Below are positions 1-64,000 of a DNA stretch of 64,000 nt, piece by piece. The stretch is from Oscillibacter sp. (lineage in GTDB: Bacteria; Bacillota; Clostridia; Oscillospirales; Oscillospiraceae): positions 58,195 through 122,194 of the forward strand of contig JALCRR010000003.1 of assembly GCA_022652815.1 (NCBI GenBank), in the 5' to 3' direction. The notes beneath the pieces were generated by a model that saw only the letters and a program-made list of their open reading frames with translations, was not told the origin of the DNA and made no database searches. Position numbers and translations under genes: made by a program. The stretch's first letter is position 1; each line of letters begins with the position of its first letter.

Positions 1-425
1 CCCGCACCGACTATACCGGGGCGGACGGGCGTATTCGCCATTCCATCACGAATGGGGAGAGTACCTGGATTTGGTACGGAACCTCTGCGGCGGTGTACAG
101 CGCCAGCGCCGGGGATATCTCCGCCGACGAAGAGCAGCATATCCCCACCTATGAAGATGTGCTGGACCTCGACACGGAGCTGATTACTGCCGCAGATTAC
201 CGAACCTTTTCCGACCAGGACTGCATCTATGTTGAGACGACCCCGGATGCAAATGGCCTTGTGATGCACTACTGGGTCAGCGTTTCGTCCGGTCTGCTGA
301 TCGGAGCGGAAAAGCTGGACGGCAGCACGGCCATCTATCGGATGGCGGCACAGCCGGTTTTGGAGACGCTTCCGACCACGGCGGATTTTACGCTGCCGGA
401 CGGAACGATTATAAAAGCAGCATAA
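1..425 (+). CDS. C-terminal part of a hypothetical protein, possibly lipoprotein/LolA-like; 5' end outside the window
   Basis: Frame open from the window start (RTDYTGADGRIRHS...) to TAA at 425; terminator follows. Confidence 0.6.
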   Translation, partial: RTDYTGADGRIRHSITNGESTWIWYGTSAAVYSASAGDISADEEQHIPTYEDVLDLDTELITAADYRTFSDQDCIYVETTPDANGLVMHYWVSVSSGLLIGAEKLDGSTAIYRMAAQPVLETLPTTADFTLPDGTIIKAA

Positions 426-430
426 TAAAG

Positions 431-462
431 GCAGGAGATGCGTTGCATCTCCTGCTTTTTTA
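431..462 (+). terminator. Rho-independent terminator
   Basis: gcaggagatgc-gtt-gcatctcctgc followed by a T run. Confidence 0.85.
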
Positions 463-475
463 AGTAGGCTGGTAC

Positions 476-826
476 TTACAAAATCAACAGCAGCCCCAGC
501 GCAATCAGCAGCTCCTCGTCGGCGTCCTCTTCAAACAGGAGGAACAACAGCAACAGCAGCAGCAGATCGCCGGTGTCGATGTTGTCCAGATGGAACCGAT
601 CCAGAAGCTTGCGCAACGCATGGGTTACGGTGTCCGCACCGTGGGACGGTTCCCCAAACAGTGGAAACGGCGAAAACGGGGGAGGCGCATCGTCAGGCTG
701 ACGGGGTTCCTGCTCGGGCTGATTCTGCCGCGTTTCGGAGGCCGCACCGGGGTGCGTCCCGTCGGCGTCCTCCTCCACAACACGGGTGTAGGTGCCACGG
801 TCATTGCGGATATAGCGGTTATACAC
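476..826 (-). CDS. Hypothetical protein with Leu-rich hydrophobic C-terminal hairpin
   Basis: 116-aa ORF; C-terminus GDLLLLLLLFLLFEEDADEELLIALGLLLIL; directly downstream of 830..1273 on the same strand. Confidence 0.7.
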   Translation of the reverse strand: MYNRYIRNDRGTYTRVVEEDADGTHPGAASETRQNQPEQEPRQPDDAPPPFSPFPLFGEPSHGADTVTHALRKLLDRFHLDNIDTGDLLLLLLLFLLFEEDADEELLIALGLLLIL

Positions 827-829
827 CCG

Positions 830-1273
830 TCATCCCTCGCTCTCGGATAAGAATTTTTTTCCCAGATGAATGAGCCGGGCAAGCTGCAAGGCTCGTTCCA
901 CCTTTTCCTGCCGTTCCGGCTTCAAGTAGGGGCGCAGCGCGTACATCAGCTGCCGGGCGCTGGAATTTTGGCTGCTGTTCAGCTCCTGCACCAGCGGTAG
1001 CAGGCGGGAGATCAGCTTCGGATCCAGTCCGCCGGTAAGGGAGGAGAGAAAATCCGCGCCGCCTGCCGCCGGGGCAGGCGGCGGCGTCCAGGCGGGCGGC
1101 GGATTGCCAGTTGGGGGCGGGGGTGTAGGGGGCTCCTGCGCTGCGGCATTGGGCGATGCGCCGGGTGCGCCGGACGCCGTTCCTCCGCCGAGGGACTGCG
1201 CCAGCTGCATGATCTGCGCCATGCTGTCCGGATTGTTCAGCAGCGCATTCAGCTTGTCATCAAACTCGCCCAT
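830..1273 (-). CDS. Hypothetical protein with Pro/Ala-rich linker
   Basis: 147-aa ORF, co-directional and tightly spaced with neighbours. Confidence 0.7.
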   Translation of the reverse strand: MGEFDDKLNALLNNPDSMAQIMQLAQSLGGGTASGAPGASPNAAAQEPPTPPPPTGNPPPAWTPPPAPAAGGADFLSSLTGGLDPKLISRLLPLVQELNSSQNSSARQLMYALRPYLKPERQEKVERALQLARLIHLGKKFLSESEG

Positions 1274-1290
1274 GCCTGCACCCGCCTTTC

Positions 1291-1548
1291 TCAGCGCTTG
1301 ATATTTTTGCCGATTCGGTCGACCAGAGCTGCGCCGTCCGGACTCTGCATAATTCTGGAGACCATCTGGATCATTTCAGAAGGATCGCCCTTGGAGGCGT
1401 TTTTTGCCGCCCGCTGCAGGGTAGCGCCGTTGTCTCCTGCCGTCAGCATCCGCAGCAGATTTTGACCGTCCTGCGTGCGGAACAATGACTGGATGGCAGC
1501 CGGATTGTTCTTTATCCCCTCAATCAGCTGCTTGGTTTGATCGTCCAT
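1291..1548 (-). CDS. Hypothetical small protein (MDDQTKQLIEGIKNNPAAIQ...)
   Basis: Internal Met at 1548 is the likely start; the upstream part of the listed ORF crosses a terminator. Confidence 0.65.
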   Translation of the reverse strand: MDDQTKQLIEGIKNNPAAIQSLFRTQDGQNLLRMLTAGDNGATLQRAAKNASKGDPSEMIQMVSRIMQSPDGAALVDRIGKNIKR

Positions 1549-1608
1549 GAGATTCCACCTCTTCCCGCAAGACAATTCTTGCTTCAATGCAGTATATGAG
1601 CGGGGCGC

Positions 1609-1641
1609 AAAAAAAGTGCCTGTGCGATTAGGCACAGGCAC
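1609..1641 (-). terminator. Rho-independent terminator downstream of nth
   Basis: On the - strand: TGCCTGTGC-ctaatc-GCACAGGCA-CTTTTTTT. Confidence 0.8.
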
Positions 1642-1671
1642 GCAGGCTTTGAGAAAGCGCTTCAACCGGGC

Positions 1672-2328
1672 TCAAGAATTTTCCGAACCTTTTTGCGGGT
1701 TTGCGCACAGCGCAAAGAGGGGACAGCCCTCGCATTTCGGAGAACGGGCGGTGCAGATGTCCCGGCCAAAGAGCACCATGCGGTGGCAGAAATCGGAGGA
1801 TTCCTCCGGCGGGAGGACTTTGCGCAGCTGACGCTCCACCTGCGCGGGGTCTTTGCTGCCGTCTGTCAGTCCCAGCCGTCCTGTGATGCGGATGCAGTGG
1901 GTGTCGCAGACATACGCCGGCTGCTTGTAAATGTCGCCCAGAATCAGATTGGCGGTTTTCCGTCCCACACCGGGCAGACTCGTCAGCTCTTCCATGGTGC
2001 CGGGCACCTTTCCGCCGAAGTCGGCGATCAGTTTCTGCGCACAGGCCACAATGTCCCGGGACTTTCCATTGAAAAAGCCGCAGGAATGGATGTACTCACC
2101 AACCTCTTTCGGGTCAGCCTCCGCAATACTTTCAAGTGTCGGGAAGCGGGCAAACAGCGCCGGCGTCACTTGATTCACCCGGGCGTCGGTACACTGGGCG
2201 GAAAGACGCACGGAAATCAGCAGTTCATAATCCTTTTCATATTGCAAAGAGCAGATGGCCTGGGGATACAGCTCCTTTAACTGTTCGATGATCTTGCGAA
2301 CATTGGCTTTTGTTTTCATCGGTTTCAC
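1672..2328 (-). CDS. nth: Endonuclease III
   Basis: HhH motif LPGVGRKTANLILGD and C-terminal CxxxxxxCxxCxxxxxC Fe-S cluster (CTARSPKCEGCPLFALC). Confidence 0.95.
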   Translation of the reverse strand: MKPMKTKANVRKIIEQLKELYPQAICSLQYEKDYELLISVRLSAQCTDARVNQVTPALFARFPTLESIAEADPKEVGEYIHSCGFFNGKSRDIVACAQKLIADFGGKVPGTMEELTSLPGVGRKTANLILGDIYKQPAYVCDTHCIRITGRLGLTDGSKDPAQVERQLRKVLPPEESSDFCHRMVLFGRDICTARSPKCEGCPLFALCANPQKGSENS

Positions 2329-2451
2329 CTCGGTTTTGAGATACTAACAGTATACCAGATGAAAACCGTAATTTCGAGTGAAAATACCATAGAATTATGA
2401 GAACAGATGTGCTAAAATATTTCCGTGCATATTTGACAGGGAGGTGGAGCC

Positions 2452-3717
2452 ATGGATCGGCCACTGGCTGACGAAATCCGTCCGAAAACACTGGATGAGG
2501 TCGTGGGACAAAAGCACCTGCTGGCAAAGGGCGCGGTTCTGCGCCGCCTGATCGAATCCGGAGCCAACGTGAACATGGTGTTCTACGGCCCATCCGGCAC
2601 GGGAAAGACCACGATTGCCAACATTATCGCCGAAAAGACACAAAAAACGTTGTATCGGCTGAACGCCACCACGGCATCGCTTCAAGATATCAAGGAGATT
2701 ATCGCCGATGTGGGCACGCTGATGGCTCCCGGCGGGATTTTGCTGTATCTGGACGAGATTCAGTATTTTAATAAAAAGCAGCAGCAAAGCCTTCTGGAAT
2801 TCATGGAGAACGGAAAGCTGACGCTGATTGCCTCCACCACGGAAAACCCGTATTTCTATGTTTACAGCGCGCTGCTTTCCCGCAGCACGATCTTTGAATT
2901 CAAGGCCGTTTCCCCGGAGGAAACGGAGATCGCCGTCCGGCGTGCGCTGGACATTGAGCGCCAGCGCGCGGCGTTTCCCCTTTCGTGGGAGGAGTGCGTA
3001 CCCGGCGAGGTTGCCACCGCCTGCGGCGGCGATGTGCGCAAAGCCATCAACGCGGTGGAGCTTCTGTGTCAGGCGGCTGTGCCGAAAGACGGACAGATTA
3101 TTCTGACAAGTGATGATACTTTACAAGTATCGCAGCGCAGCGCTATGCGCTATGATCGGGACGGAGACGCCCATTACGACATTCTCTCGGCGCTGCAAAA
3201 ATCCATCCGCGGTTCTGACCCGGATGCGGCGGTGCATTATCTTGGTCGCCTTTTGGAGGCGGGGGATCTGCTGTCGCCGTGTCGGCGGCTGCTGGTCATT
3301 GCGGCAGAGGACATCGGCCTTGCCTATCCCCAGGCTATCGTGGTCACGAAGGCCTGCGTGGATGCGGCGGTGCAGCTGGGGCTGCCGGAGGCGCAGCTTC
3401 CGCTGGCGGAGGCAGCGATTTTGCTGGCAACGGCACCGAAATCCAACTCGGCACACGACGCGATCAACGCTGCCCGAGTGGATTTGAAGCGGGGAAAGTC
3501 CGGCGACATTCCCCGCCAGCTGCAAAACGTCCACGCCGACACCACGGGCTTTGACAATCAGCAAAATTACAAATACCCCCACGCCTACCCCAATCACTGG
3601 GTCGAGCAGCAGTACCTGCCCGACCCGATCAAAGACGCGCATTATTACGACTACGGGCCCAACAAAACCGAGCAGGCGGCCAAACGCTACTGGGACGAGA
3701 TCAAGGGTCAGAAGTGA
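2452..3717 (+). CDS. rarA: Replication-associated recombination protein A (MgsA/RarA AAA+ ATPase)
   Basis: Walker A GPSGTGKTT; MADEIRPKTLDEVVGQ-type N-terminus; C-terminal YKYPHAYPNHWVEQQYLPD. Confidence 0.95.
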   Translation: MDRPLADEIRPKTLDEVVGQKHLLAKGAVLRRLIESGANVNMVFYGPSGTGKTTIANIIAEKTQKTLYRLNATTASLQDIKEIIADVGTLMAPGGILLYLDEIQYFNKKQQQSLLEFMENGKLTLIASTTENPYFYVYSALLSRSTIFEFKAVSPEETEIAVRRALDIERQRAAFPLSWEECVPGEVATACGGDVRKAINAVELLCQAAVPKDGQIILTSDDTLQVSQRSAMRYDRDGDAHYDILSALQKSIRGSDPDAAVHYLGRLLEAGDLLSPCRRLLVIAAEDIGLAYPQAIVVTKACVDAAVQLGLPEAQLPLAEAAILLATAPKSNSAHDAINAARVDLKRGKSGDIPRQLQNVHADTTGFDNQQNYKYPHAYPNHWVEQQYLPDPIKDAHYYDYGPNKTEQAAKRYWDEIKGQK

Positions 3718-4642
3718 AAATCGTTTCCACCGGCGGCTTTTCGTAGTTGGGGGGAGAGTACGTCCAGCGCTCCAGCTGACCGTCCGTGACAAAGTAGCGT
3801 AGCGCGGGCGTCTGCGCCTCCGGCGGCAGCGCTTCAATGATCTGAAGCTTGATCTTCATGCGCTCCGGGCGGATGCTCTTGATGTAGACGGACACCCGGT
3901 CACCCTCACGAATTTCCTCTTTCAGATCAGCCAGACCCGAGAGGTTCGGCGTCAGCTCCACGAAGCACCCGTAGTCCCGAATGGAGCGGACAATGCCGGG
4001 CACGGTTTCGCCGGGAGCGAAATAGCTGGCGTTTTCCATCCAGGTTCCCAGCAGCTCCTTGTGGGTCATGGTGAAGCGGGAATGCTCCCGGTCAACGGAG
4101 GACAGTGCGCAGAGAATTTTCTGCCCCACGTGCAGCCGCGCCGACGGATGGGGAATCCGGGCGACGGAAATGCTTTCAATCGGCAGCATGGCGATGATGC
4201 CGCAGCCAATATCCAAAAATGCCCCGAAGGGCTCCAGATGGGTGATGCACCCCGTCAAGACGGTGCCGGGCTGTAAGTGTGCGAATAGCCAATCCCGCGC
4301 CTGCTCCTGCACCGCTTTGCGAGAAAGGAAAATCTTTGGCGCGCCCTTTTCGTCCGACTGAATATCCGTGATGATGAAACAGACCGGTTTTCCCACGCGG
4401 GACAAAAGGGCAATGTCCCGCTCCGCACCGCTGATCCACGGGGCGACGGCTTCCGAACGGGGAAGAAGCCCTTCGTAACTGCCCAGCGCTACATGGAGCG
4501 TGTGATCTGCTCCGCAGCGCAGGACGGAGCCTTCCAGAACGGTTTTCGCTTCCATGGCGCTGCGCAGAGAAGCCAGCGTCATTGGCGTCCGGGGGCGCAG
4601 ACCCTCCGGCAGGTAAATTCTGTTTTCCGGCATAGTGATCAT
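3701..4642 (-). CDS. S1 RNA-binding domain protein (RpsA-like paralogue)
   Basis: Repeated S1-like segments (GTVLTGCITHLEPFGAFLDIGCGIIAMLP; GETVPGIVRSIRDYGCFVELTPNLSGL). Confidence 0.85.
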   Translation of the reverse strand: MITMPENRIYLPEGLRPRTPMTLASLRSAMEAKTVLEGSVLRCGADHTLHVALGSYEGLLPRSEAVAPWISGAERDIALLSRVGKPVCFIITDIQSDEKGAPKIFLSRKAVQEQARDWLFAHLQPGTVLTGCITHLEPFGAFLDIGCGIIAMLPIESISVARIPHPSARLHVGQKILCALSSVDREHSRFTMTHKELLGTWMENASYFAPGETVPGIVRSIRDYGCFVELTPNLSGLADLKEEIREGDRVSVYIKSIRPERMKIKLQIIEALPPEAQTPALRYFVTDGQLERWTYSPPNYEKPPVETIFTSDP

Positions 4643-4725
4643 CCTTACTGCCGCTTTGCGGCTTTATGTTGACACATCACTATCTTATGCGCCGATCTCC
4701 GGCGCCTTGACAGGAGGAATGATGA

Positions 4726-4920
4726 ATGGATTTGCATTTGCATGACCGCGTGGAGCTGAAAAAACAGCATCCCTGCGGTTCTACGACTTGGGAAGTGCTC
4801 CGGGTCGGCATGGACATCAAGCTCAAATGCCTTGGCTGCGGCCACGAATTGATGCTGCCGCGGAGCCGGGCTGAAAAGAGTATTCGCAGAATTCTGACAG
4901 AGGAGGGAAAACATGAATAA
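4726..4920 (+). CDS. DUF951 family protein
   Basis: 64 aa, VELKKQHPCGSTTWEVLRVGMDIKLKCLGCGHELMLPRSRAEKSIRRI. Confidence 0.9.
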   Translation: MDLHLHDRVELKKQHPCGSTTWEVLRVGMDIKLKCLGCGHELMLPRSRAEKSIRRILTEEGKHE

Positions 4921-5005
4921 AAAAACACGTATGGTGGCCTTGGCACTGGTGGTCGTAATGGTGATCGCGTTGCTGGCCTCTGTCGTTTTGCCGTACATCT
5001 CATAA
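4913..5005 (+). CDS. 30-aa single-pass membrane peptide, translationally coupled to the DUF951 gene
   Basis: ATG at 4913 overlaps the DUF951 stop (ATGAATAA); MNKKTRMVALALVVVMVIALLASVVLPYIS*; too short for the ORF track. Confidence 0.6.
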   Translation: MNKKTRMVALALVVVMVIALLASVVLPYIS

Positions 5006-5021
5006 TAGAAAAAGCAGATAC

Positions 5022-5058
5022 CGTGCCGGCACTTTTTTAAGTGCCGGCATTCCTTTTG
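5022..5058 (+). terminator. Terminator-like hairpin
   Basis: gtgccggcactt-tttt-aagtgccggcat followed by tcctttt. Confidence 0.7.
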
Positions 5059-5116
5059 CGACGGCTTTTACGGCCATCTCGTCCTATAATCAATCTACGC
5101 GGGAGGGGGAACGGCC

Positions 5117-5971
5117 GTGACGGTGGTGTACATCGACAGCGTGTTCGTTTTGAACACGCTGATGGATTATCTTCTGGTGCTTGCCACCGCCAAGCTGGCG
5201 GGTATTCCGCTGCATCGGGGACGGTATCTCTTTGCAGCCCTTTTGGGCGGCGTTTACGCAGTGGCGGTTTTCTTGCCGGGGTGCGGTGCACTGTCGTCCT
5301 GGCCGGCGAAGCTGGCGGCGGGGACTGCCATGGCGGCGGCAGCCTATGTCGGAGAGGAGCGTTTTTGGCGGCTGACGCTGCTGCTGTTTGTGGTTTCCTG
5401 CGGCTTTGCCGGCTGCGTGCTGGGACTGGGGTTGCTGGCGGGCGGCGGCGTGCCTGTGGAGCGGGGAATTTTCTATACGGACGTGAATGCCACCGTCCTT
5501 TTGGCGGCGGCAGGCGGGGCGTATCTGGTATTTTCGTTGGTCTTTCGCGCCTGCGCCCGAAACGGGTTAAAGCGAACGCTGATCCCGGCGCAGGTGTCCC
5601 TGAACGGCAAAACCGTCGAGCTGACGGCTCTGCGGGATACGGGAAACGCCCTGTTAGACCCGGTGACGAACCGACCGCTGCTGGTGGTTTGCGCAAGTTC
5701 CATGGGGACGCTCTGGCCGCCGGAGCTTGCGCGGGTGCTGACGCCCCGGGCGATTGCCTGTCCGGCGGAGGTGCTGGAGGAGCTGAACCGGAACACGGTT
5801 CGGTTTCGGCTGGTGCCGTACAGCGCTGTAGGCGTTGCAGGAGGGCTGCTGCTGGCATTTCGCAGCGACTGGGTGCTGATCGGGAAAAAACGGTATGACG
5901 GACTGCTGGTGGCCTTGTCACCGACTTCACTTGGCGGAGGGTTTACCGCACTTTGGGGAGAGGGGGAATAG
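5117..5971 (+). CDS. spoIIGA: Sigma-E processing peptidase SpoIIGA
   Basis: Polytopic N-terminus ([27 protein letters not shown]), aspartyl protease motif [14 protein letters not shown], immediately upstream of sigE. Confidence 0.92.
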
Positions 5972-5973
5972 AG

Positions 5974-6678
5974 ATGTTTTTGTGGAGAATCCGCCTGCGG
6001 CGGCTGCTGGAGCGAATCGGCATTTTACCGAATCAGAGCGTCCACTACATCGGGGGAAGCGATACGCTGCCGCCGCCGCTTTCCCGGGAAGAGGAACTGG
6101 AACTGACGGCGCGAATCGAGGACGAGGACGCCCGCAGAACCTTGATCGAACATAATCTGCGGCTGGTGGTGTACATCGCCCGGCGTTTTGAGAATACGGG
6201 CATCAACATCGAGGATTTGATTTCCATTGGAACCATCGGCTTGATTAAAGCTGTGGGCACTTACAAGGCGGACAAAAACATCAAGCTGGCCACCTACGCC
6301 TCCCGGTGTATCGAAAATGAAATTCTGATGTATCTGCGCAAGAATGCCTCCCGCAAGGGGGAAGTTTCCATCGACGAGCCGCTGAACACGGACTGGGACG
6401 GCAACGAGCTGCTTCTGTCCGACGTGCTGGGAACGGAGAGCGACACGGTCATGCGCCCCATCGAAGAGGACGTGGATCGCAGCCTGCTTGCTGCGGCGCT
6501 GAAGGTTCTGACGCCACGGGAAAAGCAGATCATTTCCCTGCGGTTTGGTCTGGACGGCGGCAAGGAGGAGACGCAAAAAGAGGTGGCCGATCAGCTGGGC
6601 ATCTCGCAATCTTACATATCCCGGCTGGAAAAAAAGATTATTTCCCGGCTGAAAAAAGAAATTTTACGTCTTTCCTGA
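5974..6678 (+). CDS. sigE: RNA polymerase sporulation sigma factor SigE
   Basis: [66 protein letters not shown]; downstream of spoIIGA. Confidence 0.96.
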
Positions 6679-6724
6679 CGCTTGACATTTTCACCGGGGC
6701 ATCCTATAATGAATTGCAATATTG

Positions 6725-6985
6725 AAATGCGAAGATGGGAAGCAGTAAGCGGAGTGGCAGACGCGAAGAGAGGGAACGGTTGGTGGAAGTTCCCGGTGTG
6801 CCGCCGATGAAGTCGTCCCGGAGCACTGCGCCGAACGAAACAGTAAGCTGCAGCGGAATTCCCCCGTTACCGGGAAGCGATATGGAAGTATCGGCAAAGT
6901 GCGCGCCCCATGGCGCGAATTCAGGTGGTACCACGGAGGACTCTCCGCCCTGAGCCAATTTCGGCTCGGGGCGTTTTTTTGTCTC
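6725..6985 (+). promoter_or_regulatory. T-box leader of valS
   Basis: T-box core aggtggtaccacgg at ~6925, followed by terminator ctgagccaatttcggctcggggcgttttttt upstream of an aminoacyl-tRNA synthetase gene. Confidence 0.9.
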
Positions 6986-7013
6986 GAAGCCGTTTACAAA
7001 GGAGCTGGAATTT

Positions 7014-9656
7014 ATGAAAAAAGAACTTCCCAAGGTGTATGATCCGAAGGACGTGGAGGATCGCATCTACAAAATGTGGATGGACGGCGATTGCTTCAAC
7101 GGCGATCCCGACCCCAAGAAACCCCCGTTTTCCATCGTTATGCCGCCTCCCAACGTGACCGGTCAGCTGCACATGGGTCATGCACTGGACTCCACACTGC
7201 AGGATATCCTGACCCGCTTCAAGCGGATGGAGGGGTATTCCGCCCTGTGGCTGCCCGGCGTGGATCACGCCGGCATTGCCACCCAGATCAAGGTGGAGGA
7301 AGAGCTGCGCAAAGAGGGCAAGACCCGCTACGATCTGGGCCGCGAGAAATTCCTGGAGCGCGTCTGGGAATGGAAGAACAAGTACGGCAGCCGCATTGTC
7401 GAGCAGCAGAAGAAGATGGGCGTCTCCTGTGACTGGAAGCGCTCCCGCTTCACCATGGACGAAACCTGCGCCAAGGCCGTGCGCGAGACCTTCTGCGACC
7501 TTTACGACAAGGGCATGATCTACAAGGGCAGCCGCATCATCAACTGGTGCCCCCACTGCGTCACGGCCCTGTCCGACGCCGAGGTCGAGTACGTGGAAAA
7601 GCCCGGCCACCTGTGGTATATCCGCTATCCCATGACCGACGGCTCCGGCGATCTGATTATCGCCACCACCCGTCCCGAGACCATGATGGGCGATACCGGC
7701 ATCGCCGTGAACCCCGCTGACGAGCGCTTCAAAAAGTGGGTCGGCAAGACCTGCATCCTGCCCATCATGAACCGCGAAATCCCCGTAGTGGCCGACGACT
7801 ACGCCGAGCTGGAATTCGGCACCGGCGCCGTGAAGATGACTCCCGCCCACGACCCCAACGACTTTGAGGTTGGCCTGCGCCACAATCTGGAAGTCATCCG
7901 CGTCATCGGCGACGACGGCAAGATCAACGAAAACGGCGGACCGTATGCCGGCATGGATCGTTACGAGTGCCGCAAGGCCATCGTCAAGGATCTGGAGGAG
8001 CAGGGCTATCTCGTCAAGGTCGAGCCCTATTCCCATAACGTCGGCACCTGCTATCGCTGCCACAACGATGTAGAGCCGCTGATCTCCGCACAGTGGTTCG
8101 TGAAGATGGAACCGCTGGCCAAGGAGGCCCTGCGCGTCGTGAAGGACGGCGAGGTCAAGTTTGTGCCGGAGCGTTTCTCCAAGACGTATATCAACTGGAT
8201 GGAAAATGTCCATGACTGGTGCATTTCCCGTCAGCTTTGGTGGGGCCATCAGATTCCGGCCTGGTACTGCGATGAGTGCGGCCACATCAATGTCAGCCGC
8301 GAAGATCCGACCAAGTGCGAAAAGTGCGGCAGTACCCATCTGACCCGCGATCCGGACGTGCTGGACACCTGGTTCTCCTCCGCACTGTGGCCGTTCTCCA
8401 CCCTGGGCTGGCCCGACAAGACCGCGGATCTCAACTATTACTATCCCACCTCCGTCATGGTGACGGGCTACGACATCATTTTCTTCTGGGTTGCCCGCAT
8501 GATTTTCTCCGGCTGCGAGCAGATGAAGAAGATTCCGTTTGACACCGTGCTGATTCACGGTCTTGTCCGCGACGACAAGGGCCGCAAGATGTCCAAGTCT
8601 CTGGGCAACGGCATTGACCCGCTGGAGATGGCCGAGAAGTACGGCGCCGACGCGTTGCGCTTCAACCTCATCACCGGCAACAGCCCCGGAAACGACACCC
8701 GTTTCTACACGGAAAAGTGCGAGGCCATGCGCAACTTCGCCAACAAGATCTGGAACGCCTCCCGTTTCGTGCAGATGAACTTGACCATCGACACCTGCGA
8801 ACTTCCCGCAGCCGACAAGCTAGAGATGGAGGACAAGTGGATTCTCACCAAGCTCAACGCCTTGATTAAGGAAGTCACCGAGAATCTGGACGCCTACGAG
8901 ATCGGCGTCGCCTCCGCCAAGGTGTACGACTTCATCTGGGACACCTACTGCGACTGGTATATCGAGCTGACCAAGACCCGCATGACCGGCGACAACGCCG
9001 AGAGCAAAAAGGTGGCCGAAAATGTCCTTTGCTATGTGCTGATCGACATTTTGAAGCTGTTGCATCCGTTTATGCCGTTCATTTCCGAGGAAATCTGGCA
9101 GTCCCTGCCCCGTGAGGCTGGCGAGACTTCCCAGTATCTGATGAGCGCCGAGTGGCCGAAGTACTGCGAGGAGACGAACTTCTCCGCCGAGGCAGATGCC
9201 ATTGAAGCCGTGATGGACACCATCAAGGCTGTCCGCGCCCGCCGTGCCGAGATGAACGTGCCGCCCTCCAAGAAGGCGGAAATGATTCTTCTGACGGCCG
9301 AGCCTGCGATTTATCAGCAGGGTGAGCATTTCATCAAGCGTCTGGCGTACGCATCCGAAGTCCAGACGGTTGACAAGGCGCCGGAGAATCTGGAAGGCAT
9401 GGTGACGATCGTCACCCACAAGGCCACAGCCTATATCCCCATGAGCGAGCTGGTGGACTTCAAGGCGGAGCTGGAACGCATCGCCAAGGAGCGCGAGAAG
9501 GCTGAAAACGGTCTGCGCATCACCGAGGGCAAGCTGAAGAACGAAAAGTTCGTTGCCCATGCACCGGAGGCTGTTGTGAATGTCGAGCGCGAAAAGGCAG
9601 AGAAATACCGCGAACTGATTGCCAAGTTGGACGAGTCCGCAAAGGCTTTGCAGTAA
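7014..9656 (+). CDS. valS: Valyl-tRNA synthetase
   Basis: HMGHALD (HIGH-type) and [12 protein letters not shown] (KMSKS) motifs; C-terminal coiled coil. Confidence 0.97.
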
Positions 9657-9670
9657 GATTTCATAGAAAA

Positions 9671-9704
9671 AGGGCGGGCACGGAAATTTCCGTGCCCGCC
9701 TGTT
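9671..9704 (+). terminator. Rho-independent terminator of valS
   Basis: gggcgggcacggaa-a-tttccgtgcccgcc followed by tgtttta. Confidence 0.8.
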
Positions 9705-9709
9705 TTACT

Positions 9710-9716
9710 TTCGACA
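9710..9716. promoter_or_regulatory. Candidate Spo0A (0A) box upstream of the spoIIA operon
   Basis: TTCGACA (TGTCGAA on the - strand) ~115 bp before spoIIAA. Confidence 0.45.
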
Positions 9717-9741
9717 GAAAAAGAGACAAAGGACATGCTAT

Positions 9742-9776
9742 GATCACCGTAAGACGTGCCTTACGGTGATTTTTTC
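9742..9776 (+). terminator. Second terminator-like hairpin before spoIIAA
   Basis: atcaccgtaag-acgtgc-cttacggtgat followed by ttttt. Confidence 0.7.
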
Positions 9777-9830
9777 TATCAATTCAGAGATCTGGAAAGT
9801 GAAATTGCTTTACAAAGGAATGATGCGAAA

Positions 9831-10136
9831 ATGGAACTGAACGCAAAATCCACAGACCGAAATTTGCTGTTGGAACTGTCCGGGGAGCTGGACCACCACG
9901 GGGCGAGGGACGCAATCGCCGAAACAGAACGGGCGATTGACGCAGCGCTGCCGCGGAGGCTGATGCTGGACTTTTCAGGCGTCACCTTTATGGACAGCTC
10001 TGGGATTGCGCTGATTCTGCGGGCACAAAAGCGGATGCAGAATCTGGGCGGCAGCATGGTGGTCTGCCATGTGCCGCAGCAGGCCAAACGAGTGCTTGAA
10101 GCCGCCGGAATCTGCCGGTTGGTGGCGGTCCGGTGA
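9831..10136 (+). CDS. spoIIAA: Anti-sigma F factor antagonist
   Basis: STAS domain, FSGVTFMDSSGIALILRAQK; upstream of spoIIAB and sigF. Confidence 0.93.
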   Translation: MELNAKSTDRNLLLELSGELDHHGARDAIAETERAIDAALPRRLMLDFSGVTFMDSSGIALILRAQKRMQNLGGSMVVCHVPQQAKRVLEAAGICRLVAVR

Positions 10137-10150
10137 AAGGAGAGGTACAT

Positions 10151-10600
10151 ATGAAACGGAAATCATCCAATGAATTTACTCTGGAATTTTTAAGCCGCAG
10201 CGCGAACGAGGGCTTTGCAAGAATGGCCGTTGCCTGCTTTGCAGCGCAGATGGATCCCACGCTCAACGAGCTGGAGGATATCAAGACGGCTGTCTCCGAA
10301 GCCGTGACCAACGCCATCGTCCACGCCTATCCGAATGCCCTGGGAAAGGTGACGGTGCACGGACGGATCTGCGAGGGAAATGTTCTGGAAATCACGGTCA
10401 AGGACAGGGGCCGGGGCATTCCGGACGTGAATCAAGCGCGCCAGCCCATGTTCACAACCGGCGGTGAGGAGCGCAGCGGCATGGGCTTTACAATCATGGA
10501 GAGCTTCATGGATCATCTGGTTGTCAAGTCGGTTGTCGGTAGGGGCACTAGCGTGCAGATGCGCAAAAAGCTCTCCAGCCGACTGAAAGTGCAGAAATGA
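10151..10600 (+). CDS. spoIIAB: Anti-sigma F factor
   Basis: HATPase motifs (AVSEAVTNAIVHAYPN, VKDRGRGIPDVNQARQPMFTT); operon position. Confidence 0.95.
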   Translation: MKRKSSNEFTLEFLSRSANEGFARMAVACFAAQMDPTLNELEDIKTAVSEAVTNAIVHAYPNALGKVTVHGRICEGNVLEITVKDRGRGIPDVNQARQPMFTTGGEERSGMGFTIMESFMDHLVVKSVVGRGTSVQMRKKLSSRLKVQK

Positions 10601-11295
10601 ATGCAGAACTGCTGCGCAAGGCGCAGACTGGAGATGATTCAGCCTGCGAACAGGCAGTCCGGGAGAACAGTGGCCTAATCTGGAGCATCGTCAAGCGCTA
10701 CTATGGCCGCGGCGCGGAGCCGGACGACCTCTTTCAACTTGGATGTCTTGGATTTATCAAAGCTGTAAAGGGATTTGACTTTTCATACGGAACGGCATTT
10801 TCCACGTATGCGGTCCCCAAGATTGCCGGGGAAATTCGGCGTTTTTTGCGGGACGATGGGGCGGTAAAGGTGGGACGAGCCGTTCGGGAACAGGCGCAAA
10901 GCATTTATCAGGCTCGTGAGGGGCTGCGGCATGAACTAGGGCGGGAGCCGGTTTTGTCAGAGCTTGCGGAGAGAACCGGCTTCAGTGTGGAGGAGATCGC
11001 AAGGGCGGAAATTGCGACGGACACGCCGGAATCCCTGCAAAGTGAAAATGAGGACGGACTGACGCTGGAAGGAACGCTGGGCACGGATGCACCGGAGGAG
11101 CAGATGGTGGAACGCATTGCCCTGCGGGAGGCGGTTCGAAGTCTGCCGGAAAAAGAGCAGAAAACGATTCTGCTTCGGTATTTCAAGGGGCTGACGCAGG
11201 AGCAGACGGCTCGGATTCTGGGGGTATCGCAAGTGCAGATTTCTCGTTTGGAGCGGAAAGGCCTGGATCATCTGCGGAAGATTTTTTCGCCTTGA
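10597..11295 (+). CDS. sigF: RNA polymerase sporulation sigma factor SigF
   Basis: Sigma-70 regions 2-4; follows spoIIAB with a 4-nt overlap. Confidence 0.95.
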   Translation: MNAELLRKAQTGDDSACEQAVRENSGLIWSIVKRYYGRGAEPDDLFQLGCLGFIKAVKGFDFSYGTAFSTYAVPKIAGEIRRFLRDDGAVKVGRAVREQAQSIYQAREGLRHELGREPVLSELAERTGFSVEEIARAEIATDTPESLQSENEDGLTLEGTLGTDAPEEQMVERIALREAVRSLPEKEQKTILLRYFKGLTQEQTARILGVSQVQISRLERKGLDHLRKIFSP

Positions 11296-12040
11296 AATAG
11301 TCCGTGCCTTGAAATTCCGTCATGGTGTTCCAGTAGCGCATGGGCATATGGGTGCGGCGGCATTTGGGATTGTACCGTTCCTTGATGGCGATGGTGTCAT
11401 AGAATCGCTTCCACAAAAGACGGTAGCCGACCTCGCTCTCATCCGGAGGTGCCATTTCAAAATGCTCCAGCGGGGCAATGACGGCCTTGTGATCCGCGTA
11501 GAGCAGAATTTCTCGGTGCGTGCGGTCATAAATAAAGAGCTTTTCGTTTTGATAGCGGGAACAAAAGTGACCGCGCAGCAGAGGCAGCACGCGATTCTTC
11601 GGCTCAATTTCTGCGCCCAGAACGCCGCCTAGCTCCGAAAAACGGACGAAACCGCGAAGAAGCTGCGCCTCGCCATGCAAATTTCGGATGGCCTTGAGAA
11701 CGGGGTAGAGCGTCTCGTCGGAAAGGCTGCCGAGAAAACGGGGGCCTTCGCGCAGGAGCTTTGCAATCAGCCGATACAAGTACATTTCCCGTTCCGGCAG
11801 ACAGGTGAGAAAGCCACGTCGCAGCAGGTCTGCGGCGTAGGGACTGACTTTGACGATCTTTCTCATAACTCGGCCGGCATGGCTGAAGTCCGTTTCGATG
11901 GTTCGGGACGCAAAAAGGACAGGAACAAAATCCTCATCGCTGTATATGGCGGTGAGGATTTCGTGTTTTGCATAGCTTTCAAAGACGCAGCACAGAAAAC
12001 CTTCAAAGCTGCCGTCATAGAGGTACGTCATTTCATTCAT
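11183..12040 (-). CDS. TIGR03915-like putative DNA repair protein (partner of a radical-SAM repair protein)
   Basis: YLYDGSFEGFLCCVFESY N-terminus; paired with the 12051..13325 radical-SAM gene. Confidence 0.85.
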   Translation of the reverse strand: MNEMTYLYDGSFEGFLCCVFESYAKHEILTAIYSDEDFVPVLFASRTIETDFSHAGRVMRKIVKVSPYAADLLRRGFLTCLPEREMYLYRLIAKLLREGPRFLGSLSDETLYPVLKAIRNLHGEAQLLRGFVRFSELGGVLGAEIEPKNRVLPLLRGHFCSRYQNEKLFIYDRTHREILLYADHKAVIAPLEHFEMAPPDESEVGYRLLWKRFYDTIAIKERYNPKCRRTHMPMRYWNTMTEFQGTDYFKAKKSSADDPGLSAPNEKSALAIPPESEPSAPASAP

Positions 12041-12050
12041 AGTATGATTT

Positions 12051-13325
12051 TCATGCAGACTGGATGGTGTCGAACAGGGTAAGCTGCTCCGCAGCAGGCT
12101 GCGGCAGGCCTGGGCGCTCTGCGGCGATCAGATTGCGCAGCAGACTGTCGGGGGAGAAGCGAAGCCCCTCGGCCATTTTGCCGCAGGCCGTCAGAAAATA
12201 CTGTGCCCGCTTCATCACCACGCCCAGCTTGCGCAGATCCTCAATCTTCAGTCGAGCACATCGCCGGGACACCAGAATCCGCTTGGCGGAGGTGACGCCG
12301 ATGCCGGGAATGCGCAGCAGCGTTTCGTAATCGGCGGAGTTGACCTCCACCGGGAAAAAGTCAAGATGCGCCAAAGCCCAGGAACATTTGGGGTCCACCA
12401 GCGGGTTAAAATCCGGATTATGCTCGTCTAGCAGTTCCTCAGCCCGGAAGCCGTAAAACCGCAGCAGCCAGTCCGCTTGATAGAGCCGATGCTCCCGCAG
12501 CAGCGGCGGCTTGACATCCTTGGAGGGGAGCAGCGCGTTTTCCACCACGGGAACGTAGGCGGAATAGAACACCCGCTTGAGCTTGTACTGATCGTAAAGC
12601 CCCTGGGTTAGCCGCAGAATGTGCAGGTCGGAATCCCCGGTAGCGCCCACGATCATCTGGGTGCTCTGTCCGGCGGGAGCAAACTTCGGGGCGTGGCGGT
12701 ACTTGACCAACTCCTCGGTATTTTCCGTGCGCCGGGTTTCAATCTGACGCATGGGCGTGAGGATGGCGGCTTTCGTCTTGTCCGGCGCCAGCAGCTTCAA
12801 ACCGCTTTCGGACGGAAGCTCGATATTCACGCTGAGACGGTCAGCCAGCAGACCAAGCTGCTCCACCAGCACCGGAGAGGTGCCGGGAATGGTTTTTGCA
12901 TGGATATAGCCGTTGAACCGATACCGCTCCCGCAGAATGCGAAGGGACTTGATCATCAGCTCTGTGGTGTAGTCCGGCGTGCGGACGACCCCGGAAGAGA
13001 GGAACAGCCCCTCAATATAGTTCCGGCGGTAAAAGCCGATGGTCAACTCCGCCAGTTCCTCCGGCGTGAACATGGCACGCCGGGTGTCGTTGGAGCAGCG
13101 ATTGACGCAGTACTTGCAGTTGTAGACGCAGTTGTTCGTCATCAGAACCTTCAAAAGAGACACGCAGCGTCCGTCTGCCGAAAAGGTATGGCAGCAGCCG
13201 GCCACGGAGGACGTGGTGCTGCCGATATAGCCCTGACGAAAGCCCCTGCGGGAACCGCTGGAGGTGCAGGCAGCGTCATATTTGGCGGCATCCGAAAGGA
13301 TGGTCAGCTTATCCAGAAGCTCCAT
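12051..13325 (-). CDS. Putative DNA modification/repair radical SAM protein (TIGR03916-like)
   Basis: Radical SAM cysteines CVYNCKYC; LLKVLMTNNCVYNCKYCVNRCSNDTRRA; C-terminal HhH LLRIPGIGVTSAKRIL. Confidence 0.9.
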   Translation of the reverse strand: MELLDKLTILSDAAKYDAACTSSGSRRGFRQGYIGSTTSSVAGCCHTFSADGRCVSLLKVLMTNNCVYNCKYCVNRCSNDTRRAMFTPEELAELTIGFYRRNYIEGLFLSSGVVRTPDYTTELMIKSLRILRERYRFNGYIHAKTIPGTSPVLVEQLGLLADRLSVNIELPSESGLKLLAPDKTKAAILTPMRQIETRRTENTEELVKYRHAPKFAPAGQSTQMIVGATGDSDLHILRLTQGLYDQYKLKRVFYSAYVPVVENALLPSKDVKPPLLREHRLYQADWLLRFYGFRAEELLDEHNPDFNPLVDPKCSWALAHLDFFPVEVNSADYETLLRIPGIGVTSAKRILVSRRCARLKIEDLRKLGVVMKRAQYFLTACGKMAEGLRFSPDSLLRNLIAAERPGLPQPAAEQLTLFDTIQSA

Positions 13326-13337
13326 GACCGATCAAGG

Positions 13338-13463
13338 TCAGCGGGCTGCGGCGCTGCGGCGGGAAGCCTTTCTCGGATGCTCAATGGCGTCAATCACACG
13401 GAAGAGCTGCACCGTCAGAAAAACAACACCAATCAAAACAAAAAAGAAGGTCCATCCAGTCAT
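13338..13463 (-). CDS. 41-aa small membrane protein, first gene of the SOS-like operon
   Basis: ATG at 13463 preceded by GGAGG; MTGWTFFFVLIGVVFLTVQLFRVIDAIEHPRKASRRSAAAR*; 12 nt before the radical-SAM gene; too short for the ORF track. Confidence 0.65.
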   Translation of the reverse strand: MTGWTFFFVLIGVVFLTVQLFRVIDAIEHPRKASRRSAAAR

Positions 13464-13479
13464 CACAAATTCCTCCAAT

Positions 13480-13534
13480 CGAACAAATGTTCTTTCTTAA
13501 AACCTACTATAACTCGAACAAACGTTCTTGTCAA
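13480..13534 (-). promoter_or_regulatory. Sigma-A-type promoter with two LexA/DinR-type boxes
   Basis: CGAACAAACGTTC (13515-13527) and CGAACAAATGTTC (13480-13492); - strand -35 TTGACA (13529-13534), 17-bp spacer, -10 TATAGT (13506-13511). Confidence 0.85.
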
Positions 13535-13545
13535 GGAAAATCGCA

Positions 13546-13579
13546 AAAAAAAAGCCGCCCGAAGTGGGCGGTTTTTTTA
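13546..13579. terminator. Bidirectional terminator-like hairpin
   Basis: aaaaaaaaa-gccgccc-gaagt-gggcgg-ttttttt. Confidence 0.8.
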
Positions 13580-13590
13580 GATTCCTCAAT

Positions 13591-14616
13591 TTAAAGGATA
13601 GCGGCACAGTCGCGGAGGAACGCTGTGATGGCTTCTTCCGGCGTTGCCCAGCTGGTCACGAGGCGGATGCGGGTTTCGGATTCGCTGATTGACTGGTCGA
13701 TTTCAAATTCGTACTGCTTAGAGAGCTTTTCCAATGCGGCGTTGGAGAATGCGGGGAAGAGCTGGTTGGACTGGGCGGGGACGGAGAAGGGAACGCCTAG
13801 CGCGGTGAGTCCGTCCCGGAGCTTCACGGCCATGGCGTTTTCATGGCGCGCCAGATCCCAGTAAAGCCCGTCCGTAAACAGCGCCAGATATTGCACGCCG
13901 AGCAGGCGGCCTTTGGCCAGCATGGCGCCCCGCTGCTTCATGTACCAGCGGAAATGCTCCCGTCCCTCGGTGGTGGCAAGCACGATGGCCTCGCCGAACA
14001 GAGCGCCGTTTTTCGTGCCGCCGATGGTGAAGATGTCCGTGAGCCGGGGAAGGTCGGTGGGCAGCAGATCATTGTCCGCCGCAGTGAGGGCGGAGCCCAG
14101 CCGGGCACCGTCCAAAAACAGCAGCAGTCCGTTTTCGCGGCAGCAGTCATGGATGGCGGAGAGCTCCGCTTTCGTGTAGAGCGTGCCGACCTCCGTGGTA
14201 TCGGAGAGATAGACCAGGCGGGGATGCACCATGTGCTCGGACGAATGTGCTCGAACAACTGTTTCGATCAGCGCGGGCGTCAGCTTGCCGTCCGGGGCGG
14301 GAATGGAGCAGACCTTGTGGCCGGTGGCCTCGATGGCGCCGGTTTCATGGACGTTGACATGTCCCGTGGAGGCGGCGATAACCGCCTCGTAGGATTCCAG
14401 CATAGCGTGAATCACCAGCAGGTTGGCCTGGGTTCCGCCGACCACGAAATGGACAGCGGCATCCGCCGCGCCGAACTCCTTTTGAATAACGGCGGCTGCT
14501 TTCTCACAGTAGGGGTCGAGCCCGTAGCCGCAGGTTTGCTCCGCATTGGTTTTCACCAGAGCGTCCAGAACGGCGGGAGCGGCACCCTCGCTGTAATCGT
14601 TGCGAAAACTGTACAT
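13591..14616 (-). CDS. ltaE: Low-specificity L-threonine aldolase (PLP-dependent)
   Basis: DYSEGAAPAVLDAL..., THGHVNVHETGAIEATGHKV-like segment, TIGGTKNGALFGEA PLP-lysine region. Confidence 0.88.
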   Translation of the reverse strand: MYSFRNDYSEGAAPAVLDALVKTNAEQTCGYGLDPYCEKAAAVIQKEFGAADAAVHFVVGGTQANLLVIHAMLESYEAVIAASTGHVNVHETGAIEATGHKVCSIPAPDGKLTPALIETVVRAHSSEHMVHPRLVYLSDTTEVGTLYTKAELSAIHDCCRENGLLLFLDGARLGSALTAADNDLLPTDLPRLTDIFTIGGTKNGALFGEAIVLATTEGREHFRWYMKQRGAMLAKGRLLGVQYLALFTDGLYWDLARHENAMAVKLRDGLTALGVPFSVPAQSNQLFPAFSNAALEKLSKQYEFEIDQSISESETRIRLVTSWATPEEAITAFLRDCAAIL

Positions 14617-14825
14617 AAAAACTCCTTTTAGACGGATATTCGAAAAGCCGTCTTTTTTGATCTGTTTTTACCATCATACCGCGAGTAAAAACAAAACGCA
14701 AGGTGGGCGGCGTATTGATAATTTTCGCGTATTTTGCAGATAATGAAACTGTGTGGGAACAAAATATCGGAAACTGCGTCTGAAACAATAAGCTTCAATT
14801 TTGTATTTACAGGAGGAACACCCAT

Positions 14826-15299
14826 ATGAAAAAAGTACTGACTTTACTGCTGGCCGTCGTGATGCTGGCAGTCTGCCTGACCGGCTGCGGGGCAGCCAAA
14901 GAAAAGACGGCGGATCTGGAGGCCTTTTATCAGTCGCTGGACGACAAGTACGACTGGGGCGATTCCATGATCGATCTGACGGATGATCTGCTGGACAGCT
15001 ATTACCCGGGGCTGAAGGATCTGGCCTCCGGCAAGCTGGTTGCCAAAATGCCGCTGATGTCCTCAGTGGTCAACGAGATCGTTCTGGTGGAGTGCGCAAC
15101 GGAAGAGGATGCGGCCAAGGCTGCGGAAATCTTCCAGAAGCGGATTGACGATCAAGCGGCAGGCGGCGCGTGGTACCCCGACTCCATGGAAGCCTGGGGC
15201 AACGGCCAGGTCTATACCGAGGGGAAGTACGCCGCCATGATCGCCTCGGCAGAGCATCAAGACGAGATCGGCGAGGCGTTTACGGCTCTGTTTGCATAG
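14826..15299 (+). CDS. DUF4358-like lipoprotein
   Basis: Lipobox LTGCGA; 157 aa. Confidence 0.8.
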   Translation: MKKVLTLLLAVVMLAVCLTGCGAAKEKTADLEAFYQSLDDKYDWGDSMIDLTDDLLDSYYPGLKDLASGKLVAKMPLMSSVVNEIVLVECATEEDAAKAAEIFQKRIDDQAAGGAWYPDSMEAWGNGQVYTEGKYAAMIASAEHQDEIGEAFTALFA

Positions 15300-15319
15300 A
15301 ACAGGTACTTTATGGTAAG

Positions 15320-15545
15320 ATGTCCGCAGTGTACGATGCACTGCGGACATACGAGGCGATCGATCAACCCTAAAATTCGGATTTTCGGGAAGGAAGATAG
15401 CTACGAAAGAAACCCAGGAAGGGTTCCTTTCGTTTTAAATCTAAGTTTTTAAAACGTTTTACGGGTTTTAAAAACTTGCGCAGCGGGGCGAAAATACTTT
15501 TTCGACACGCTAAGATGTCCGCAGTGTACGACGCGCTGCGGACAT
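15320..15545 (+). ncRNA. Structured intergenic element, copy 1 (full), bracketed by duplicated 31-nt palindromes
   Basis: Palindromes 15320-15350 and 15515-15545; core GGGAAGGAAGATAGCTACGAAAGAAACCCAGGAAGGGTTCCTTTCGT with two further hairpins; shared with 18161-18235, 41217-41376, 61173-61329. Confidence 0.7.
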
Positions 15546-15570
15546 TCCATTACGAAGCGGAGGAACACAC

Positions 15571-16965
15571 GTGGTATTCAGCAGTCTGACATTTTTATTC
15601 GGCTTTCTGCCGCTGACGCTAGCGGTCTATTTTCTCACGCCCCTAAAGTGGCGGAATCTGACGCTGTTGATCGTCAGCCTGCTTTTTTACGGGTGGGGAG
15701 AGCCGGTCTACATCCTCATCATGTTTGCCTCTATCGCCATCGACTATGTCCATGGCCTGCTGGTGGAGAAGCACCGCCACGACGACAAAAAAGCCCGGTG
15801 GTTCGTGGTGCAGTCGGTGATTTTCAACCTGCTGCTTCTGGGCTTTTTCAAGTACTGGGACTTTTTCGCGGTGAACCTGTCCCTCATTCCCGGCGTGAAT
15901 CTGCCGGTGCTGGGACTGGGACTGCCCATCGGCATCTCGTTTTTCACCTTCCAGACCATGAGCTATACCATTGACGTCTACCGTCAAGACGCTCCGGCGC
16001 AGCGAAACATCGTGACCTTTGGTACGTTCGTCACCATGTTCCCCCAGTTGATCGCCGGACCCATCGTGAAGTACAAGACGGTGGCGGCGGAGTTGGACCA
16101 CCGGGAGCACACCACGGAAAACTTTGCGCTGGGCGCACGGCGCTTTTGCGTGGGACTTGCCAAAAAGGTGCTGCTGGCGAATTCCATCGGCTCCCTGTGG
16201 GACAGCGCACTGGCGGCGCAAAGCGCCGGAACGCTGACGGTTTTGGGCGGCTGGCTGGGGCTGATCGCGTTTACCTTCCAGATCTATTTCGACTTTTCCG
16301 GCTATTCGGACATGGCCATCGGCCTTGGACGCATCTTCGGCTTCACCTTTGATGAGAACTTCAACTATCCGTATCTGGCGGCGTCCGTGTCGGATTTCTG
16401 GCGGCGGTGGCACATCTCCTTGACCAGCTGGTTTCGGGAGTATCTCTACATTCCGCTGGGCGGCAACCGGGGCGGCGTAGGTAAGACCCTGCGAAACATC
16501 TTCATCGTGTGGCTTTGCACCGGCTTTTGGCACGGGGCAAGCTGGAACTATCTTCTGTGGGGGCTGTACTTCGCGGTGCTGCTGGTGTTGGAGAAGTATG
16601 TGCTGTCCAATGTACTGAAGAAACTGCCCCGTATGGTAAAACACCTTTACACGCTTTTTGCCGTTGTGGTGGGCTGGGGACTGTTCGCCATGGAGGATCT
16701 GCGCCAGTGCGGCAGCTATCTTGCCACTTGCTTTGGCGGCGGAAACGGCTGGAGCGGGTCGGATTTCTATACACTCAAAAGCTACGGCGTGCTGCTGGTC
16801 ATTCTGGTCGTGGCCTCCACGACCCTTGGAAAAAGCCTGTGGCAGCGCTTGCCGGAGCGTCCGCAGAAAATCGCCGCGCCGGTGCTGATGGCGCTTGCTC
16901 TGGTGGTGTGCACGGCGTATCTGGTGGACGGCAGCTACAATCCATTCCTGTATTTCCGGTTTTGA
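15571..16965 (+). CDS. MBOAT family O-acyltransferase (AlgI-like)
   Basis: Polytopic; FWRRWHISLTSWFREYLYIPLGGNRGG; GFWHGASWNYLLWGLY. Confidence 0.94.
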   Translation: MVFSSLTFLFGFLPLTLAVYFLTPLKWRNLTLLIVSLLFYGWGEPVYILIMFASIAIDYVHGLLVEKHRHDDKKARWFVVQSVIFNLLLLGFFKYWDFFAVNLSLIPGVNLPVLGLGLPIGISFFTFQTMSYTIDVYRQDAPAQRNIVTFGTFVTMFPQLIAGPIVKYKTVAAELDHREHTTENFALGARRFCVGLAKKVLLANSIGSLWDSALAAQSAGTLTVLGGWLGLIAFTFQIYFDFSGYSDMAIGLGRIFGFTFDENFNYPYLAASVSDFWRRWHISLTSWFREYLYIPLGGNRGGVGKTLRNIFIVWLCTGFWHGASWNYLLWGLYFAVLLVLEKYVLSNVLKKLPRMVKHLYTLFAVVVGWGLFAMEDLRQCGSYLATCFGGGNGWSGSDFYTLKSYGVLLVILVVASTTLGKSLWQRLPERPQKIAAPVLMALALVVCTAYLVDGSYNPFLYFRF

Positions 16966-16980
16966 GAGGAGGAGCGAGCA

Positions 16981-18101
16981 TGACAAAGGCATATTCCCGG
17001 GCGGTAACCGCCCTGTTTTGCGCGTTCCTCGGTGGAATGCTGCTCTGGTCGCTGCTGTTGCCGGATCGGGCGCACTCGGACGTGGAGAACCGAACCCTTG
17101 CCCAGTGGCCGGCATTTTCGTGGGAGGCGCTGACCTCCGGCAAGTTTACGGACGGGGTAGAGGACTACCTCGCCGATCAGTTTCCCCTGCGGGATGGCTG
17201 GACGGGACTGAAAGCCCGGATGGAGCAGGCCATCGGCAAGACGGAGTTCCACGGGGTGTATCTGTGCGGCGATACGCTGATTTCCAAGGTGGAAACGCCG
17301 GACGAAACGCTGGCGGAGAAGAACCTGGGGTATGTGTCGGCTCTGGCGGACAAGACGGACCTTCCGGTGTATCTGGGGCTGATTCCCTCCGCGGCGGAAA
17401 TCTGGAGCGACAAGCTGCCTGCCGGAGCGGAGAGCTGGGATCAGCGCGCCTATTTGCAGGCGGCGGGGCAGACGAACCTGCCGCAGATCAACTTTTTCGG
17501 CGCTTTGAGCGCTCACGCGGACGAGGACATCTTTTACCGCACCGACCACCACTGGACCACACGCGGCGCGTACTACGGCTACACCGCCGTCATGGATGCG
17601 CTGGGTCGGGGAGACGCCATCCTGCCTGAGAGCGACTTTTCCCGGGAAACGGTCAGCGACAGCTTTCAAGGAACGCTGTACTCCTCGTCCGGCATCCACA
17701 CTTTGAGGCCGGACACCATGGAGTTCTGGGCGCCGGACACGGGACTGACCGTGACCTCTTGGCGGAGCGGAAGTGCGGCGGAGGAGAGCCTGTACGACCG
17801 GAACTATCTTGACAAAAAAGACAAGTATTCCGCATTTCTTGGCGGAAATCAGCCGCTTTGCGTCATCAAAAATGAGAACATTCCGGACGGCGGCAAGCTG
17901 CTTGTGGTGCGGGACAGCTATTCCGATTCCTTAGCGCCGTTTCTGGCGCAGAGCTTTTCCGAGGTGCATCTGCTGGACCTGCGCTATTACCACGCCTCCG
18001 CTGCCCAGTATGCCGAAGAAAACGGAATTGACGCCATCGCCGTGATTTACAGCGTCCCGAACTTCGTGACTGATCAAAACGTGGTATTTCTGGGACAATA
18101 A
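16981..18101 (+). CDS. DHHW family protein (AlgJ/AlgX-like partner of MBOAT)
   Basis: DHHW motif in FYRTDHHWTTRGAYYGY; VVRDSYSDSLAPFL; follows the MBOAT gene. Confidence 0.88.
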
Positions 18102-18120
18102 ACCGACATAAAACGCATAA

Positions 18121-18235
18121 AAGCGCCCTGCGGAGGATTTGCCGCAGGGCGCTTGCGCTTGTCGATCAAGCTGAAATGCCAAAATGACGGGAAGGAAGAG
18201 CGCTACGAAAGGAATCCAGGAAGGCGCTCCTTTTT
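18121..18235 (+). ncRNA. Structured intergenic element, copy 2 (3'-truncated)
   Basis: Palindrome 18121-18154, then GTCGATCAA...CGGGAAGGAAGAGCGCTACGAAAGGAATCCAGGAAGGCGCTCCTTTTT. Confidence 0.65.
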
Positions 18236-18659
18236 ACTCCGTGACTGTTTCGTAAGGCCAGTCCAAAATGCCGCCGAAATCATAGACCTGCGTGTAGCCC
18301 ATGGCCACCAGCTTTTTCGCGGCTTCCTTGCTCCGTCTGCCGGAGCGGCAGTACACCAGAATCTCCGCGTCCTTGTCCGGCAAGACCTCCGGCGGATCAG
18401 TTCCAATCGTCTCGTTGGGCAGGCAGATGGCGCCGGCAATATGTCCCTCGTCAAATTCCTCCTGCGTCCGGACGTCCAGTAAAACGAGAGCATCGCCGGA
18501 ATCCAGTCGCGCCTTGGCCTCCTCCGGCGTGAGAGCATGATAGACCGCATCGGTGGATGAGGACGGGGCGGAGGAAGCGCCGCTTCCATTCTTTGCGCCG
18601 CAGGCGGAAAGCCCCAGCACAGCCAACGTCAGCAGCAGGGCGGTAGAGAGCAGTTTCAT
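18234..18659 (-). CDS. Rhodanese-like domain lipoprotein
   Basis: Lipobox LSACGA; rhodanese loop ILVYCRSGRRSKEAA. Confidence 0.9.
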   Translation of the reverse strand: MKLLSTALLLTLAVLGLSACGAKNGSGASSAPSSSTDAVYHALTPEEAKARLDSGDALVLLDVRTQEEFDEGHIAGAICLPNETIGTDPPEVLPDKDAEILVYCRSGRRSKEAAKKLVAMGYTQVYDFGGILDWPYETVTE

Positions 18660-18850
18660 CGGAAAAACCTCCTGAATCGTAATATCGTAATGAGGTTAGT
18701 ATATCCGAAATCCGGGGAATGTCTATGCTCTTTGCAACACTTTGCAGGGGATTATCCCGGCCTTTGAGAAAGATTTTGCTTTTGCGGTTGACCCCGCACC
18801 GGCTTTCGCCTAAAATAGAAGAAAACAAATCGAGAGAAAATGGTGAAAGA

Positions 18851-21424
18851 ATGTCTGATTTTAACGAACGATATATTATCGCCCGGAAGCAAGCCATTGC
18901 GCAGGACTTCCAGCGGCTGAACCCGGAACAGCGCCGTGCGGCCATGACCACCGAGGGGCCGCTGCTGCTGCTTGCCGGCGCAGGCTCCGGCAAGACCACC
19001 GTGCTGATTCAGCGGGTTTATAACCTTTTGACCTACGGTCGGGGCAGCGATACAACGGAGGTGCCGTCGGAGGCAACGGAGGACGATCTCGCGTTTTTGG
19101 AACGCTATGCGAGCAGCCCCGCACCGGAGGAGCATACCCGCATGGTCTCCCTTTGCACGGTGGATCGCGCGGTGCCGTGGTCTGTACTGGCAATTACCTT
19201 TACAAACAAGGCTGCGGGAGAGCTGAAGGAGCGTCTTTCCAGAAGGCTCGGCAGCGCGGCGGAGGACATCTGGGCGTCGACCTTCCACTCCGCCTGCGTA
19301 CGGATTCTCCGCCGGGATATTGACCGGCTGGGCTTTGAAAAGGACTTCACCATCTACGATTCGGACGATTCCAAGCGGGTCATCAAGGACGTGGTGAAAG
19401 AGCTTTCTCTGGAGGAGAAGTCCTTCCCGCCGCGGGAGGTGCTGTCCATCATCTCCAACGCCAAGGACAAGTACGAAACGCCGGAGCAGTTCGCCGCCAT
19501 TGAGGCGTCGGGCAACGACTGGCGCATGACCCGCATCGCCAAGATCTATGCGCGGTACGCCGAAAAGCTCCGCGCAGCCAGCGCGTTGGATTTTGACGAT
19601 CTGATTTTCCATACGGTGACGCTCTTAAAGACCTGCCCGGACGTGCTGGAATACTATCAGAATAAGTTCCGCTATGTGCTGGTGGACGAGTATCAAGACA
19701 CCAACCACTTGCAATATCTGCTGACGAGCCTGCTCTCCGGCGGGAGAAATAACCTGTGCGTGGTGGGCGACGACGACCAGAGCATCTATAAGTTCCGGGG
19801 CGCCAACATCGAAAATATCCTCAGCTTTGAAAAGCACTACAAAAACGCCCGTACCATTCGCCTGGAGCAAAACTACCGCTCCACCCAGAACATTTTGGAT
19901 GCGGCCAACGCCGTGATTCGCAACAATCAAGGGCGCAAGGGCAAGACCCTCTGGACGGAGAACGGCTCCGGCGACAAGGTGGATGTGCGGACGGTGTTCA
20001 ACGAGTCCGACGAGGCCAACTTCGTGGTGGGCGACATTCTGGGCGGCGTCAACCGGGGCAGAAACTTCCGGGACAACGCCATTCTCTACCGCACCAACGC
20101 CCAGTCCAACGCACTGGAATACGCAATGCGGCGCAACGGTGTGCCCTACAAGGTCGTGGGCGGCAACAAGTTCTTTGACCGGGCTGAAATCAAGGATATG
20201 CTGGCCTACTTATGCGTGCTGAACAATCCGCTGGACGATTTGCGCCTGCGGCGCATCATCAACGTGCCTGCCCGGGCCATCGGCAATACGACGGTGGAGA
20301 AGGTGGCGGTTCTGGCCGCCAGTCAAGGCGCGTCTCTTTATGAAATCCTGCGCAACGCCGACCTGTTCCCGGAGCTGAAAGGCCCCGCACCCAAGCTGCT
20401 GAAATTCGCGGACTTGATCGACAGTCTGCGCAAGCGCGGCGGGGAACTGGCGCTGCCGGAGTTTTACGACGCGGTGTGCGAGGAAACCGGCTACATCCAT
20501 GCGCTGGAAGCCAAAAACGATTTGGAGAGCCAGGGCCGCATCGAAAACGTGCAGGAACTGCGCTCCAACATTCTGGCATTTTTGGAGCAGGGACCGGAGG
20601 ACGCCACGCTGTCCGGCTTTTTGAACGAAATCGCCCTGTACACGGATTTGGACAGCGTGGATTCCAGTGACAACTGCGTGACCATGATGACCATGCACGC
20701 GGCGAAGGGTCTGGAATTCCCGTCGGTTTACGTGGTGGGCATGGAGGACGGCCTGTTCCCCAGCGGCGGCGCACTCTACGACCCGGACGGGTTGGAGGAG
20801 GAGCGGCGGCTTTGCTACGTGGCCATGACCCGCGCCAAGGAGCATCTGACGCTGACCAATGCCCGCCAGCGGATGCTGTACGGCAAGACGTCCCCGGCCA
20901 TGCCCTCCCGGTTTTTAAGCGAGATTCCGGAGGAGAACATGGACTGGCAGGGCAAGCCCCAGCTGCGCACCCAGCGGGAACCCTTTGACGACGGGTGGAG
21001 CGGCTTTGACGAGGAGCGCATGCCCGCCTCCTACGGCGGACAGACCGGCGGAATTTCCGGCGGCTGGCAGCCCCGGGAGCACATGGAATCCCAGCCGCCT
21101 GCCGACCGCAGCGATTGGGGCCAGCGGGTTGCTGCCGCGGCAAGCCGTCCGGCGGACTACGCGGGACACACCGTGGCCGCCGCGTCGCAGGCGCGGTATG
21201 GCGCGACAAAGACCCACGTGGCGAAACGGGCAGCGGCAGCGCCGACCGCGCAGCTGCTCAAGCTGCAGCAGGGCGACATGGTGGAACACACCGCCTTCGG
21301 CTCCGGCAAGGTCATGTCCGTCCGCCCCATGGGCGGCGACGCATTGGTGGAGGTCGCGTTTGACGGCGCGGGAACCAAAAAGCTGATGCTCAAGTCCGCC
21401 GGCGCCCACATGAAGAAGAAATAA
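18851..21424 (+). CDS. pcrA: UvrD/PcrA-type ATP-dependent DNA helicase
   Basis: LLAGAGSGKTTVLIQR, VDEYQDTNHLQY, GDDDQSIYKFRGA, HAAKGLEFPSVYVVGMEDGLFP, ATG at 18851. Confidence 0.96.
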   Translation: MSDFNERYIIARKQAIAQDFQRLNPEQRRAAMTTEGPLLLLAGAGSGKTTVLIQRVYNLLTYGRGSDTTEVPSEATEDDLAFLERYASSPAPEEHTRMVSLCTVDRAVPWSVLAITFTNKAAGELKERLSRRLGSAAEDIWASTFHSACVRILRRDIDRLGFEKDFTIYDSDDSKRVIKDVVKELSLEEKSFPPREVLSIISNAKDKYETPEQFAAIEASGNDWRMTRIAKIYARYAEKLRAASALDFDDLIFHTVTLLKTCPDVLEYYQNKFRYVLVDEYQDTNHLQYLLTSLLSGGRNNLCVVGDDDQSIYKFRGANIENILSFEKHYKNARTIRLEQNYRSTQNILDAANAVIRNNQGRKGKTLWTENGSGDKVDVRTVFNESDEANFVVGDILGGVNRGRNFRDNAILYRTNAQSNALEYAMRRNGVPYKVVGGNKFFDRAEIKDMLAYLCVLNNPLDDLRLRRIINVPARAIGNTTVEKVAVLAASQGASLYEILRNADLFPELKGPAPKLLKFADLIDSLRKRGGELALPEFYDAVCEETGYIHALEAKNDLESQGRIENVQELRSNILAFLEQGPEDATLSGFLNEIALYTDLDSVDSSDNCVTMMTMHAAKGLEFPSVYVVGMEDGLFPSGGALYDPDGLEEERRLCYVAMTRAKEHLTLTNARQRMLYGKTSPAMPSRFLSEIPEENMDWQGKPQLRTQREPFDDGWSGFDEERMPASYGGQTGGISGGWQPREHMESQPPADRSDWGQRVAAAASRPADYAGHTVAAASQARYGATKTHVAKRAAAAPTAQLLKLQQGDMVEHTAFGSGKVMSVRPMGGDALVEVAFDGAGTKKLMLKSAGAHMKKK

Positions 21425-21474
21425 TCGCGCAAAGCAAAAGACCACCCTTGAACAGAGGGGGTATCACAACACAA

Positions 21475-21503
21475 AAGACCACCCCGTTTAGGGGTGGTCT
21501 TAC
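21475..21503 (+). terminator. Terminator-like hairpin after pcrA
   Basis: agaccacccc-gttta-ggggtggtct. Confidence 0.65.
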
Positions 21504-21510
21504 CTGTTAT

Positions 21511-22152
21511 TCAGACTTTTTTCTCCGGTAACAGCAGTTCTTCAAAGCTCTTGATGTAAACGTCGCAAAAGCCCCGCATTTCCGCTTCGTCCTGGGCGAA
21601 AAAGGGGTCGTAAACGCCCACCGTCCGCATCTTCGCGCTCCGCGCACCCTTCAGCGCGGCGATGCTGTCGTCAAACACGGTGCATTCCGCCGCGTCCACG
21701 CCGTTTTCCGCCGCCGCAGCCAGCCAGACCTCCGGCTCCTGCTTGTCCAGATCCAGATCGTGGGCAAAGGTGATGTGGTCGAAGTATTTCAGAAGATCCA
21801 GATGGGCGAGCGCCGTTTTGCAGTGAATGGGGACGCTGGAGGTCACGACGGACATGCGCCGACCCTCGGCGCGGCACTGCTTCAGATACGCCCGGACGCC
21901 GGGCTTCACCGCAACCTTGGCGTAAAGACCCTCGGCAAGCGTCATCCACTCCGCCATGATCTCGTCGGTGGATTCGCTCAAGTGGCAAAACTGCTTGGTA
22001 AACGCCGCCGCCTTGGGAAAGATCGTGTGCGCCACACCCTCGTAATAGGCGTGGGTGTAGGGCAGTCCCCGCCGGGCAAGAAAGGTGCGATCCACTTCCT
22101 TCCAGATGCCGTTGGAGTCGATCAGTGTGCCGTCCATATCAAAAAGAAGCAT
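21511..22152 (-). CDS. HAD-family hydrolase / phosphatase
   Basis: LFDMDGTLIDSN, VVTSSVPIHCKTAL, VFDDSIAALKGARSA. Confidence 0.92.
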   Translation of the reverse strand: MLLFDMDGTLIDSNGIWKEVDRTFLARRGLPYTHAYYEGVAHTIFPKAAAFTKQFCHLSESTDEIMAEWMTLAEGLYAKVAVKPGVRAYLKQCRAEGRRMSVVTSSVPIHCKTALAHLDLLKYFDHITFAHDLDLDKQEPEVWLAAAAENGVDAAECTVFDDSIAALKGARSAKMRTVGVYDPFFAQDEAEMRGFCDVYIKSFEELLLPEKKV

Positions 22153-22780
22153 GGGGATTCTCCTCCTTTATCAGTTGAAATCGCCAGGGAAAGTCCCGGG
22201 CTTCCTCCGCGTAGTCGATGCCCACCCGGGGACCTGCGACGATGCGCTCCGGCGAAAGAGTGGGGCAGGGAAGTCCCACATCAGCGGGGCAATCGCACAG
22301 AAACAGGGTGTCACCGGTCAAATCCATTGTGTTTTCTGCGCTGGTAATGAAAAGACCTTTACAGAGCTTTCCGGGTCCGTTGAGGAAATTCTTCCGCTGA
22401 GAGGCGGTCAGCTCGGCGCAGGACTTGCCAAAACGCAGACGGCTGATCGTCTCGATGCCGGAGATTGCCTCTCCGCCGCGAAGTAATACGGCTGCGGGTT
22501 CGCCCTCCGGCTCGGTCACCAGATTGAGACAGTGGTGCATCCCGTAAATGAGGTACACGTAGGCGTGTCCGCTCTCGCCGAACAGAACCTCCGTCCGGGG
22601 CGTGCGACGGTAATTGTAGGCGTGGCATGCCTTGTCGCACCGACCGATGTAGGCCTCCGTTTCGGTGATGCGGCACACCAGCGCCTCGCCATGCAGCATC
22701 CGAACCAGATATTTCCCCAGCAGGTTCCGCGCGATTTGGACAGTATCACCCAGATAAAATTCCCGATCCAGTCTTGCCAT
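22139..22780 (-). CDS. DNA-3-methyladenine glycosylase (AAG/MPG family)
   Basis: ARNLLGKYLVR, ITETEAYIG.CDKACHAY, GHAYVYLIYGMHHCLNLV. Confidence 0.94.
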   Translation of the reverse strand: MARLDREFYLGDTVQIARNLLGKYLVRMLHGEALVCRITETEAYIGRCDKACHAYNYRRTPRTEVLFGESGHAYVYLIYGMHHCLNLVTEPEGEPAAVLLRGGEAISGIETISRLRFGKSCAELTASQRKNFLNGPGKLCKGLFITSAENTMDLTGDTLFLCDCPADVGLPCPTLSPERIVAGPRVGIDYAEEARDFPWRFQLIKEENPHASF

Positions 22781-22891
22781 TCTTTTTCCCCGGTGTTATA
22801 TTAAAACTCGCGTGATTTTTATATATTCGCGTCACTTTCTATCCGCAGTTTAACATGTTTAGAGAGCGGGAGCAAGAAGTTTGAAAAAGGA

Positions 22892-23833
22892 ATGGTCACC
22901 AATATGAGAGAATCCCATGCCAAACAGAATACCTTCGCGATCCTGGCGGCTCTAATCTGGGGCACGGGATTTGTCGCCCAGAGCATCGGCGCACGGTATC
23001 TGGACACGTTCACGTTCAATGCCAGCCGTTCGCTGGTGGGCTTTTTCGCGCTGTTGATCGTCAGCGCCGTTTTGCGGGTAAGGCGGAAGCGCTCCGACGG
23101 CTATACCGACCCCACCCGGGGTCAGAAAAAGGTCTACCGGCGGGATCTTGCCATCGGCGGACTGTGCTGCGGCCTTTCCATGGCGGTGGCGTCCATCCTG
23201 CAGCAGAAGGGATTGGAGACGACGACCTCCGGCAAGGCGGGGTTTATCACCGCACTTTATATCGTCATTGTGCCCCTACTGGGCATTTTCTTTCAAAAGA
23301 GGGCGCCGTGGACAGTGTGGGTCAGCGTGGCCATCGCCGTGGCGGGGCTTTACTGCCTGTGTATTCAAGAGAACTTCTCCATTGCCACGGGTGACTTTTA
23401 CATTTTGCTGTGCTCGCTGTGCTTTGCCATTCAGATTCTCCTGATCGACCATTTTGTGCAGCGGGTGGACGGCGTGGAGCTCTCCTGCGTGCAGCTGCTG
23501 GTGGTGACGGTGTTCTCCTCCGTGGGCATGCTGATCTCCGGCGTGCCGGAGGCGGTGGATGTACAGGCGGCTCTGCCGGCCATTTTGTATGCCGGCATCT
23601 TTTCCAGCGGCGTAGCCTACACGTTCCAGATCTTGTCACAGAAGGGCTCCAACCCCACGGTGATCTCGCTCCTTTTGAGCTTGGAATCCGTGTTTGCCAC
23701 GCTTTCCGGCGCGGTTTTGCTGCATGACCGGATGTCCGGACGGGAGTATCTGGGGTGCGTGCTGATGCTTGCGGCAGTGGTACTGGCGCAGATTCCGGTG
23801 CCGGGGAGAAAACCGGCGGCAACTGAGAAATAA
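22892..23833 (+). CDS. EamA/DMT family transporter
   Basis: ~10 hydrophobic segments; ALIWGTGFVAQSIGARYL; QQKGLETTTSGKAGFITALYIV. Confidence 0.92.
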   Translation: MVTNMRESHAKQNTFAILAALIWGTGFVAQSIGARYLDTFTFNASRSLVGFFALLIVSAVLRVRRKRSDGYTDPTRGQKKVYRRDLAIGGLCCGLSMAVASILQQKGLETTTSGKAGFITALYIVIVPLLGIFFQKRAPWTVWVSVAIAVAGLYCLCIQENFSIATGDFYILLCSLCFAIQILLIDHFVQRVDGVELSCVQLLVVTVFSSVGMLISGVPEAVDVQAALPAILYAGIFSSGVAYTFQILSQKGSNPTVISLLLSLESVFATLSGAVLLHDRMSGREYLGCVLMLAAVVLAQIPVPGRKPAATEK

Positions 23834-23844
23834 GAGCAGACAGG

Positions 23845-23880
23845 CGGGACGGTCAAAACGGGGCTGTCCCGCCTCATTTT
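23845..23880 (+). terminator. Rho-independent terminator
   Basis: ggcgggac...gtcccgcc followed by tcatttt. Confidence 0.65.
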
Positions 23881-23988
23881 GGGTTGGACAAGGGTTTTAT
23901 TTCATGCTATAATATAAAACTGTATGAGTATGGCTGGCTCCGAAAAAGCGGAGTTGCTTTTCGGAAGTCACGTTAGAGGAGTGTTTTT

Positions 23989-24711
23989 ATGCGCATCGAC
24001 GTTTTGGGCGTCGGCTTTGATAATCTGACCATGGACGAAGCAGTGGAGCAGGGAACCGCCCTGCTGCACACGGAGGGCGCACATTACGTCGTGACCCCCA
24101 ATCCCGAAATTGTGGAGGTCTGCCGCGAAAATCCCGCCGCCTGTGCCGCAGTGAACGGTGCGGATCTGGTGCTGCCGGACGGCATCGGCGTCATCAAGGG
24201 CGCAGCCATGCTGGGCACACCGCTGAAGGAAAAGACCCCCGGCATCGAGTTCGCCTCCCGCATGATGGAAAAGATGGCGGAGGCGGGCAAGTCCCTGTAT
24301 CTGCTGGGCGCCAAGCCGGGCGTTGCCGAAACCGCCGGAAAGAATCTGGCGGCGCAGTATCCCGGACTGAAGATTGCCGGAACCCACGACGGCTATTTCA
24401 AGGACGACGCACCCATCGTCGCTGACATCGCCCAAAGCGGTGCGGACGCGGTGTTCGTGTGCCTTGGCGCACCGAAGCAGGAGCTTTGGATGGCGAAATA
24501 CGGCGCTGCCACCGGCGCACATCTTCTGTGCGGTCTGGGCGGGAGCTTGGACATTTTTTCCGGCGTTTCCGAGCGGGCACCGGAGTTTTGGACAAAGCAC
24601 GGCCTTGAGTGGTTTTACCGCCTGTGCAAGGAGCCCAGCCGCTTTGGCCGTATGATGAAGCTGCCGCTGTTCCTCGTCCACGTCCGGCAGGAGAAGGGGA
24701 AGCGGAAATGA
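23989..24711 (+). CDS. WecG/TagA/CpsF family glycosyltransferase
   Basis: VVTPNPEIVEVCRENP; LPDGIGVIKGA; FVCLGAPKQELWM. Confidence 0.94.
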   Translation: MRIDVLGVGFDNLTMDEAVEQGTALLHTEGAHYVVTPNPEIVEVCRENPAACAAVNGADLVLPDGIGVIKGAAMLGTPLKEKTPGIEFASRMMEKMAEAGKSLYLLGAKPGVAETAGKNLAAQYPGLKIAGTHDGYFKDDAPIVADIAQSGADAVFVCLGAPKQELWMAKYGAATGAHLLCGLGGSLDIFSGVSERAPEFWTKHGLEWFYRLCKEPSRFGRMMKLPLFLVHVRQEKGKRK

Positions 24712-25373
24712 ACGGACATCTGATCGTGTTCGAGGGGACGGACGGCTCCGGCAAGGCCACCCAGTCCAACCTTTTGTGCAAGCGTCTTGAAAAAGAGGGC
24801 ATCGACTACCGAAAAATCGACTTTCCGCGCTACGGCAAGCCCTCCGCCGCCATGGTGGAGGAATATCTCCGGGGCGCTTACGGCAAAAAGCCCGGCGATG
24901 TGAACGCCTACGCCGCAACCATGTTTTACGCCATGGATCGCTATGCGTCCTACAAGGACGACTGGGGCTCCTTTTACGAGGCCGGCGGTCTGGTGATCGC
25001 GGATCGCTATACCACGTCCAACGCCGTGCATCAGGCGTCCAAGCTGCCGAAAAGCGAGCGGGGGGAATACCTAAACTGGCTTTTCAATCTGGAATACGGA
25101 CGGCTGGGGCTGCCCAAGCCAGATCTGGTGATTTATCTGGATATGCCCACCGAGATCACGGAAAAGATGATGCGCAAGCGGGAGGCGGAAACCGCCACCC
25201 ACGCCGATATCCACGAGCAGGACGAGGCGTATCTGAAGCGCTGCCGCCAGAACGCGGCGGAGGTTGTGCGGGAATGTGCCTGGCAGGTGATCTCCTGCGC
25301 GGAAAACGGCGAGCCCCGGACGATTGAGGACATCCACGCCGAAGTCTATCGCAAGTGCAAGCCGCTTTTGTGA
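24708..25373 (+). CDS. tmk: Thymidylate kinase
   Basis: IVFEGTDGSGKATQSNLL, LVIADRYTTSNAVHQA. Confidence 0.93.
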   Translation: MNGHLIVFEGTDGSGKATQSNLLCKRLEKEGIDYRKIDFPRYGKPSAAMVEEYLRGAYGKKPGDVNAYAATMFYAMDRYASYKDDWGSFYEAGGLVIADRYTTSNAVHQASKLPKSERGEYLNWLFNLEYGRLGLPKPDLVIYLDMPTEITEKMMRKREAETATHADIHEQDEAYLKRCRQNAAEVVRECAWQVISCAENGEPRTIEDIHAEVYRKCKPLL

Positions 25374-25397
25374 AGCCTGTCCCGGTTTTGGCAACGA

Positions 25398-25423
25398 AAT
25401 AGGACGCCGAAGCGTCCTATTCC
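25398..25423. terminator. Terminator-like hairpin between convergent genes
   Basis: aataggacgc-cgaa-gcgtcctatt. Confidence 0.6.
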
Positions 25424-25434
25424 ATCATGTACCC

Positions 25435-25587
25435 TCAGCAGCAGCCATCGCCGTTGCCGCAGCAGTGGTTGTTGCAGCCGCAGTTGTCGTTGCAGCAGTG
25501 GTTGTCGTTGCCACAGCAGCAGCACAGAACCAGGACGATGATAATAATCCACCACAGGCATGAGCAGTTGTTTCCGGAACCAAACAT
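25435..25587 (-). CDS. 50-aa Cys-rich (14 Cys) small protein with one hydrophobic segment
   Basis: ATG at 25587 preceded by GAGGTGAAC; MFGSGNNCSCLWWIIIIVLVLCCCCGNDNHCCNDNCGCNNHCCGNGDGCC*; too short for the ORF track. Confidence 0.75.
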   Translation of the reverse strand: MFGSGNNCSCLWWIIIIVLVLCCCCGNDNHCCNDNCGCNNHCCGNGDGCC

Positions 25588-25731
25588 GATTGTTCACCTC
25601 ACTTGCTGTTCTGAAACAGTCTATGCGAAAGCGGGGGCCTGTGGAACTTGGCCGACAAAACAATTCTGTCGGCAAACGTGAATATTTGAACTCTCCGTCG
25701 GGACAGAACGCGGCGGAAACGGGAGGTACCT

Positions 25732-26877
25732 ATGTCCGATTTTCAAAATGACGAAACATCCAGATGGAACGCAGCGGAGGTTCGGGCCAACGAGGAGCAG
25801 AGAAATGCTGCCCGTCAGCGCCCTCACCGCAAGAATAAGCCCTTCAACTGGCTGCTGTATTTCATCGTGGTGGTGGCGGTTTCCACCCTGCTGGCCGGAA
25901 TCGGCTGGCTGCTGATTAACGATTTCTGCTCGCTGAACAAAGCCAGCGTGACTACCACCATCGAGGTCACATCCGACGATGACCTCGGCTCGATTGCAAC
26001 GAAGCTCCACGATGCGGGTCTTGTGAAGTACAAGTGGTTTTTCAAGGCCTTCGGCGTGGTGGATAAGGCGTCCGGCAAAATCGGCATCGGCACGTATGAG
26101 CTCAACAGCAACATGGACTACGTGGCCTTGGTGACGGCGATGCACAACGCCTCCGGCAACCTAAACGCCGAGACGGTCAAGGTGACGATTCCGGAGGGCT
26201 ATACCGTGGCGCAGACGATTGCCCTGCTGGCGAAAAACGGCGTCAACACGGCGGACGCGCTGACCACGGCGGCGCAGACGGCCACCTTTGATTACAGTTT
26301 TATTGATGCGTCCAGCCAGGACATCTCCCGGCTGGAAGGCTATTTGTTCCCGGACACGTACGAGTTTTACGTGAACGAAAAGCCGGAAGCCGCGCTGAAC
26401 CGCCTGCTTTCCACGTTCAACTCGAAGCTCGACGAGACGCGGACCGCGCAGATCAAGGCGTCTGATTATACCCTTGAGCAGCTCGTTACCATTGCGTCTT
26501 TGATCGAAAAGGAGACGGACGGCTCCGACCAGGCGAAGATCGCCTCCGTCATTTACAACCGCCTAAACGATTCCGGCAGCCACGGCACTTACAAGATGCT
26601 GCAAATCGACGCATCGCTGCTGTACGCCCTGCCGGAGCACACCGGCGCGCTGACCAACGACGACAAAAAGACGGATTCGCCCTATAACCTGTACAAAAAC
26701 GCAGGCCTGCCGCCTACGCCGATTGCCAACCCCGGCATGGCCTCCATCGACGCGGCGCTTTCCCCGGAGACTACCAGCTATTATTACTACGCACTGGGCA
26801 AGGACGGCGTCCACCATTACTTTGAAACCTATAACGAACACGTCAATTTTGTCAACAGCGATGACTATGCAGGATAA
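25732..26877 (+). CDS. mltG: Endolytic transglycosylase MltG (YceG-like)
   Basis: IPEGYTVAQTIALLAKNGV, EGYLFPDTYEFY, LVTIASLIEKETD, PYNLYKNAGLPPTPIANPG. Confidence 0.95.
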   Translation: MSDFQNDETSRWNAAEVRANEEQRNAARQRPHRKNKPFNWLLYFIVVVAVSTLLAGIGWLLINDFCSLNKASVTTTIEVTSDDDLGSIATKLHDAGLVKYKWFFKAFGVVDKASGKIGIGTYELNSNMDYVALVTAMHNASGNLNAETVKVTIPEGYTVAQTIALLAKNGVNTADALTTAAQTATFDYSFIDASSQDISRLEGYLFPDTYEFYVNEKPEAALNRLLSTFNSKLDETRTAQIKASDYTLEQLVTIASLIEKETDGSDQAKIASVIYNRLNDSGSHGTYKMLQIDASLLYALPEHTGALTNDDKKTDSPYNLYKNAGLPPTPIANPGMASIDAALSPETTSYYYYALGKDGVHHYFETYNEHVNFVNSDDYAG

Positions 26878-28099
26878 CAGAAAAAAGCCGGAGCTGCTTG
26901 CCCCGGCGGGGGATATGGAACGGCTGCACATGGCGGTGCTCTACGGCGCAGACGCCGTTTATCTGGCGGGCACCAGCTTTGGCATGCGCTCCTTTGCGGG
27001 CAACTTTTCGGACGAGGAGCTGCCCCGGGCGGTGCAGTTTGCCCACGACCACGGCGTGCGCGTCCACTGCACGGTGAACACCATGCCCCGCAACGACGAA
27101 GCTGCCAAGCTTCCCGCGCATCTGGAAGTCTTAAACGATGCGGGGATCGATGCCATTATTTGCGCCGATCTGGGCGTTTTCACGCTGGCGGGGAAGTACG
27201 CGCCGCGCTGTGAGCGCCATGTGTCCACGCAAGCCAGCATCGCCAACTATGAGTGCGCGAGAGCGTGGTATGACCTGGGTGCCCAGCGGGTGATTCTGGC
27301 GCGGGAGCTGTCCCTGCCGGAAATCCGGGAGATTCGGGAAAAGACCCCGCAGGAGCTGGAGATCGAGTGCTTTGTCCACGGCGCCATGTGCGTCAGTTAC
27401 TCCGGGCGCTGCCTTTTAAGCAATTACATGACTGGACGGGACTCCAACCGCGGGGCGTGTGCCCAGCCCTGCCGCTATCAGTACGCGCTGATGGAGGAAA
27501 AGCGCCCCGGGGAGTATTTCCCGGTGTTTGAGGACGAAAAGGGCACGTATATCATGAACTCCCGCGACATGTGCATGATCGACCATCTGGACGATCTGAT
27601 CGACGCGGGCGTCAGCAGCTTAAAGATCGAGGGACGGGCAAAATCCGCCTATTATGCCGCCATCGTGACGGGGGCTTACCGCCACTGTCTGGACGCGGTG
27701 TGGGCAGGGCAGACCCCCGACCCCATCTGGCGGGACGAGGTGGAACACGTCAGTCACCGCCATTACGCCACCGGCTTCTTTTACGGTCAGCCGGGGCAGT
27801 TTTACGAGAACTCCCGGTATATCCGCGACTGGCAGGTGGCTGCCATCGTCACGGACTGTGACGCGGCGGGCAACGCCACGCTGTCTCTGCGGAACAAATT
27901 CCGCATGGGCGACACGGTGGAGATCGTCGGCCCCGATTTCAAGCCGTTTTCCATGACGGTGGAAATCATCGCGGATGAGAATGGAACGCCTCTTGACGAG
28001 GTGCGCAATCCCCAGCAGATCTTTCATATGAAATTACCCTGCGCAGTGCCGCCCCTTTCCATGGTGCGCCATGCCGGGCAGGGAAGTACCAAGGAATAA
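26861..28099 (+). CDS. U32 family peptidase
   Basis: ELLAPAGDMERLHMAVLYGADAVYLAG; ECFVHGAMCVSYSGRCLLSNYMTGRDSNRGACAQPCRYQY. Confidence 0.95.
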   Translation: MTMQDNRKKPELLAPAGDMERLHMAVLYGADAVYLAGTSFGMRSFAGNFSDEELPRAVQFAHDHGVRVHCTVNTMPRNDEAAKLPAHLEVLNDAGIDAIICADLGVFTLAGKYAPRCERHVSTQASIANYECARAWYDLGAQRVILARELSLPEIREIREKTPQELEIECFVHGAMCVSYSGRCLLSNYMTGRDSNRGACAQPCRYQYALMEEKRPGEYFPVFEDEKGTYIMNSRDMCMIDHLDDLIDAGVSSLKIEGRAKSAYYAAIVTGAYRHCLDAVWAGQTPDPIWRDEVEHVSHRHYATGFFYGQPGQFYENSRYIRDWQVAAIVTDCDAAGNATLSLRNKFRMGDTVEIVGPDFKPFSMTVEIIADENGTPLDEVRNPQQIFHMKLPCAVPPLSMVRHAGQGSTKE

Positions 28100-28110
28100 G
28101 GAGAACTACC

Positions 28111-29508
28111 ATGAACGCAGACGTTGTTATCATCGGCGCCGGCCCCGCCGGCATTTTCACCGCACTGGAGCTGATCCGCAAGGGAAAGGGCCAGAAAATT
28201 GTCATGGTCGAAAAGGGCCAGAGCGTGGAAAAGCGCCACTGCCCCAAGGACAAGACCGGCCACTGCATGAACTGCAAGCCCTACTGCCACATCACCACCG
28301 GCTTTTCCGGCGCCGGTGCGTTCTCTGACGGCAAGCTGTCCCTTTCCTACGAGGTGGGCGGCGATCTGCCCACCTTGATCGGCACCGACAAGGCGCAGGA
28401 GACCATCGACTACGCCGACAAGATCTATCTGGAATTCGGCGCGGACGAGCATATCGAGGGTCTGGGTCACGACGCCGAGCGCAAGGACATCCGCCGCCGC
28501 GCTATTCAAGCGGGACTGAAGCTGGTGGACTGCCCCATCCGGCACATGGGCACGGAAAAAGCCCAGATGATCTACCTCGGCATCGAGAACTACCTGCGGG
28601 ACAACGGCGTGGAGATTCTCTTTGGCTACGAGTGCTCCAATTTGATTTTGGAGAACAGCGTGTGCAAGGGCGTGTCCATCTCCAACGGTCAGAAGGATCT
28701 GGAGATCTACGCCAAGCATACGGTGGTGGCCACCGGACGCCGCGGCGCTGACTGGCTGGAAAAGCTCTGTGCGGAGCACAACATCGCCCACGCTCCCGGC
28801 ACCGTCGACATCGGCGTGCGGGTGGAGGTGCGCAACGAGATCATGGAGACGGTCAACCGCGTGCTGTACGAGTCCAAGCTGGTGGGCTATCCCAAGCCCT
28901 TCAAGAACAAGGTGCGCACCTTCTGCCAGAACCCCGGCGGCTTCGTTTCCCAGGAAAACTACGACAACAATCTGGCAGTGGTCAACGGCCACTCCTACAA
29001 GGATCTGAAAACGGACAACACCAATTTGTCCATTCTCTGCTCCCACAATTTCTCCGTGCCCTTCAACCAGCCCATCGCCTACGCCCAGAAGGTGGGCGAG
29101 CTGACCAATATGCTGGCCAACGGCCACATTCTCGTCCAGCGCTTCGGCGACATTCTGGACGGCAAGCGCACCTGGGAGAAGGAGTTGGCACAGTCCAATA
29201 TCCACCCGACGCTGCCGGACGCCGTGGCAGGCGACATCACCGCCGCCATGCCGTACCGCGCCATGGTGAACATCATCGGCTTCATTCAGGCCATGGACTA
29301 CGTGGTGCCGGGCTTTGCGTCCTACGAGACGCTGCTGTACTCCCCGGAGCTGAAGTTCTACTCCAACCGTGTCAAGATGGACACGGACTTCAACACCAGC
29401 TTGCAGGGACTGCACTGCCTGGGCGATTCCTCCGGCTGGACGAGAGGACTGATGATGGCCTCCGTCATGGGCGTGCTCATGGGCCGCAAGCTGGCAGAGG
29501 AAGAATAA
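28111..29508 (+). CDS. NAD(P)/FAD-dependent dehydrogenase (COG2509-like)
   Basis: VVIIGAGPAGIFTALELIRKG Rossmann motif; C-terminal GLHCLGDSSGWTRGLMMASVMG. Confidence 0.9.
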   Translation: MNADVVIIGAGPAGIFTALELIRKGKGQKIVMVEKGQSVEKRHCPKDKTGHCMNCKPYCHITTGFSGAGAFSDGKLSLSYEVGGDLPTLIGTDKAQETIDYADKIYLEFGADEHIEGLGHDAERKDIRRRAIQAGLKLVDCPIRHMGTEKAQMIYLGIENYLRDNGVEILFGYECSNLILENSVCKGVSISNGQKDLEIYAKHTVVATGRRGADWLEKLCAEHNIAHAPGTVDIGVRVEVRNEIMETVNRVLYESKLVGYPKPFKNKVRTFCQNPGGFVSQENYDNNLAVVNGHSYKDLKTDNTNLSILCSHNFSVPFNQPIAYAQKVGELTNMLANGHILVQRFGDILDGKRTWEKELAQSNIHPTLPDAVAGDITAAMPYRAMVNIIGFIQAMDYVVPGFASYETLLYSPELKFYSNRVKMDTDFNTSLQGLHCLGDSSGWTRGLMMASVMGVLMGRKLAEEE

Positions 29509-29526
29509 GTTTTTTCATGCCTACCG

Positions 29527-29558
29527 CCGCCGGGAAGAAATTCCCGGCGGTCTTTTTC
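29527..29558 (+). terminator. Rho-independent terminator
   Basis: ccgccgggaa-gaaa-ttcccggcgg-tcttttt. Confidence 0.85.
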
Positions 29559-29663
29559 TGTCCTTTCTTTGAGAATTGTTTCATTTTGAAGCGCACTGTC
29601 CGCGCACTATAACTGTAACAGTGACTGTTGCTTTCGCAAATAACATTTACTTTTCCTTTGACT

Positions 29664-29687
29664 ATGACAGTAACAGTAACAGTAACT
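29664..29687. repeat. Short ACAGTA microsatellite upstream of a small ORF
   Basis: gacagtaacagtaacagtaactg; related half-sites at ~29608-29630 (actgtaacagtgactgtt). Confidence 0.7.
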
Positions 29688-29723
29688 GGGAACGAACAAC
29701 AGACGAACGAGAAAGGAACGCGC

Positions 29724-30140
29724 ATGGAAACAGAGAAAAAAGGCTTCGTATTGTACTTTGACATGGTTGACCAGATTGAGGCGTTTCCGCAGCAGGAGCA
29801 GCTGGCGCTCTACCGCGCGCTGGTGCGCTACGCCCGGCGCATCGCCGGAGGGGAGGAGGACGGAATTGAATGGGTGTTGCGGCAGGTGCCGGAGCTGTCC
29901 ATTCCGGCGCAGACGGCGTTCCGGTTTCTTGCCGCTGCTGTGCTGCGGGATACCAATAAGTGGCGCGCACGCCGCGCCGCCTTCCAGCGTCCGGAGGGGG
30001 AGCGAAACTCCCGCCGCGCTGACAGTAGCCGCATACCGTCCGCCGCCGCACAGGACGATCGCATGCGCGGCGTGGGAGACATGGCAAGATATGCCCGGGA
30101 ACTTCGCGCCGAATGCCACGCAAGCGGGGAAAACCGTTGA
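29724..30140 (+). CDS. Hypothetical, resembles phage-type DUF6291 proteins
   Basis: KKGFVLYFDMVDQIEAFPQQEQLALYRALVRYARR...; ATG at 29724. Confidence 0.55.
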   Translation: METEKKGFVLYFDMVDQIEAFPQQEQLALYRALVRYARRIAGGEEDGIEWVLRQVPELSIPAQTAFRFLAAAVLRDTNKWRARRAAFQRPEGERNSRRADSSRIPSAAAQDDRMRGVGDMARYARELRAECHASGENR

Positions 30141-30177
30141 CAAAACGGCGAATTGGGTTATAATAGGCAGGTAAAAG

Positions 30178-30405
30178 AAAAACGCCATGAGAAAGTCAGC
30201 TCTGCAACAAAGGCCAAAGCGAGAGGGGAACGGTGCAAGCCCCTTGCCCAATGGACAGAGCAGCCGCTTTTGAGCAGTCTGCGACGAGCAGAACGATTCA
30301 TCCCCGTTACCGGATGACTAAGACACTCTGCCGTTTGGCGGGGTAATTAGGGTGGTACCGTGAAGCAAGGCTTCGCCCCTAAACCATGGGGCGGAGCCTT
30401 TTTAT
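30178..30405 (+). promoter_or_regulatory. T-box leader of alaS
   Basis: T-box core tagggtggtaccgtgaagc at ~30347; terminator ggcttcgcccctaaaccatggggcggagccttttta. Confidence 0.9.
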
Positions 30406-30443
30406 TTTCAAATTTTTCAATTCACATAGGAGGAAGAAAAAAC

Positions 30444-33098
<2,655 letters not shown>

Positions 33099-33310
33099 AG
33101 CGACGCAACTAAAATCCGTCCGCAGCCCAGCGTCAGCGGGTGCGGACGGAAAAGGAAAAGCAGCGAAGTGAGCGAGCGGCACGGCGCAAACGTGCTGCGA
33201 GGGATACGGAGCTTGCTTTAACGCGGCTGAAAAGCTGAAGTGGGCTAGCAGCAATCTCCGTAAAGGGAAAATGCTGAACACTTGATTTCCGGGGAAAGGA
33301 GGAAAATTCA

Positions 33311-33649
33311 ATGTCTGATTGCTTATTCTGCAAGATCGCAGCGGGAGAAATCCCCTCCAACAAGGTCTATGAGGACGAGGTGTGCTTTGCTTTTTACGAC
33401 ATCGCGCCCCAGGCTCCGTCGCATTTCCTGGTGATTCCCAAGGAGCATATTGCGTCTGTTTCCGCCATCAGCGCGGACAACAGCGCCATCGTCGCCCACA
33501 TCTTTGAAGTGATCGCCAAGATCACGAAGGAGAAGGGCATCGAGAGCTACCGCGTGGTTTCCAACATCGGCGAGCAGGCCGGACAGAGCGTGCCCCATCT
33601 GCACTTCCATGTGCTCTCCGGGCGCGATATGACTTGGCCTCCGGGCTAA
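33311..33649 (+). CDS. HIT family protein
   Basis: CLFCKIAAGEIPSNKVYED; HIT motif QSVPHLHFHVL. Confidence 0.95.
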   Translation: MSDCLFCKIAAGEIPSNKVYEDEVCFAFYDIAPQAPSHFLVIPKEHIASVSAISADNSAIVAHIFEVIAKITKEKGIESYRVVSNIGEQAGQSVPHLHFHVLSGRDMTWPPG

Positions 33650-33663
33650 TCGTCGGGACAAAC

Positions 33664-33820
33664 TGCGTATCCTTCGCTTGTGCGCCATCGGGCGCAAAAG
33701 CTCTCTCACTCCGTTGTCCCTCCTCTTCCTCCGCAAACGCTTCGCTGGTTTGTGTCGGAGGGGGGACGGGGGGCGGACAAATTCCGTATCCTTCGCTTGT
33801 GCGCCGTCGGGCGCAAAAGT
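33664..33820 (+). repeat. Pair of ~46-bp direct repeats ~119 bp apart
   Basis: cgtatccttcgcttgtgcgcc(a/g)tcgggcgcaaaag at 33666 and 33785. Confidence 0.85.
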
Positions 33821-33916
33821 TGCGGCATTGCCGCAGGAATGCACCCCACATTTTCTTTGCTCTTGGGCAAAGAAAACGTGCCGTGCACGGTACAAAAGAA
33901 AACCGCCGAGGACACA

Positions 33917-33942
33917 CCCCGCCGCAAAGCTTTGCGGCGGGG
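33917..33942. repeat. 26-bp perfect palindrome
   Basis: CCCCGCCGCAAAGCTTTGCGGCGGGG. Confidence 0.9.
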
Positions 33943-34054
33943 ACCTCGTGTCGCGGGGGATGGCTTGGAGAGAAGGCAGCGAAACTCTCCCAAGCCGGGG
34001 TTATCTTGTCCTTGCGCCAGTCCGGGGCGGATATGTCGATACCCTGTCCCGTAT

Positions 34055-34714
34055 GCCCCGCTGCCGCTGGCTGATTTCAAACAGGTAAGCGCCAGCTTTA
34101 TAGAAGTAGGGGCAATACAGGTTTCTTCCCCGGACTACTACGATTGAGCGGTTTCGCGTGTATTGGATGTACCGAAAATTTGTAGAGGGGTAAAGCCCCT
34201 AAAAGCGCCTTTTTCTTCCACCGTGCGGGGCGCATTCTTTTTCGGCAAGACGAAAAAGAATGGGGGGATTGCGGCAATGCCCCGCTGCCGCTGGCTGATT
34301 TCAAACAGGTAAGCGCCGGCGTCATAGAAGTAGGGGCAATGCGATTTTTTTCCCCGGACAACTACGATTGAGCGGTTTCGCGTGTATTGGATGTACCGAA
34401 AATTTGTAGAGGGGTAAAGCCCCTAAAAGCGCCTTTTTCTTCCACCGTGCGGGGCGCATTCTTTTTCGGCAAGACGAAAAAGAATGGGGGGATTGCGGCA
34501 ATGCGCCGCTGCCGCTGGCTGATTTCAAACAGGTAAGCGCCAGCGTCATAGAAGTAGGGGCAATGCGATTTTCTTCCCCGGACAACTACGATTGAGCGGT
34601 TTCGCGTGTATTGGATGTACCGAAAATTTGTAGAGGGGTAAAGCCCCTAAAAGCGCCTTTTTCTTCCACCGTGCGGGGCGCATTCTTTTTCGGCAAGACG
34701 AAAAAGAATGGGGG
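34055..34714 (+). repeat. Tandem repeat, ~3 copies of a 224-bp unit
   Basis: ctgccgctggctgatttcaaacaggtaagcgcc at 34061, 34285 and 34509; each unit carries hairpin cattctttttcg-gcaaga-cgaaaaagaatg. Confidence 0.95.
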
Positions 34715-34817
34715 CTGCAGTTCTCCGGCTGGCAGCCGGTTATTTATTACGCAAGAAACAACCCAAACGGTTCACTTTCTGCATAAAAAAGCAACCAAAT
34801 GGTAACCTCTTTTTGAG

Positions 34818-35048
34818 GTGATCCGTTTGTATTACCGCAGAATTTTTGACCTCCGTGAAGATCATGATTTGACGCAGAAGGCGATTAGCGAGTTTCTTGC
34901 AATTCACCCGAATGTGTATCGCCGCTATGAAAAGGGCGAACGGGAAATTCCCGTTGGAATTCTTCTCAAGCTGGCGGACTACTACCATGTCAGCACCGAC
35001 TATCTGCTGGGCAGGACGGACGATCCGACGCCGCCGACCGGCAGATGA
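34818..35048 (+). CDS. XRE-family helix-turn-helix transcriptional regulator
   Basis: GTG start; LREDHDLTQKAISEFLAIHPNVYRRYEKGEREIPVGILLKLADYYHVSTDYLLGRTDD. Confidence 0.93.
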   Translation: MIRLYYRRIFDLREDHDLTQKAISEFLAIHPNVYRRYEKGEREIPVGILLKLADYYHVSTDYLLGRTDDPTPPTGR

Positions 35049-37291
35049 GACGGCTCGCTGCGGCGGCATTTGCCTTTGCCGCCGGAATTTTTGCTGCCCA
35101 GTATCTGCTGCCGTCCGGCTGTTTGCTGGCGATATCGGCACTGTGCGCGGCAGCGGGATTGCTGGGTCTTGCGTTTCACGGCCACACCAGGCGGCGAATT
35201 TTGCTGATTGCCTGGGGATTGGCGCTAGCCTTTGCTTGGAATTGGGTCTATCTTCAGGCCGTGCAGGTTCCGGCAGAGCAGTTGGCTGGAACCACACAGC
35301 AGAACGTTTCCATGACGCTGTGCGATTATCCGGCCGCTGCAAAATACGGCGCAAAGGTGACCGTTCGACTGGATGGGCTGCGGAGCAAAGTCATCTATTA
35401 TGGCGACGAGAGCCTGCTGGGCCTTGAACCGGGAAATGTTATCACCGGCGACGTGTCCTTTTCCAGTGCGGCAAGGATGCGGGACGAGGACATCACGACC
35501 TTCACCTCCAAAGGCGTTTTCCTCCTCGCTTACGGCGAAGGTGATTTTGCTGTGGAAGAGGGAAGTGTGTCGTCTGCTCGCTACTGGCCCCAGCGGATGG
35601 CCCGTGCCATGCAGACGAAAATTGCGGAGCTGTACACCGGCGACACGGCGGGATTTTTGACCGCTATTCTGACGGGCGACAAGTCGGCACTTTCTGAGGA
35701 TGCCGCCGTGGATTTGGCAGAGGCAGGACTGTATCACATTTTGGCCGTGTCCGGCATGCACTGCGTGCTGCTGCTGGGATTTGTCGAGATTTTGACGGGC
35801 AGGCAGCGCCGCAGACTGACCGCGGCTGTTGCGGTGCCGCTGCTGGTATTTTTTATGCTGCTCACCGGGGCGTCACCCTCGGTGGTGCGCTCGTGCGTCA
35901 TGCTGCTCTTTTTGCTGGCTGCGCCGCTTTTCAACCGGGAGCGAGATGCGCTGACGGCCATCGGCGCGGCATTGGCGCTGATTTTACTTGCCAATCCGTT
36001 TGCGGCGGCGTCCGTGAGTTTGCAGCTTTCCTTCGCTGCCATTGCGGGGATGCTGTGGCTGACGCCCAAAGGAATCCGGGCTTTTCAAATTGGTAAAAAG
36101 CGGAATCCGATTGCGAAATTTGTGGTGTTTAATTTGTCTGCGACCTTGGGCGCCACGGTCTTTACGCTGCCGTTGACGGCGGTGTACTTTCACATTCTCT
36201 GCCTGGCTGCGCCCATCTCCGCAATCCTTTGTCTGTGGGCGGGCAGTCTGATTTTTGGGCTGGGGCTTTTATCGGTGCTTGCCGGGGCGGTATTCCTGCC
36301 GCTGGGGCAGGTAATCGCCGTTGTGCCCCGGGCGCTGGTGTGGTATTTTCTGCATGCGGCACATCTGCTGGCGAACATTCCCTATCACGCGGTGTACTTT
36401 GCCAATCCGTATCTCAAATACTGGCTGGCGTTTGCCTACGGCCTGTTTGCGCTGGCGTATTTTCTGCGCGGTACGGGAAAACGAAAGTTCCTTCTGGCGG
36501 CAGGATTGTGCGCCTTGACGCTGCTGGTTACCGTGCGACTGGGCATTCTGGATACGGCGAACGGGCAGCTGCGCATCACGGTTTTGGATGTGGGGCAGGG
36601 GGAGAGCGTTTTGCTTTCCTCGGACGGGGAATTTGCCCTAATTGACTGCGGCAGCGCGAACAGCTGGTATGATGCCGGGGAGATTGCAGCGCAGAATTTG
36701 CAGAGCGCCGGATGCTTTCAGCTCAAGGCGCTGCTGCTGACGCACTTTGATGCGGACCATGTGAACGGCGCTGCGGATTTGATGAACCGCATGAATGTGC
36801 AGACAGTCTATCTGCCGGATGTGCAGGACGATAGCGGCATGCGGGAGAGCGTGCTTGCTGCGGCAAGCGCCCACGATACAGCCGTTCACTTTGTCACAAA
36901 GCAGGAAACGGTTTCACTGGGAGAAGCCGCCGTCTGCGTCTATCCGCCACTGGGCGATACCGGTGACAACGAGCAGGGACTGACATTCCTTTGCTCGAAA
37001 GACGACTATGATGCCCTTGTCACCGGCGATATGAGTGACACCACCGAGAAAAAACTGCTGGAAACCTACCAGCTGCCCGATCTTGAATTGCTGGTGGCAG
37101 GCCACCACGGGTCAAAGGATTCCACGTCCTTGGAGCTGCTGAACACCCTAAAGCCGGAGACGGCGATTGTGTCTGTGGGCAGTAATTCATACGGACATCC
37201 GGCAGAGCAGACGCTGCGGCGGCTGAACATCTGCGGCGCGCAGGTTTTTCGCACCGATCAGCAGGGAACAATAACGATCACAGTGAATTGA
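35045..37291 (+). CDS. comEC: DNA internalization-related competence protein ComEC/Rec2
   Basis: ILAVSGMHCVLLLGF; MBL domain GQGESVLLSSDGEFALIDCG...LLTHFDADHVNGA; LLVAGHHGSKDST. Confidence 0.95.
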   Translation: MRRLAAAAFAFAAGIFAAQYLLPSGCLLAISALCAAAGLLGLAFHGHTRRRILLIAWGLALAFAWNWVYLQAVQVPAEQLAGTTQQNVSMTLCDYPAAAKYGAKVTVRLDGLRSKVIYYGDESLLGLEPGNVITGDVSFSSAARMRDEDITTFTSKGVFLLAYGEGDFAVEEGSVSSARYWPQRMARAMQTKIAELYTGDTAGFLTAILTGDKSALSEDAAVDLAEAGLYHILAVSGMHCVLLLGFVEILTGRQRRRLTAAVAVPLLVFFMLLTGASPSVVRSCVMLLFLLAAPLFNRERDALTAIGAALALILLANPFAAASVSLQLSFAAIAGMLWLTPKGIRAFQIGKKRNPIAKFVVFNLSATLGATVFTLPLTAVYFHILCLAAPISAILCLWAGSLIFGLGLLSVLAGAVFLPLGQVIAVVPRALVWYFLHAAHLLANIPYHAVYFANPYLKYWLAFAYGLFALAYFLRGTGKRKFLLAAGLCALTLLVTVRLGILDTANGQLRITVLDVGQGESVLLSSDGEFALIDCGSANSWYDAGEIAAQNLQSAGCFQLKALLLTHFDADHVNGAADLMNRMNVQTVYLPDVQDDSGMRESVLAAASAHDTAVHFVTKQETVSLGEAAVCVYPPLGDTGDNEQGLTFLCSKDDYDALVTGDMSDTTEKKLLETYQLPDLELLVAGHHGSKDSTSLELLNTLKPETAIVSVGSNSYGHPAEQTLRRLNICGAQVFRTDQQGTITITVN

Positions 37292-37303
37292 GGAAGATCA
37301 GAC

Positions 37304-38359
37304 ATGGCTTATGCGAAAAAGACAAAAGCCCCCGATGCGGGCTTTCAAAAACTGAAAGAAGATCTGAAGGCAGGCACTCCGGCCAATGCGTATCTCTTTT
37401 ACGGCGAGGAGAGCTACTTGCGGGAGTATTATCTGGGAGAGCTTCGCAAGGCCCTGGTGCCAAAGGGTTTTGAGGAGTTCAACTATCATGTTCTGGACGG
37501 GAAAGAGCTATCCATGCAGTCCCTTTCAGAAATGGCGGAGGCTATGCCGATGATGGCCGAACGGACGCTGCTGGTGGTGAACGACTGCGACCTGTTCAAG
37601 CTGGCGGAGGAGCAGCGGGAAAAGCTGATTGCCCTTTTGGAGGATTTGCCGGAATACTGCTGTATCGTGTTTGCCTACGACACGGTGGCGTATAAGCTCA
37701 ACAAGACCGTCAAGAAGCTGTGCGCCGCGCTGGACAAGCACGTGCAGACGGTGGAATTCCGCCCGTCGGACAACAGCGATCTGGTGCCCTGGATCATCCG
37801 GCACTTTAAGGCGCTGGACAAGGAAATTGACCGGCAGAGCGCCGAGTACTTGATCTTTCTCTGCGGCGGTCTGATGACCGGTCTGCTGCCGGAGATTGAA
37901 AAGATCGGCGCTTATACCAAGGGAAAGACCGTCACCCAGCGGGATATTGACGCGGTGGCGGATCCGGTTTTGTCGGCGGAGGTATTCAAGCTCTCCGACG
38001 CGGTTGCCCGGGGCGATTATAACGAAGCCGCCCGACTGATGGGCGATCTGCTCAAAATGCAGACGGACCCGATTCTGATTTCTGCGGCGCTGGGCGGTCA
38101 GCTCCGGCGCATCTATACGGCGCGCATGGCCATCGACAACAGCAAAGACCGCTACTGGCTGATGGATCTGTGGCAGCAGAAGTCGGATTACGTGGTGAAG
38201 CTGTGGCTCAATGCCGCCAAGCGCACGACGCTTGCGTGGTGCGCCGACGCGGTCAAGCAGTGCCAGATTTTGGATCGGCGGCTGAAAAGTGAACGGGGCA
38301 TTGACGGCGTGGGTGAGCTGAAGCTGCTGTTGGTGCGTCTGGGGGCGCAGAAAAAATGA
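37304..38359 (+). CDS. holA: DNA polymerase III subunit delta
   Basis: NAYLFYGEESYLREYYLGELRKAL; follows comEC. Confidence 0.93.
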   Translation: MAYAKKTKAPDAGFQKLKEDLKAGTPANAYLFYGEESYLREYYLGELRKALVPKGFEEFNYHVLDGKELSMQSLSEMAEAMPMMAERTLLVVNDCDLFKLAEEQREKLIALLEDLPEYCCIVFAYDTVAYKLNKTVKKLCAALDKHVQTVEFRPSDNSDLVPWIIRHFKALDKEIDRQSAEYLIFLCGGLMTGLLPEIEKIGAYTKGKTVTQRDIDAVADPVLSAEVFKLSDAVARGDYNEAARLMGDLLKMQTDPILISAALGGQLRRIYTARMAIDNSKDRYWLMDLWQQKSDYVVKLWLNAAKRTTLAWCADAVKQCQILDRRLKSERGIDGVGELKLLLVRLGAQKK

Positions 38360-38961
38360 GGCGGATTCGGGAAGTCATCGTCGTGGAAGGACGATACGAC
38401 AAGAACACACTCTTACAGGTGGTGGACGCCACGGTTCTGGAAACCGGCGGTTTTTCCGTGTTCAACGACAAAGAAAAGCTGGAGCTGTTCCGCCGTCTGG
38501 CCGAGAGCCGCGGGCTAATCCTGTTGACGGACAGTGACGGCGCCGGCTTTCTCATTCGGAATTACCTCAAGGGCGCATTGCCGAAAGACCGGGTGCGTCA
38601 GGCCTATATTCCCGACGTTGCCGGCAAGGAAAAGCGCAAGCGCACTGCCGGAAAAGAGGGGAAACTGGGCGTGGAGGGCATGCGTCCGGAAATCTTACTG
38701 GAGGCGCTGACAAGGGCCGGCGCCACCTTTGAAGATGAACCCGAAAATGCGGCGCAGGCGGAGCAAATCACCAAAGCCGATCTCTATGCGCTGGGACTTA
38801 CCGGCGGCAGCGGCAGCGCCGAAAAACGGGCTGCTCTGTTGAAGAAGCTGGGACTGCCGGCGCATCTGACGACCAACGGACTGTTGGATGTACTGAACGC
38901 GCTTTATAATAAGCAAGATGCCCAAGAAATTTTAAATTTAATATCTGAAAAATGTGAATGA
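38356..38961 (+). CDS. Toprim / ribonuclease M5-like protein (DUF4093)
   Basis: REVIVVEGRYDKNTLLQVVDATVLETGGF; LILLTDSDGAGFLIRN. Confidence 0.88.
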   Translation: MRRIREVIVVEGRYDKNTLLQVVDATVLETGGFSVFNDKEKLELFRRLAESRGLILLTDSDGAGFLIRNYLKGALPKDRVRQAYIPDVAGKEKRKRTAGKEGKLGVEGMRPEILLEALTRAGATFEDEPENAAQAEQITKADLYALGLTGGSGSAEKRAALLKKLGLPAHLTTNGLLDVLNALYNKQDAQEILNLISEKCE

Positions 38962-39008
38962 TTCACAAAGCCGACCCTTTAATAGTTATAAAATATAAAT
39001 TTTCTTCT

Positions 39009-39026
39009 CTCGACAAGATTCGACAA
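39009..39026. promoter_or_regulatory. Candidate tandem Spo0A boxes upstream of DUF6514-like gene
   Basis: TCTCGACAAGATTCGACAATG: one perfect TTCGACA and one imperfect CTCGACA, 10 bp apart. Confidence 0.4.
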
Positions 39027-39132
39027 TGTACAACTAAAGAACATGATATGCTCCTTTCATTGTATGATGAATTGCTTCGTTGTATGATGATGAACTTCGT
39101 TTCACTTTTGAGAGGATGCGGGGGAGTTTTGT

Positions 39133-39384
39133 GTGCGATCATTGTTGATAGGGAGAAAGAAAATTTGTGCGCAGCCAGTGGATTACTATCTGCTGGCCGA
39201 GGAAACCACGGACTTTTTTGAAAGCTATGGCGTGGAGATTTGCTGTGAGAGCGGGGAGAGCGCCTGCGTGCGGGGAATTACCTGTTCCCAGAACAAAATT
39301 CTGCATCTGATTGCCCTGCTGATGAAGCATACTGTGACGCCCGTTTCTCTGCGGGACGTGGTGGACGACTGGGTTTTATCGTAA
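39133..39384 (+). CDS. DUF6514-like protein
   Basis: GTG start; DYYLLAEETTDFFESYGVEICC...LHLIALLMKHTVTPVSLRDVVDDWV. Confidence 0.7.
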   Translation: MRSLLIGRKKICAQPVDYYLLAEETTDFFESYGVEICCESGESACVRGITCSQNKILHLIALLMKHTVTPVSLRDVVDDWVLS

Positions 39385-39483
39385 AAACAATCGTTTCCTG
39401 CGGTTTTCCTTGCAATTTCAATGCGCCTTTTGTATAATAAAACGTAATTTTGATTGCAAAAGAAAGCGGAGGGAATGACGCGT

Positions 39484-41181
39484 ATGGCAGAAGAGAAGAA
39501 AACGCCGGAAACGGAAGTCGGCGAGAGCCATAACTTTATTCACACCTTTATTGAGGAAGATATTGCAAAGGGCGGTCAGTTTGAAGGCATGACGGTTCAC
39601 ACCCGTTTCCCGCCGGAGCCCAACGGCTATCTGCATATCGGCCACTGCAAGGCGTTGACGATCGACTTTGGTACGGCGGAGAAATTTGGCGGCATGTGCA
39701 ACCTGCGCATGGACGACACGAACCCCTCCAAGGAAGATACCGAGTATGTGGACGCCATTAAAGAGGATATTCACTGGCTGGGCTTTGACTGGGATGACCG
39801 GTTCTATTACGCATCCGAGTACTTCGACAAGATGTACGAGTGCGCGGTGGATCTCATTAAAAAGGGCTTGGCCTATGTTTGCGAGCTGACGCCGGAGCAG
39901 ATGAAGGACATGCGCGGCGATTTGCAGCATCCGGCGCAGAGCCCTTATCGGGATCGCCCTGTGGAGGAGAGCCTGGATCTGTTCGAGCGCATGAAGTCCG
40001 GCGAGTTTGACAACGGTCAGATGACCCTGCGCGCCAAGATCGACTTGACCTCCGGCAACTTCAATATGCGCGATCCGGTCATTTACCGCATCAACCACGC
40101 CGTGCATCACCGCACCGGCGCAAAGTGGTGCATCTATCCCATGTACGATTTCGCCCATCCTATCGAGGACGCTATGGAGCACATTACCCATTCGCTGTGT
40201 TCGTTGGAATTTGAGGCGCATCGCCCGCTTTATAACTGGGTGGTGGAGCACTGCGATGTGCCCGCCAAACCCCGCCAGATCGAGTTTGCACGCCTTGGCA
40301 TCAACTACACCGTCATGTCGAAGCGCAAGCTCCGCCAACTGGTGGAGGAAAAGCGCGTTTCCGGTTGGGACGATCCCCGGATGCCGACCCTGTGCGGTCT
40401 GCGCCGCCGTGGCTATACGCCCCAGTCCATCCGCAGCTTCTGCGACCGCATCGGCGTTTCCAAGGCGGATTCCACGGTGGACTTCGGCTTTTTGGAGCAC
40501 TGCCTGCGGGAGAACCTGAACGATACCGCCCAGCGCACCATGGCTGTGCTGCGCCCCATCAAGCTGACTGTGACCAACTATCCCGACGGCAAGTCCGAGA
40601 TGATGACGGTGGAGAACAATCCCGTCCATCCCGAGCAGGGAACCCACGAGGTGAGCTTCTCCAAGCACCTGTTTATCGAGGCGGAGGATTTTCTGGAGAC
40701 GCCGATTCCCAAGTATAAGCGTCTGACCCCCAACGGCCCCGAGTGCCGTTTGAAGGGCGCCTATCTCATCACCTGCACCGGCTGCGTCAAGGACGCAAAC
40801 GGCAACGTGACAGAGGTGTTGTGCACCTATGACCCCGAGAGCCGCGGCGGCGATCCTGCCGATGGCCGCAAGGTCAAGGGCGCAACGCTCCACTGGGTGG
40901 ACGAGGCCACGGCGCTGACCGCCGAGGTTCGCCTTTACGACAATCTGTTTTCCGACGCCGACCCCGATGGCCCCGACAAGAACTTCCTGGATTATCTGAA
41001 CCCCGATTCTCTGGAAGTGCTGAAGGACTGCAAGGTGGAAGCAAACATGCTTGGTGCCAAGGCACCCAGCAGCTTCCAGTTTATGCGCCAAGGCTATTTC
41101 TGCCCGGACAGCAAGGATTCCACGCCGGAACATCTGGTGTTCAACCGGAGCGTTTCCCTAAAGGATAGCTTTAAAAAGTAA
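39484..41181 (+). CDS. glnS: Glutaminyl-tRNA synthetase
   Basis: RFPPEPNGYLHIGHCKA; VMSKRKLRQLV; EGM-type N-terminus. Confidence 0.96.
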   Translation: MAEEKKTPETEVGESHNFIHTFIEEDIAKGGQFEGMTVHTRFPPEPNGYLHIGHCKALTIDFGTAEKFGGMCNLRMDDTNPSKEDTEYVDAIKEDIHWLGFDWDDRFYYASEYFDKMYECAVDLIKKGLAYVCELTPEQMKDMRGDLQHPAQSPYRDRPVEESLDLFERMKSGEFDNGQMTLRAKIDLTSGNFNMRDPVIYRINHAVHHRTGAKWCIYPMYDFAHPIEDAMEHITHSLCSLEFEAHRPLYNWVVEHCDVPAKPRQIEFARLGINYTVMSKRKLRQLVEEKRVSGWDDPRMPTLCGLRRRGYTPQSIRSFCDRIGVSKADSTVDFGFLEHCLRENLNDTAQRTMAVLRPIKLTVTNYPDGKSEMMTVENNPVHPEQGTHEVSFSKHLFIEAEDFLETPIPKYKRLTPNGPECRLKGAYLITCTGCVKDANGNVTEVLCTYDPESRGGDPADGRKVKGATLHWVDEATALTAEVRLYDNLFSDADPDGPDKNFLDYLNPDSLEVLKDCKVEANMLGAKAPSSFQFMRQGYFCPDSKDSTPEHLVFNRSVSLKDSFKK

Positions 41182-41188
41182 AAAGACA

Positions 41189-41399
41189 GCCGCCGTTCCA
41201 TGAACGGCGGCCCTTCTTTGTCGATAAACACTGAAAACCCAAACAGCGGGAAGGAAGATAGCTACGAAAGGAACCCAGGAAGGGTTCTTTTCGTTTTCAA
41301 TCATAAGTTTTTAATACTTTTCACGGGTTTTAAAAACTTGCTCGGGCTGGCGAAAAGACTTTTTCGACAGCCTGCAGCCGCCGTTCCATGAACGGCGGC
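41189..41399 (+). ncRNA. Structured intergenic element, copy 3 (full), bracketed by identical palindromes
   Basis: cagccgccgttccatgaacggcggc at 41187 and 41375; core 41217-41376. Confidence 0.7.
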
Positions 41400-41423
41400 T
41401 TGTTTTTGTAATTCTTGCAAATT

Positions 41424-41834
41424 TCAGAGCTCGATCTTCTGCTCCAACATGAAGAAGGTCAGCGTGGCGGAGCCGACAACGGCCTTTTTTTGATTGGTCA
41501 GCTGCACTTCAAAGACACAGATCGTGGCTCCGTGCTTGATCTCCCGGGCTTCGGCGGTAATCACGTCCCCGACGTTGCCGCCCCGGAAAAAGTTATAGCT
41601 TGCGTTGACCGTCACAGCCATATAGCCGGAGGAAGCAGCAGCCGAGCCGCAGGCGGTGTCTGCCATAGCGAAAAAGCAGCCGCCGTGTGCCCGACCTACC
41701 GGATTCAGGTCATCCTCCCGGATGGTCTTGGTCACGCGGGCATACCCGGGGCCGATTTCCTCCACCACAATGCCCAGTTTGGCTGCAAACGGGTTGTGGG
41801 TATTTCGGAAATCCACCATTTTCTGAAAGTCCAT
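41424..41834 (-). CDS. PaaI family thioesterase
   Basis: GRAHGGCFFAMADTACGSAAAS hotdog motif. Confidence 0.93.
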   Translation of the reverse strand: MDFQKMVDFRNTHNPFAAKLGIVVEEIGPGYARVTKTIREDDLNPVGRAHGGCFFAMADTACGSAAASSGYMAVTVNASYNFFRGGNVGDVITAEAREIKHGATICVFEVQLTNQKKAVVGSATLTFFMLEQKIEL

Positions 41835-41907
41835 GCGGAAGTCTCCTTTGCGGTAAAAATCAAGTCTATTTTACCGTGCAGGCGCCCTTTCGTCAATGGC
41901 TGTCTTT

Positions 41908-42678
41908 TTACAACCCTTTGCGAATGGTATTAATCGCGCTCTTTTCCAGCCGGGACACCTGCGCCTGGGAGATGCCCACCTCGGCGGAAACCTCCATCTG
42001 GGTTTTGCCCTCGTAAAAGCGGAGGGAGAGGATGCGCTTTTCTCGCTTGTCCAGCTTACGGACGGCCTCCTTTAGCGCAATCTGGTCGATCCAGCTTTCG
42101 TCGGTGTTGCGTGTGTCCTTCACCTGATCCATGACGCACACGGAATCTCCGCTTTCGGAGTACACCGGCTCATAGAGCGATACCGGGTCCACAATGGCGT
42201 CCATGGCAAAGACCACTTCCTCCCGGGGAATGTCCAGTTCCTTTGCGATCTGTTCCACTGTCGGCTCCCGCTGGTTCTGGGAAATCAGCAGCTCCCGCGC
42301 CTGCAGTACCCGGTAAGCGGTGTCCCGCATACTCCGCGACACCCGGATGGCGGAATTGTCCCGCAGATACCGGCGGATCTCGCCCACGATCATCGGCACG
42401 CCGTAGGTGGAAAAGCGCACCGGCTGGGTAATATCAAAATTATCAATGGCTTTGATGAGTCCCACGCAGCCTACCTGAAAGAGGTCATCCACGTTTTCAC
42501 CTCGGCTGATAAACTTCTGGATCACGGACAGCACCAGACGCAGGTTTCCCTCGATCAGTTTTTGTCGTGCGTCCAGATCGCCCTCCTTTGTCCGCCGCAA
42601 AAGCGCCATGGTTTCCTCGTTTTTCAGCACCTTCAGCTTGGCTGTGTTGACTCCGCAAATCTCGACTTTTCCCTGCAT
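41908..42678 (-). CDS. sigG: RNA polymerase sporulation sigma factor SigG
   Basis: NKVEICGVNTAKLKVL-type N-terminus; FISRGENVDDLFQVGCVGLIKAIDNFD; VSAEVGISQAQVSRLEKSAI. Confidence 0.96.
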   Translation of the reverse strand: MQGKVEICGVNTAKLKVLKNEETMALLRRTKEGDLDARQKLIEGNLRLVLSVIQKFISRGENVDDLFQVGCVGLIKAIDNFDITQPVRFSTYGVPMIVGEIRRYLRDNSAIRVSRSMRDTAYRVLQARELLISQNQREPTVEQIAKELDIPREEVVFAMDAIVDPVSLYEPVYSESGDSVCVMDQVKDTRNTDESWIDQIALKEAVRKLDKREKRILSLRFYEGKTQMEVSAEVGISQAQVSRLEKSAINTIRKGL

Positions 42679-42873
42679 AAAAGCCGCCCCCTCACACCGT
42701 TTTAACGACTGTTGTCAGTATTGCCGAAGGGCTTTTTTCCTATACTGGGAGCTTTTGTCGACTTGCGGCGGAGCTGCCATTCTTTGCCTATTTGAATTGT
42801 TACCGAACTGTTATTGACAGGGACTGGGTAAACGCTTACAATGTGCCTGCTGTTATGAAAGGGAGATAAAAAA

Positions 42874-43605
42874 ATGCTGAAAATCAACCATGTGACCAAA
42901 AAATACGGAAAGACTGTCGCAAACCGCGACATCAGCTTTTTCGTGGACGACGGGCAGATCGCGGTTCTGCTGGGGCCCAACGGTGCCGGCAAGTCCACCA
43001 TTATTAAGTGCATCGCGGGATTGCTGCGCTTTGACGGCGATATTGAAATCAACGGCAATCCCAACAAGTCCATGGAGGCCAAGCGCGCCCTGGGCTATAT
43101 TCCCGAGCTTCCCGCCCTCTACGATCTTCTGACGGTGGAGGAGCATATGGAGTTTGTTCGCCGCGCCTACCGCATGGAGGACGACGGAACCGCCCAGCAG
43201 CTTTTGGAGCGGTTTGAGCTGTGGGACAAGCGCGACAAGCTGGGCAAGGAGCTGTCCAAGGGCATGCAGCAGAAGCTTTCCATCTGCTGCGCACTGGTAC
43301 ACAAGCCGAAGGTCGTCATCTTTGACGAACCCATGGTGGGCCTTGACCCCCATGCCATCAAGCAGCTCAAGGAAGTCTTTGGCGAGCTGCGGGATGCGGG
43401 GGCGACGGTGCTGATCTCCACCCACATGATCGACAGCGTGGAGGATTCCTGGGACGTAGTGCATATCATGATGAACGGCAGCTTTGCCGCAACCCGCCAA
43501 AAAGGCGAGGTGGCCGAGCAAAGCCTGGAAGATTTGTTCTTCACCATCACGGAGGGAACCGACGCGGCGCACTCCGGTGAGCAGAAGGACGGTGCCGGAG
43601 AATGA
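42874..43605 (+). CDS. ABC transporter ATP-binding protein
   Basis: LLGPNGAGKSTIIKC, ELSKGMQQKLSICCALVHKPKVVIFDEPMVGLDP. Confidence 0.96.
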   Translation: MLKINHVTKKYGKTVANRDISFFVDDGQIAVLLGPNGAGKSTIIKCIAGLLRFDGDIEINGNPNKSMEAKRALGYIPELPALYDLLTVEEHMEFVRRAYRMEDDGTAQQLLERFELWDKRDKLGKELSKGMQQKLSICCALVHKPKVVIFDEPMVGLDPHAIKQLKEVFGELRDAGATVLISTHMIDSVEDSWDVVHIMMNGSFAATRQKGEVAEQSLEDLFFTITEGTDAAHSGEQKDGAGE

Positions 43606-45173
43606 ACGCACTGCTCTATCTGCGCAGGAAAAAACTGAAGAATCAGCTGAAAAGCCTGATTCAAAAGCCCGCGAGACTGATCTATGTAGTTTTGATTATC
43701 GCCGCCCTTGCCATCACGATCGTCGGTGGACAGGCGGCAGATGACTCCGGCCGCGCCTTCCGGAATGTGCTGGAGCTCAACGCCGGCGCTGCGGCGCTGT
43801 ACCTGCTGATGTTCGCCATGACGGTGAACGGCGGCTTTTCCCGGGGCGGAAACCTCTTTAATATGACGGACGTAAACCTGCTGTTTCCGTCGCCGATTCG
43901 CCCGCAGACGCTCCTGTTCCACGGACTTTTTCAGCAGATGACATCGTCTTTGCTGATCGGCTTTTTCATTCTGTTTCAATACACCAATTTACATTCTACT
44001 TACGGAATCACCTACGGACAGCTGGTTTTGCTGCTGATAGGCTACGGCATCGCCGTCTTTTTGGGGCAGGTCGTGGCCATGCTGATCTACTCGTTGACCA
44101 ACGGCAATGAAACCCGCCGCCATATCGGGCAGGGAATTCTCTACGGCATCGTGGGCGCATTTTTGCTGTACGTCCTGGTGCGGTCCCTTCCCGGCGGCAC
44201 GGAGGAAATTCTTCCCCGGGCGGTGGAGGCTGTGAACAGCACCGTGTTCTACTTTCTTCCGGTGGCCGGATGGCTGGCGCTGGCCATGGGCGGCTTCTTG
44301 ACGGGAAACGCCGCAGCTGCGGCAGGGGGACTGCTGCTCTGCGCCCTTTGCCTGTGCCTGCTGGTTTTTGGAATTATGAAGAGTGACCCGGACTATTACG
44401 AGGACGTGCTCAAAAGCGCCGAGCTTGCCCAAAACGCCATCACCGCCAAAAAAGAGGGCAGTATGGTGGAGGCCGTGCCGGAGCACGTAAAGTTGGGCAA
44501 AACGGGCCTTGGCCGGGGCTGGGGCGCGGACGTGTTTTACTACAAGCACCGCTTGGAAAACCGCCGAGGAAGAAAATTTGTCCTTGGCACCACACAGCTC
44601 ATTTTTGCTCTGACGGTGATTCTGTTCTGCGTATTCCTGCGGGATGGCGGACTGCTGCCAACGTTTATGATGGCGGCATATTTGCAGATGTTCAGCTCCT
44701 TTTCCGGACGGTTTAACCGGGAGCTGACCCGTCCGTACATCTATCTGGTGCCGGAAGACCCCATGAAAAAGATGCTCTGGGCGCTGGCGGAAACGGTGCC
44801 GTCCACGCTTTTAGAGGGGATTGTCACCTTTGTTCCCGTGGGACTGATTCTGTCCCTTTCTCCGCTTACCACGGTGATGTGCATTCTGGCTCGAACGGCG
44901 ATTGCCATGGTCTACATGGCTGCCGACATCGCGGTGGAGCGGCTCTGGGGCGATGTAACCTCCAAGTTTCTGGTGTTTTTGCTGTTCTTCGCCGTGACGA
45001 TTGCCTTGCTGGTGCCGGGGATCGCGGCGGTTTGCATTCTGACGTTTGCGATGGAAGTCGCGTCCGCCGCCGTGCTGCTGGGGGTATTGACCCTCGGGTG
45101 CCTTGCGACCTCGCTGCTGTGCCTGTTCCTGTGCCGCAACATGCTTCAGTATGCGGAGATGAACTATCAATAA
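43602..45173 (+). CDS. ABC exporter permease
   Basis: Multiple hydrophobic segments, 4-nt overlap with the ATPase gene. Confidence 0.85.
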   Translation: MNALLYLRRKKLKNQLKSLIQKPARLIYVVLIIAALAITIVGGQAADDSGRAFRNVLELNAGAAALYLLMFAMTVNGGFSRGGNLFNMTDVNLLFPSPIRPQTLLFHGLFQQMTSSLLIGFFILFQYTNLHSTYGITYGQLVLLLIGYGIAVFLGQVVAMLIYSLTNGNETRRHIGQGILYGIVGAFLLYVLVRSLPGGTEEILPRAVEAVNSTVFYFLPVAGWLALAMGGFLTGNAAAAAGGLLLCALCLCLLVFGIMKSDPDYYEDVLKSAELAQNAITAKKEGSMVEAVPEHVKLGKTGLGRGWGADVFYYKHRLENRRGRKFVLGTTQLIFALTVILFCVFLRDGGLLPTFMMAAYLQMFSSFSGRFNRELTRPYIYLVPEDPMKKMLWALAETVPSTLLEGIVTFVPVGLILSLSPLTTVMCILARTAIAMVYMAADIAVERLWGDVTSKFLVFLLFFAVTIALLVPGIAAVCILTFAMEVASAAVLLGVLTLGCLATSLLCLFLCRNMLQYAEMNYQ

Positions 45174-45277
45174 AGAGGAATCCCGCCCGGCCTTCGTGCT
45201 GCGGCGGGATTTTCCGCGTTTCGGGCGCATAGGACATTCCCGCCCGGGCATAGACTCCCACAAGAGAGGTGAGCGCC

Positions 45278-45562
45278 ATGCAATGCAGGATGCGGGACAT
45301 GAGGTGCAAGGAAGTCGTCAACATCTGCGACGGCTGCCGTCTGGGATATGTGGCGGATGTGGAGATCAAGCTGCCGGAGGGTCAGGTGTGCGCCATCATT
45401 GTCTATGGCCCCTGCCGCTTTTTCGGACTGTTTGGCAGGGGAGAGGAGTTCTATATTCCCTGGGAGTGTATTCAGCGGATCGGGGACGATATTATCCTGA
45501 TCGACAAGCCGTTTCAGCGCCGTGACCCGGCTATGGAACGAAAGCGGCGGCGCAAATACTGA
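45278..45562 (+). CDS. YlmC/YmxH family sporulation protein
   Basis: CRMRDMRCKEVVNICDGCRLGYVADVEI...YIPWECIQRIGDDIILID. Confidence 0.88.
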   Translation: MQCRMRDMRCKEVVNICDGCRLGYVADVEIKLPEGQVCAIIVYGPCRFFGLFGRGEEFYIPWECIQRIGDDIILIDKPFQRRDPAMERKRRRKY

Positions 45563-45577
45563 CTTTTTGAGGAAATG

Positions 45578-45618
45578 ACCGGAAAACTCGGCAAAATGCC
45601 GAATTTCCGGTTATTTTT
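45578..45618 (+). terminator. Rho-independent terminator
   Basis: accggaaa-actcggcaaaatgccga-atttccggt followed by tatttttt. Confidence 0.75.
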
Positions 45619-45776
45619 TGTGAAAAAGTCCTTGCATTTTGAAACTATTTATGGTACTATATTTCAGCATTCCGCATAGCCGCGGACTTTTTGTCTGTGC
45701 CGGAACTCCGGTTGGCAAAGGGATTGAAACGGCTAGAGGTACAAACTAAATTTTGATTTGGAGGAACTCAAACACT

Positions 45777-46511
45777 ATGGCAAATTCTAATGTTGTGTCC
45801 ATGAAAGCCCTGCTGGAAGCAGGCGTCCACTTCGGTCATCAGACCCGTCGCTGGAACCCCAAGATGGCTCCGTATATCTATACCGAGCGTAACGGCATTT
45901 ATATCGTTGACCTGCAGAAGACCGTTCGCAAGCTGGAAGAAGCTTATGCATTCGTGCGTGATCTGTCCGCCAGCGGCAAGTCTCTGCTGTTCGTCGGCAC
46001 CAAGAAGCAGGCACAGGACGCTATCCGCGAAGAAGCTGCCCGCTGCGGCCAGTACTACGTCAACGCTCGTTGGCTGGGCGGCATGATGACCAACTTCAAG
46101 ACCATGCGTACCCGCGTGGATCGTCTGCATCAGCTCAAGACCATGCAGGAGGACGGCACCTTTGATATGCTGCCCAAGAAGGAAGTCATGAAGCACCTGG
46201 GCGAGATCGAGAAGCTGGAGAAGTATCTCGGCGGCGTTAAGGACATGACCACGCTTCCCGGCGCTCTGTTCATCGTTGATACCCGCAAGGAGCGCAACGC
46301 AATCGCCGAGGCTCACAAGCTGGGCATTCCCGTGGTTGCAATCGCTGATACCAACTGCGATCCCGATGAGATCGACTATGTCATTCCCGGCAACGACGAC
46401 GCGATCCGCGCCATCAAGCTGATCTCCTCCATCATGGCCAACGCGATGCTGGAAGGCAAGCAGGGCGAGCAGATGGAAGAGGCTGCTGCTTCCGAAGAGA
46501 AGGCTGACTGA
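45777..46511 (+). CDS. rpsB: 30S ribosomal protein S2
   Basis: [41 protein letters not shown]. Confidence 0.98.
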
Positions 46512-46565
46512 TTATAAAACGAAGAGAACAACTCTTCGATACTTGAATACTGGAGGAAATGTAAA

Positions 46566-47477
46566 ATGGCTTTTACAGCTGCAGATGTTAAGAACCTGCG
46601 CGAGATGACCGGAGCCGGCATGATGGATTGCAAAAAGGCTCTGACCGCTGCTGACGGCGACACCGAAAAGGCTGTCGAGTGGCTGCGCGAAAAGGGCATT
46701 GCCGCTTCCGCCAAGAAGGCTTCCCGCATTGCTGCCGAGGGCATGGCTCTGGCAACCGTGGTGGACGGCGTTGGCGTTGTGGTCGAGGTCAATGCCGAGA
46801 CCGACTTCGTTGGCAAGAACGAGAAGTTTGTCGACTTCGTCAAGGGCGTGGCCGCAACGGTTGCAAAGAATGCTCCCGCTGATCTGGACGCACTGATGAA
46901 CGACAAGTATCTGGATTCTGACTTGACCGTCACCCAGCAGCAGCAGGAGATGGTCCTGGTCATCGGCGAGAACATCAAGGTTCGCCGCTTTGCCCGCTTT
47001 GCGGACGGCGTGTCTGTTCCCTATGTCCATGCTGGCGGCAAGATCGGCGTTCTGGTGAATCTGGAAGTCTCCGGCGGCGTTGACGCCACCGAAATCGGCA
47101 AGGACGTTGCCATGCAGATCGCCGCGCTCAATCCCCGTTTCTGGGACAAGAGCCAGGTCACGCAGGACGTTCTGGACGAGGAGAAGAAGATTCTGGTTGC
47201 GCAGATGGCCAACGATCCCAAGATGGCTTCCAAGCCCGACGCCGTCAAGGACAAGATCGCTTCCGGCAAGCTGAACAAGTTCTACGAGGAAAACTGCCTG
47301 CTTCAGCAGGAGTTCGTCAAGGACAACTCCATGACGGTCGAGCAGTATATCGCTTCTGCTGCCAAGGCTCTGGGCGGCACGGTTTCCTTCAAGGATGCTA
47401 TCCGCTTTGAAAAGGGCGAGGGCATTGAGAAGAAGCAGGAGAACTTCGCAGAAGAAATCGCTTCCATGGTGAAGTAA
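46566..47477 (+). CDS. tsf: Elongation factor Ts
   Basis: VKNLREMTGAGMMDCKKALTAADGDTEKAVEWLREKG. Confidence 0.98.
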   Translation: MAFTAADVKNLREMTGAGMMDCKKALTAADGDTEKAVEWLREKGIAASAKKASRIAAEGMALATVVDGVGVVVEVNAETDFVGKNEKFVDFVKGVAATVAKNAPADLDALMNDKYLDSDLTVTQQQQEMVLVIGENIKVRRFARFADGVSVPYVHAGGKIGVLVNLEVSGGVDATEIGKDVAMQIAALNPRFWDKSQVTQDVLDEEKKILVAQMANDPKMASKPDAVKDKIASGKLNKFYEENCLLQQEFVKDNSMTVEQYIASAAKALGGTVSFKDAIRFEKGEGIEKKQENFAEEIASMVK

Positions 47478-47492
47478 GAAACACAAACGAAG

Positions 47493-47527
47493 CAGGACAG
47501 GTTCCGACAGGAACCTGTCCTCTTTTT
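47493..47527 (+). terminator. Rho-independent terminator
   Basis: aggacaggttcc-gaca-ggaacctgtcct-cttttta. Confidence 0.88.
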
Positions 47528-47634
47528 ATGTCGCCGCAAGGGGATGGACGTGCTTTTCCTTGTATTTTCTGACATTCACTGGTATAATAAACTGTAATTT
47601 GGATTGTTATGGAAACGACTGGGGGAGCGTCAAG

Positions 47635-48288
47635 TTGCACTATCTGCAAAATCTGATTTCGGAGCTGGACTTTACCTCCATGGGGCAGGCAGCCGCACGG
47701 GTCGTCTCCGTTTTACTCTGCTTGAGTGTGCACGAAACCTGTCATGGGTTGATGGCATACAAACTGGGCGATCCCACCGCCAAATCCATGCATCGGCTCT
47801 CCCTGAACCCGCTGCGGCACATCGACTGGTTCGGTCTTGCGATGATGTTTGTCTGTGGCTTCGGCTGGGCAAAGCCCGTGCCGGTAGATCCGCGATATTT
47901 TCGAAAGCCGAAGCAGGGCATGGCGCTGACGGCGCTGGCAGGACCGATTTCTAACTTCCTGCTGGCCATTGTTCTGATGCTGTGCGCAAGGCTAGTTTAT
48001 TCGTTTGCGCCGTATTCCGAGCTCTGGGATGCTGTTTTTACATTTTTCCTGTCCACGGCGATTTTGTCCATCGGCCTCGGCCTTTTCAATCTAGTGCCAA
48101 TTCCGCCGCTGGACGGCTCCAAAGTGCTGGCGGTGCTTCTGCCCGACCGGGCGTATGCCCAGTTGATGCGCTACGAGCGCTACGGCATGATTCTTTTGAT
48201 CGTCCTGTCGTTTACCGATGTGGGCGGAAACGCCATTAGCGGGGCGATCTCGGCGGTCTACGGGGCGCTGTGCAATCTGATTTTTTGA
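47635..48288 (+). CDS. Site-2 protease family protein
   Basis: LLCLSVHETCHGLMAYKLGDPTAK (HExxH-like HETCH) and NLVPIPPLDGSKVL; likely TTG start at 47635 after gggggag. Confidence 0.88.
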   Translation: MHYLQNLISELDFTSMGQAAARVVSVLLCLSVHETCHGLMAYKLGDPTAKSMHRLSLNPLRHIDWFGLAMMFVCGFGWAKPVPVDPRYFRKPKQGMALTALAGPISNFLLAIVLMLCARLVYSFAPYSELWDAVFTFFLSTAILSIGLGLFNLVPIPPLDGSKVLAVLLPDRAYAQLMRYERYGMILLIVLSFTDVGGNAISGAISAVYGALCNLIF

Positions 48289-48299
48289 GGTGAGCATTC

Positions 48300-49085
48300 T
48301 TGGATAGTCCTGTTTTCAAACTGGAAAAAGTGGTCCGCAGCCGCTCGGAAGAGGAGATGCAGGACTTTGAAGGGCCGCTGGATCTGATTTTGTTTCTGCT
48401 CAGCAAGAACAAAATGGAGATTCAAGACATCTCTATTTCTACGATTCTGGAGCAATACCTTGCCTGGCTGGAAGCGCGCAAAATGATGGATCTGGAGGTT
48501 GCCAGCGAGTTTATCACCATGGCGTCACACTTAATGTACATTAAGACCCGGATGCTGCTTTCCATCGAGGACGAGGAAGCCCAGACGGAGATGGACGCTC
48601 TGATTCAATCTCTGGAGGAGCGCCGCCGGAACGAAAACTATGGAAAAATCCGGCAGGCGGTCAAACGGCTGGAACCGCTGGGCGAGTTCGGGCGAAATAT
48701 CGAGACCCGTCCGCCGGAGCCGGTGGAACACGGAAAAATATACGAGTACAAGCAGGAACCGGCGGATTTGGTGCTGGCCATGGCGGAGATTCAAAACCGG
48801 GCAGAGCGGCGTTTGCCGCCGCCTCGGACGGCGTTTGAAGCCATCGTCCAGCATGAGCCGTACCCCGTGGAGAGCAAGGCAAAAGAGATTGTCAGTCGCT
48901 TGAAAGCCGGCGGAATGACGCGCTTTTTGTTGCTGTTCCGGGGCAATCGCAGCCGCAGCGAGGTGGTGGCAACGTTCCTTGCCGTGCTGGAGCTTTGCCG
49001 CGCCTGCATCATTCATCTGGCTGGCTCCGAGACGGACTGCACCGTCAAGCAGGAGCAGGAGCTGCCGGAGGAACTGAAATTCTGA
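48300..49085 (+). CDS. scpA: Segregation and condensation protein A
   Basis: DFEGPLDLILFLLSKNKMEIQDISISTILEQYL; TTG start. Confidence 0.95.
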   Translation: MDSPVFKLEKVVRSRSEEEMQDFEGPLDLILFLLSKNKMEIQDISISTILEQYLAWLEARKMMDLEVASEFITMASHLMYIKTRMLLSIEDEEAQTEMDALIQSLEERRRNENYGKIRQAVKRLEPLGEFGRNIETRPPEPVEHGKIYEYKQEPADLVLAMAEIQNRAERRLPPPRTAFEAIVQHEPYPVESKAKEIVSRLKAGGMTRFLLLFRGNRSRSEVVATFLAVLELCRACIIHLAGSETDCTVKQEQELPEELKF

Positions 49086-49099
49086 GAGGAATCACCAAC

Positions 49100-49756
49100 A
49101 TGGAAAATATGGACATGAAGGAAATAGAATCCGCGATTGAGGGAATCCTGTTTGCATCGGGAGAACCGGTGCAGGAGGAACGCATCTGCACGGCGCTGGA
49201 GCTGGACAAGCCCACCGTGCAGCAGATGCTTCAAAAGCTGATGGATTATTACGCTTACGAGCGCAGGGGCATCCGCCTTTTGCATATGGAGGAAACCTGG
49301 CAGCTTTGCTCCTCGCCGGACTACGCCGACATCATCCGCAAGGCGTTCGAGATTCGCAAGCCGGCGAAGCTCAGCCAACCGGCGCTGGAAGTGCTGACGA
49401 TCTTCGCCTATTATCAGCCCACCACCCGCGCCTACGTGGATCAGATTCGCGGCGTGGACAGCTCCTACACCGTGGGACTGCTGCTGGAGCGGAAGCTGAT
49501 CGAGGAGTGCGGACGGCTCCAGGTGCCGGGACGGCCCCGGCTGTACCGTACCACGAAAAATTTTCTCCGGGCATTCCATCTGACAAGTCTCAATGATCTG
49601 CCGGAAATGCCCGATCTGATTACCGAGGGGCAGATGCGCATTGGCGACAACGGGGAAATCATTGACCCGGATGCCGAGATGGCCGAGCCTGCCGAGGAAG
49701 AAACGACGGAAGAAGAGACGCAGAGCGAAGCGTCTGACGATATGGACACCGAGTAA
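49100..49756 (+). CDS. scpB: SMC-Scp complex subunit ScpB
   Basis: AIEGILFASGEPVQEERI...SQPALEVLTIFAYYQPTTRAYVDQIRGVDS; ATG at 49100. Confidence 0.96.
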   Translation: MENMDMKEIESAIEGILFASGEPVQEERICTALELDKPTVQQMLQKLMDYYAYERRGIRLLHMEETWQLCSSPDYADIIRKAFEIRKPAKLSQPALEVLTIFAYYQPTTRAYVDQIRGVDSSYTVGLLLERKLIEECGRLQVPGRPRLYRTTKNFLRAFHLTSLNDLPEMPDLITEGQMRIGDNGEIIDPDAEMAEPAEEETTEEETQSEASDDMDTE

Positions 49757-49780
49757 TCACGCGGATAGAACCGGAAGGGG

Positions 49781-50467
49781 GTGTCGATTCTGCTCTGGCT
49801 GTGGATTTTGTGCGCGATTGCGGCGCTGTTTGTTCTGTTTTGCATGACGCGGCTGGGCGTTCTGGTCAACATCGACACGCCGGTTTACGCCTGGGTGACG
49901 GTGGGGCCGCTAAAATTTCAAGTAGCCCCGTCAAAGCCGAAGAAAAAAGCAAAACAAGAGAAGAATCACAAGAAAAAAGAAAAAAAGCCCAAAGAGGGAA
50001 AAGCGGACGTTTTGGAGAAGCTAAAGAAGATTCCAAAACCGTCTATGGAGGATTTGAAATCCGCCTATCATGCGCTTTGGCCACCCATGAAAAAAGCACT
50101 GAACCGAACCCGCAAGGGCATCAAGGTCAATCCGCTGTCGCTTTCCGTGACGCTGGCGGGAAAAGACGATCCGGCTGCCGCTGCGGAATGGTACGGACGG
50201 GTCAACGGCGCCGTCTGGACGGCGATGCCGGTGCTGGAACAGCTTTTGAAGATTCCGGACCCGCATATCCATGTAGGCGTGGATTTTGACGCGCAAAAGA
50301 TACAAGTTCGCGGCAGCGTGGGAATTTCCCTTCGGATCGGAACCTTGATCGGGCTTGGATTTGGCGCGGGAATTCCGGCGCTGAAATGGTTCCTGGCGTA
50401 TCGAAAAACGCATCAAACAGAGAAAATTCAACCTGAGACGCAGAGCCCGGCGCAGCCGGCGGCATAG
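49781..50467 (+). CDS. DUF2953 domain-containing protein
   Basis: N-terminal TM, Lys-rich region, C-terminal segment; between scpB and ytfJ. Confidence 0.85.
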   Translation: MSILLWLWILCAIAALFVLFCMTRLGVLVNIDTPVYAWVTVGPLKFQVAPSKPKKKAKQEKNHKKKEKKPKEGKADVLEKLKKIPKPSMEDLKSAYHALWPPMKKALNRTRKGIKVNPLSLSVTLAGKDDPAAAAEWYGRVNGAVWTAMPVLEQLLKIPDPHIHVGVDFDAQKIQVRGSVGISLRIGTLIGLGFGAGIPALKWFLAYRKTHQTEKIQPETQSPAQPAA

Positions 50468-50472
50468 AAAGG

Positions 50473-50877
50473 ATGTTTACAATGGATAACGTTGAAAAGA
50501 AAACACCGCTGAACAACCTGCTCAATGAGACCATGGGAAAAATCCATGAGATGGTGGACACCAACACCATCGTCGGCGAGCCCATCTCCACGCCGGACGG
50601 CGTGACGCTGATCCCCATTTCCCGCGTCAGCTTCGGCTTCGGCAGCGGCGGCGGCGATTACGGAAAGGGCGCACCCCAGAATTTCGGCGGCGGCAGCGGT
50701 GCCGGTGTCAAGATCGACCCGGTGGCGTTCCTGGTGGTGAAGGACGGCGCAACCCGCGTTCTGCCGGTGGCAATTCCGCCGGTGTCAACGGTTGACCGGG
50801 TCATCGAAATGGTTCCCGACATTATGGATAAAGTGGAAAAATATTTCGACAAGAAGAAAGAAAAAGAATCCTTCTAA
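50473..50877 (+). CDS. ytfJ: GerW family sporulation protein (YtfJ)
   Basis: NTIVGEPISTPDGVTLIPISRVSFGFGSGGGDY...GGGSGAGVKIDPVAFLVV. Confidence 0.95.
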   Translation: MFTMDNVEKKTPLNNLLNETMGKIHEMVDTNTIVGEPISTPDGVTLIPISRVSFGFGSGGGDYGKGAPQNFGGGSGAGVKIDPVAFLVVKDGATRVLPVAIPPVSTVDRVIEMVPDIMDKVEKYFDKKKEKESF

Positions 50878-50918
50878 CGGGGGTATACTACAATCACCAT
50901 ACGAAAAGGTGATTGCAG

Positions 50919-52031
50919 ATGAAAAAGCGATTTCAAAACATCATACCGTTCCTGCTTTGCATTTCCATGCTGACAAGTAGTTTAACCTGTCAGACAAGCG
51001 CTATCAGCACTTCTGCCTCGGCAGCCGTTTTAATGGATGCCGACAGCGGGAGAATCCTCTATGCGCACAACGAGCAGGAGCGAATGCGGATTGCCAGCAC
51101 CACCAAGATTATGACGGCGCTGGTGGCGCTGGAAAACGGCTGCCTTTCGGACGCCGTGACGGTCAAGCGGTCCCAGACGCTGGTGGAGGGAACCTCCATG
51201 TACCTCAAAGAGGGCGAGAAGCTGACGCTGGAGACGCTGCTTTACGGGCTTTTGCTGTGCTCGGGGAATGACGCCGCTCTGGCGGTTGCGGATGCGGTGG
51301 GCGGCAGCCAGGAGAAATTTGTCGTTATGATGAACGACAAGGCGAGGGAGCTGGGCATGACCGGCACGTCCTTTGCCAACCCCAACGGTCTGGACAATGA
51401 CAAGCATTACTCGACGGCGCTGGACATGGCCAAGCTTGCCCGCGCCGCCATGGACAACGAGACATTCGTGCGGATTGTGTCCACTCGCCAGATCACCATT
51501 GGCGGACGCACCATGACCAATCACAACAAGCTCCTATCCTATATGGATGGCTGTCTGGGATTGAAAACCGGCTATACAAAGGCTGCAGGCCGGACGCTGG
51601 TGTCCTGCGCGGTGCGAAACGGTCAGCGGCTGATCGCGGTTACGCTGCAGGACGGCAACGACTGGGCGGATCACGAGGCGCTGTATGAGTATGGCTTTTC
51701 GACCTATCCCGCCAAGACAGCAGTGACCCGGGGCGAAACGCTGACAAGCGTTCGCATTCAGTCGGGAATTGCGCCCACTGTACCGCTTGTGGCCGTGGAC
51801 AGTTTTGCCTGGCCGGTTGCGGCAGGGGAGACATTAAGCGTAGAGCTTTCCGGTGTTCCGCATAAAATGACGGCGCCGGTGACAGCGGGAACATCTGCCG
51901 GCGAGGCGGTGATTTTGCTGAACGGAAAAGAAGTCGGACGGGTCAAGCTGGTCTGCGGCGGAGACGTTCTGCCCAGTCTGCCGGAATCCGTGAGCCTTTT
52001 TCACCGTCTGGAAAATGTCCTGTGCAAGTAA
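50919..52031 (+). CDS. D-alanyl-D-alanine carboxypeptidase (DacF-like)
   Basis: SxxK motif ASTTKIMTALVAL, SGN, KTGYTKAAG; signal peptide. Confidence 0.95.
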   Translation: MKKRFQNIIPFLLCISMLTSSLTCQTSAISTSASAAVLMDADSGRILYAHNEQERMRIASTTKIMTALVALENGCLSDAVTVKRSQTLVEGTSMYLKEGEKLTLETLLYGLLLCSGNDAALAVADAVGGSQEKFVVMMNDKARELGMTGTSFANPNGLDNDKHYSTALDMAKLARAAMDNETFVRIVSTRQITIGGRTMTNHNKLLSYMDGCLGLKTGYTKAAGRTLVSCAVRNGQRLIAVTLQDGNDWADHEALYEYGFSTYPAKTAVTRGETLTSVRIQSGIAPTVPLVAVDSFAWPVAAGETLSVELSGVPHKMTAPVTAGTSAGEAVILLNGKEVGRVKLVCGGDVLPSLPESVSLFHRLENVLCK

Positions 52032-52046
52032 TTTAGGAGGATTCAT

Positions 52047-52763
52047 TTGGAAGAACGTCTGCAAAAAATCATATCGGCTGCGGGGCTCTGCTCTCGCCGC
52101 GGCGCGGAAAAACTGCTGGAAGAAGGGCGCGTAACGGTCAACGGGGAAACGGCGGAAATCGGAAACAAGGCCGACCCCGAAGTGGATCGGATCTGCGTTG
52201 ACGGTCAGCAGATTGCCGGCGAGGACAAGCACGTCTATCTGATGCTGAACAAGCCCCGGGGCTATGTGACGACCATGTCCGAACAGCGGCAGGAGCCGCG
52301 TCCGATTGTGGCCGATCTTGTTCGGGACGTGGGCGTCCGGGTGTTTCCGGTTGGGCGGCTTGATTGCCAGTCCGAGGGGCTGCTGCTGTTGACCAACGAC
52401 GGCGACTTTGCCCAGCACCTGCTGCACCCCAAATATGAGGTGAACAAGACGTATCTGCTCAGCGTTGCCGGAGCCGTCCATGGGGCGGAGAAACGCCTTG
52501 CCGCGGTGCGGGATCTGGACGGTGAGCCGATTGCTCCGGCGCAGGTAAGCGTGCTGGAGGAAAAGGGCCAGACGGCACTTTTGTCCGTTACCATCCACCA
52601 GGGGAAGAACCGACAGATTCGGCGGATGTGTCGACAGTGCAACCTAATTGTGAAGAAATTGCAGCGTGTGCAGGAAAATGGTCTTGAACTCGGCACCCTG
52701 CAACCCGGCAAGTGGAGATACTTAACAGATACTGAAATTCAGTCTTTAAAAGAAGAACATTGA
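52047..52763 (+). CDS. rluB: Pseudouridine synthase (RluB/RsuA family)
   Basis: S4 domain then VGRLDCQSEGLLLLTNDGDFAQHLLHPKYEVNKTY; TTG start. Confidence 0.95.
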   Translation: MEERLQKIISAAGLCSRRGAEKLLEEGRVTVNGETAEIGNKADPEVDRICVDGQQIAGEDKHVYLMLNKPRGYVTTMSEQRQEPRPIVADLVRDVGVRVFPVGRLDCQSEGLLLLTNDGDFAQHLLHPKYEVNKTYLLSVAGAVHGAEKRLAAVRDLDGEPIAPAQVSVLEEKGQTALLSVTIHQGKNRQIRRMCRQCNLIVKKLQRVQENGLELGTLQPGKWRYLTDTEIQSLKEEH

Positions 52764-52765
52764 GA

Positions 52766-52796
52766 GGACAGCCCAAAATTAGGGCTGTCCTTTTTC
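52766..52796 (+). terminator. Rho-independent terminator
   Basis: ggacagccc-aaaatta-gggctgtcc-ttttt. Confidence 0.88.
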
Positions 52797-52897
52797 ATCC
52801 ATTTTGCAGGATTTGAAAAATATCTTGCAAAATTGGTTTAAAAAACGAGTGTTTTGTGATACACTGAAAAACGGTCAAAATGAGGGAGGTATGGTCA

Positions 52898-53764
52898 ATG
52901 CCCAAAAGCATTTTACATATTATTGAGAGCAGCATTCCGTCCTTTTCCAAGGGGCAGAAGCGGATTGGTACGTATATTCTTGAAAATTACGACAAAGCGG
53001 CCTTTATGACCGCCAGCAAGCTCGGCAAGCTGGTGGGCGTCAGCGAATCCACGGTGGTTCGCTTCGCCTCGGAGCTGGGCTATGACGGCTACCCCAGTAT
53101 GCAGCGTGCGCTGCAGGAGATGATCCGCAGCCGCCTAACTTCCACCCAACGTATCGAGGCGGCGGGGGAGGAACTCTCCGGTCAAGACGTGCTGGCAACC
53201 GTGATGCAGCGGGACATGGACAAGCTGCGCATGGTGGTGGACGAGGCAGATCGCACCGAATTTGCCGCCGTATCGGAAAGAATTATGACGGCGAAGCACA
53301 TCTACATTCTGGGCGTGCGCTCCTCGTCCTTCGTGGCAGGCTATCTGAATTTTTACCTGCACCTTTTATTTGAAAATGTGACGCTGGTGCAGTCCAACGC
53401 CGCCGGCGAAATATTCGAGCAACTGTTTCGGATTGGGCCGGGAGATGTGATGATTGCGATTTCTTTCCCGCGATACTCCCTTGTGACGATGAACACCGTG
53501 AAGTTTGCCAAGGATCGCGGCGCAACCATTATTGCCATTACGGACAATGAGCTTTCTCCGCTTTATCAGATGGCGGACGGTTCGTTGCTGGCGCCCAGCG
53601 AAATGATTTCCTTTGTGGATTCCATGGTGGCGCCGCTGAGTATGCTCAACGCGCTGCTGGTGGATATCGGCTACCGAATGGGGACGGACATCTCCTCGAC
53701 ATTTGCGGAACTGGAGGATATCTGGGACGAATACGGCGTCTTTGGTAAATCGGACGATGAGTAA
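52898..53764 (+). CDS. MurR/RpiR family transcriptional regulator
   Basis: N-terminal HTH (GVSESTVVRFASELGYDGYPSMQRAL) and SIS domain. Confidence 0.95.
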   Translation: MPKSILHIIESSIPSFSKGQKRIGTYILENYDKAAFMTASKLGKLVGVSESTVVRFASELGYDGYPSMQRALQEMIRSRLTSTQRIEAAGEELSGQDVLATVMQRDMDKLRMVVDEADRTEFAAVSERIMTAKHIYILGVRSSSFVAGYLNFYLHLLFENVTLVQSNAAGEIFEQLFRIGPGDVMIAISFPRYSLVTMNTVKFAKDRGATIIAITDNELSPLYQMADGSLLAPSEMISFVDSMVAPLSMLNALLVDIGYRMGTDISSTFAELEDIWDEYGVFGKSDDE

Positions 53765-55019
53765 AAAAATTCTTGTGGTCGGCGGCGGAGCTGCCGGCAT
53801 GATGGCTGCCATTACCGCGGCTGAGCACGGCGGGGAAGTATCCCTACTGGAGCCCAACGAGCGGCTGGGAAAGAAGCTGAACATCACCGGCAAGGGTCGG
53901 TGCAACGTCACAAACAACGCAGGGAGCGAGGAATTGCTTGCCCACGTTGCAAAAAACGGGCGGTTTTTGTACAGCGCCTTTTCCCGGTTTGACGGGCGGG
54001 ACACCATGCGCTTTTTTGAATCGCTGGGGGTTCCTCTGAAAACGGAACGGGGAAACCGGGTCTTTCCGGTATCTGACCGCTCGTTCGACATCAGCGGCGC
54101 GCTGGAAAAGCGGATGCGCGCGCTGCATATCCAGTGGATTCACGACAAGGCGGACGCTCTGCTGGTCAATGACGGCGCGGTTTCCGGTGTTGCCGGAGAA
54201 AAGCAGAAATACGAGGCCGATGCGGTGATTTTAGCCACCGGCGGCGTTTCCTACCCGGCCACCGGCTCCACCGGAGACGGCTATCGGATGGCGCAGACTG
54301 TGGGACACACGCTTGTGCCCGCCGTAGGCTCGCTTGTTCCATTGGTCAGCGATGACCCTTGCTGCGCAGCGATGCAGGGACTGGCTCTAAAGAACATTCA
54401 GCTCACCGTTCACAACCAGAAAAAGAAAGTCATTTATCAAGACTTCGGCGAGCTACTCTTTACCCATTTTGGACTTTCCGGCCCTCTAATTCTGTCCGCC
54501 AGCGCCCATTTGCAGGATTTTGAGAAGAATTCGTACACGCTTTCCATCGACCTCAAGCCTGCACTGGACGAAAAGAAACTGGAAGCCCGGATTCTCCGGG
54601 ATATGGACGAGAAGAAGAACCAAAATTTCTCCAGTCTGGTTGCCGGACTGGTGGCCCACAGCATGATTCCCGTGGTGGTGGAGCGCTGCGGCGTGGACGG
54701 CGAGACGAAGGTGAACTCCGTGACCCGCGAAGCGCGCAAGGCGCTGGAGATGGTGCTTAAGCAGTTTACCGTTCCCGTCACCGGCAAGCGCCCGGTGGAG
54801 GAGGCTATCGTGACCTCCGGCGGTGTCAAAGTGGGGGAAATCAATCCAAACACTATGGAATCAAAGCTTGTAAAGCGATTATACTTCGCAGGAGAAATCC
54901 TGGATGTGGACGCCTATACCGGGGGATTTAACCTGCAAATTGCCTGGGCAACAGGCCGAGCAGCCGGCGAAGCCGCCGCTGCGGAAGAGAACAAAAGCAA
55001 AGGATCGGAAGCAACATGA
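53757..55019 (+). CDS. BaiN/HI0933-like NAD(P)/FAD-dependent oxidoreductase
   Basis: ILVVGGGAAGMMAAI; KKLNITGKGRCNVTN; YFAGEILDVDAYTGGFNLQIAWATGRAAG. Confidence 0.95.
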   Translation: MSKKILVVGGGAAGMMAAITAAEHGGEVSLLEPNERLGKKLNITGKGRCNVTNNAGSEELLAHVAKNGRFLYSAFSRFDGRDTMRFFESLGVPLKTERGNRVFPVSDRSFDISGALEKRMRALHIQWIHDKADALLVNDGAVSGVAGEKQKYEADAVILATGGVSYPATGSTGDGYRMAQTVGHTLVPAVGSLVPLVSDDPCCAAMQGLALKNIQLTVHNQKKKVIYQDFGELLFTHFGLSGPLILSASAHLQDFEKNSYTLSIDLKPALDEKKLEARILRDMDEKKNQNFSSLVAGLVAHSMIPVVVERCGVDGETKVNSVTREARKALEMVLKQFTVPVTGKRPVEEAIVTSGGVKVGEINPNTMESKLVKRLYFAGEILDVDAYTGGFNLQIAWATGRAAGEAAAAEENKSKGSEAT

Positions 55020-55693
55020 AACAGATTGCCATTGCCATTGACGGCCCCTCTGGCGCGGGGAAAAGCACGCTTGCTCGCAGAGCTGCGGCTGAATTGAGCT
55101 ATCTCTATGTCGATACGGGCGCGATTTATCGCTCCATCGGCTATTACGCCCGGAAAAACGGGATTAATCCCAAGAATGAATCCGCCGTTCTGGCGGCGCT
55201 GCCCAACATTCAGGTTGAACTTTGCTACGGCAGCGACGGCTTACAGCACATGATGCTGTGCGGTCAAGACGTGACGAAGGAAATCCGTCTGCCGGAAATC
55301 TCCCTGTATGCCTCCGCTGTGTCGGCGTTTCCCGGCGTGCGGGCGCATTTGCTGGAGATGCAGCGGGAGCTGGCGCGGAAAAATAGCGTCATTATGGACG
55401 GTCGCGATATCGGCACCGTGGTGCTGCCGGATGCGGACGTTAAGATTTTTCTGACTGCGTCTCCGGAAGCCCGTGCATCACGCCGCTGCCTGGAACTTAC
55501 GCAGCGGGGGACGCCGGAGGATTACGACAAGGTGCTGCGGGAGATCGAACAGCGGGACTATGAGGATTCCCACCGGGCCGTGGCTCCGCTGCGGCAGGCG
55601 GAGGACGCCGTGGTGCTGGATACGACGAATCTGGACTTTGAGCAGAGCCTTGCGGCTTTGCTGCACATCATATGGGAGAGAACATCGAAATGA
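55016..55693 (+). CDS. cmk: Cytidylate kinase
   Basis: IAIDGPSGAGKSTLARRAAAELSYLYVDTGAIYR; MDGRDIGTVVLPDADVKIFLTAS. Confidence 0.97.
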   Translation: MKQIAIAIDGPSGAGKSTLARRAAAELSYLYVDTGAIYRSIGYYARKNGINPKNESAVLAALPNIQVELCYGSDGLQHMMLCGQDVTKEIRLPEISLYASAVSAFPGVRAHLLEMQRELARKNSVIMDGRDIGTVVLPDADVKIFLTASPEARASRRCLELTQRGTPEDYDKVLREIEQRDYEDSHRAVAPLRQAEDAVVLDTTNLDFEQSLAALLHIIWERTSK

Positions 55694-56286
55694 ATGAATT
55701 TTCCCTGTTTCACTTTGCATACTGGCTTCTGACGCCCATCAAGCGTATTTTTCACCCCGTAGACGTCCGTGGGTTGGAAGCCCTGCCGCGCAGCGGCGTG
55801 ATGCTGTGCCCCAACCATTGCAGCAACTGGGATCCCGTGCTGATCGGCCTTGCCCTGCCTCGAGACTACCGGATGCACATTATGGCGAAGGACTCTCTGT
55901 TTCGCATTCCGGTTTTGAGCTGGATCTTTCGCCGTTTGGGCGCATTCCCGGTCAGCCGCGGAAATGCCGATATTCAAGCGGTCAAGACCGCCATTAAGGC
56001 CATCAAGGACGGCGACAACCTCCTAATTTTCCCGGAGGGAACCCGGGTCAAAAAAGAGGGCGAGGTGCAGGCCAAGAGCGGGATTGCCGTGATCGGCATT
56101 CGCACGGGTGCAATCTTTGTGCCGGTGTTTGTGGACAGTGACAAGCGGCTTTTTCACAAAACCCGCATCATCTTCGGCAAGCCGTATGAGCCGGTCTATA
56201 CCGGACGGCACGGCACGGCGGAGGAAATGCAGAAAATCGCCGATGACATCGTGAAAGCGGCCTACGATCTGGGGAGAGAAGCATGA
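55690..56286 (+). CDS. plsC: 1-acyl-sn-glycerol-3-phosphate acyltransferase
   Basis: NHCSNWDP and FPEGTR motifs. Confidence 0.95.
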   Translation: MNEFSLFHFAYWLLTPIKRIFHPVDVRGLEALPRSGVMLCPNHCSNWDPVLIGLALPRDYRMHIMAKDSLFRIPVLSWIFRRLGAFPVSRGNADIQAVKTAIKAIKDGDNLLIFPEGTRVKKEGEVQAKSGIAVIGIRTGAIFVPVFVDSDKRLFHKTRIIFGKPYEPVYTGRHGTAEEMQKIADDIVKAAYDLGREA

Positions 56287-58247
56287 ACGTTATTCTGGCA
56301 AAGTCCGCCGGCTTTTGCTACGGCGTCGAGCGGGCAGTCAAGCTGGCGGAGAAAACCGCGGCAGAGTCCGGCGGCTGCTGGATGCTGGGGGATTTGATCC
56401 ACAATACCCATGTGGTAGAGGAGCTGGAAGCCCAGGGCATCCGCAAAACCGAGAACCCCGATGCGCTTGAAAACGGGCAGACGGTGGTCATCCGTTCCCA
56501 CGGGGAGCTGAAAACCACGCTGGACGCACTGGAGAAAAACGGCGTTTCCTGCGTCAATGCAACCTGTCCCAATGTGATGCGGATTCAAAAGCTTGTCGCT
56601 GCGGCAGACCAAGAGGGACGCCAGCCGATTATCATTGGCGAGGCGAATCATCCCGAGGTTGCGGGCGTTGCCAGCTGGTGCGCGCATCCGCTGATTTTTC
56701 AAGGTCCGGATGAGGTGGAAACCTGGCTTGCACAGCCCGGTCACAGGGAAGTGCCGGTTACCGTGGTCGCGCAGACAACCTGCATTCGTGAACTTTTTGA
56801 AACTTCTGCGAAAATCATAAAAAAACAGTGTACAAACGCAAAAATATTTGATACAATATGTGATGCTACGCATAAACGTCAGTCAGAAGCTGCCGAAATT
56901 GCAGCCAAAGTAGACGTGATGGTTGTGGTTGGAGACCGTAAAAGCGCGAACACCAAACATTTGACAGAAATTTGCAATGAGAGATGCCTCAACGTATTCC
57001 AGATTGAGAATGCGGACGAGCTCTCGCCGGATTGGTTCGATGGTTGCTCTGTTGCGGGTCTTACGGCCGGCGCATCCACGCCTGCGGGCATCATTAAGGA
57101 GGTATATGCAACCATGAGTGAAGAAATCAAAGCCGCTGAGGGCACCGAGGAATCTTTTGAGGAATTGCTGAACAAGTCTTTCAAAACTTTAAATACAGGA
57201 GAGAAGGTAACCGGCATTGTCACGGCCATCACACCCACTGAGGTGCAGGTGGACGTGGGGGCTAAGCAGGCAGCTTACATCAAGCTGGCAGAACTGTCTG
57301 ACGACCCCAGTGTGAAGCCCGAGGACATTGTCCATGTGGGCGAAGAAATCGAAACCTATATTGTCCGCGTCAATGACGTGGAGGGTTATGCAGAGCTTTC
57401 CAAGAAGCGTCTGGATGCCGTCAAGGTCTGGGAGAACATTGAGAAGGCCGTTGATGACAAGACGATCATGGAAGGCATCGTTACCGAGGTAAACAAGGGC
57501 GGCGTCGTCGTTTCTGTGAAGGGCGTGCGCGTGTTCGTTCCCGCTTCCCAGAGCGGTATGCCCCGTGGCGCAGATCTGGAGACCATGGTCAAGCAGAAGG
57601 TTTCTCTGCGTATTACCGAGGTCAACCGTGCCCGCCGCCGTGTGGTCGGCTCCATCCGTGCTGTCCAGTACGAGGAGCGTCAGGCCAAGCAGGCTGAGGT
57701 TTGGGAAAGCATTGAAGTTGGCAAGCATTACACCGGCGTTGTGAAGTCCATGACTTCCTACGGCGTGTTCGTGGACATTGGCGGCGTGGATGGTATGGTA
57801 CATATCTCCGAGCTGTCCTGGAGCCGGATCAAGACCCCCGCTGAGGTCTGCAAGGTCGGCGACAGCATGGATGTGTACGTGATTTCCTACGATCCCGAGA
57901 AGAAGAAGATCTCCCTGGGCGTCAAGGATCGCAGTGTTGATCCCTGGCAGTCCTTCATGAATCAGTACCAGGTTGGCGACGTGGCTTCTGTCAAGGTTGT
58001 CAAGCTGATGACCTTCGGCGCATTCGCCGAAGTCGTTCCCGGCGTGGACGGCTTGATTCACATTTCTCAGATCGCTGATCGCCGTATCGACAAACCGGAG
58101 GACGTCCTGTCTGAGGGCCAGACCGTCGATGCCAAGATCATCGCCATCGACGAGGACAAGAAGAAGATCTCTCTGTCCATCCGCGCTCTGCTGGAGTCCG
58201 CTCCCGCAGAAGAAGAGGAAGAGACTTCCGCTCCCGACGCAGAGTAA
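56283..58247 (+). CDS. ispH: Bifunctional HMBPP reductase (IspH) / 30S ribosomal protein S1
   Basis: IspH Cys motifs (SAGFCYGVERAV; NATCPNV; VAGLTAGASTP) followed by four S1 domains. Confidence 0.96.
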   Translation: MNVILAKSAGFCYGVERAVKLAEKTAAESGGCWMLGDLIHNTHVVEELEAQGIRKTENPDALENGQTVVIRSHGELKTTLDALEKNGVSCVNATCPNVMRIQKLVAAADQEGRQPIIIGEANHPEVAGVASWCAHPLIFQGPDEVETWLAQPGHREVPVTVVAQTTCIRELFETSAKIIKKQCTNAKIFDTICDATHKRQSEAAEIAAKVDVMVVVGDRKSANTKHLTEICNERCLNVFQIENADELSPDWFDGCSVAGLTAGASTPAGIIKEVYATMSEEIKAAEGTEESFEELLNKSFKTLNTGEKVTGIVTAITPTEVQVDVGAKQAAYIKLAELSDDPSVKPEDIVHVGEEIETYIVRVNDVEGYAELSKKRLDAVKVWENIEKAVDDKTIMEGIVTEVNKGGVVVSVKGVRVFVPASQSGMPRGADLETMVKQKVSLRITEVNRARRRVVGSIRAVQYEERQAKQAEVWESIEVGKHYTGVVKSMTSYGVFVDIGGVDGMVHISELSWSRIKTPAEVCKVGDSMDVYVISYDPEKKKISLGVKDRSVDPWQSFMNQYQVGDVASVKVVKLMTFGAFAEVVPGVDGLIHISQIADRRIDKPEDVLSEGQTVDAKIIAIDEDKKKISLSIRALLESAPAEEEEETSAPDAE

Positions 58248-58262
58248 TTAATCAGACTAAGA

Positions 58263-58297
58263 GGGGACAGGCACTTTTTGTGCCTGTCCCTTTTTAC
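58263..58297 (+). terminator. Rho-independent terminator
   Basis: gggacaggcac-ttttt-gtgcctgtccc-ttttta. Confidence 0.88.
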
Positions 58298-58302
58298 GTA
58301 AA

Positions 58303-58356
58303 TTTTTCGACAAGACAGATAATTCCGTTGCAAAACAAATGGCAATCTGTTATAAT
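58303..58356 (+). promoter_or_regulatory. Promoter with upstream candidate Spo0A box
   Basis: TTTTTCGACAA (58303-58313); -35 TTGCAA (58328-58333), 17-bp spacer, -10 TATAAT (58351-58356). Confidence 0.65.
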
Positions 58357-58420
58357 ATTGACAATGTTTTGAAAAAGTACTGAAAAAGAATAAAAATATT
58401 CAATGGGAGGAACTGTATTC

Positions 58421-59767
58421 ATGAGTTATCAGGAAGAGTATCAGCAGAAGCTGACCACGGCCGACGAGGCGGTGAAGGTTGTCAAGTCCGGTGACTGGCT
58501 GGATTATGGCTGGAGTATTTGCACGGCCAATGCGCTGGACAAGGCACTTGCAAAGCGCGCAGACCAACTGACCGACGTGAATGTCCGCGGCGGCATTCTG
58601 ACCCGTCGTCCTGCCATTTTTGATGTCCCCAATGCTCCGCAGCACTTCACCTGGAACTCCTGGCACATGTCCGGAATTGAGCGCAAGGCCGTCAATGAGG
58701 GAATTTCTTATTACATCCCCCTGCGCTATTCCGAGCTGCCCGGCTACTACCGCAACTGCATCAAGTCTCTGGATGTCGCCATGTTCCAGGTGGCCCCGAT
58801 GGATGAGCACGGCTGGTTCAACTTCGGCCCCGGCGGTTCTCACCTAAAAGCTGTGTGCGAAGTTGCAAAGAAGATCATCGTTGAAGTCAACAAGAATATG
58901 CCGGTCTGCCTGGGCGGATTCGACAACTGCGTCCATATTGACGACGTTGATATGGTCGTTGAGGGTGAAAATCCTCCCATGGACATTCTGGGCGGCAGCG
59001 GCGAACCCTCCGAGATCGACACGGCTGTTGCAAAACTGGTTGTGCCGCAGATTCCCGACGGTGCCTGCCTGCAGCTGGGCATCGGCTCCATGCCCAACGC
59101 CATCGGCAAGATGATTGCCGAGTCCGATCTGAAGGATCTGGGCGTTCATACCGAGATGTACGTCGATGCGTTTGTCGATATGGCGGAAGCCGGAAAGCTG
59201 ACCTGCCTGCGCAAGCCCATTGATCGCGGCCGTCAGACCTACGCCTTTGCCGCAGGCTCTCAGAAGCTGTACGATTACTTGAACAACAACCCCGCCTGCA
59301 TGGCGGCTCCCGTCAGCTATGTCAACGACATCGCCCGCGTTTCCTCCATCCCCAACTTCATCTCCATCAACGGCGCTGTGGACATTGACCTCTTTGGCCA
59401 GGTTTCCTCCGAGTCCTCCGGCACGCACCACATCTCCGGTGCAGGCGGACAGCAGGACTTTGTCATGGGTGCTTATCTGTCCCAGGGCGGCAAGAGCTTC
59501 ATCTGCTGCTCTTCCACGGTGAAGAATAAAAAGACCGGCGAAGAGACTTCCCGCATTCGTCCGACTTTGGTCGAGGGCTCCATCGCCACCTGCACCCGCA
59601 CCAATCTGCACTATCTGGTGACGGAGTACGGCATCGCCAATGTCAAGGGTCTGGCTACCTGGCAGCGTGCGGAAGCACTGATCGGCATTGCCAATCCCAA
59701 GTTCCGCGATCAGCTGATTGCGGAAGCCGAGAAAATGCACATCTGGCGCAGAAGCAACAAAATCTGA
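58421..59767 (+). CDS. Butyryl-CoA:acetate CoA-transferase-like (acetyl-CoA hydrolase/transferase family)
   Basis: [57 protein letters not shown]-terminal MHIWRRSNK. Confidence 0.88.
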
Positions 59768-59776
59768 TCCCTTGCA

Positions 59777-59812
59777 AAAGAAGAGCGGCAAATTGTCCGC
59801 TCTTCTTTTTTG
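59777..59812 (+). terminator. Rho-independent terminator
   Basis: aagaagagcgg-caaattgt-ccgctcttctt-ttttt. Confidence 0.85.
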
Positions 59813-59900
59813 CGTCTTTCACCGGGAAAACAGCTTGCCAAGGCGGTGGCGGAATGCTATCATAGACAAAGAAGAAACGCGCACAGGAAGGGGTAGAGGC

Positions 59901-60629
59901 ATGGGCTTTTTTAAGAAATTTCGGGATGCGCAGCGCCCATACTGCACGGCCATTGTCGCTGCCGCCGGCAGCTCATCCCGCATGGGAGAAAATACCAATA
60001 AACTGCTGCTTCCGCTGGACGGAATTCCAGTTCTGGCCCGGACGCTGCTGGCTTTGAACGCGGCGCAGAGCATTGACGAAATCGTCATCGCGGCAAGGGA
60101 AGAGGACATTCTGCCCTTTTCCGATTTGTGCCGTACCTATGGCATCTCCAAACCCGTGAAAGTCGTTCGGGGCGGAGAGAACCGGGAAGAATCCGTGCTG
60201 CGCGCGGCACTGGAGGCCGGCGAACAAACGCAGCTGCTAGCCGTTCAGGACGGTGCCCGTCCGCTGGTGACGCCGGAGCTGATCGACGCGGTGACGGCGA
60301 AGGCGGCAAAGTGCAATGCCGCAGCTCCCGCCATTCCGGTCAAGGATACCATCAAGGTTGCGCGTGACGGAGAAATTGTCAAGACGGTGGATCGCAGCCG
60401 CCTTGCCGCTGTCCAGACGCCGCAGGTTTTTGAAGCGTCCCTTTTGAAGGCGGCGCTGCAAGCGCTGCTGCAAGCCGGCGAAACGGCGACGGATGACTGC
60501 GGTGCCGTCGAAAAGCTGGGAAAAATCGTCTATTTGGTGGATGGCGATGAGGAGAATATCAAGATCACCACGCCGCTGGATCTGACGGTTGCAGAGGCAA
60601 TTTTTGGAAAGAGGCAGGAACACGCATGA
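59901..60629 (+). CDS. ispD: 2-C-methyl-D-erythritol 4-phosphate cytidylyltransferase
   Basis: [50 protein letters not shown]. Confidence 0.95.
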
Positions 60630-61111
60630 CAAATTTGAGAATCGGTCAGGGCTATGATGTGCACCGACTCGCAGAGGGTCGGGAGTTGATTCTGGGCGGG
60701 GTCAAGATTCCCTATGAGCGGGGCTTGGACGGACACTCCGATGCGGACGTGCTGACCCATGCGGTGATGGATGCGCTGTTGGGTGCAGCCAAGTTGGGCG
60801 ACATCGGAGAACTGTTCCCGGACACCGATGAGCAGTATCGGGGTATTTCCAGCTTGAAGCTGCTGCGCCATGTCCACAAACTGCTGCTGGGCAACGGCTT
60901 TGCAGTGGTCAATATTGATGCAACCGTCGTGGCGCAATCTCCAAAGCTGGCGCCTTATAAGGAAAAAATGGAGAAGAATCTGGCCTCGGCGCTGGGGCTT
61001 GCTTCGGAATTTGTATGTGTCAAAGCAACCACGGAAGAGCACCTCGGCTTCACTGGAGATGGCTCCGGCATGGCGGCGCAGGCGGTAGCCCTTCTGGAGA
61101 AAATCGGATAA
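60626..61111 (+). CDS. ispF: 2-C-methyl-D-erythritol 2,4-cyclodiphosphate synthase
   Basis: [44 protein letters not shown]. Confidence 0.97.
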
Positions 61112-61137
61112 TGCGTTTTAGATAATGCGTCCTATTA

Positions 61138-61355
61138 GGCGGCTGACAAATCTTTGTCAGCCGCCTGCTTTTGTCGCTCCACCCCCAAAAGCCCCGGCAA
61201 CGGGAAGGAAGATACTCGGAAAGAAACCCAGGAAGGGTGTCTTTCCAGTTCAATCATGAGCTTTTCAAAACGTTTGCGGGTTTTGAAAAGCTTGCCACAT
61301 GCTGACGAATTACGTTTTCGGCAGCATGTGCGGCTGACAAATCTTTGTCAGCCGC
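61138..61355 (+). ncRNA. Structured intergenic element, copy 4 (full, divergent), bracketed by identical palindromes
   Basis: gcggctgacaaatctttgtcagccgc at both ends; core 61173-61329 with compensatory stem changes. Confidence 0.7.
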
Positions 61356-61403
61356 TTTTTTCACCCCTTGGGCGAAGCCTCATAAAATGGATAGAGAGGA
61401 GGC

Positions 61404-61664
61404 GTGAGAGTGAAGAAGTACCTGATGATCGCCCGCAGCGTAACCCACGCACAGCGGATGGAGCTGGCGCTGTCCAGAATCGGCATTCGCCCGCAGGTCT
61501 TTCATGCTCCCCTGGAACTGACAGCCGGACACGGCTGCGCCTACGCCGTGCAGGTTCGGGAGAGCGATTTTCAAGTGGCGCTAAAAGCAGTTTACGGGGC
61601 CGGAGCAAACCCCGTCGCGATATTTTTAACGGATGGCACCCAATTTCAGGAGGTGCGGGTATGA
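61404..61664 (+). CDS. DUF3343 domain-containing protein (putative Se/S carrier-like)
   Basis: 86 aa, YLMIARSVTHAQRMELALSRIGIRPQVFHAP; followed by a cysteine desulfurase family gene. Confidence 0.8.
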   Translation: MRVKKYLMIARSVTHAQRMELALSRIGIRPQVFHAPLELTAGHGCAYAVQVRESDFQVALKAVYGAGANPVAIFLTDGTQFQEVRV

Positions 61665-62797
61665 TATATCTGGATTCTGCCGCAACCAGTTTTCAAAAGC
61701 CGCATTCGGTCGAAACGGCTATGACGCAGGCGCTGCGGGAGATGAGTTCTCCGGGAAGAGGCGGGTATCCGGCGGCTGTAAAAGCTGCCGATACCGCTCT
61801 GGAATGCCGGAGCGAAGTGCAGGAGCTGTTTCATGTGGAGACGCCGGAGCAGGTCGTTTTCACCATGAACGCAACCCACGGGCTAAACCTGGCCATCAAA
61901 AGTCTTGTGCCGCCCGGCGGTCATGCGGTGATTTCCGGCTATGAGCACAACGCCGTCACACGGCCACTGGCGGCTTTGGGTGCGGAAATTACCGTTGCCG
62001 AAATCCCACTTTTTCAGCCGGAGAAGGCGCCGGGGGCTTTTGCTGCGGCGATTACGCCGGAGACGGACGCCGTCATCTGTAACCATGTGTCCAATGTGTT
62101 CGGCTTTGCCCAGCCGATGGAGCAGATTGCCGCTGTCTGCCGGGAACGGAATGTTCCGTTAATCGTAGACGCCTCACAGTCTGGGGGCATTTTGCCGCTG
62201 GATCTGCAAAATCTGGGCGCGGCGTTTATTGCCATGCCGGGGCATAAAGGACTCTACGGCCCCCAGGGAACCGGAATCTTGGTCTGTGGGAAAGACGTAG
62301 AGACGAAAACCCTGCTGGAAGGCGGCACCGGAAGCCTTTCCCGGGATCAGCAGATGCCGGATTTCCTGCCGGATCGTCTGGAGGCCGGTACCCACAATAT
62401 GCCCGGCATTGCAGGACTACTGGCCGGAATTCGATTTGTGCGGAGTCAGGGTATGGCCCAGATTTGCCTGGAGGAGCGGAAGCTTGCGGCGTTGGCCGCG
62501 GAAGGACTTCGCACGATCCCGCAGATTCAAGTCTTTGCCAAAAACGATCTCTTCGCCCAGACCGGCGTCCTCTCGTTCGTATGCAAAAAAATGGATGCGG
62601 AGCGCGTGGGTGAGGAACTGGGGAAGAGGGGGATTGCCGTCCGGACGGGACTGCACTGTGCGCCCCTTGCCCACAAGTCGGCAGGAACGCTGGAAACCGG
62701 CACAATTCGAGCGAGTTTTTCAGCATTCAACACAAAGAACGAAATTATCCAATTCGTAGAAACAACTGCCCAAATTGTCAGCGGAAATATTGAATAG
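61661..62797 (+). CDS. Cysteine desulfurase family protein (class V aminotransferase)
   Basis: MIYLDSAATSFQKPHSVETAM; FIAMPGHKGLYGPQGTGIL PLP-lysine region; GLHCAPLAHKS. Confidence 0.92.
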   Translation: MIYLDSAATSFQKPHSVETAMTQALREMSSPGRGGYPAAVKAADTALECRSEVQELFHVETPEQVVFTMNATHGLNLAIKSLVPPGGHAVISGYEHNAVTRPLAALGAEITVAEIPLFQPEKAPGAFAAAITPETDAVICNHVSNVFGFAQPMEQIAAVCRERNVPLIVDASQSGGILPLDLQNLGAAFIAMPGHKGLYGPQGTGILVCGKDVETKTLLEGGTGSLSRDQQMPDFLPDRLEAGTHNMPGIAGLLAGIRFVRSQGMAQICLEERKLAALAAEGLRTIPQIQVFAKNDLFAQTGVLSFVCKKMDAERVGEELGKRGIAVRTGLHCAPLAHKSAGTLETGTIRASFSAFNTKNEIIQFVETTAQIVSGNIE

Positions 62798-62881
62798 TCC
62801 GTGAATTTTAGGGGAGTTAACCTTGCAATTTAACCGCATATTTTATATAATAAGTATATTCGTGACCGAAAGGCAGATGAC

Positions 62882-63766
62882 GTGGAAATGGTTTCAACCT
62901 GGATTGGAAATTTGATTCGTTATTTACTGACAATCAAGATTTCTGATGCGCTGGATATTTTGATTATGGCCTTTGTCGTATTCAAGGTTTTGATGCTGGT
63001 CAAAACGACCCGCGTTGCAAATCTTCTGAAGGGCGTTTTCATCTTCTTGCTTATTCTGTGGATTTCCACGTTCTTGAATCTGCACGGCATCAGCTATATT
63101 ATGCGGAAAATGGTAGAGGTTGGCGTCCTGGCGCTCATCATCCTGTTCCAGCCGGAAATTCGCCGAGTTCTGGAACAGATGGGCAGCCGAAAGCTGAACT
63201 TTCTGGGCTTCTTCTCTCACGGTGAGGCGCTCAGCGCCATGGAACACACCATCGGGCAGACGGTTGTCGCCTGCACGGAAATGTCCAAAACCCGCACCGG
63301 TGCACTGATCGTGTTCGAGCGGGAGATTTTGCTGGACGATATGGTGCGTTCCGGAACGGTGCTGGACGCCTCCGTTTCCAGTGAGCTGCTGAAAAACATC
63401 TTCTTTGTCAAGGCACCGATGCACGACGGCGCAGCCATCATTCGTCAGGGACGGCTTCTCGGTGCCGGCTGCATGCTGCCGCTGAGCAAAAATGTGAATC
63501 TCTCCCGGGACTTGGGCATGCGCCACCGGGCGGGCATCGGCATGAGCGAAAATTCCGATGCCGTGGTGGTCATCGTGTCGGAAGAAACCGGAGCGATTTC
63601 TGTGGCTGTGGGCGGTATGCTCAAGCGCCACTTGATGCCGGAGACACTGGAAAACCTCCTGCGCAACGAACTGCTGCCGCAGGAGAATCTGGAATCGGAC
63701 AAGCGGAGGCTTGGCCTTGCACAGCTTTTCCGTCTTGGAAAGGACGGTGACGATCATGCAAAATAA
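62882..63766 (+). CDS. cdaA: Diadenylate cyclase CdaA
   Basis: DAC motifs DGAAII and RHRAGIGMSE; N-terminal TM helices; listed start needs GTG. Confidence 0.95.
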   Translation: MEMVSTWIGNLIRYLLTIKISDALDILIMAFVVFKVLMLVKTTRVANLLKGVFIFLLILWISTFLNLHGISYIMRKMVEVGVLALIILFQPEIRRVLEQMGSRKLNFLGFFSHGEALSAMEHTIGQTVVACTEMSKTRTGALIVFEREILLDDMVRSGTVLDASVSSELLKNIFFVKAPMHDGAAIIRQGRLLGAGCMLPLSKNVNLSRDLGMRHRAGIGMSENSDAVVVIVSEETGAISVAVGGMLKRHLMPETLENLLRNELLPQENLESDKRRLGLAQLFRLGKDGDDHAK

Positions 63767-64000
63767 AATCGACAGCGGAAGAAAAATTCTGTATATCGTG
63801 ATCTCAATTCTGGTTTCCATCGGAATTTGGATCTACGTTGATGACAGGGAAGTTGATGACGTAACCAAGCAGTTTGCGAACATTCCCATCGAGTTTGTGG
63901 GAGAGAATACCACGCTGGCCGATCGGGGACTGATGCTGCTGGACAGCAGCGAGGAAGCCGTTACGCTGAAGCTGGAGGGTTCACGCAGAATGATCGCCCA
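63756..64000 (+). CDS. cdaR: YbbR-like domain protein CdaR (5' part)
   Basis: ATG at 63756; MQNKIDSGRKILYIVISILVSIGIWIYVDDREVDDVTKQFANIPIEF; runs off the window. Confidence 0.88.
   Translation, partial: MQNKIDSGRKILYIVISILVSIGIWIYVDDREVDDVTKQFANIPIEFVGENTTLADRGLMLLDSSEEAVTLKLEGSRRMIA

Follow-up and report, generated by a model that had tools for sequence, protein, structure and literature searches.

The 64,000-nucleotide stretch of Oscillibacter sp. DNA analyzed here (the window) contains four copies of a short repeat, at the four places where an earlier note on this sequence had described a repeat family with a conserved core. All four were recovered by a model of the core (R1) built from 10 copies in this genome, 3 of them within the window; the E values for copies 1 to 4 are 1.8e-30, 2.6e-9, 9.0e-32 and 1.6e-26, respectively. 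The full element is about 160 nt long (median 162), is bounded by the terminal inverted repeats CAGnCTGTCGAnAAA...TTTTTCGACAnnCTG and carries no transposase gene. Copies 1, 3 and 4 are full-length and contain the conserved strand CGGGAAGGAAGA together with the hairpins H1 (CGAAAGRAACCC-AGGAA-GGGTTCCTTTCG), H2 and H3; copy 2 (18155-18235) has lost everything 3' of H1 and is a remnant. No ORFs were seen in the copies, in agreement with the earlier note. The parts of the four copies are as follows.

15316..15350, + strand: copy 1, T1, first of the duplicated host terminator hairpins (direct repeat with 15511-15545, 94%)
15351..15510, + strand: copy 1 element, from the degenerate 5' to the 3' terminal repeat (R1 E 1.8e-30; bounds from the flanking repeat)
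15386..15397, + strand: copy 1, unpaired strand CGGGAAGGAAGA (invariant in 10 copies of this genome, strongly conserved in the A2 alignment)
15404..15432, + strand: copy 1, hairpin H1 (covarying pairs)
15443..15477, + strand: copy 1, hairpin H2 (from the fold; sequence varies among copies, pairing is retained)
15482..15511, + strand: copy 1, hairpin H3; the 3' terminal inverted repeat forms its 3' arm (covarying pairs)
15511..15545, + strand: copy 1, T2, second terminator hairpin (direct repeat of T1)
18121..18154, + strand: copy 2, terminator hairpin ahead of the remnant, without a second hairpin (from the sequence)
18155..18235, + strand: copy 2, 3'-truncated remnant (R1 E 2.6e-9)
41187..41211, + strand: copy 3, T1 terminator hairpin (direct repeat with 41375-41399)
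41212..41374, + strand: copy 3 element (R1 E 9.0e-32; flanking repeat)
41375..41399, + strand: copy 3, T2 terminator hairpin, then a T-rich run (direct repeat of T1)
61139..61164, + strand: copy 4, T1 terminator hairpin (exact direct repeat with 61330-61355)
61165..61329, + strand: copy 4 element (R1 E 1.6e-26; flanking repeat)
61330..61355, + strand: copy 4, T2 terminator hairpin, then a U-tract (exact direct repeat of T1)

The earlier note had not recognized the family and had allowed for a match in Rfam. A search of the whole window at the gathering level gave no match to the element, and a search with copy 1 at E < 5 gave no meaningful one; a known Rfam RNA family was therefore rejected. 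The sole Rfam match in the window is a T-box leader (RF00230, 109.7 bits) at 6723-6955. Elsewhere in the window, a tandem repeat of about 224 bp occupies 34050-34710 and has the hairpin CATTCTTTTTCGGCAAGACGAAAAAGAATG in every unit.

Duplicated terminator hairpins and the spread of the element

The outer hairpins of the interval around copy 1 (15316-15350 and 15511-15545), overlooked in the earlier note, are a near-exact direct repeat of a terminator peculiar to that locus. The hairpin that brackets the element is specific to each locus: ATGTCCGCAG...CTGCGGACAT for copy 1, GCCGCCGTTCCATGAACGGCGGC for copy 3 and GCGGCTGACAAATCTTTGTCAGCCGC for copy 4. Of 142 distinct loci whose flanks were long enough, 85 show such a direct duplication of the flanking hairpin; when unrelated flanks were paired as a control, 3 of 1125 pairings did. 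The repeated stretch, 31 nt long at the median, forms a hairpin when folded, and at most loci its boundary coincides with the terminal inverted repeats of the element or lies a few bases away. The A-tract is richer 5' of the first hairpin and the U-tract 3' of the second, which is the pattern expected if one A-hairpin-U terminator is split and only its hairpin is duplicated. No duplication was detectable at the remaining 57 loci, in some cases because the locus is truncated or decayed; a few loci without it (L030, L031, L045) are close to gene starts.

Among 73 hairpin pairs, 63 are direct, 7 have an inverted loop and 3 are ambiguous. The second hairpin's loop is inverted relative to the first at L203, L221, L184, L145, L147, L191 and L032; such loops could have arisen, for instance, if the spacer separating the arms was inverted once the element had inserted. 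A search of 1.1 Mb of DNA for longer elements with hairpin duplications returned only tandem arrays and apparent chance pairs.

The earlier note had named many homologues as a form of support, and of 301 genomes of this bacterial family 51 carry the element, with 25 R1 matches in the genome studied here. The matches listed include the genera Oscillibacter, Dysosmobacter, Flavonifractor and Pseudoflavonifractor, as well as Acutalibacter, Butyricicoccus and Galloscillospira. One genome (G268) has near-identical copies at about 10 different terminators, mostly with their own duplicated hairpin and next to unrelated genes, and some genomes contain arrays in which three terminators alternate with two elements. 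At most of the sites examined, the orthologous intergenic region of sister species has no element and usually a single terminator hairpin. This is so for copy 1 in G211, G082, G255 and G156, for copy 3 in G211 and G156, and for copy 4 in four sister genomes. At one orthologous site (L056 and L297/L302) both species carry the element; the two hairpins there are alike within each species and differ between them, as either independent insertion or concerted hairpin evolution could produce. A relative of the element also lies upstream of recJ in Vescimonas fastidiosa pMM35_01 (L308:1501-1606), where it is unannotated in the record.

The earlier note had placed every copy behind a stop codon on the same strand. 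This does not hold in general: over all loci the element occurs in both orientations, at 19:13 relative to co-directional genes as taken from simple ORF calls (p 0.38), and a strict sense orientation with host genes was rejected. In the absence of a clear bias, a sense RNA read by the host is not required.

IS1182-family elements with matching ends

One of the DUF772 transposases of this bacterial family (L227, at a locus with an assembly gap) belongs to an element that has the ends CAGACYGTMGACAAA and the same hairpin on either side. Its product is an IS1182-family transposase (NF033551, 470.6 bits; cutoff 270) with homologues in 40 of the 301 genomes; the domains of the partner transposases are PF05598, PF13751 and PF01609. 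Whole-hairpin duplication is seen on both sides of three IS elements (L227/L249, L250 and L256), of which L250 and L256 are complete elements of 1.5-1.6 kb, each bracketed by a directly repeated hairpin of about 30 nt. At six further loci (L254, L255, L261, L264, L277, L260) a hairpin adjoins the one readable end, while L230 and L240/L252 have a hairpin at either end, but two different ones. In the best matches between IS and short element over the outer 18-20 nt, 18/18 positions agree at the right end and 18/20 at the left; 2000 random 24-mers, used as a control, reach 12/18 and 13/20. A search with R1 inside the IS loci found nothing except a neighbouring copy of the short element in L097, and inheritance of the core from an IS was rejected for this reason.

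No close homologue of the matching transposase is present in the genome studied here. Its copies of the element may thus be fossils, or the enzyme that moved them may have been lost later. The two IS1182-type genes of this genome were rejected as a source: that on C25 (L099) encodes a protein of 526 aa and has unrelated ends (CCGAATTAATGTCCACTGAACAAA), and no matching ends were found for the partial gene on C19 (L101). IS and short element co-occur over the 301 genomes without a clear excess.

From its sequence, the repeat is very probably non-autonomous, MITE-like DNA of about 160 nt that is moved in trans by hairpin-duplicating IS1182-family transposases. It is short, has no transposase gene, has inverted repeats that match those of an autonomous IS and is flanked by a target-site duplication, as is usual for a MITE. 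The reading rests on these features together with the structure of the element, the sister sites with a single terminator, the recent multi-copy spread, and the presence of the same ends and the same duplication in IS1182 elements.

In the mechanism that we propose, the IS1182-family transposase would recognize the palindrome of an intrinsic terminator, probably extruded as a cruciform, and the 3' ends of the element would be joined to the two hairpins of the cruciform, each at its 5' foot. Gap repair would then duplicate the whole palindrome. The upstream side would retain the A-tract and one hairpin and the downstream side a second hairpin with the U-tract; the host gene would thus still end in a complete terminator. 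We infer four parts of this scheme: that the transposase acts in trans, that a cruciform is the intermediate, the chemistry at the strands, and that the host is not harmed. Joining at the 5' foot of both cruciform hairpins was predicted to duplicate the whole stem-loop (Wan et al., PMC5678879), and the elements described here fit the 5'-foot-joining alternative drawn in that work. The MITE and its likely IS1182 partners appear to be natural examples of a whole-stem-loop duplication that was previously theoretical. They offer an explanation for doubled terminators in gut Oscillospiraceae, and they suggest a safe-harbour strategy whereby a gene would keep a functional terminator despite the insertion.

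Instead of being a target-site duplication, the hairpin pair might be a later product of repeat conversion or of terminator copying, formed once the element had inserted. At some loci T1 and T2 do differ, through compensatory changes or through a loop that is inverted, and at the locus occupied in two species they are near-identical within each species and different between them. However, the hairpins are already repeated directly at recent, near-identical insertions, the outer A-tract and U-tract match a single split terminator, and the same duplication surrounds the IS elements while sister sites have one hairpin; we therefore consider formation after insertion very improbable.

The structured core

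Copies 1 and 3 fold better than all of 200 shuffles, with z of about -10. Covariation, the check proposed in the earlier note, was assessed in 39 element sequences from many records. In H1 and H3, 95% of the pairs are standard and 16 of 26 pairs are changed on both sides. None of 500 shuffles reaches any of five measures, although this test is inflated by relatedness; versions slid along the alignment drop to 41-53% paired, in a control that keeps relatedness, yet leans to the structure derived from one sequence. Although H2 varies in sequence, 93% of 136 copies retain at least 10 pairs in its arm, and a conserved A-G mismatch in H1 is found in 112 of these 136. The imperfect pairs of H1 to H3 comprise 77 G-T and 20 A-C, versus 7 and 7 in host terminators, the copies not being independent. 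The G-T excess hints at folding of one strand in particular, whether as RNA or as ssDNA. In many single-sequence folds, as in L221:7503-7664, the terminal repeat ACTGTC is also predicted to pair with a conserved GATAGT before H1.

The earlier note had read this core as a functional RNA and had named a match to a transposon end as an observation that would tell against it. That match exists, since the ends are shared with IS1182 insertion sequences. The element is structured, covarying and ORF-less, as the note maintained, but its transposon ends, target-site duplication, spread and orientation do not suit an ncRNA family of fixed sense. Covariation is by itself no proof of a host ncRNA. The structured core nevertheless still calls for an explanation.

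One explanation would be a host regulatory RNA, such as a 3'-UTR element or attenuator with tandem terminators, spread by ordinary duplication. The strong covariation of H1 and H3, the predominance of G-T over A-C among the imperfect pairs of H1 to H3 and the location at gene ends would all suit it. It does not account for transposon ends common to the element and the IS elements, for a locus-specific hairpin duplication, for the lack of a clear orientation bias of the element, for near-identical copies beside unrelated genes, or for the lack of the element at most orthologous sites examined, and we give it very little chance. A CsrA-sequestering sRNA, considered for the AGGA loops, was rejected: this genome has no PF02599 match, hence no CsrA. 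Group IIC introns insert after terminators, and a relic of such an RNA-based mobile element would combine terminator-linked insertion with an internal covarying core, but the element has terminal inverted repeats and a target-site duplication, the wrong kind of ends for an intron and a match to those of a DDE transposase family, and no Rfam model matches it, so that this origin is hardly credible.

In the MITE, the most likely role of the covarying core (H1, H2, H3 and the GGGAAGGAAGA strand) is that of a single strand, either RNA or ssDNA, which the element requires in its folded form; this is the least certain step of our reading. The core thus raises the question of whether a folded strand is needed for the MITE to move. 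Tentatively, and as a reading that is less likely than not, we suggest that the folded RNA or ssDNA could help to recruit the hairpin-recognizing transposase or steer it to extruded terminators. If the core does guide the transposase, the MITE would be a mobile element without genes that is guided by structure: fold would define its target, and the host terminator would stay intact.

Comparison with known systems

IS catalogues list variable direct repeats for IS1182, and hairpin duplication may therefore already be noted for single members. What is new here is a MITE family that combines whole-terminator duplication with an unexplained structured core. The structured intergenic RNAs of Rfam resemble it in their conserved covarying hairpins with conserved unpaired boxes, but the element matches none of them, is mobile and has no clear orientation bias. 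BOX, RUP and SPRITE are likewise short, ORF-less and dispersed, with inverted-repeat ends and internal secondary structure (PMC10969869); the element described here differs in duplicating a whole terminator and in having a core that is conserved and covaries across genera.

The closest characterised relative is IS1272, a member of the IS1182 family: its targets are stem-loops, terminators among them, and these are lost on insertion, with no target duplication (Wan et al., PMC5678879; Furi et al., PMC4923244). IS1272/TnSha1 thus shares with the present system an IS1182-family DDE transposase and stem-loop targets, many of them terminators, chosen by shape and not by sequence (PMC4923244, PMC5678879). 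However, IS1272 removes or replaces the hairpin, whereas the present element lies between two complete copies of it and has no gene of its own; target deletion of the IS1272 type is not seen, a hairpin being present on both sides of the elements. The IS1182 elements of Oscillospiraceae (L227/L249, L250, L256) have a transposase gene and lack the MITE core, but their terminal repeats and their whole-hairpin target duplication are the same as those of the MITE.
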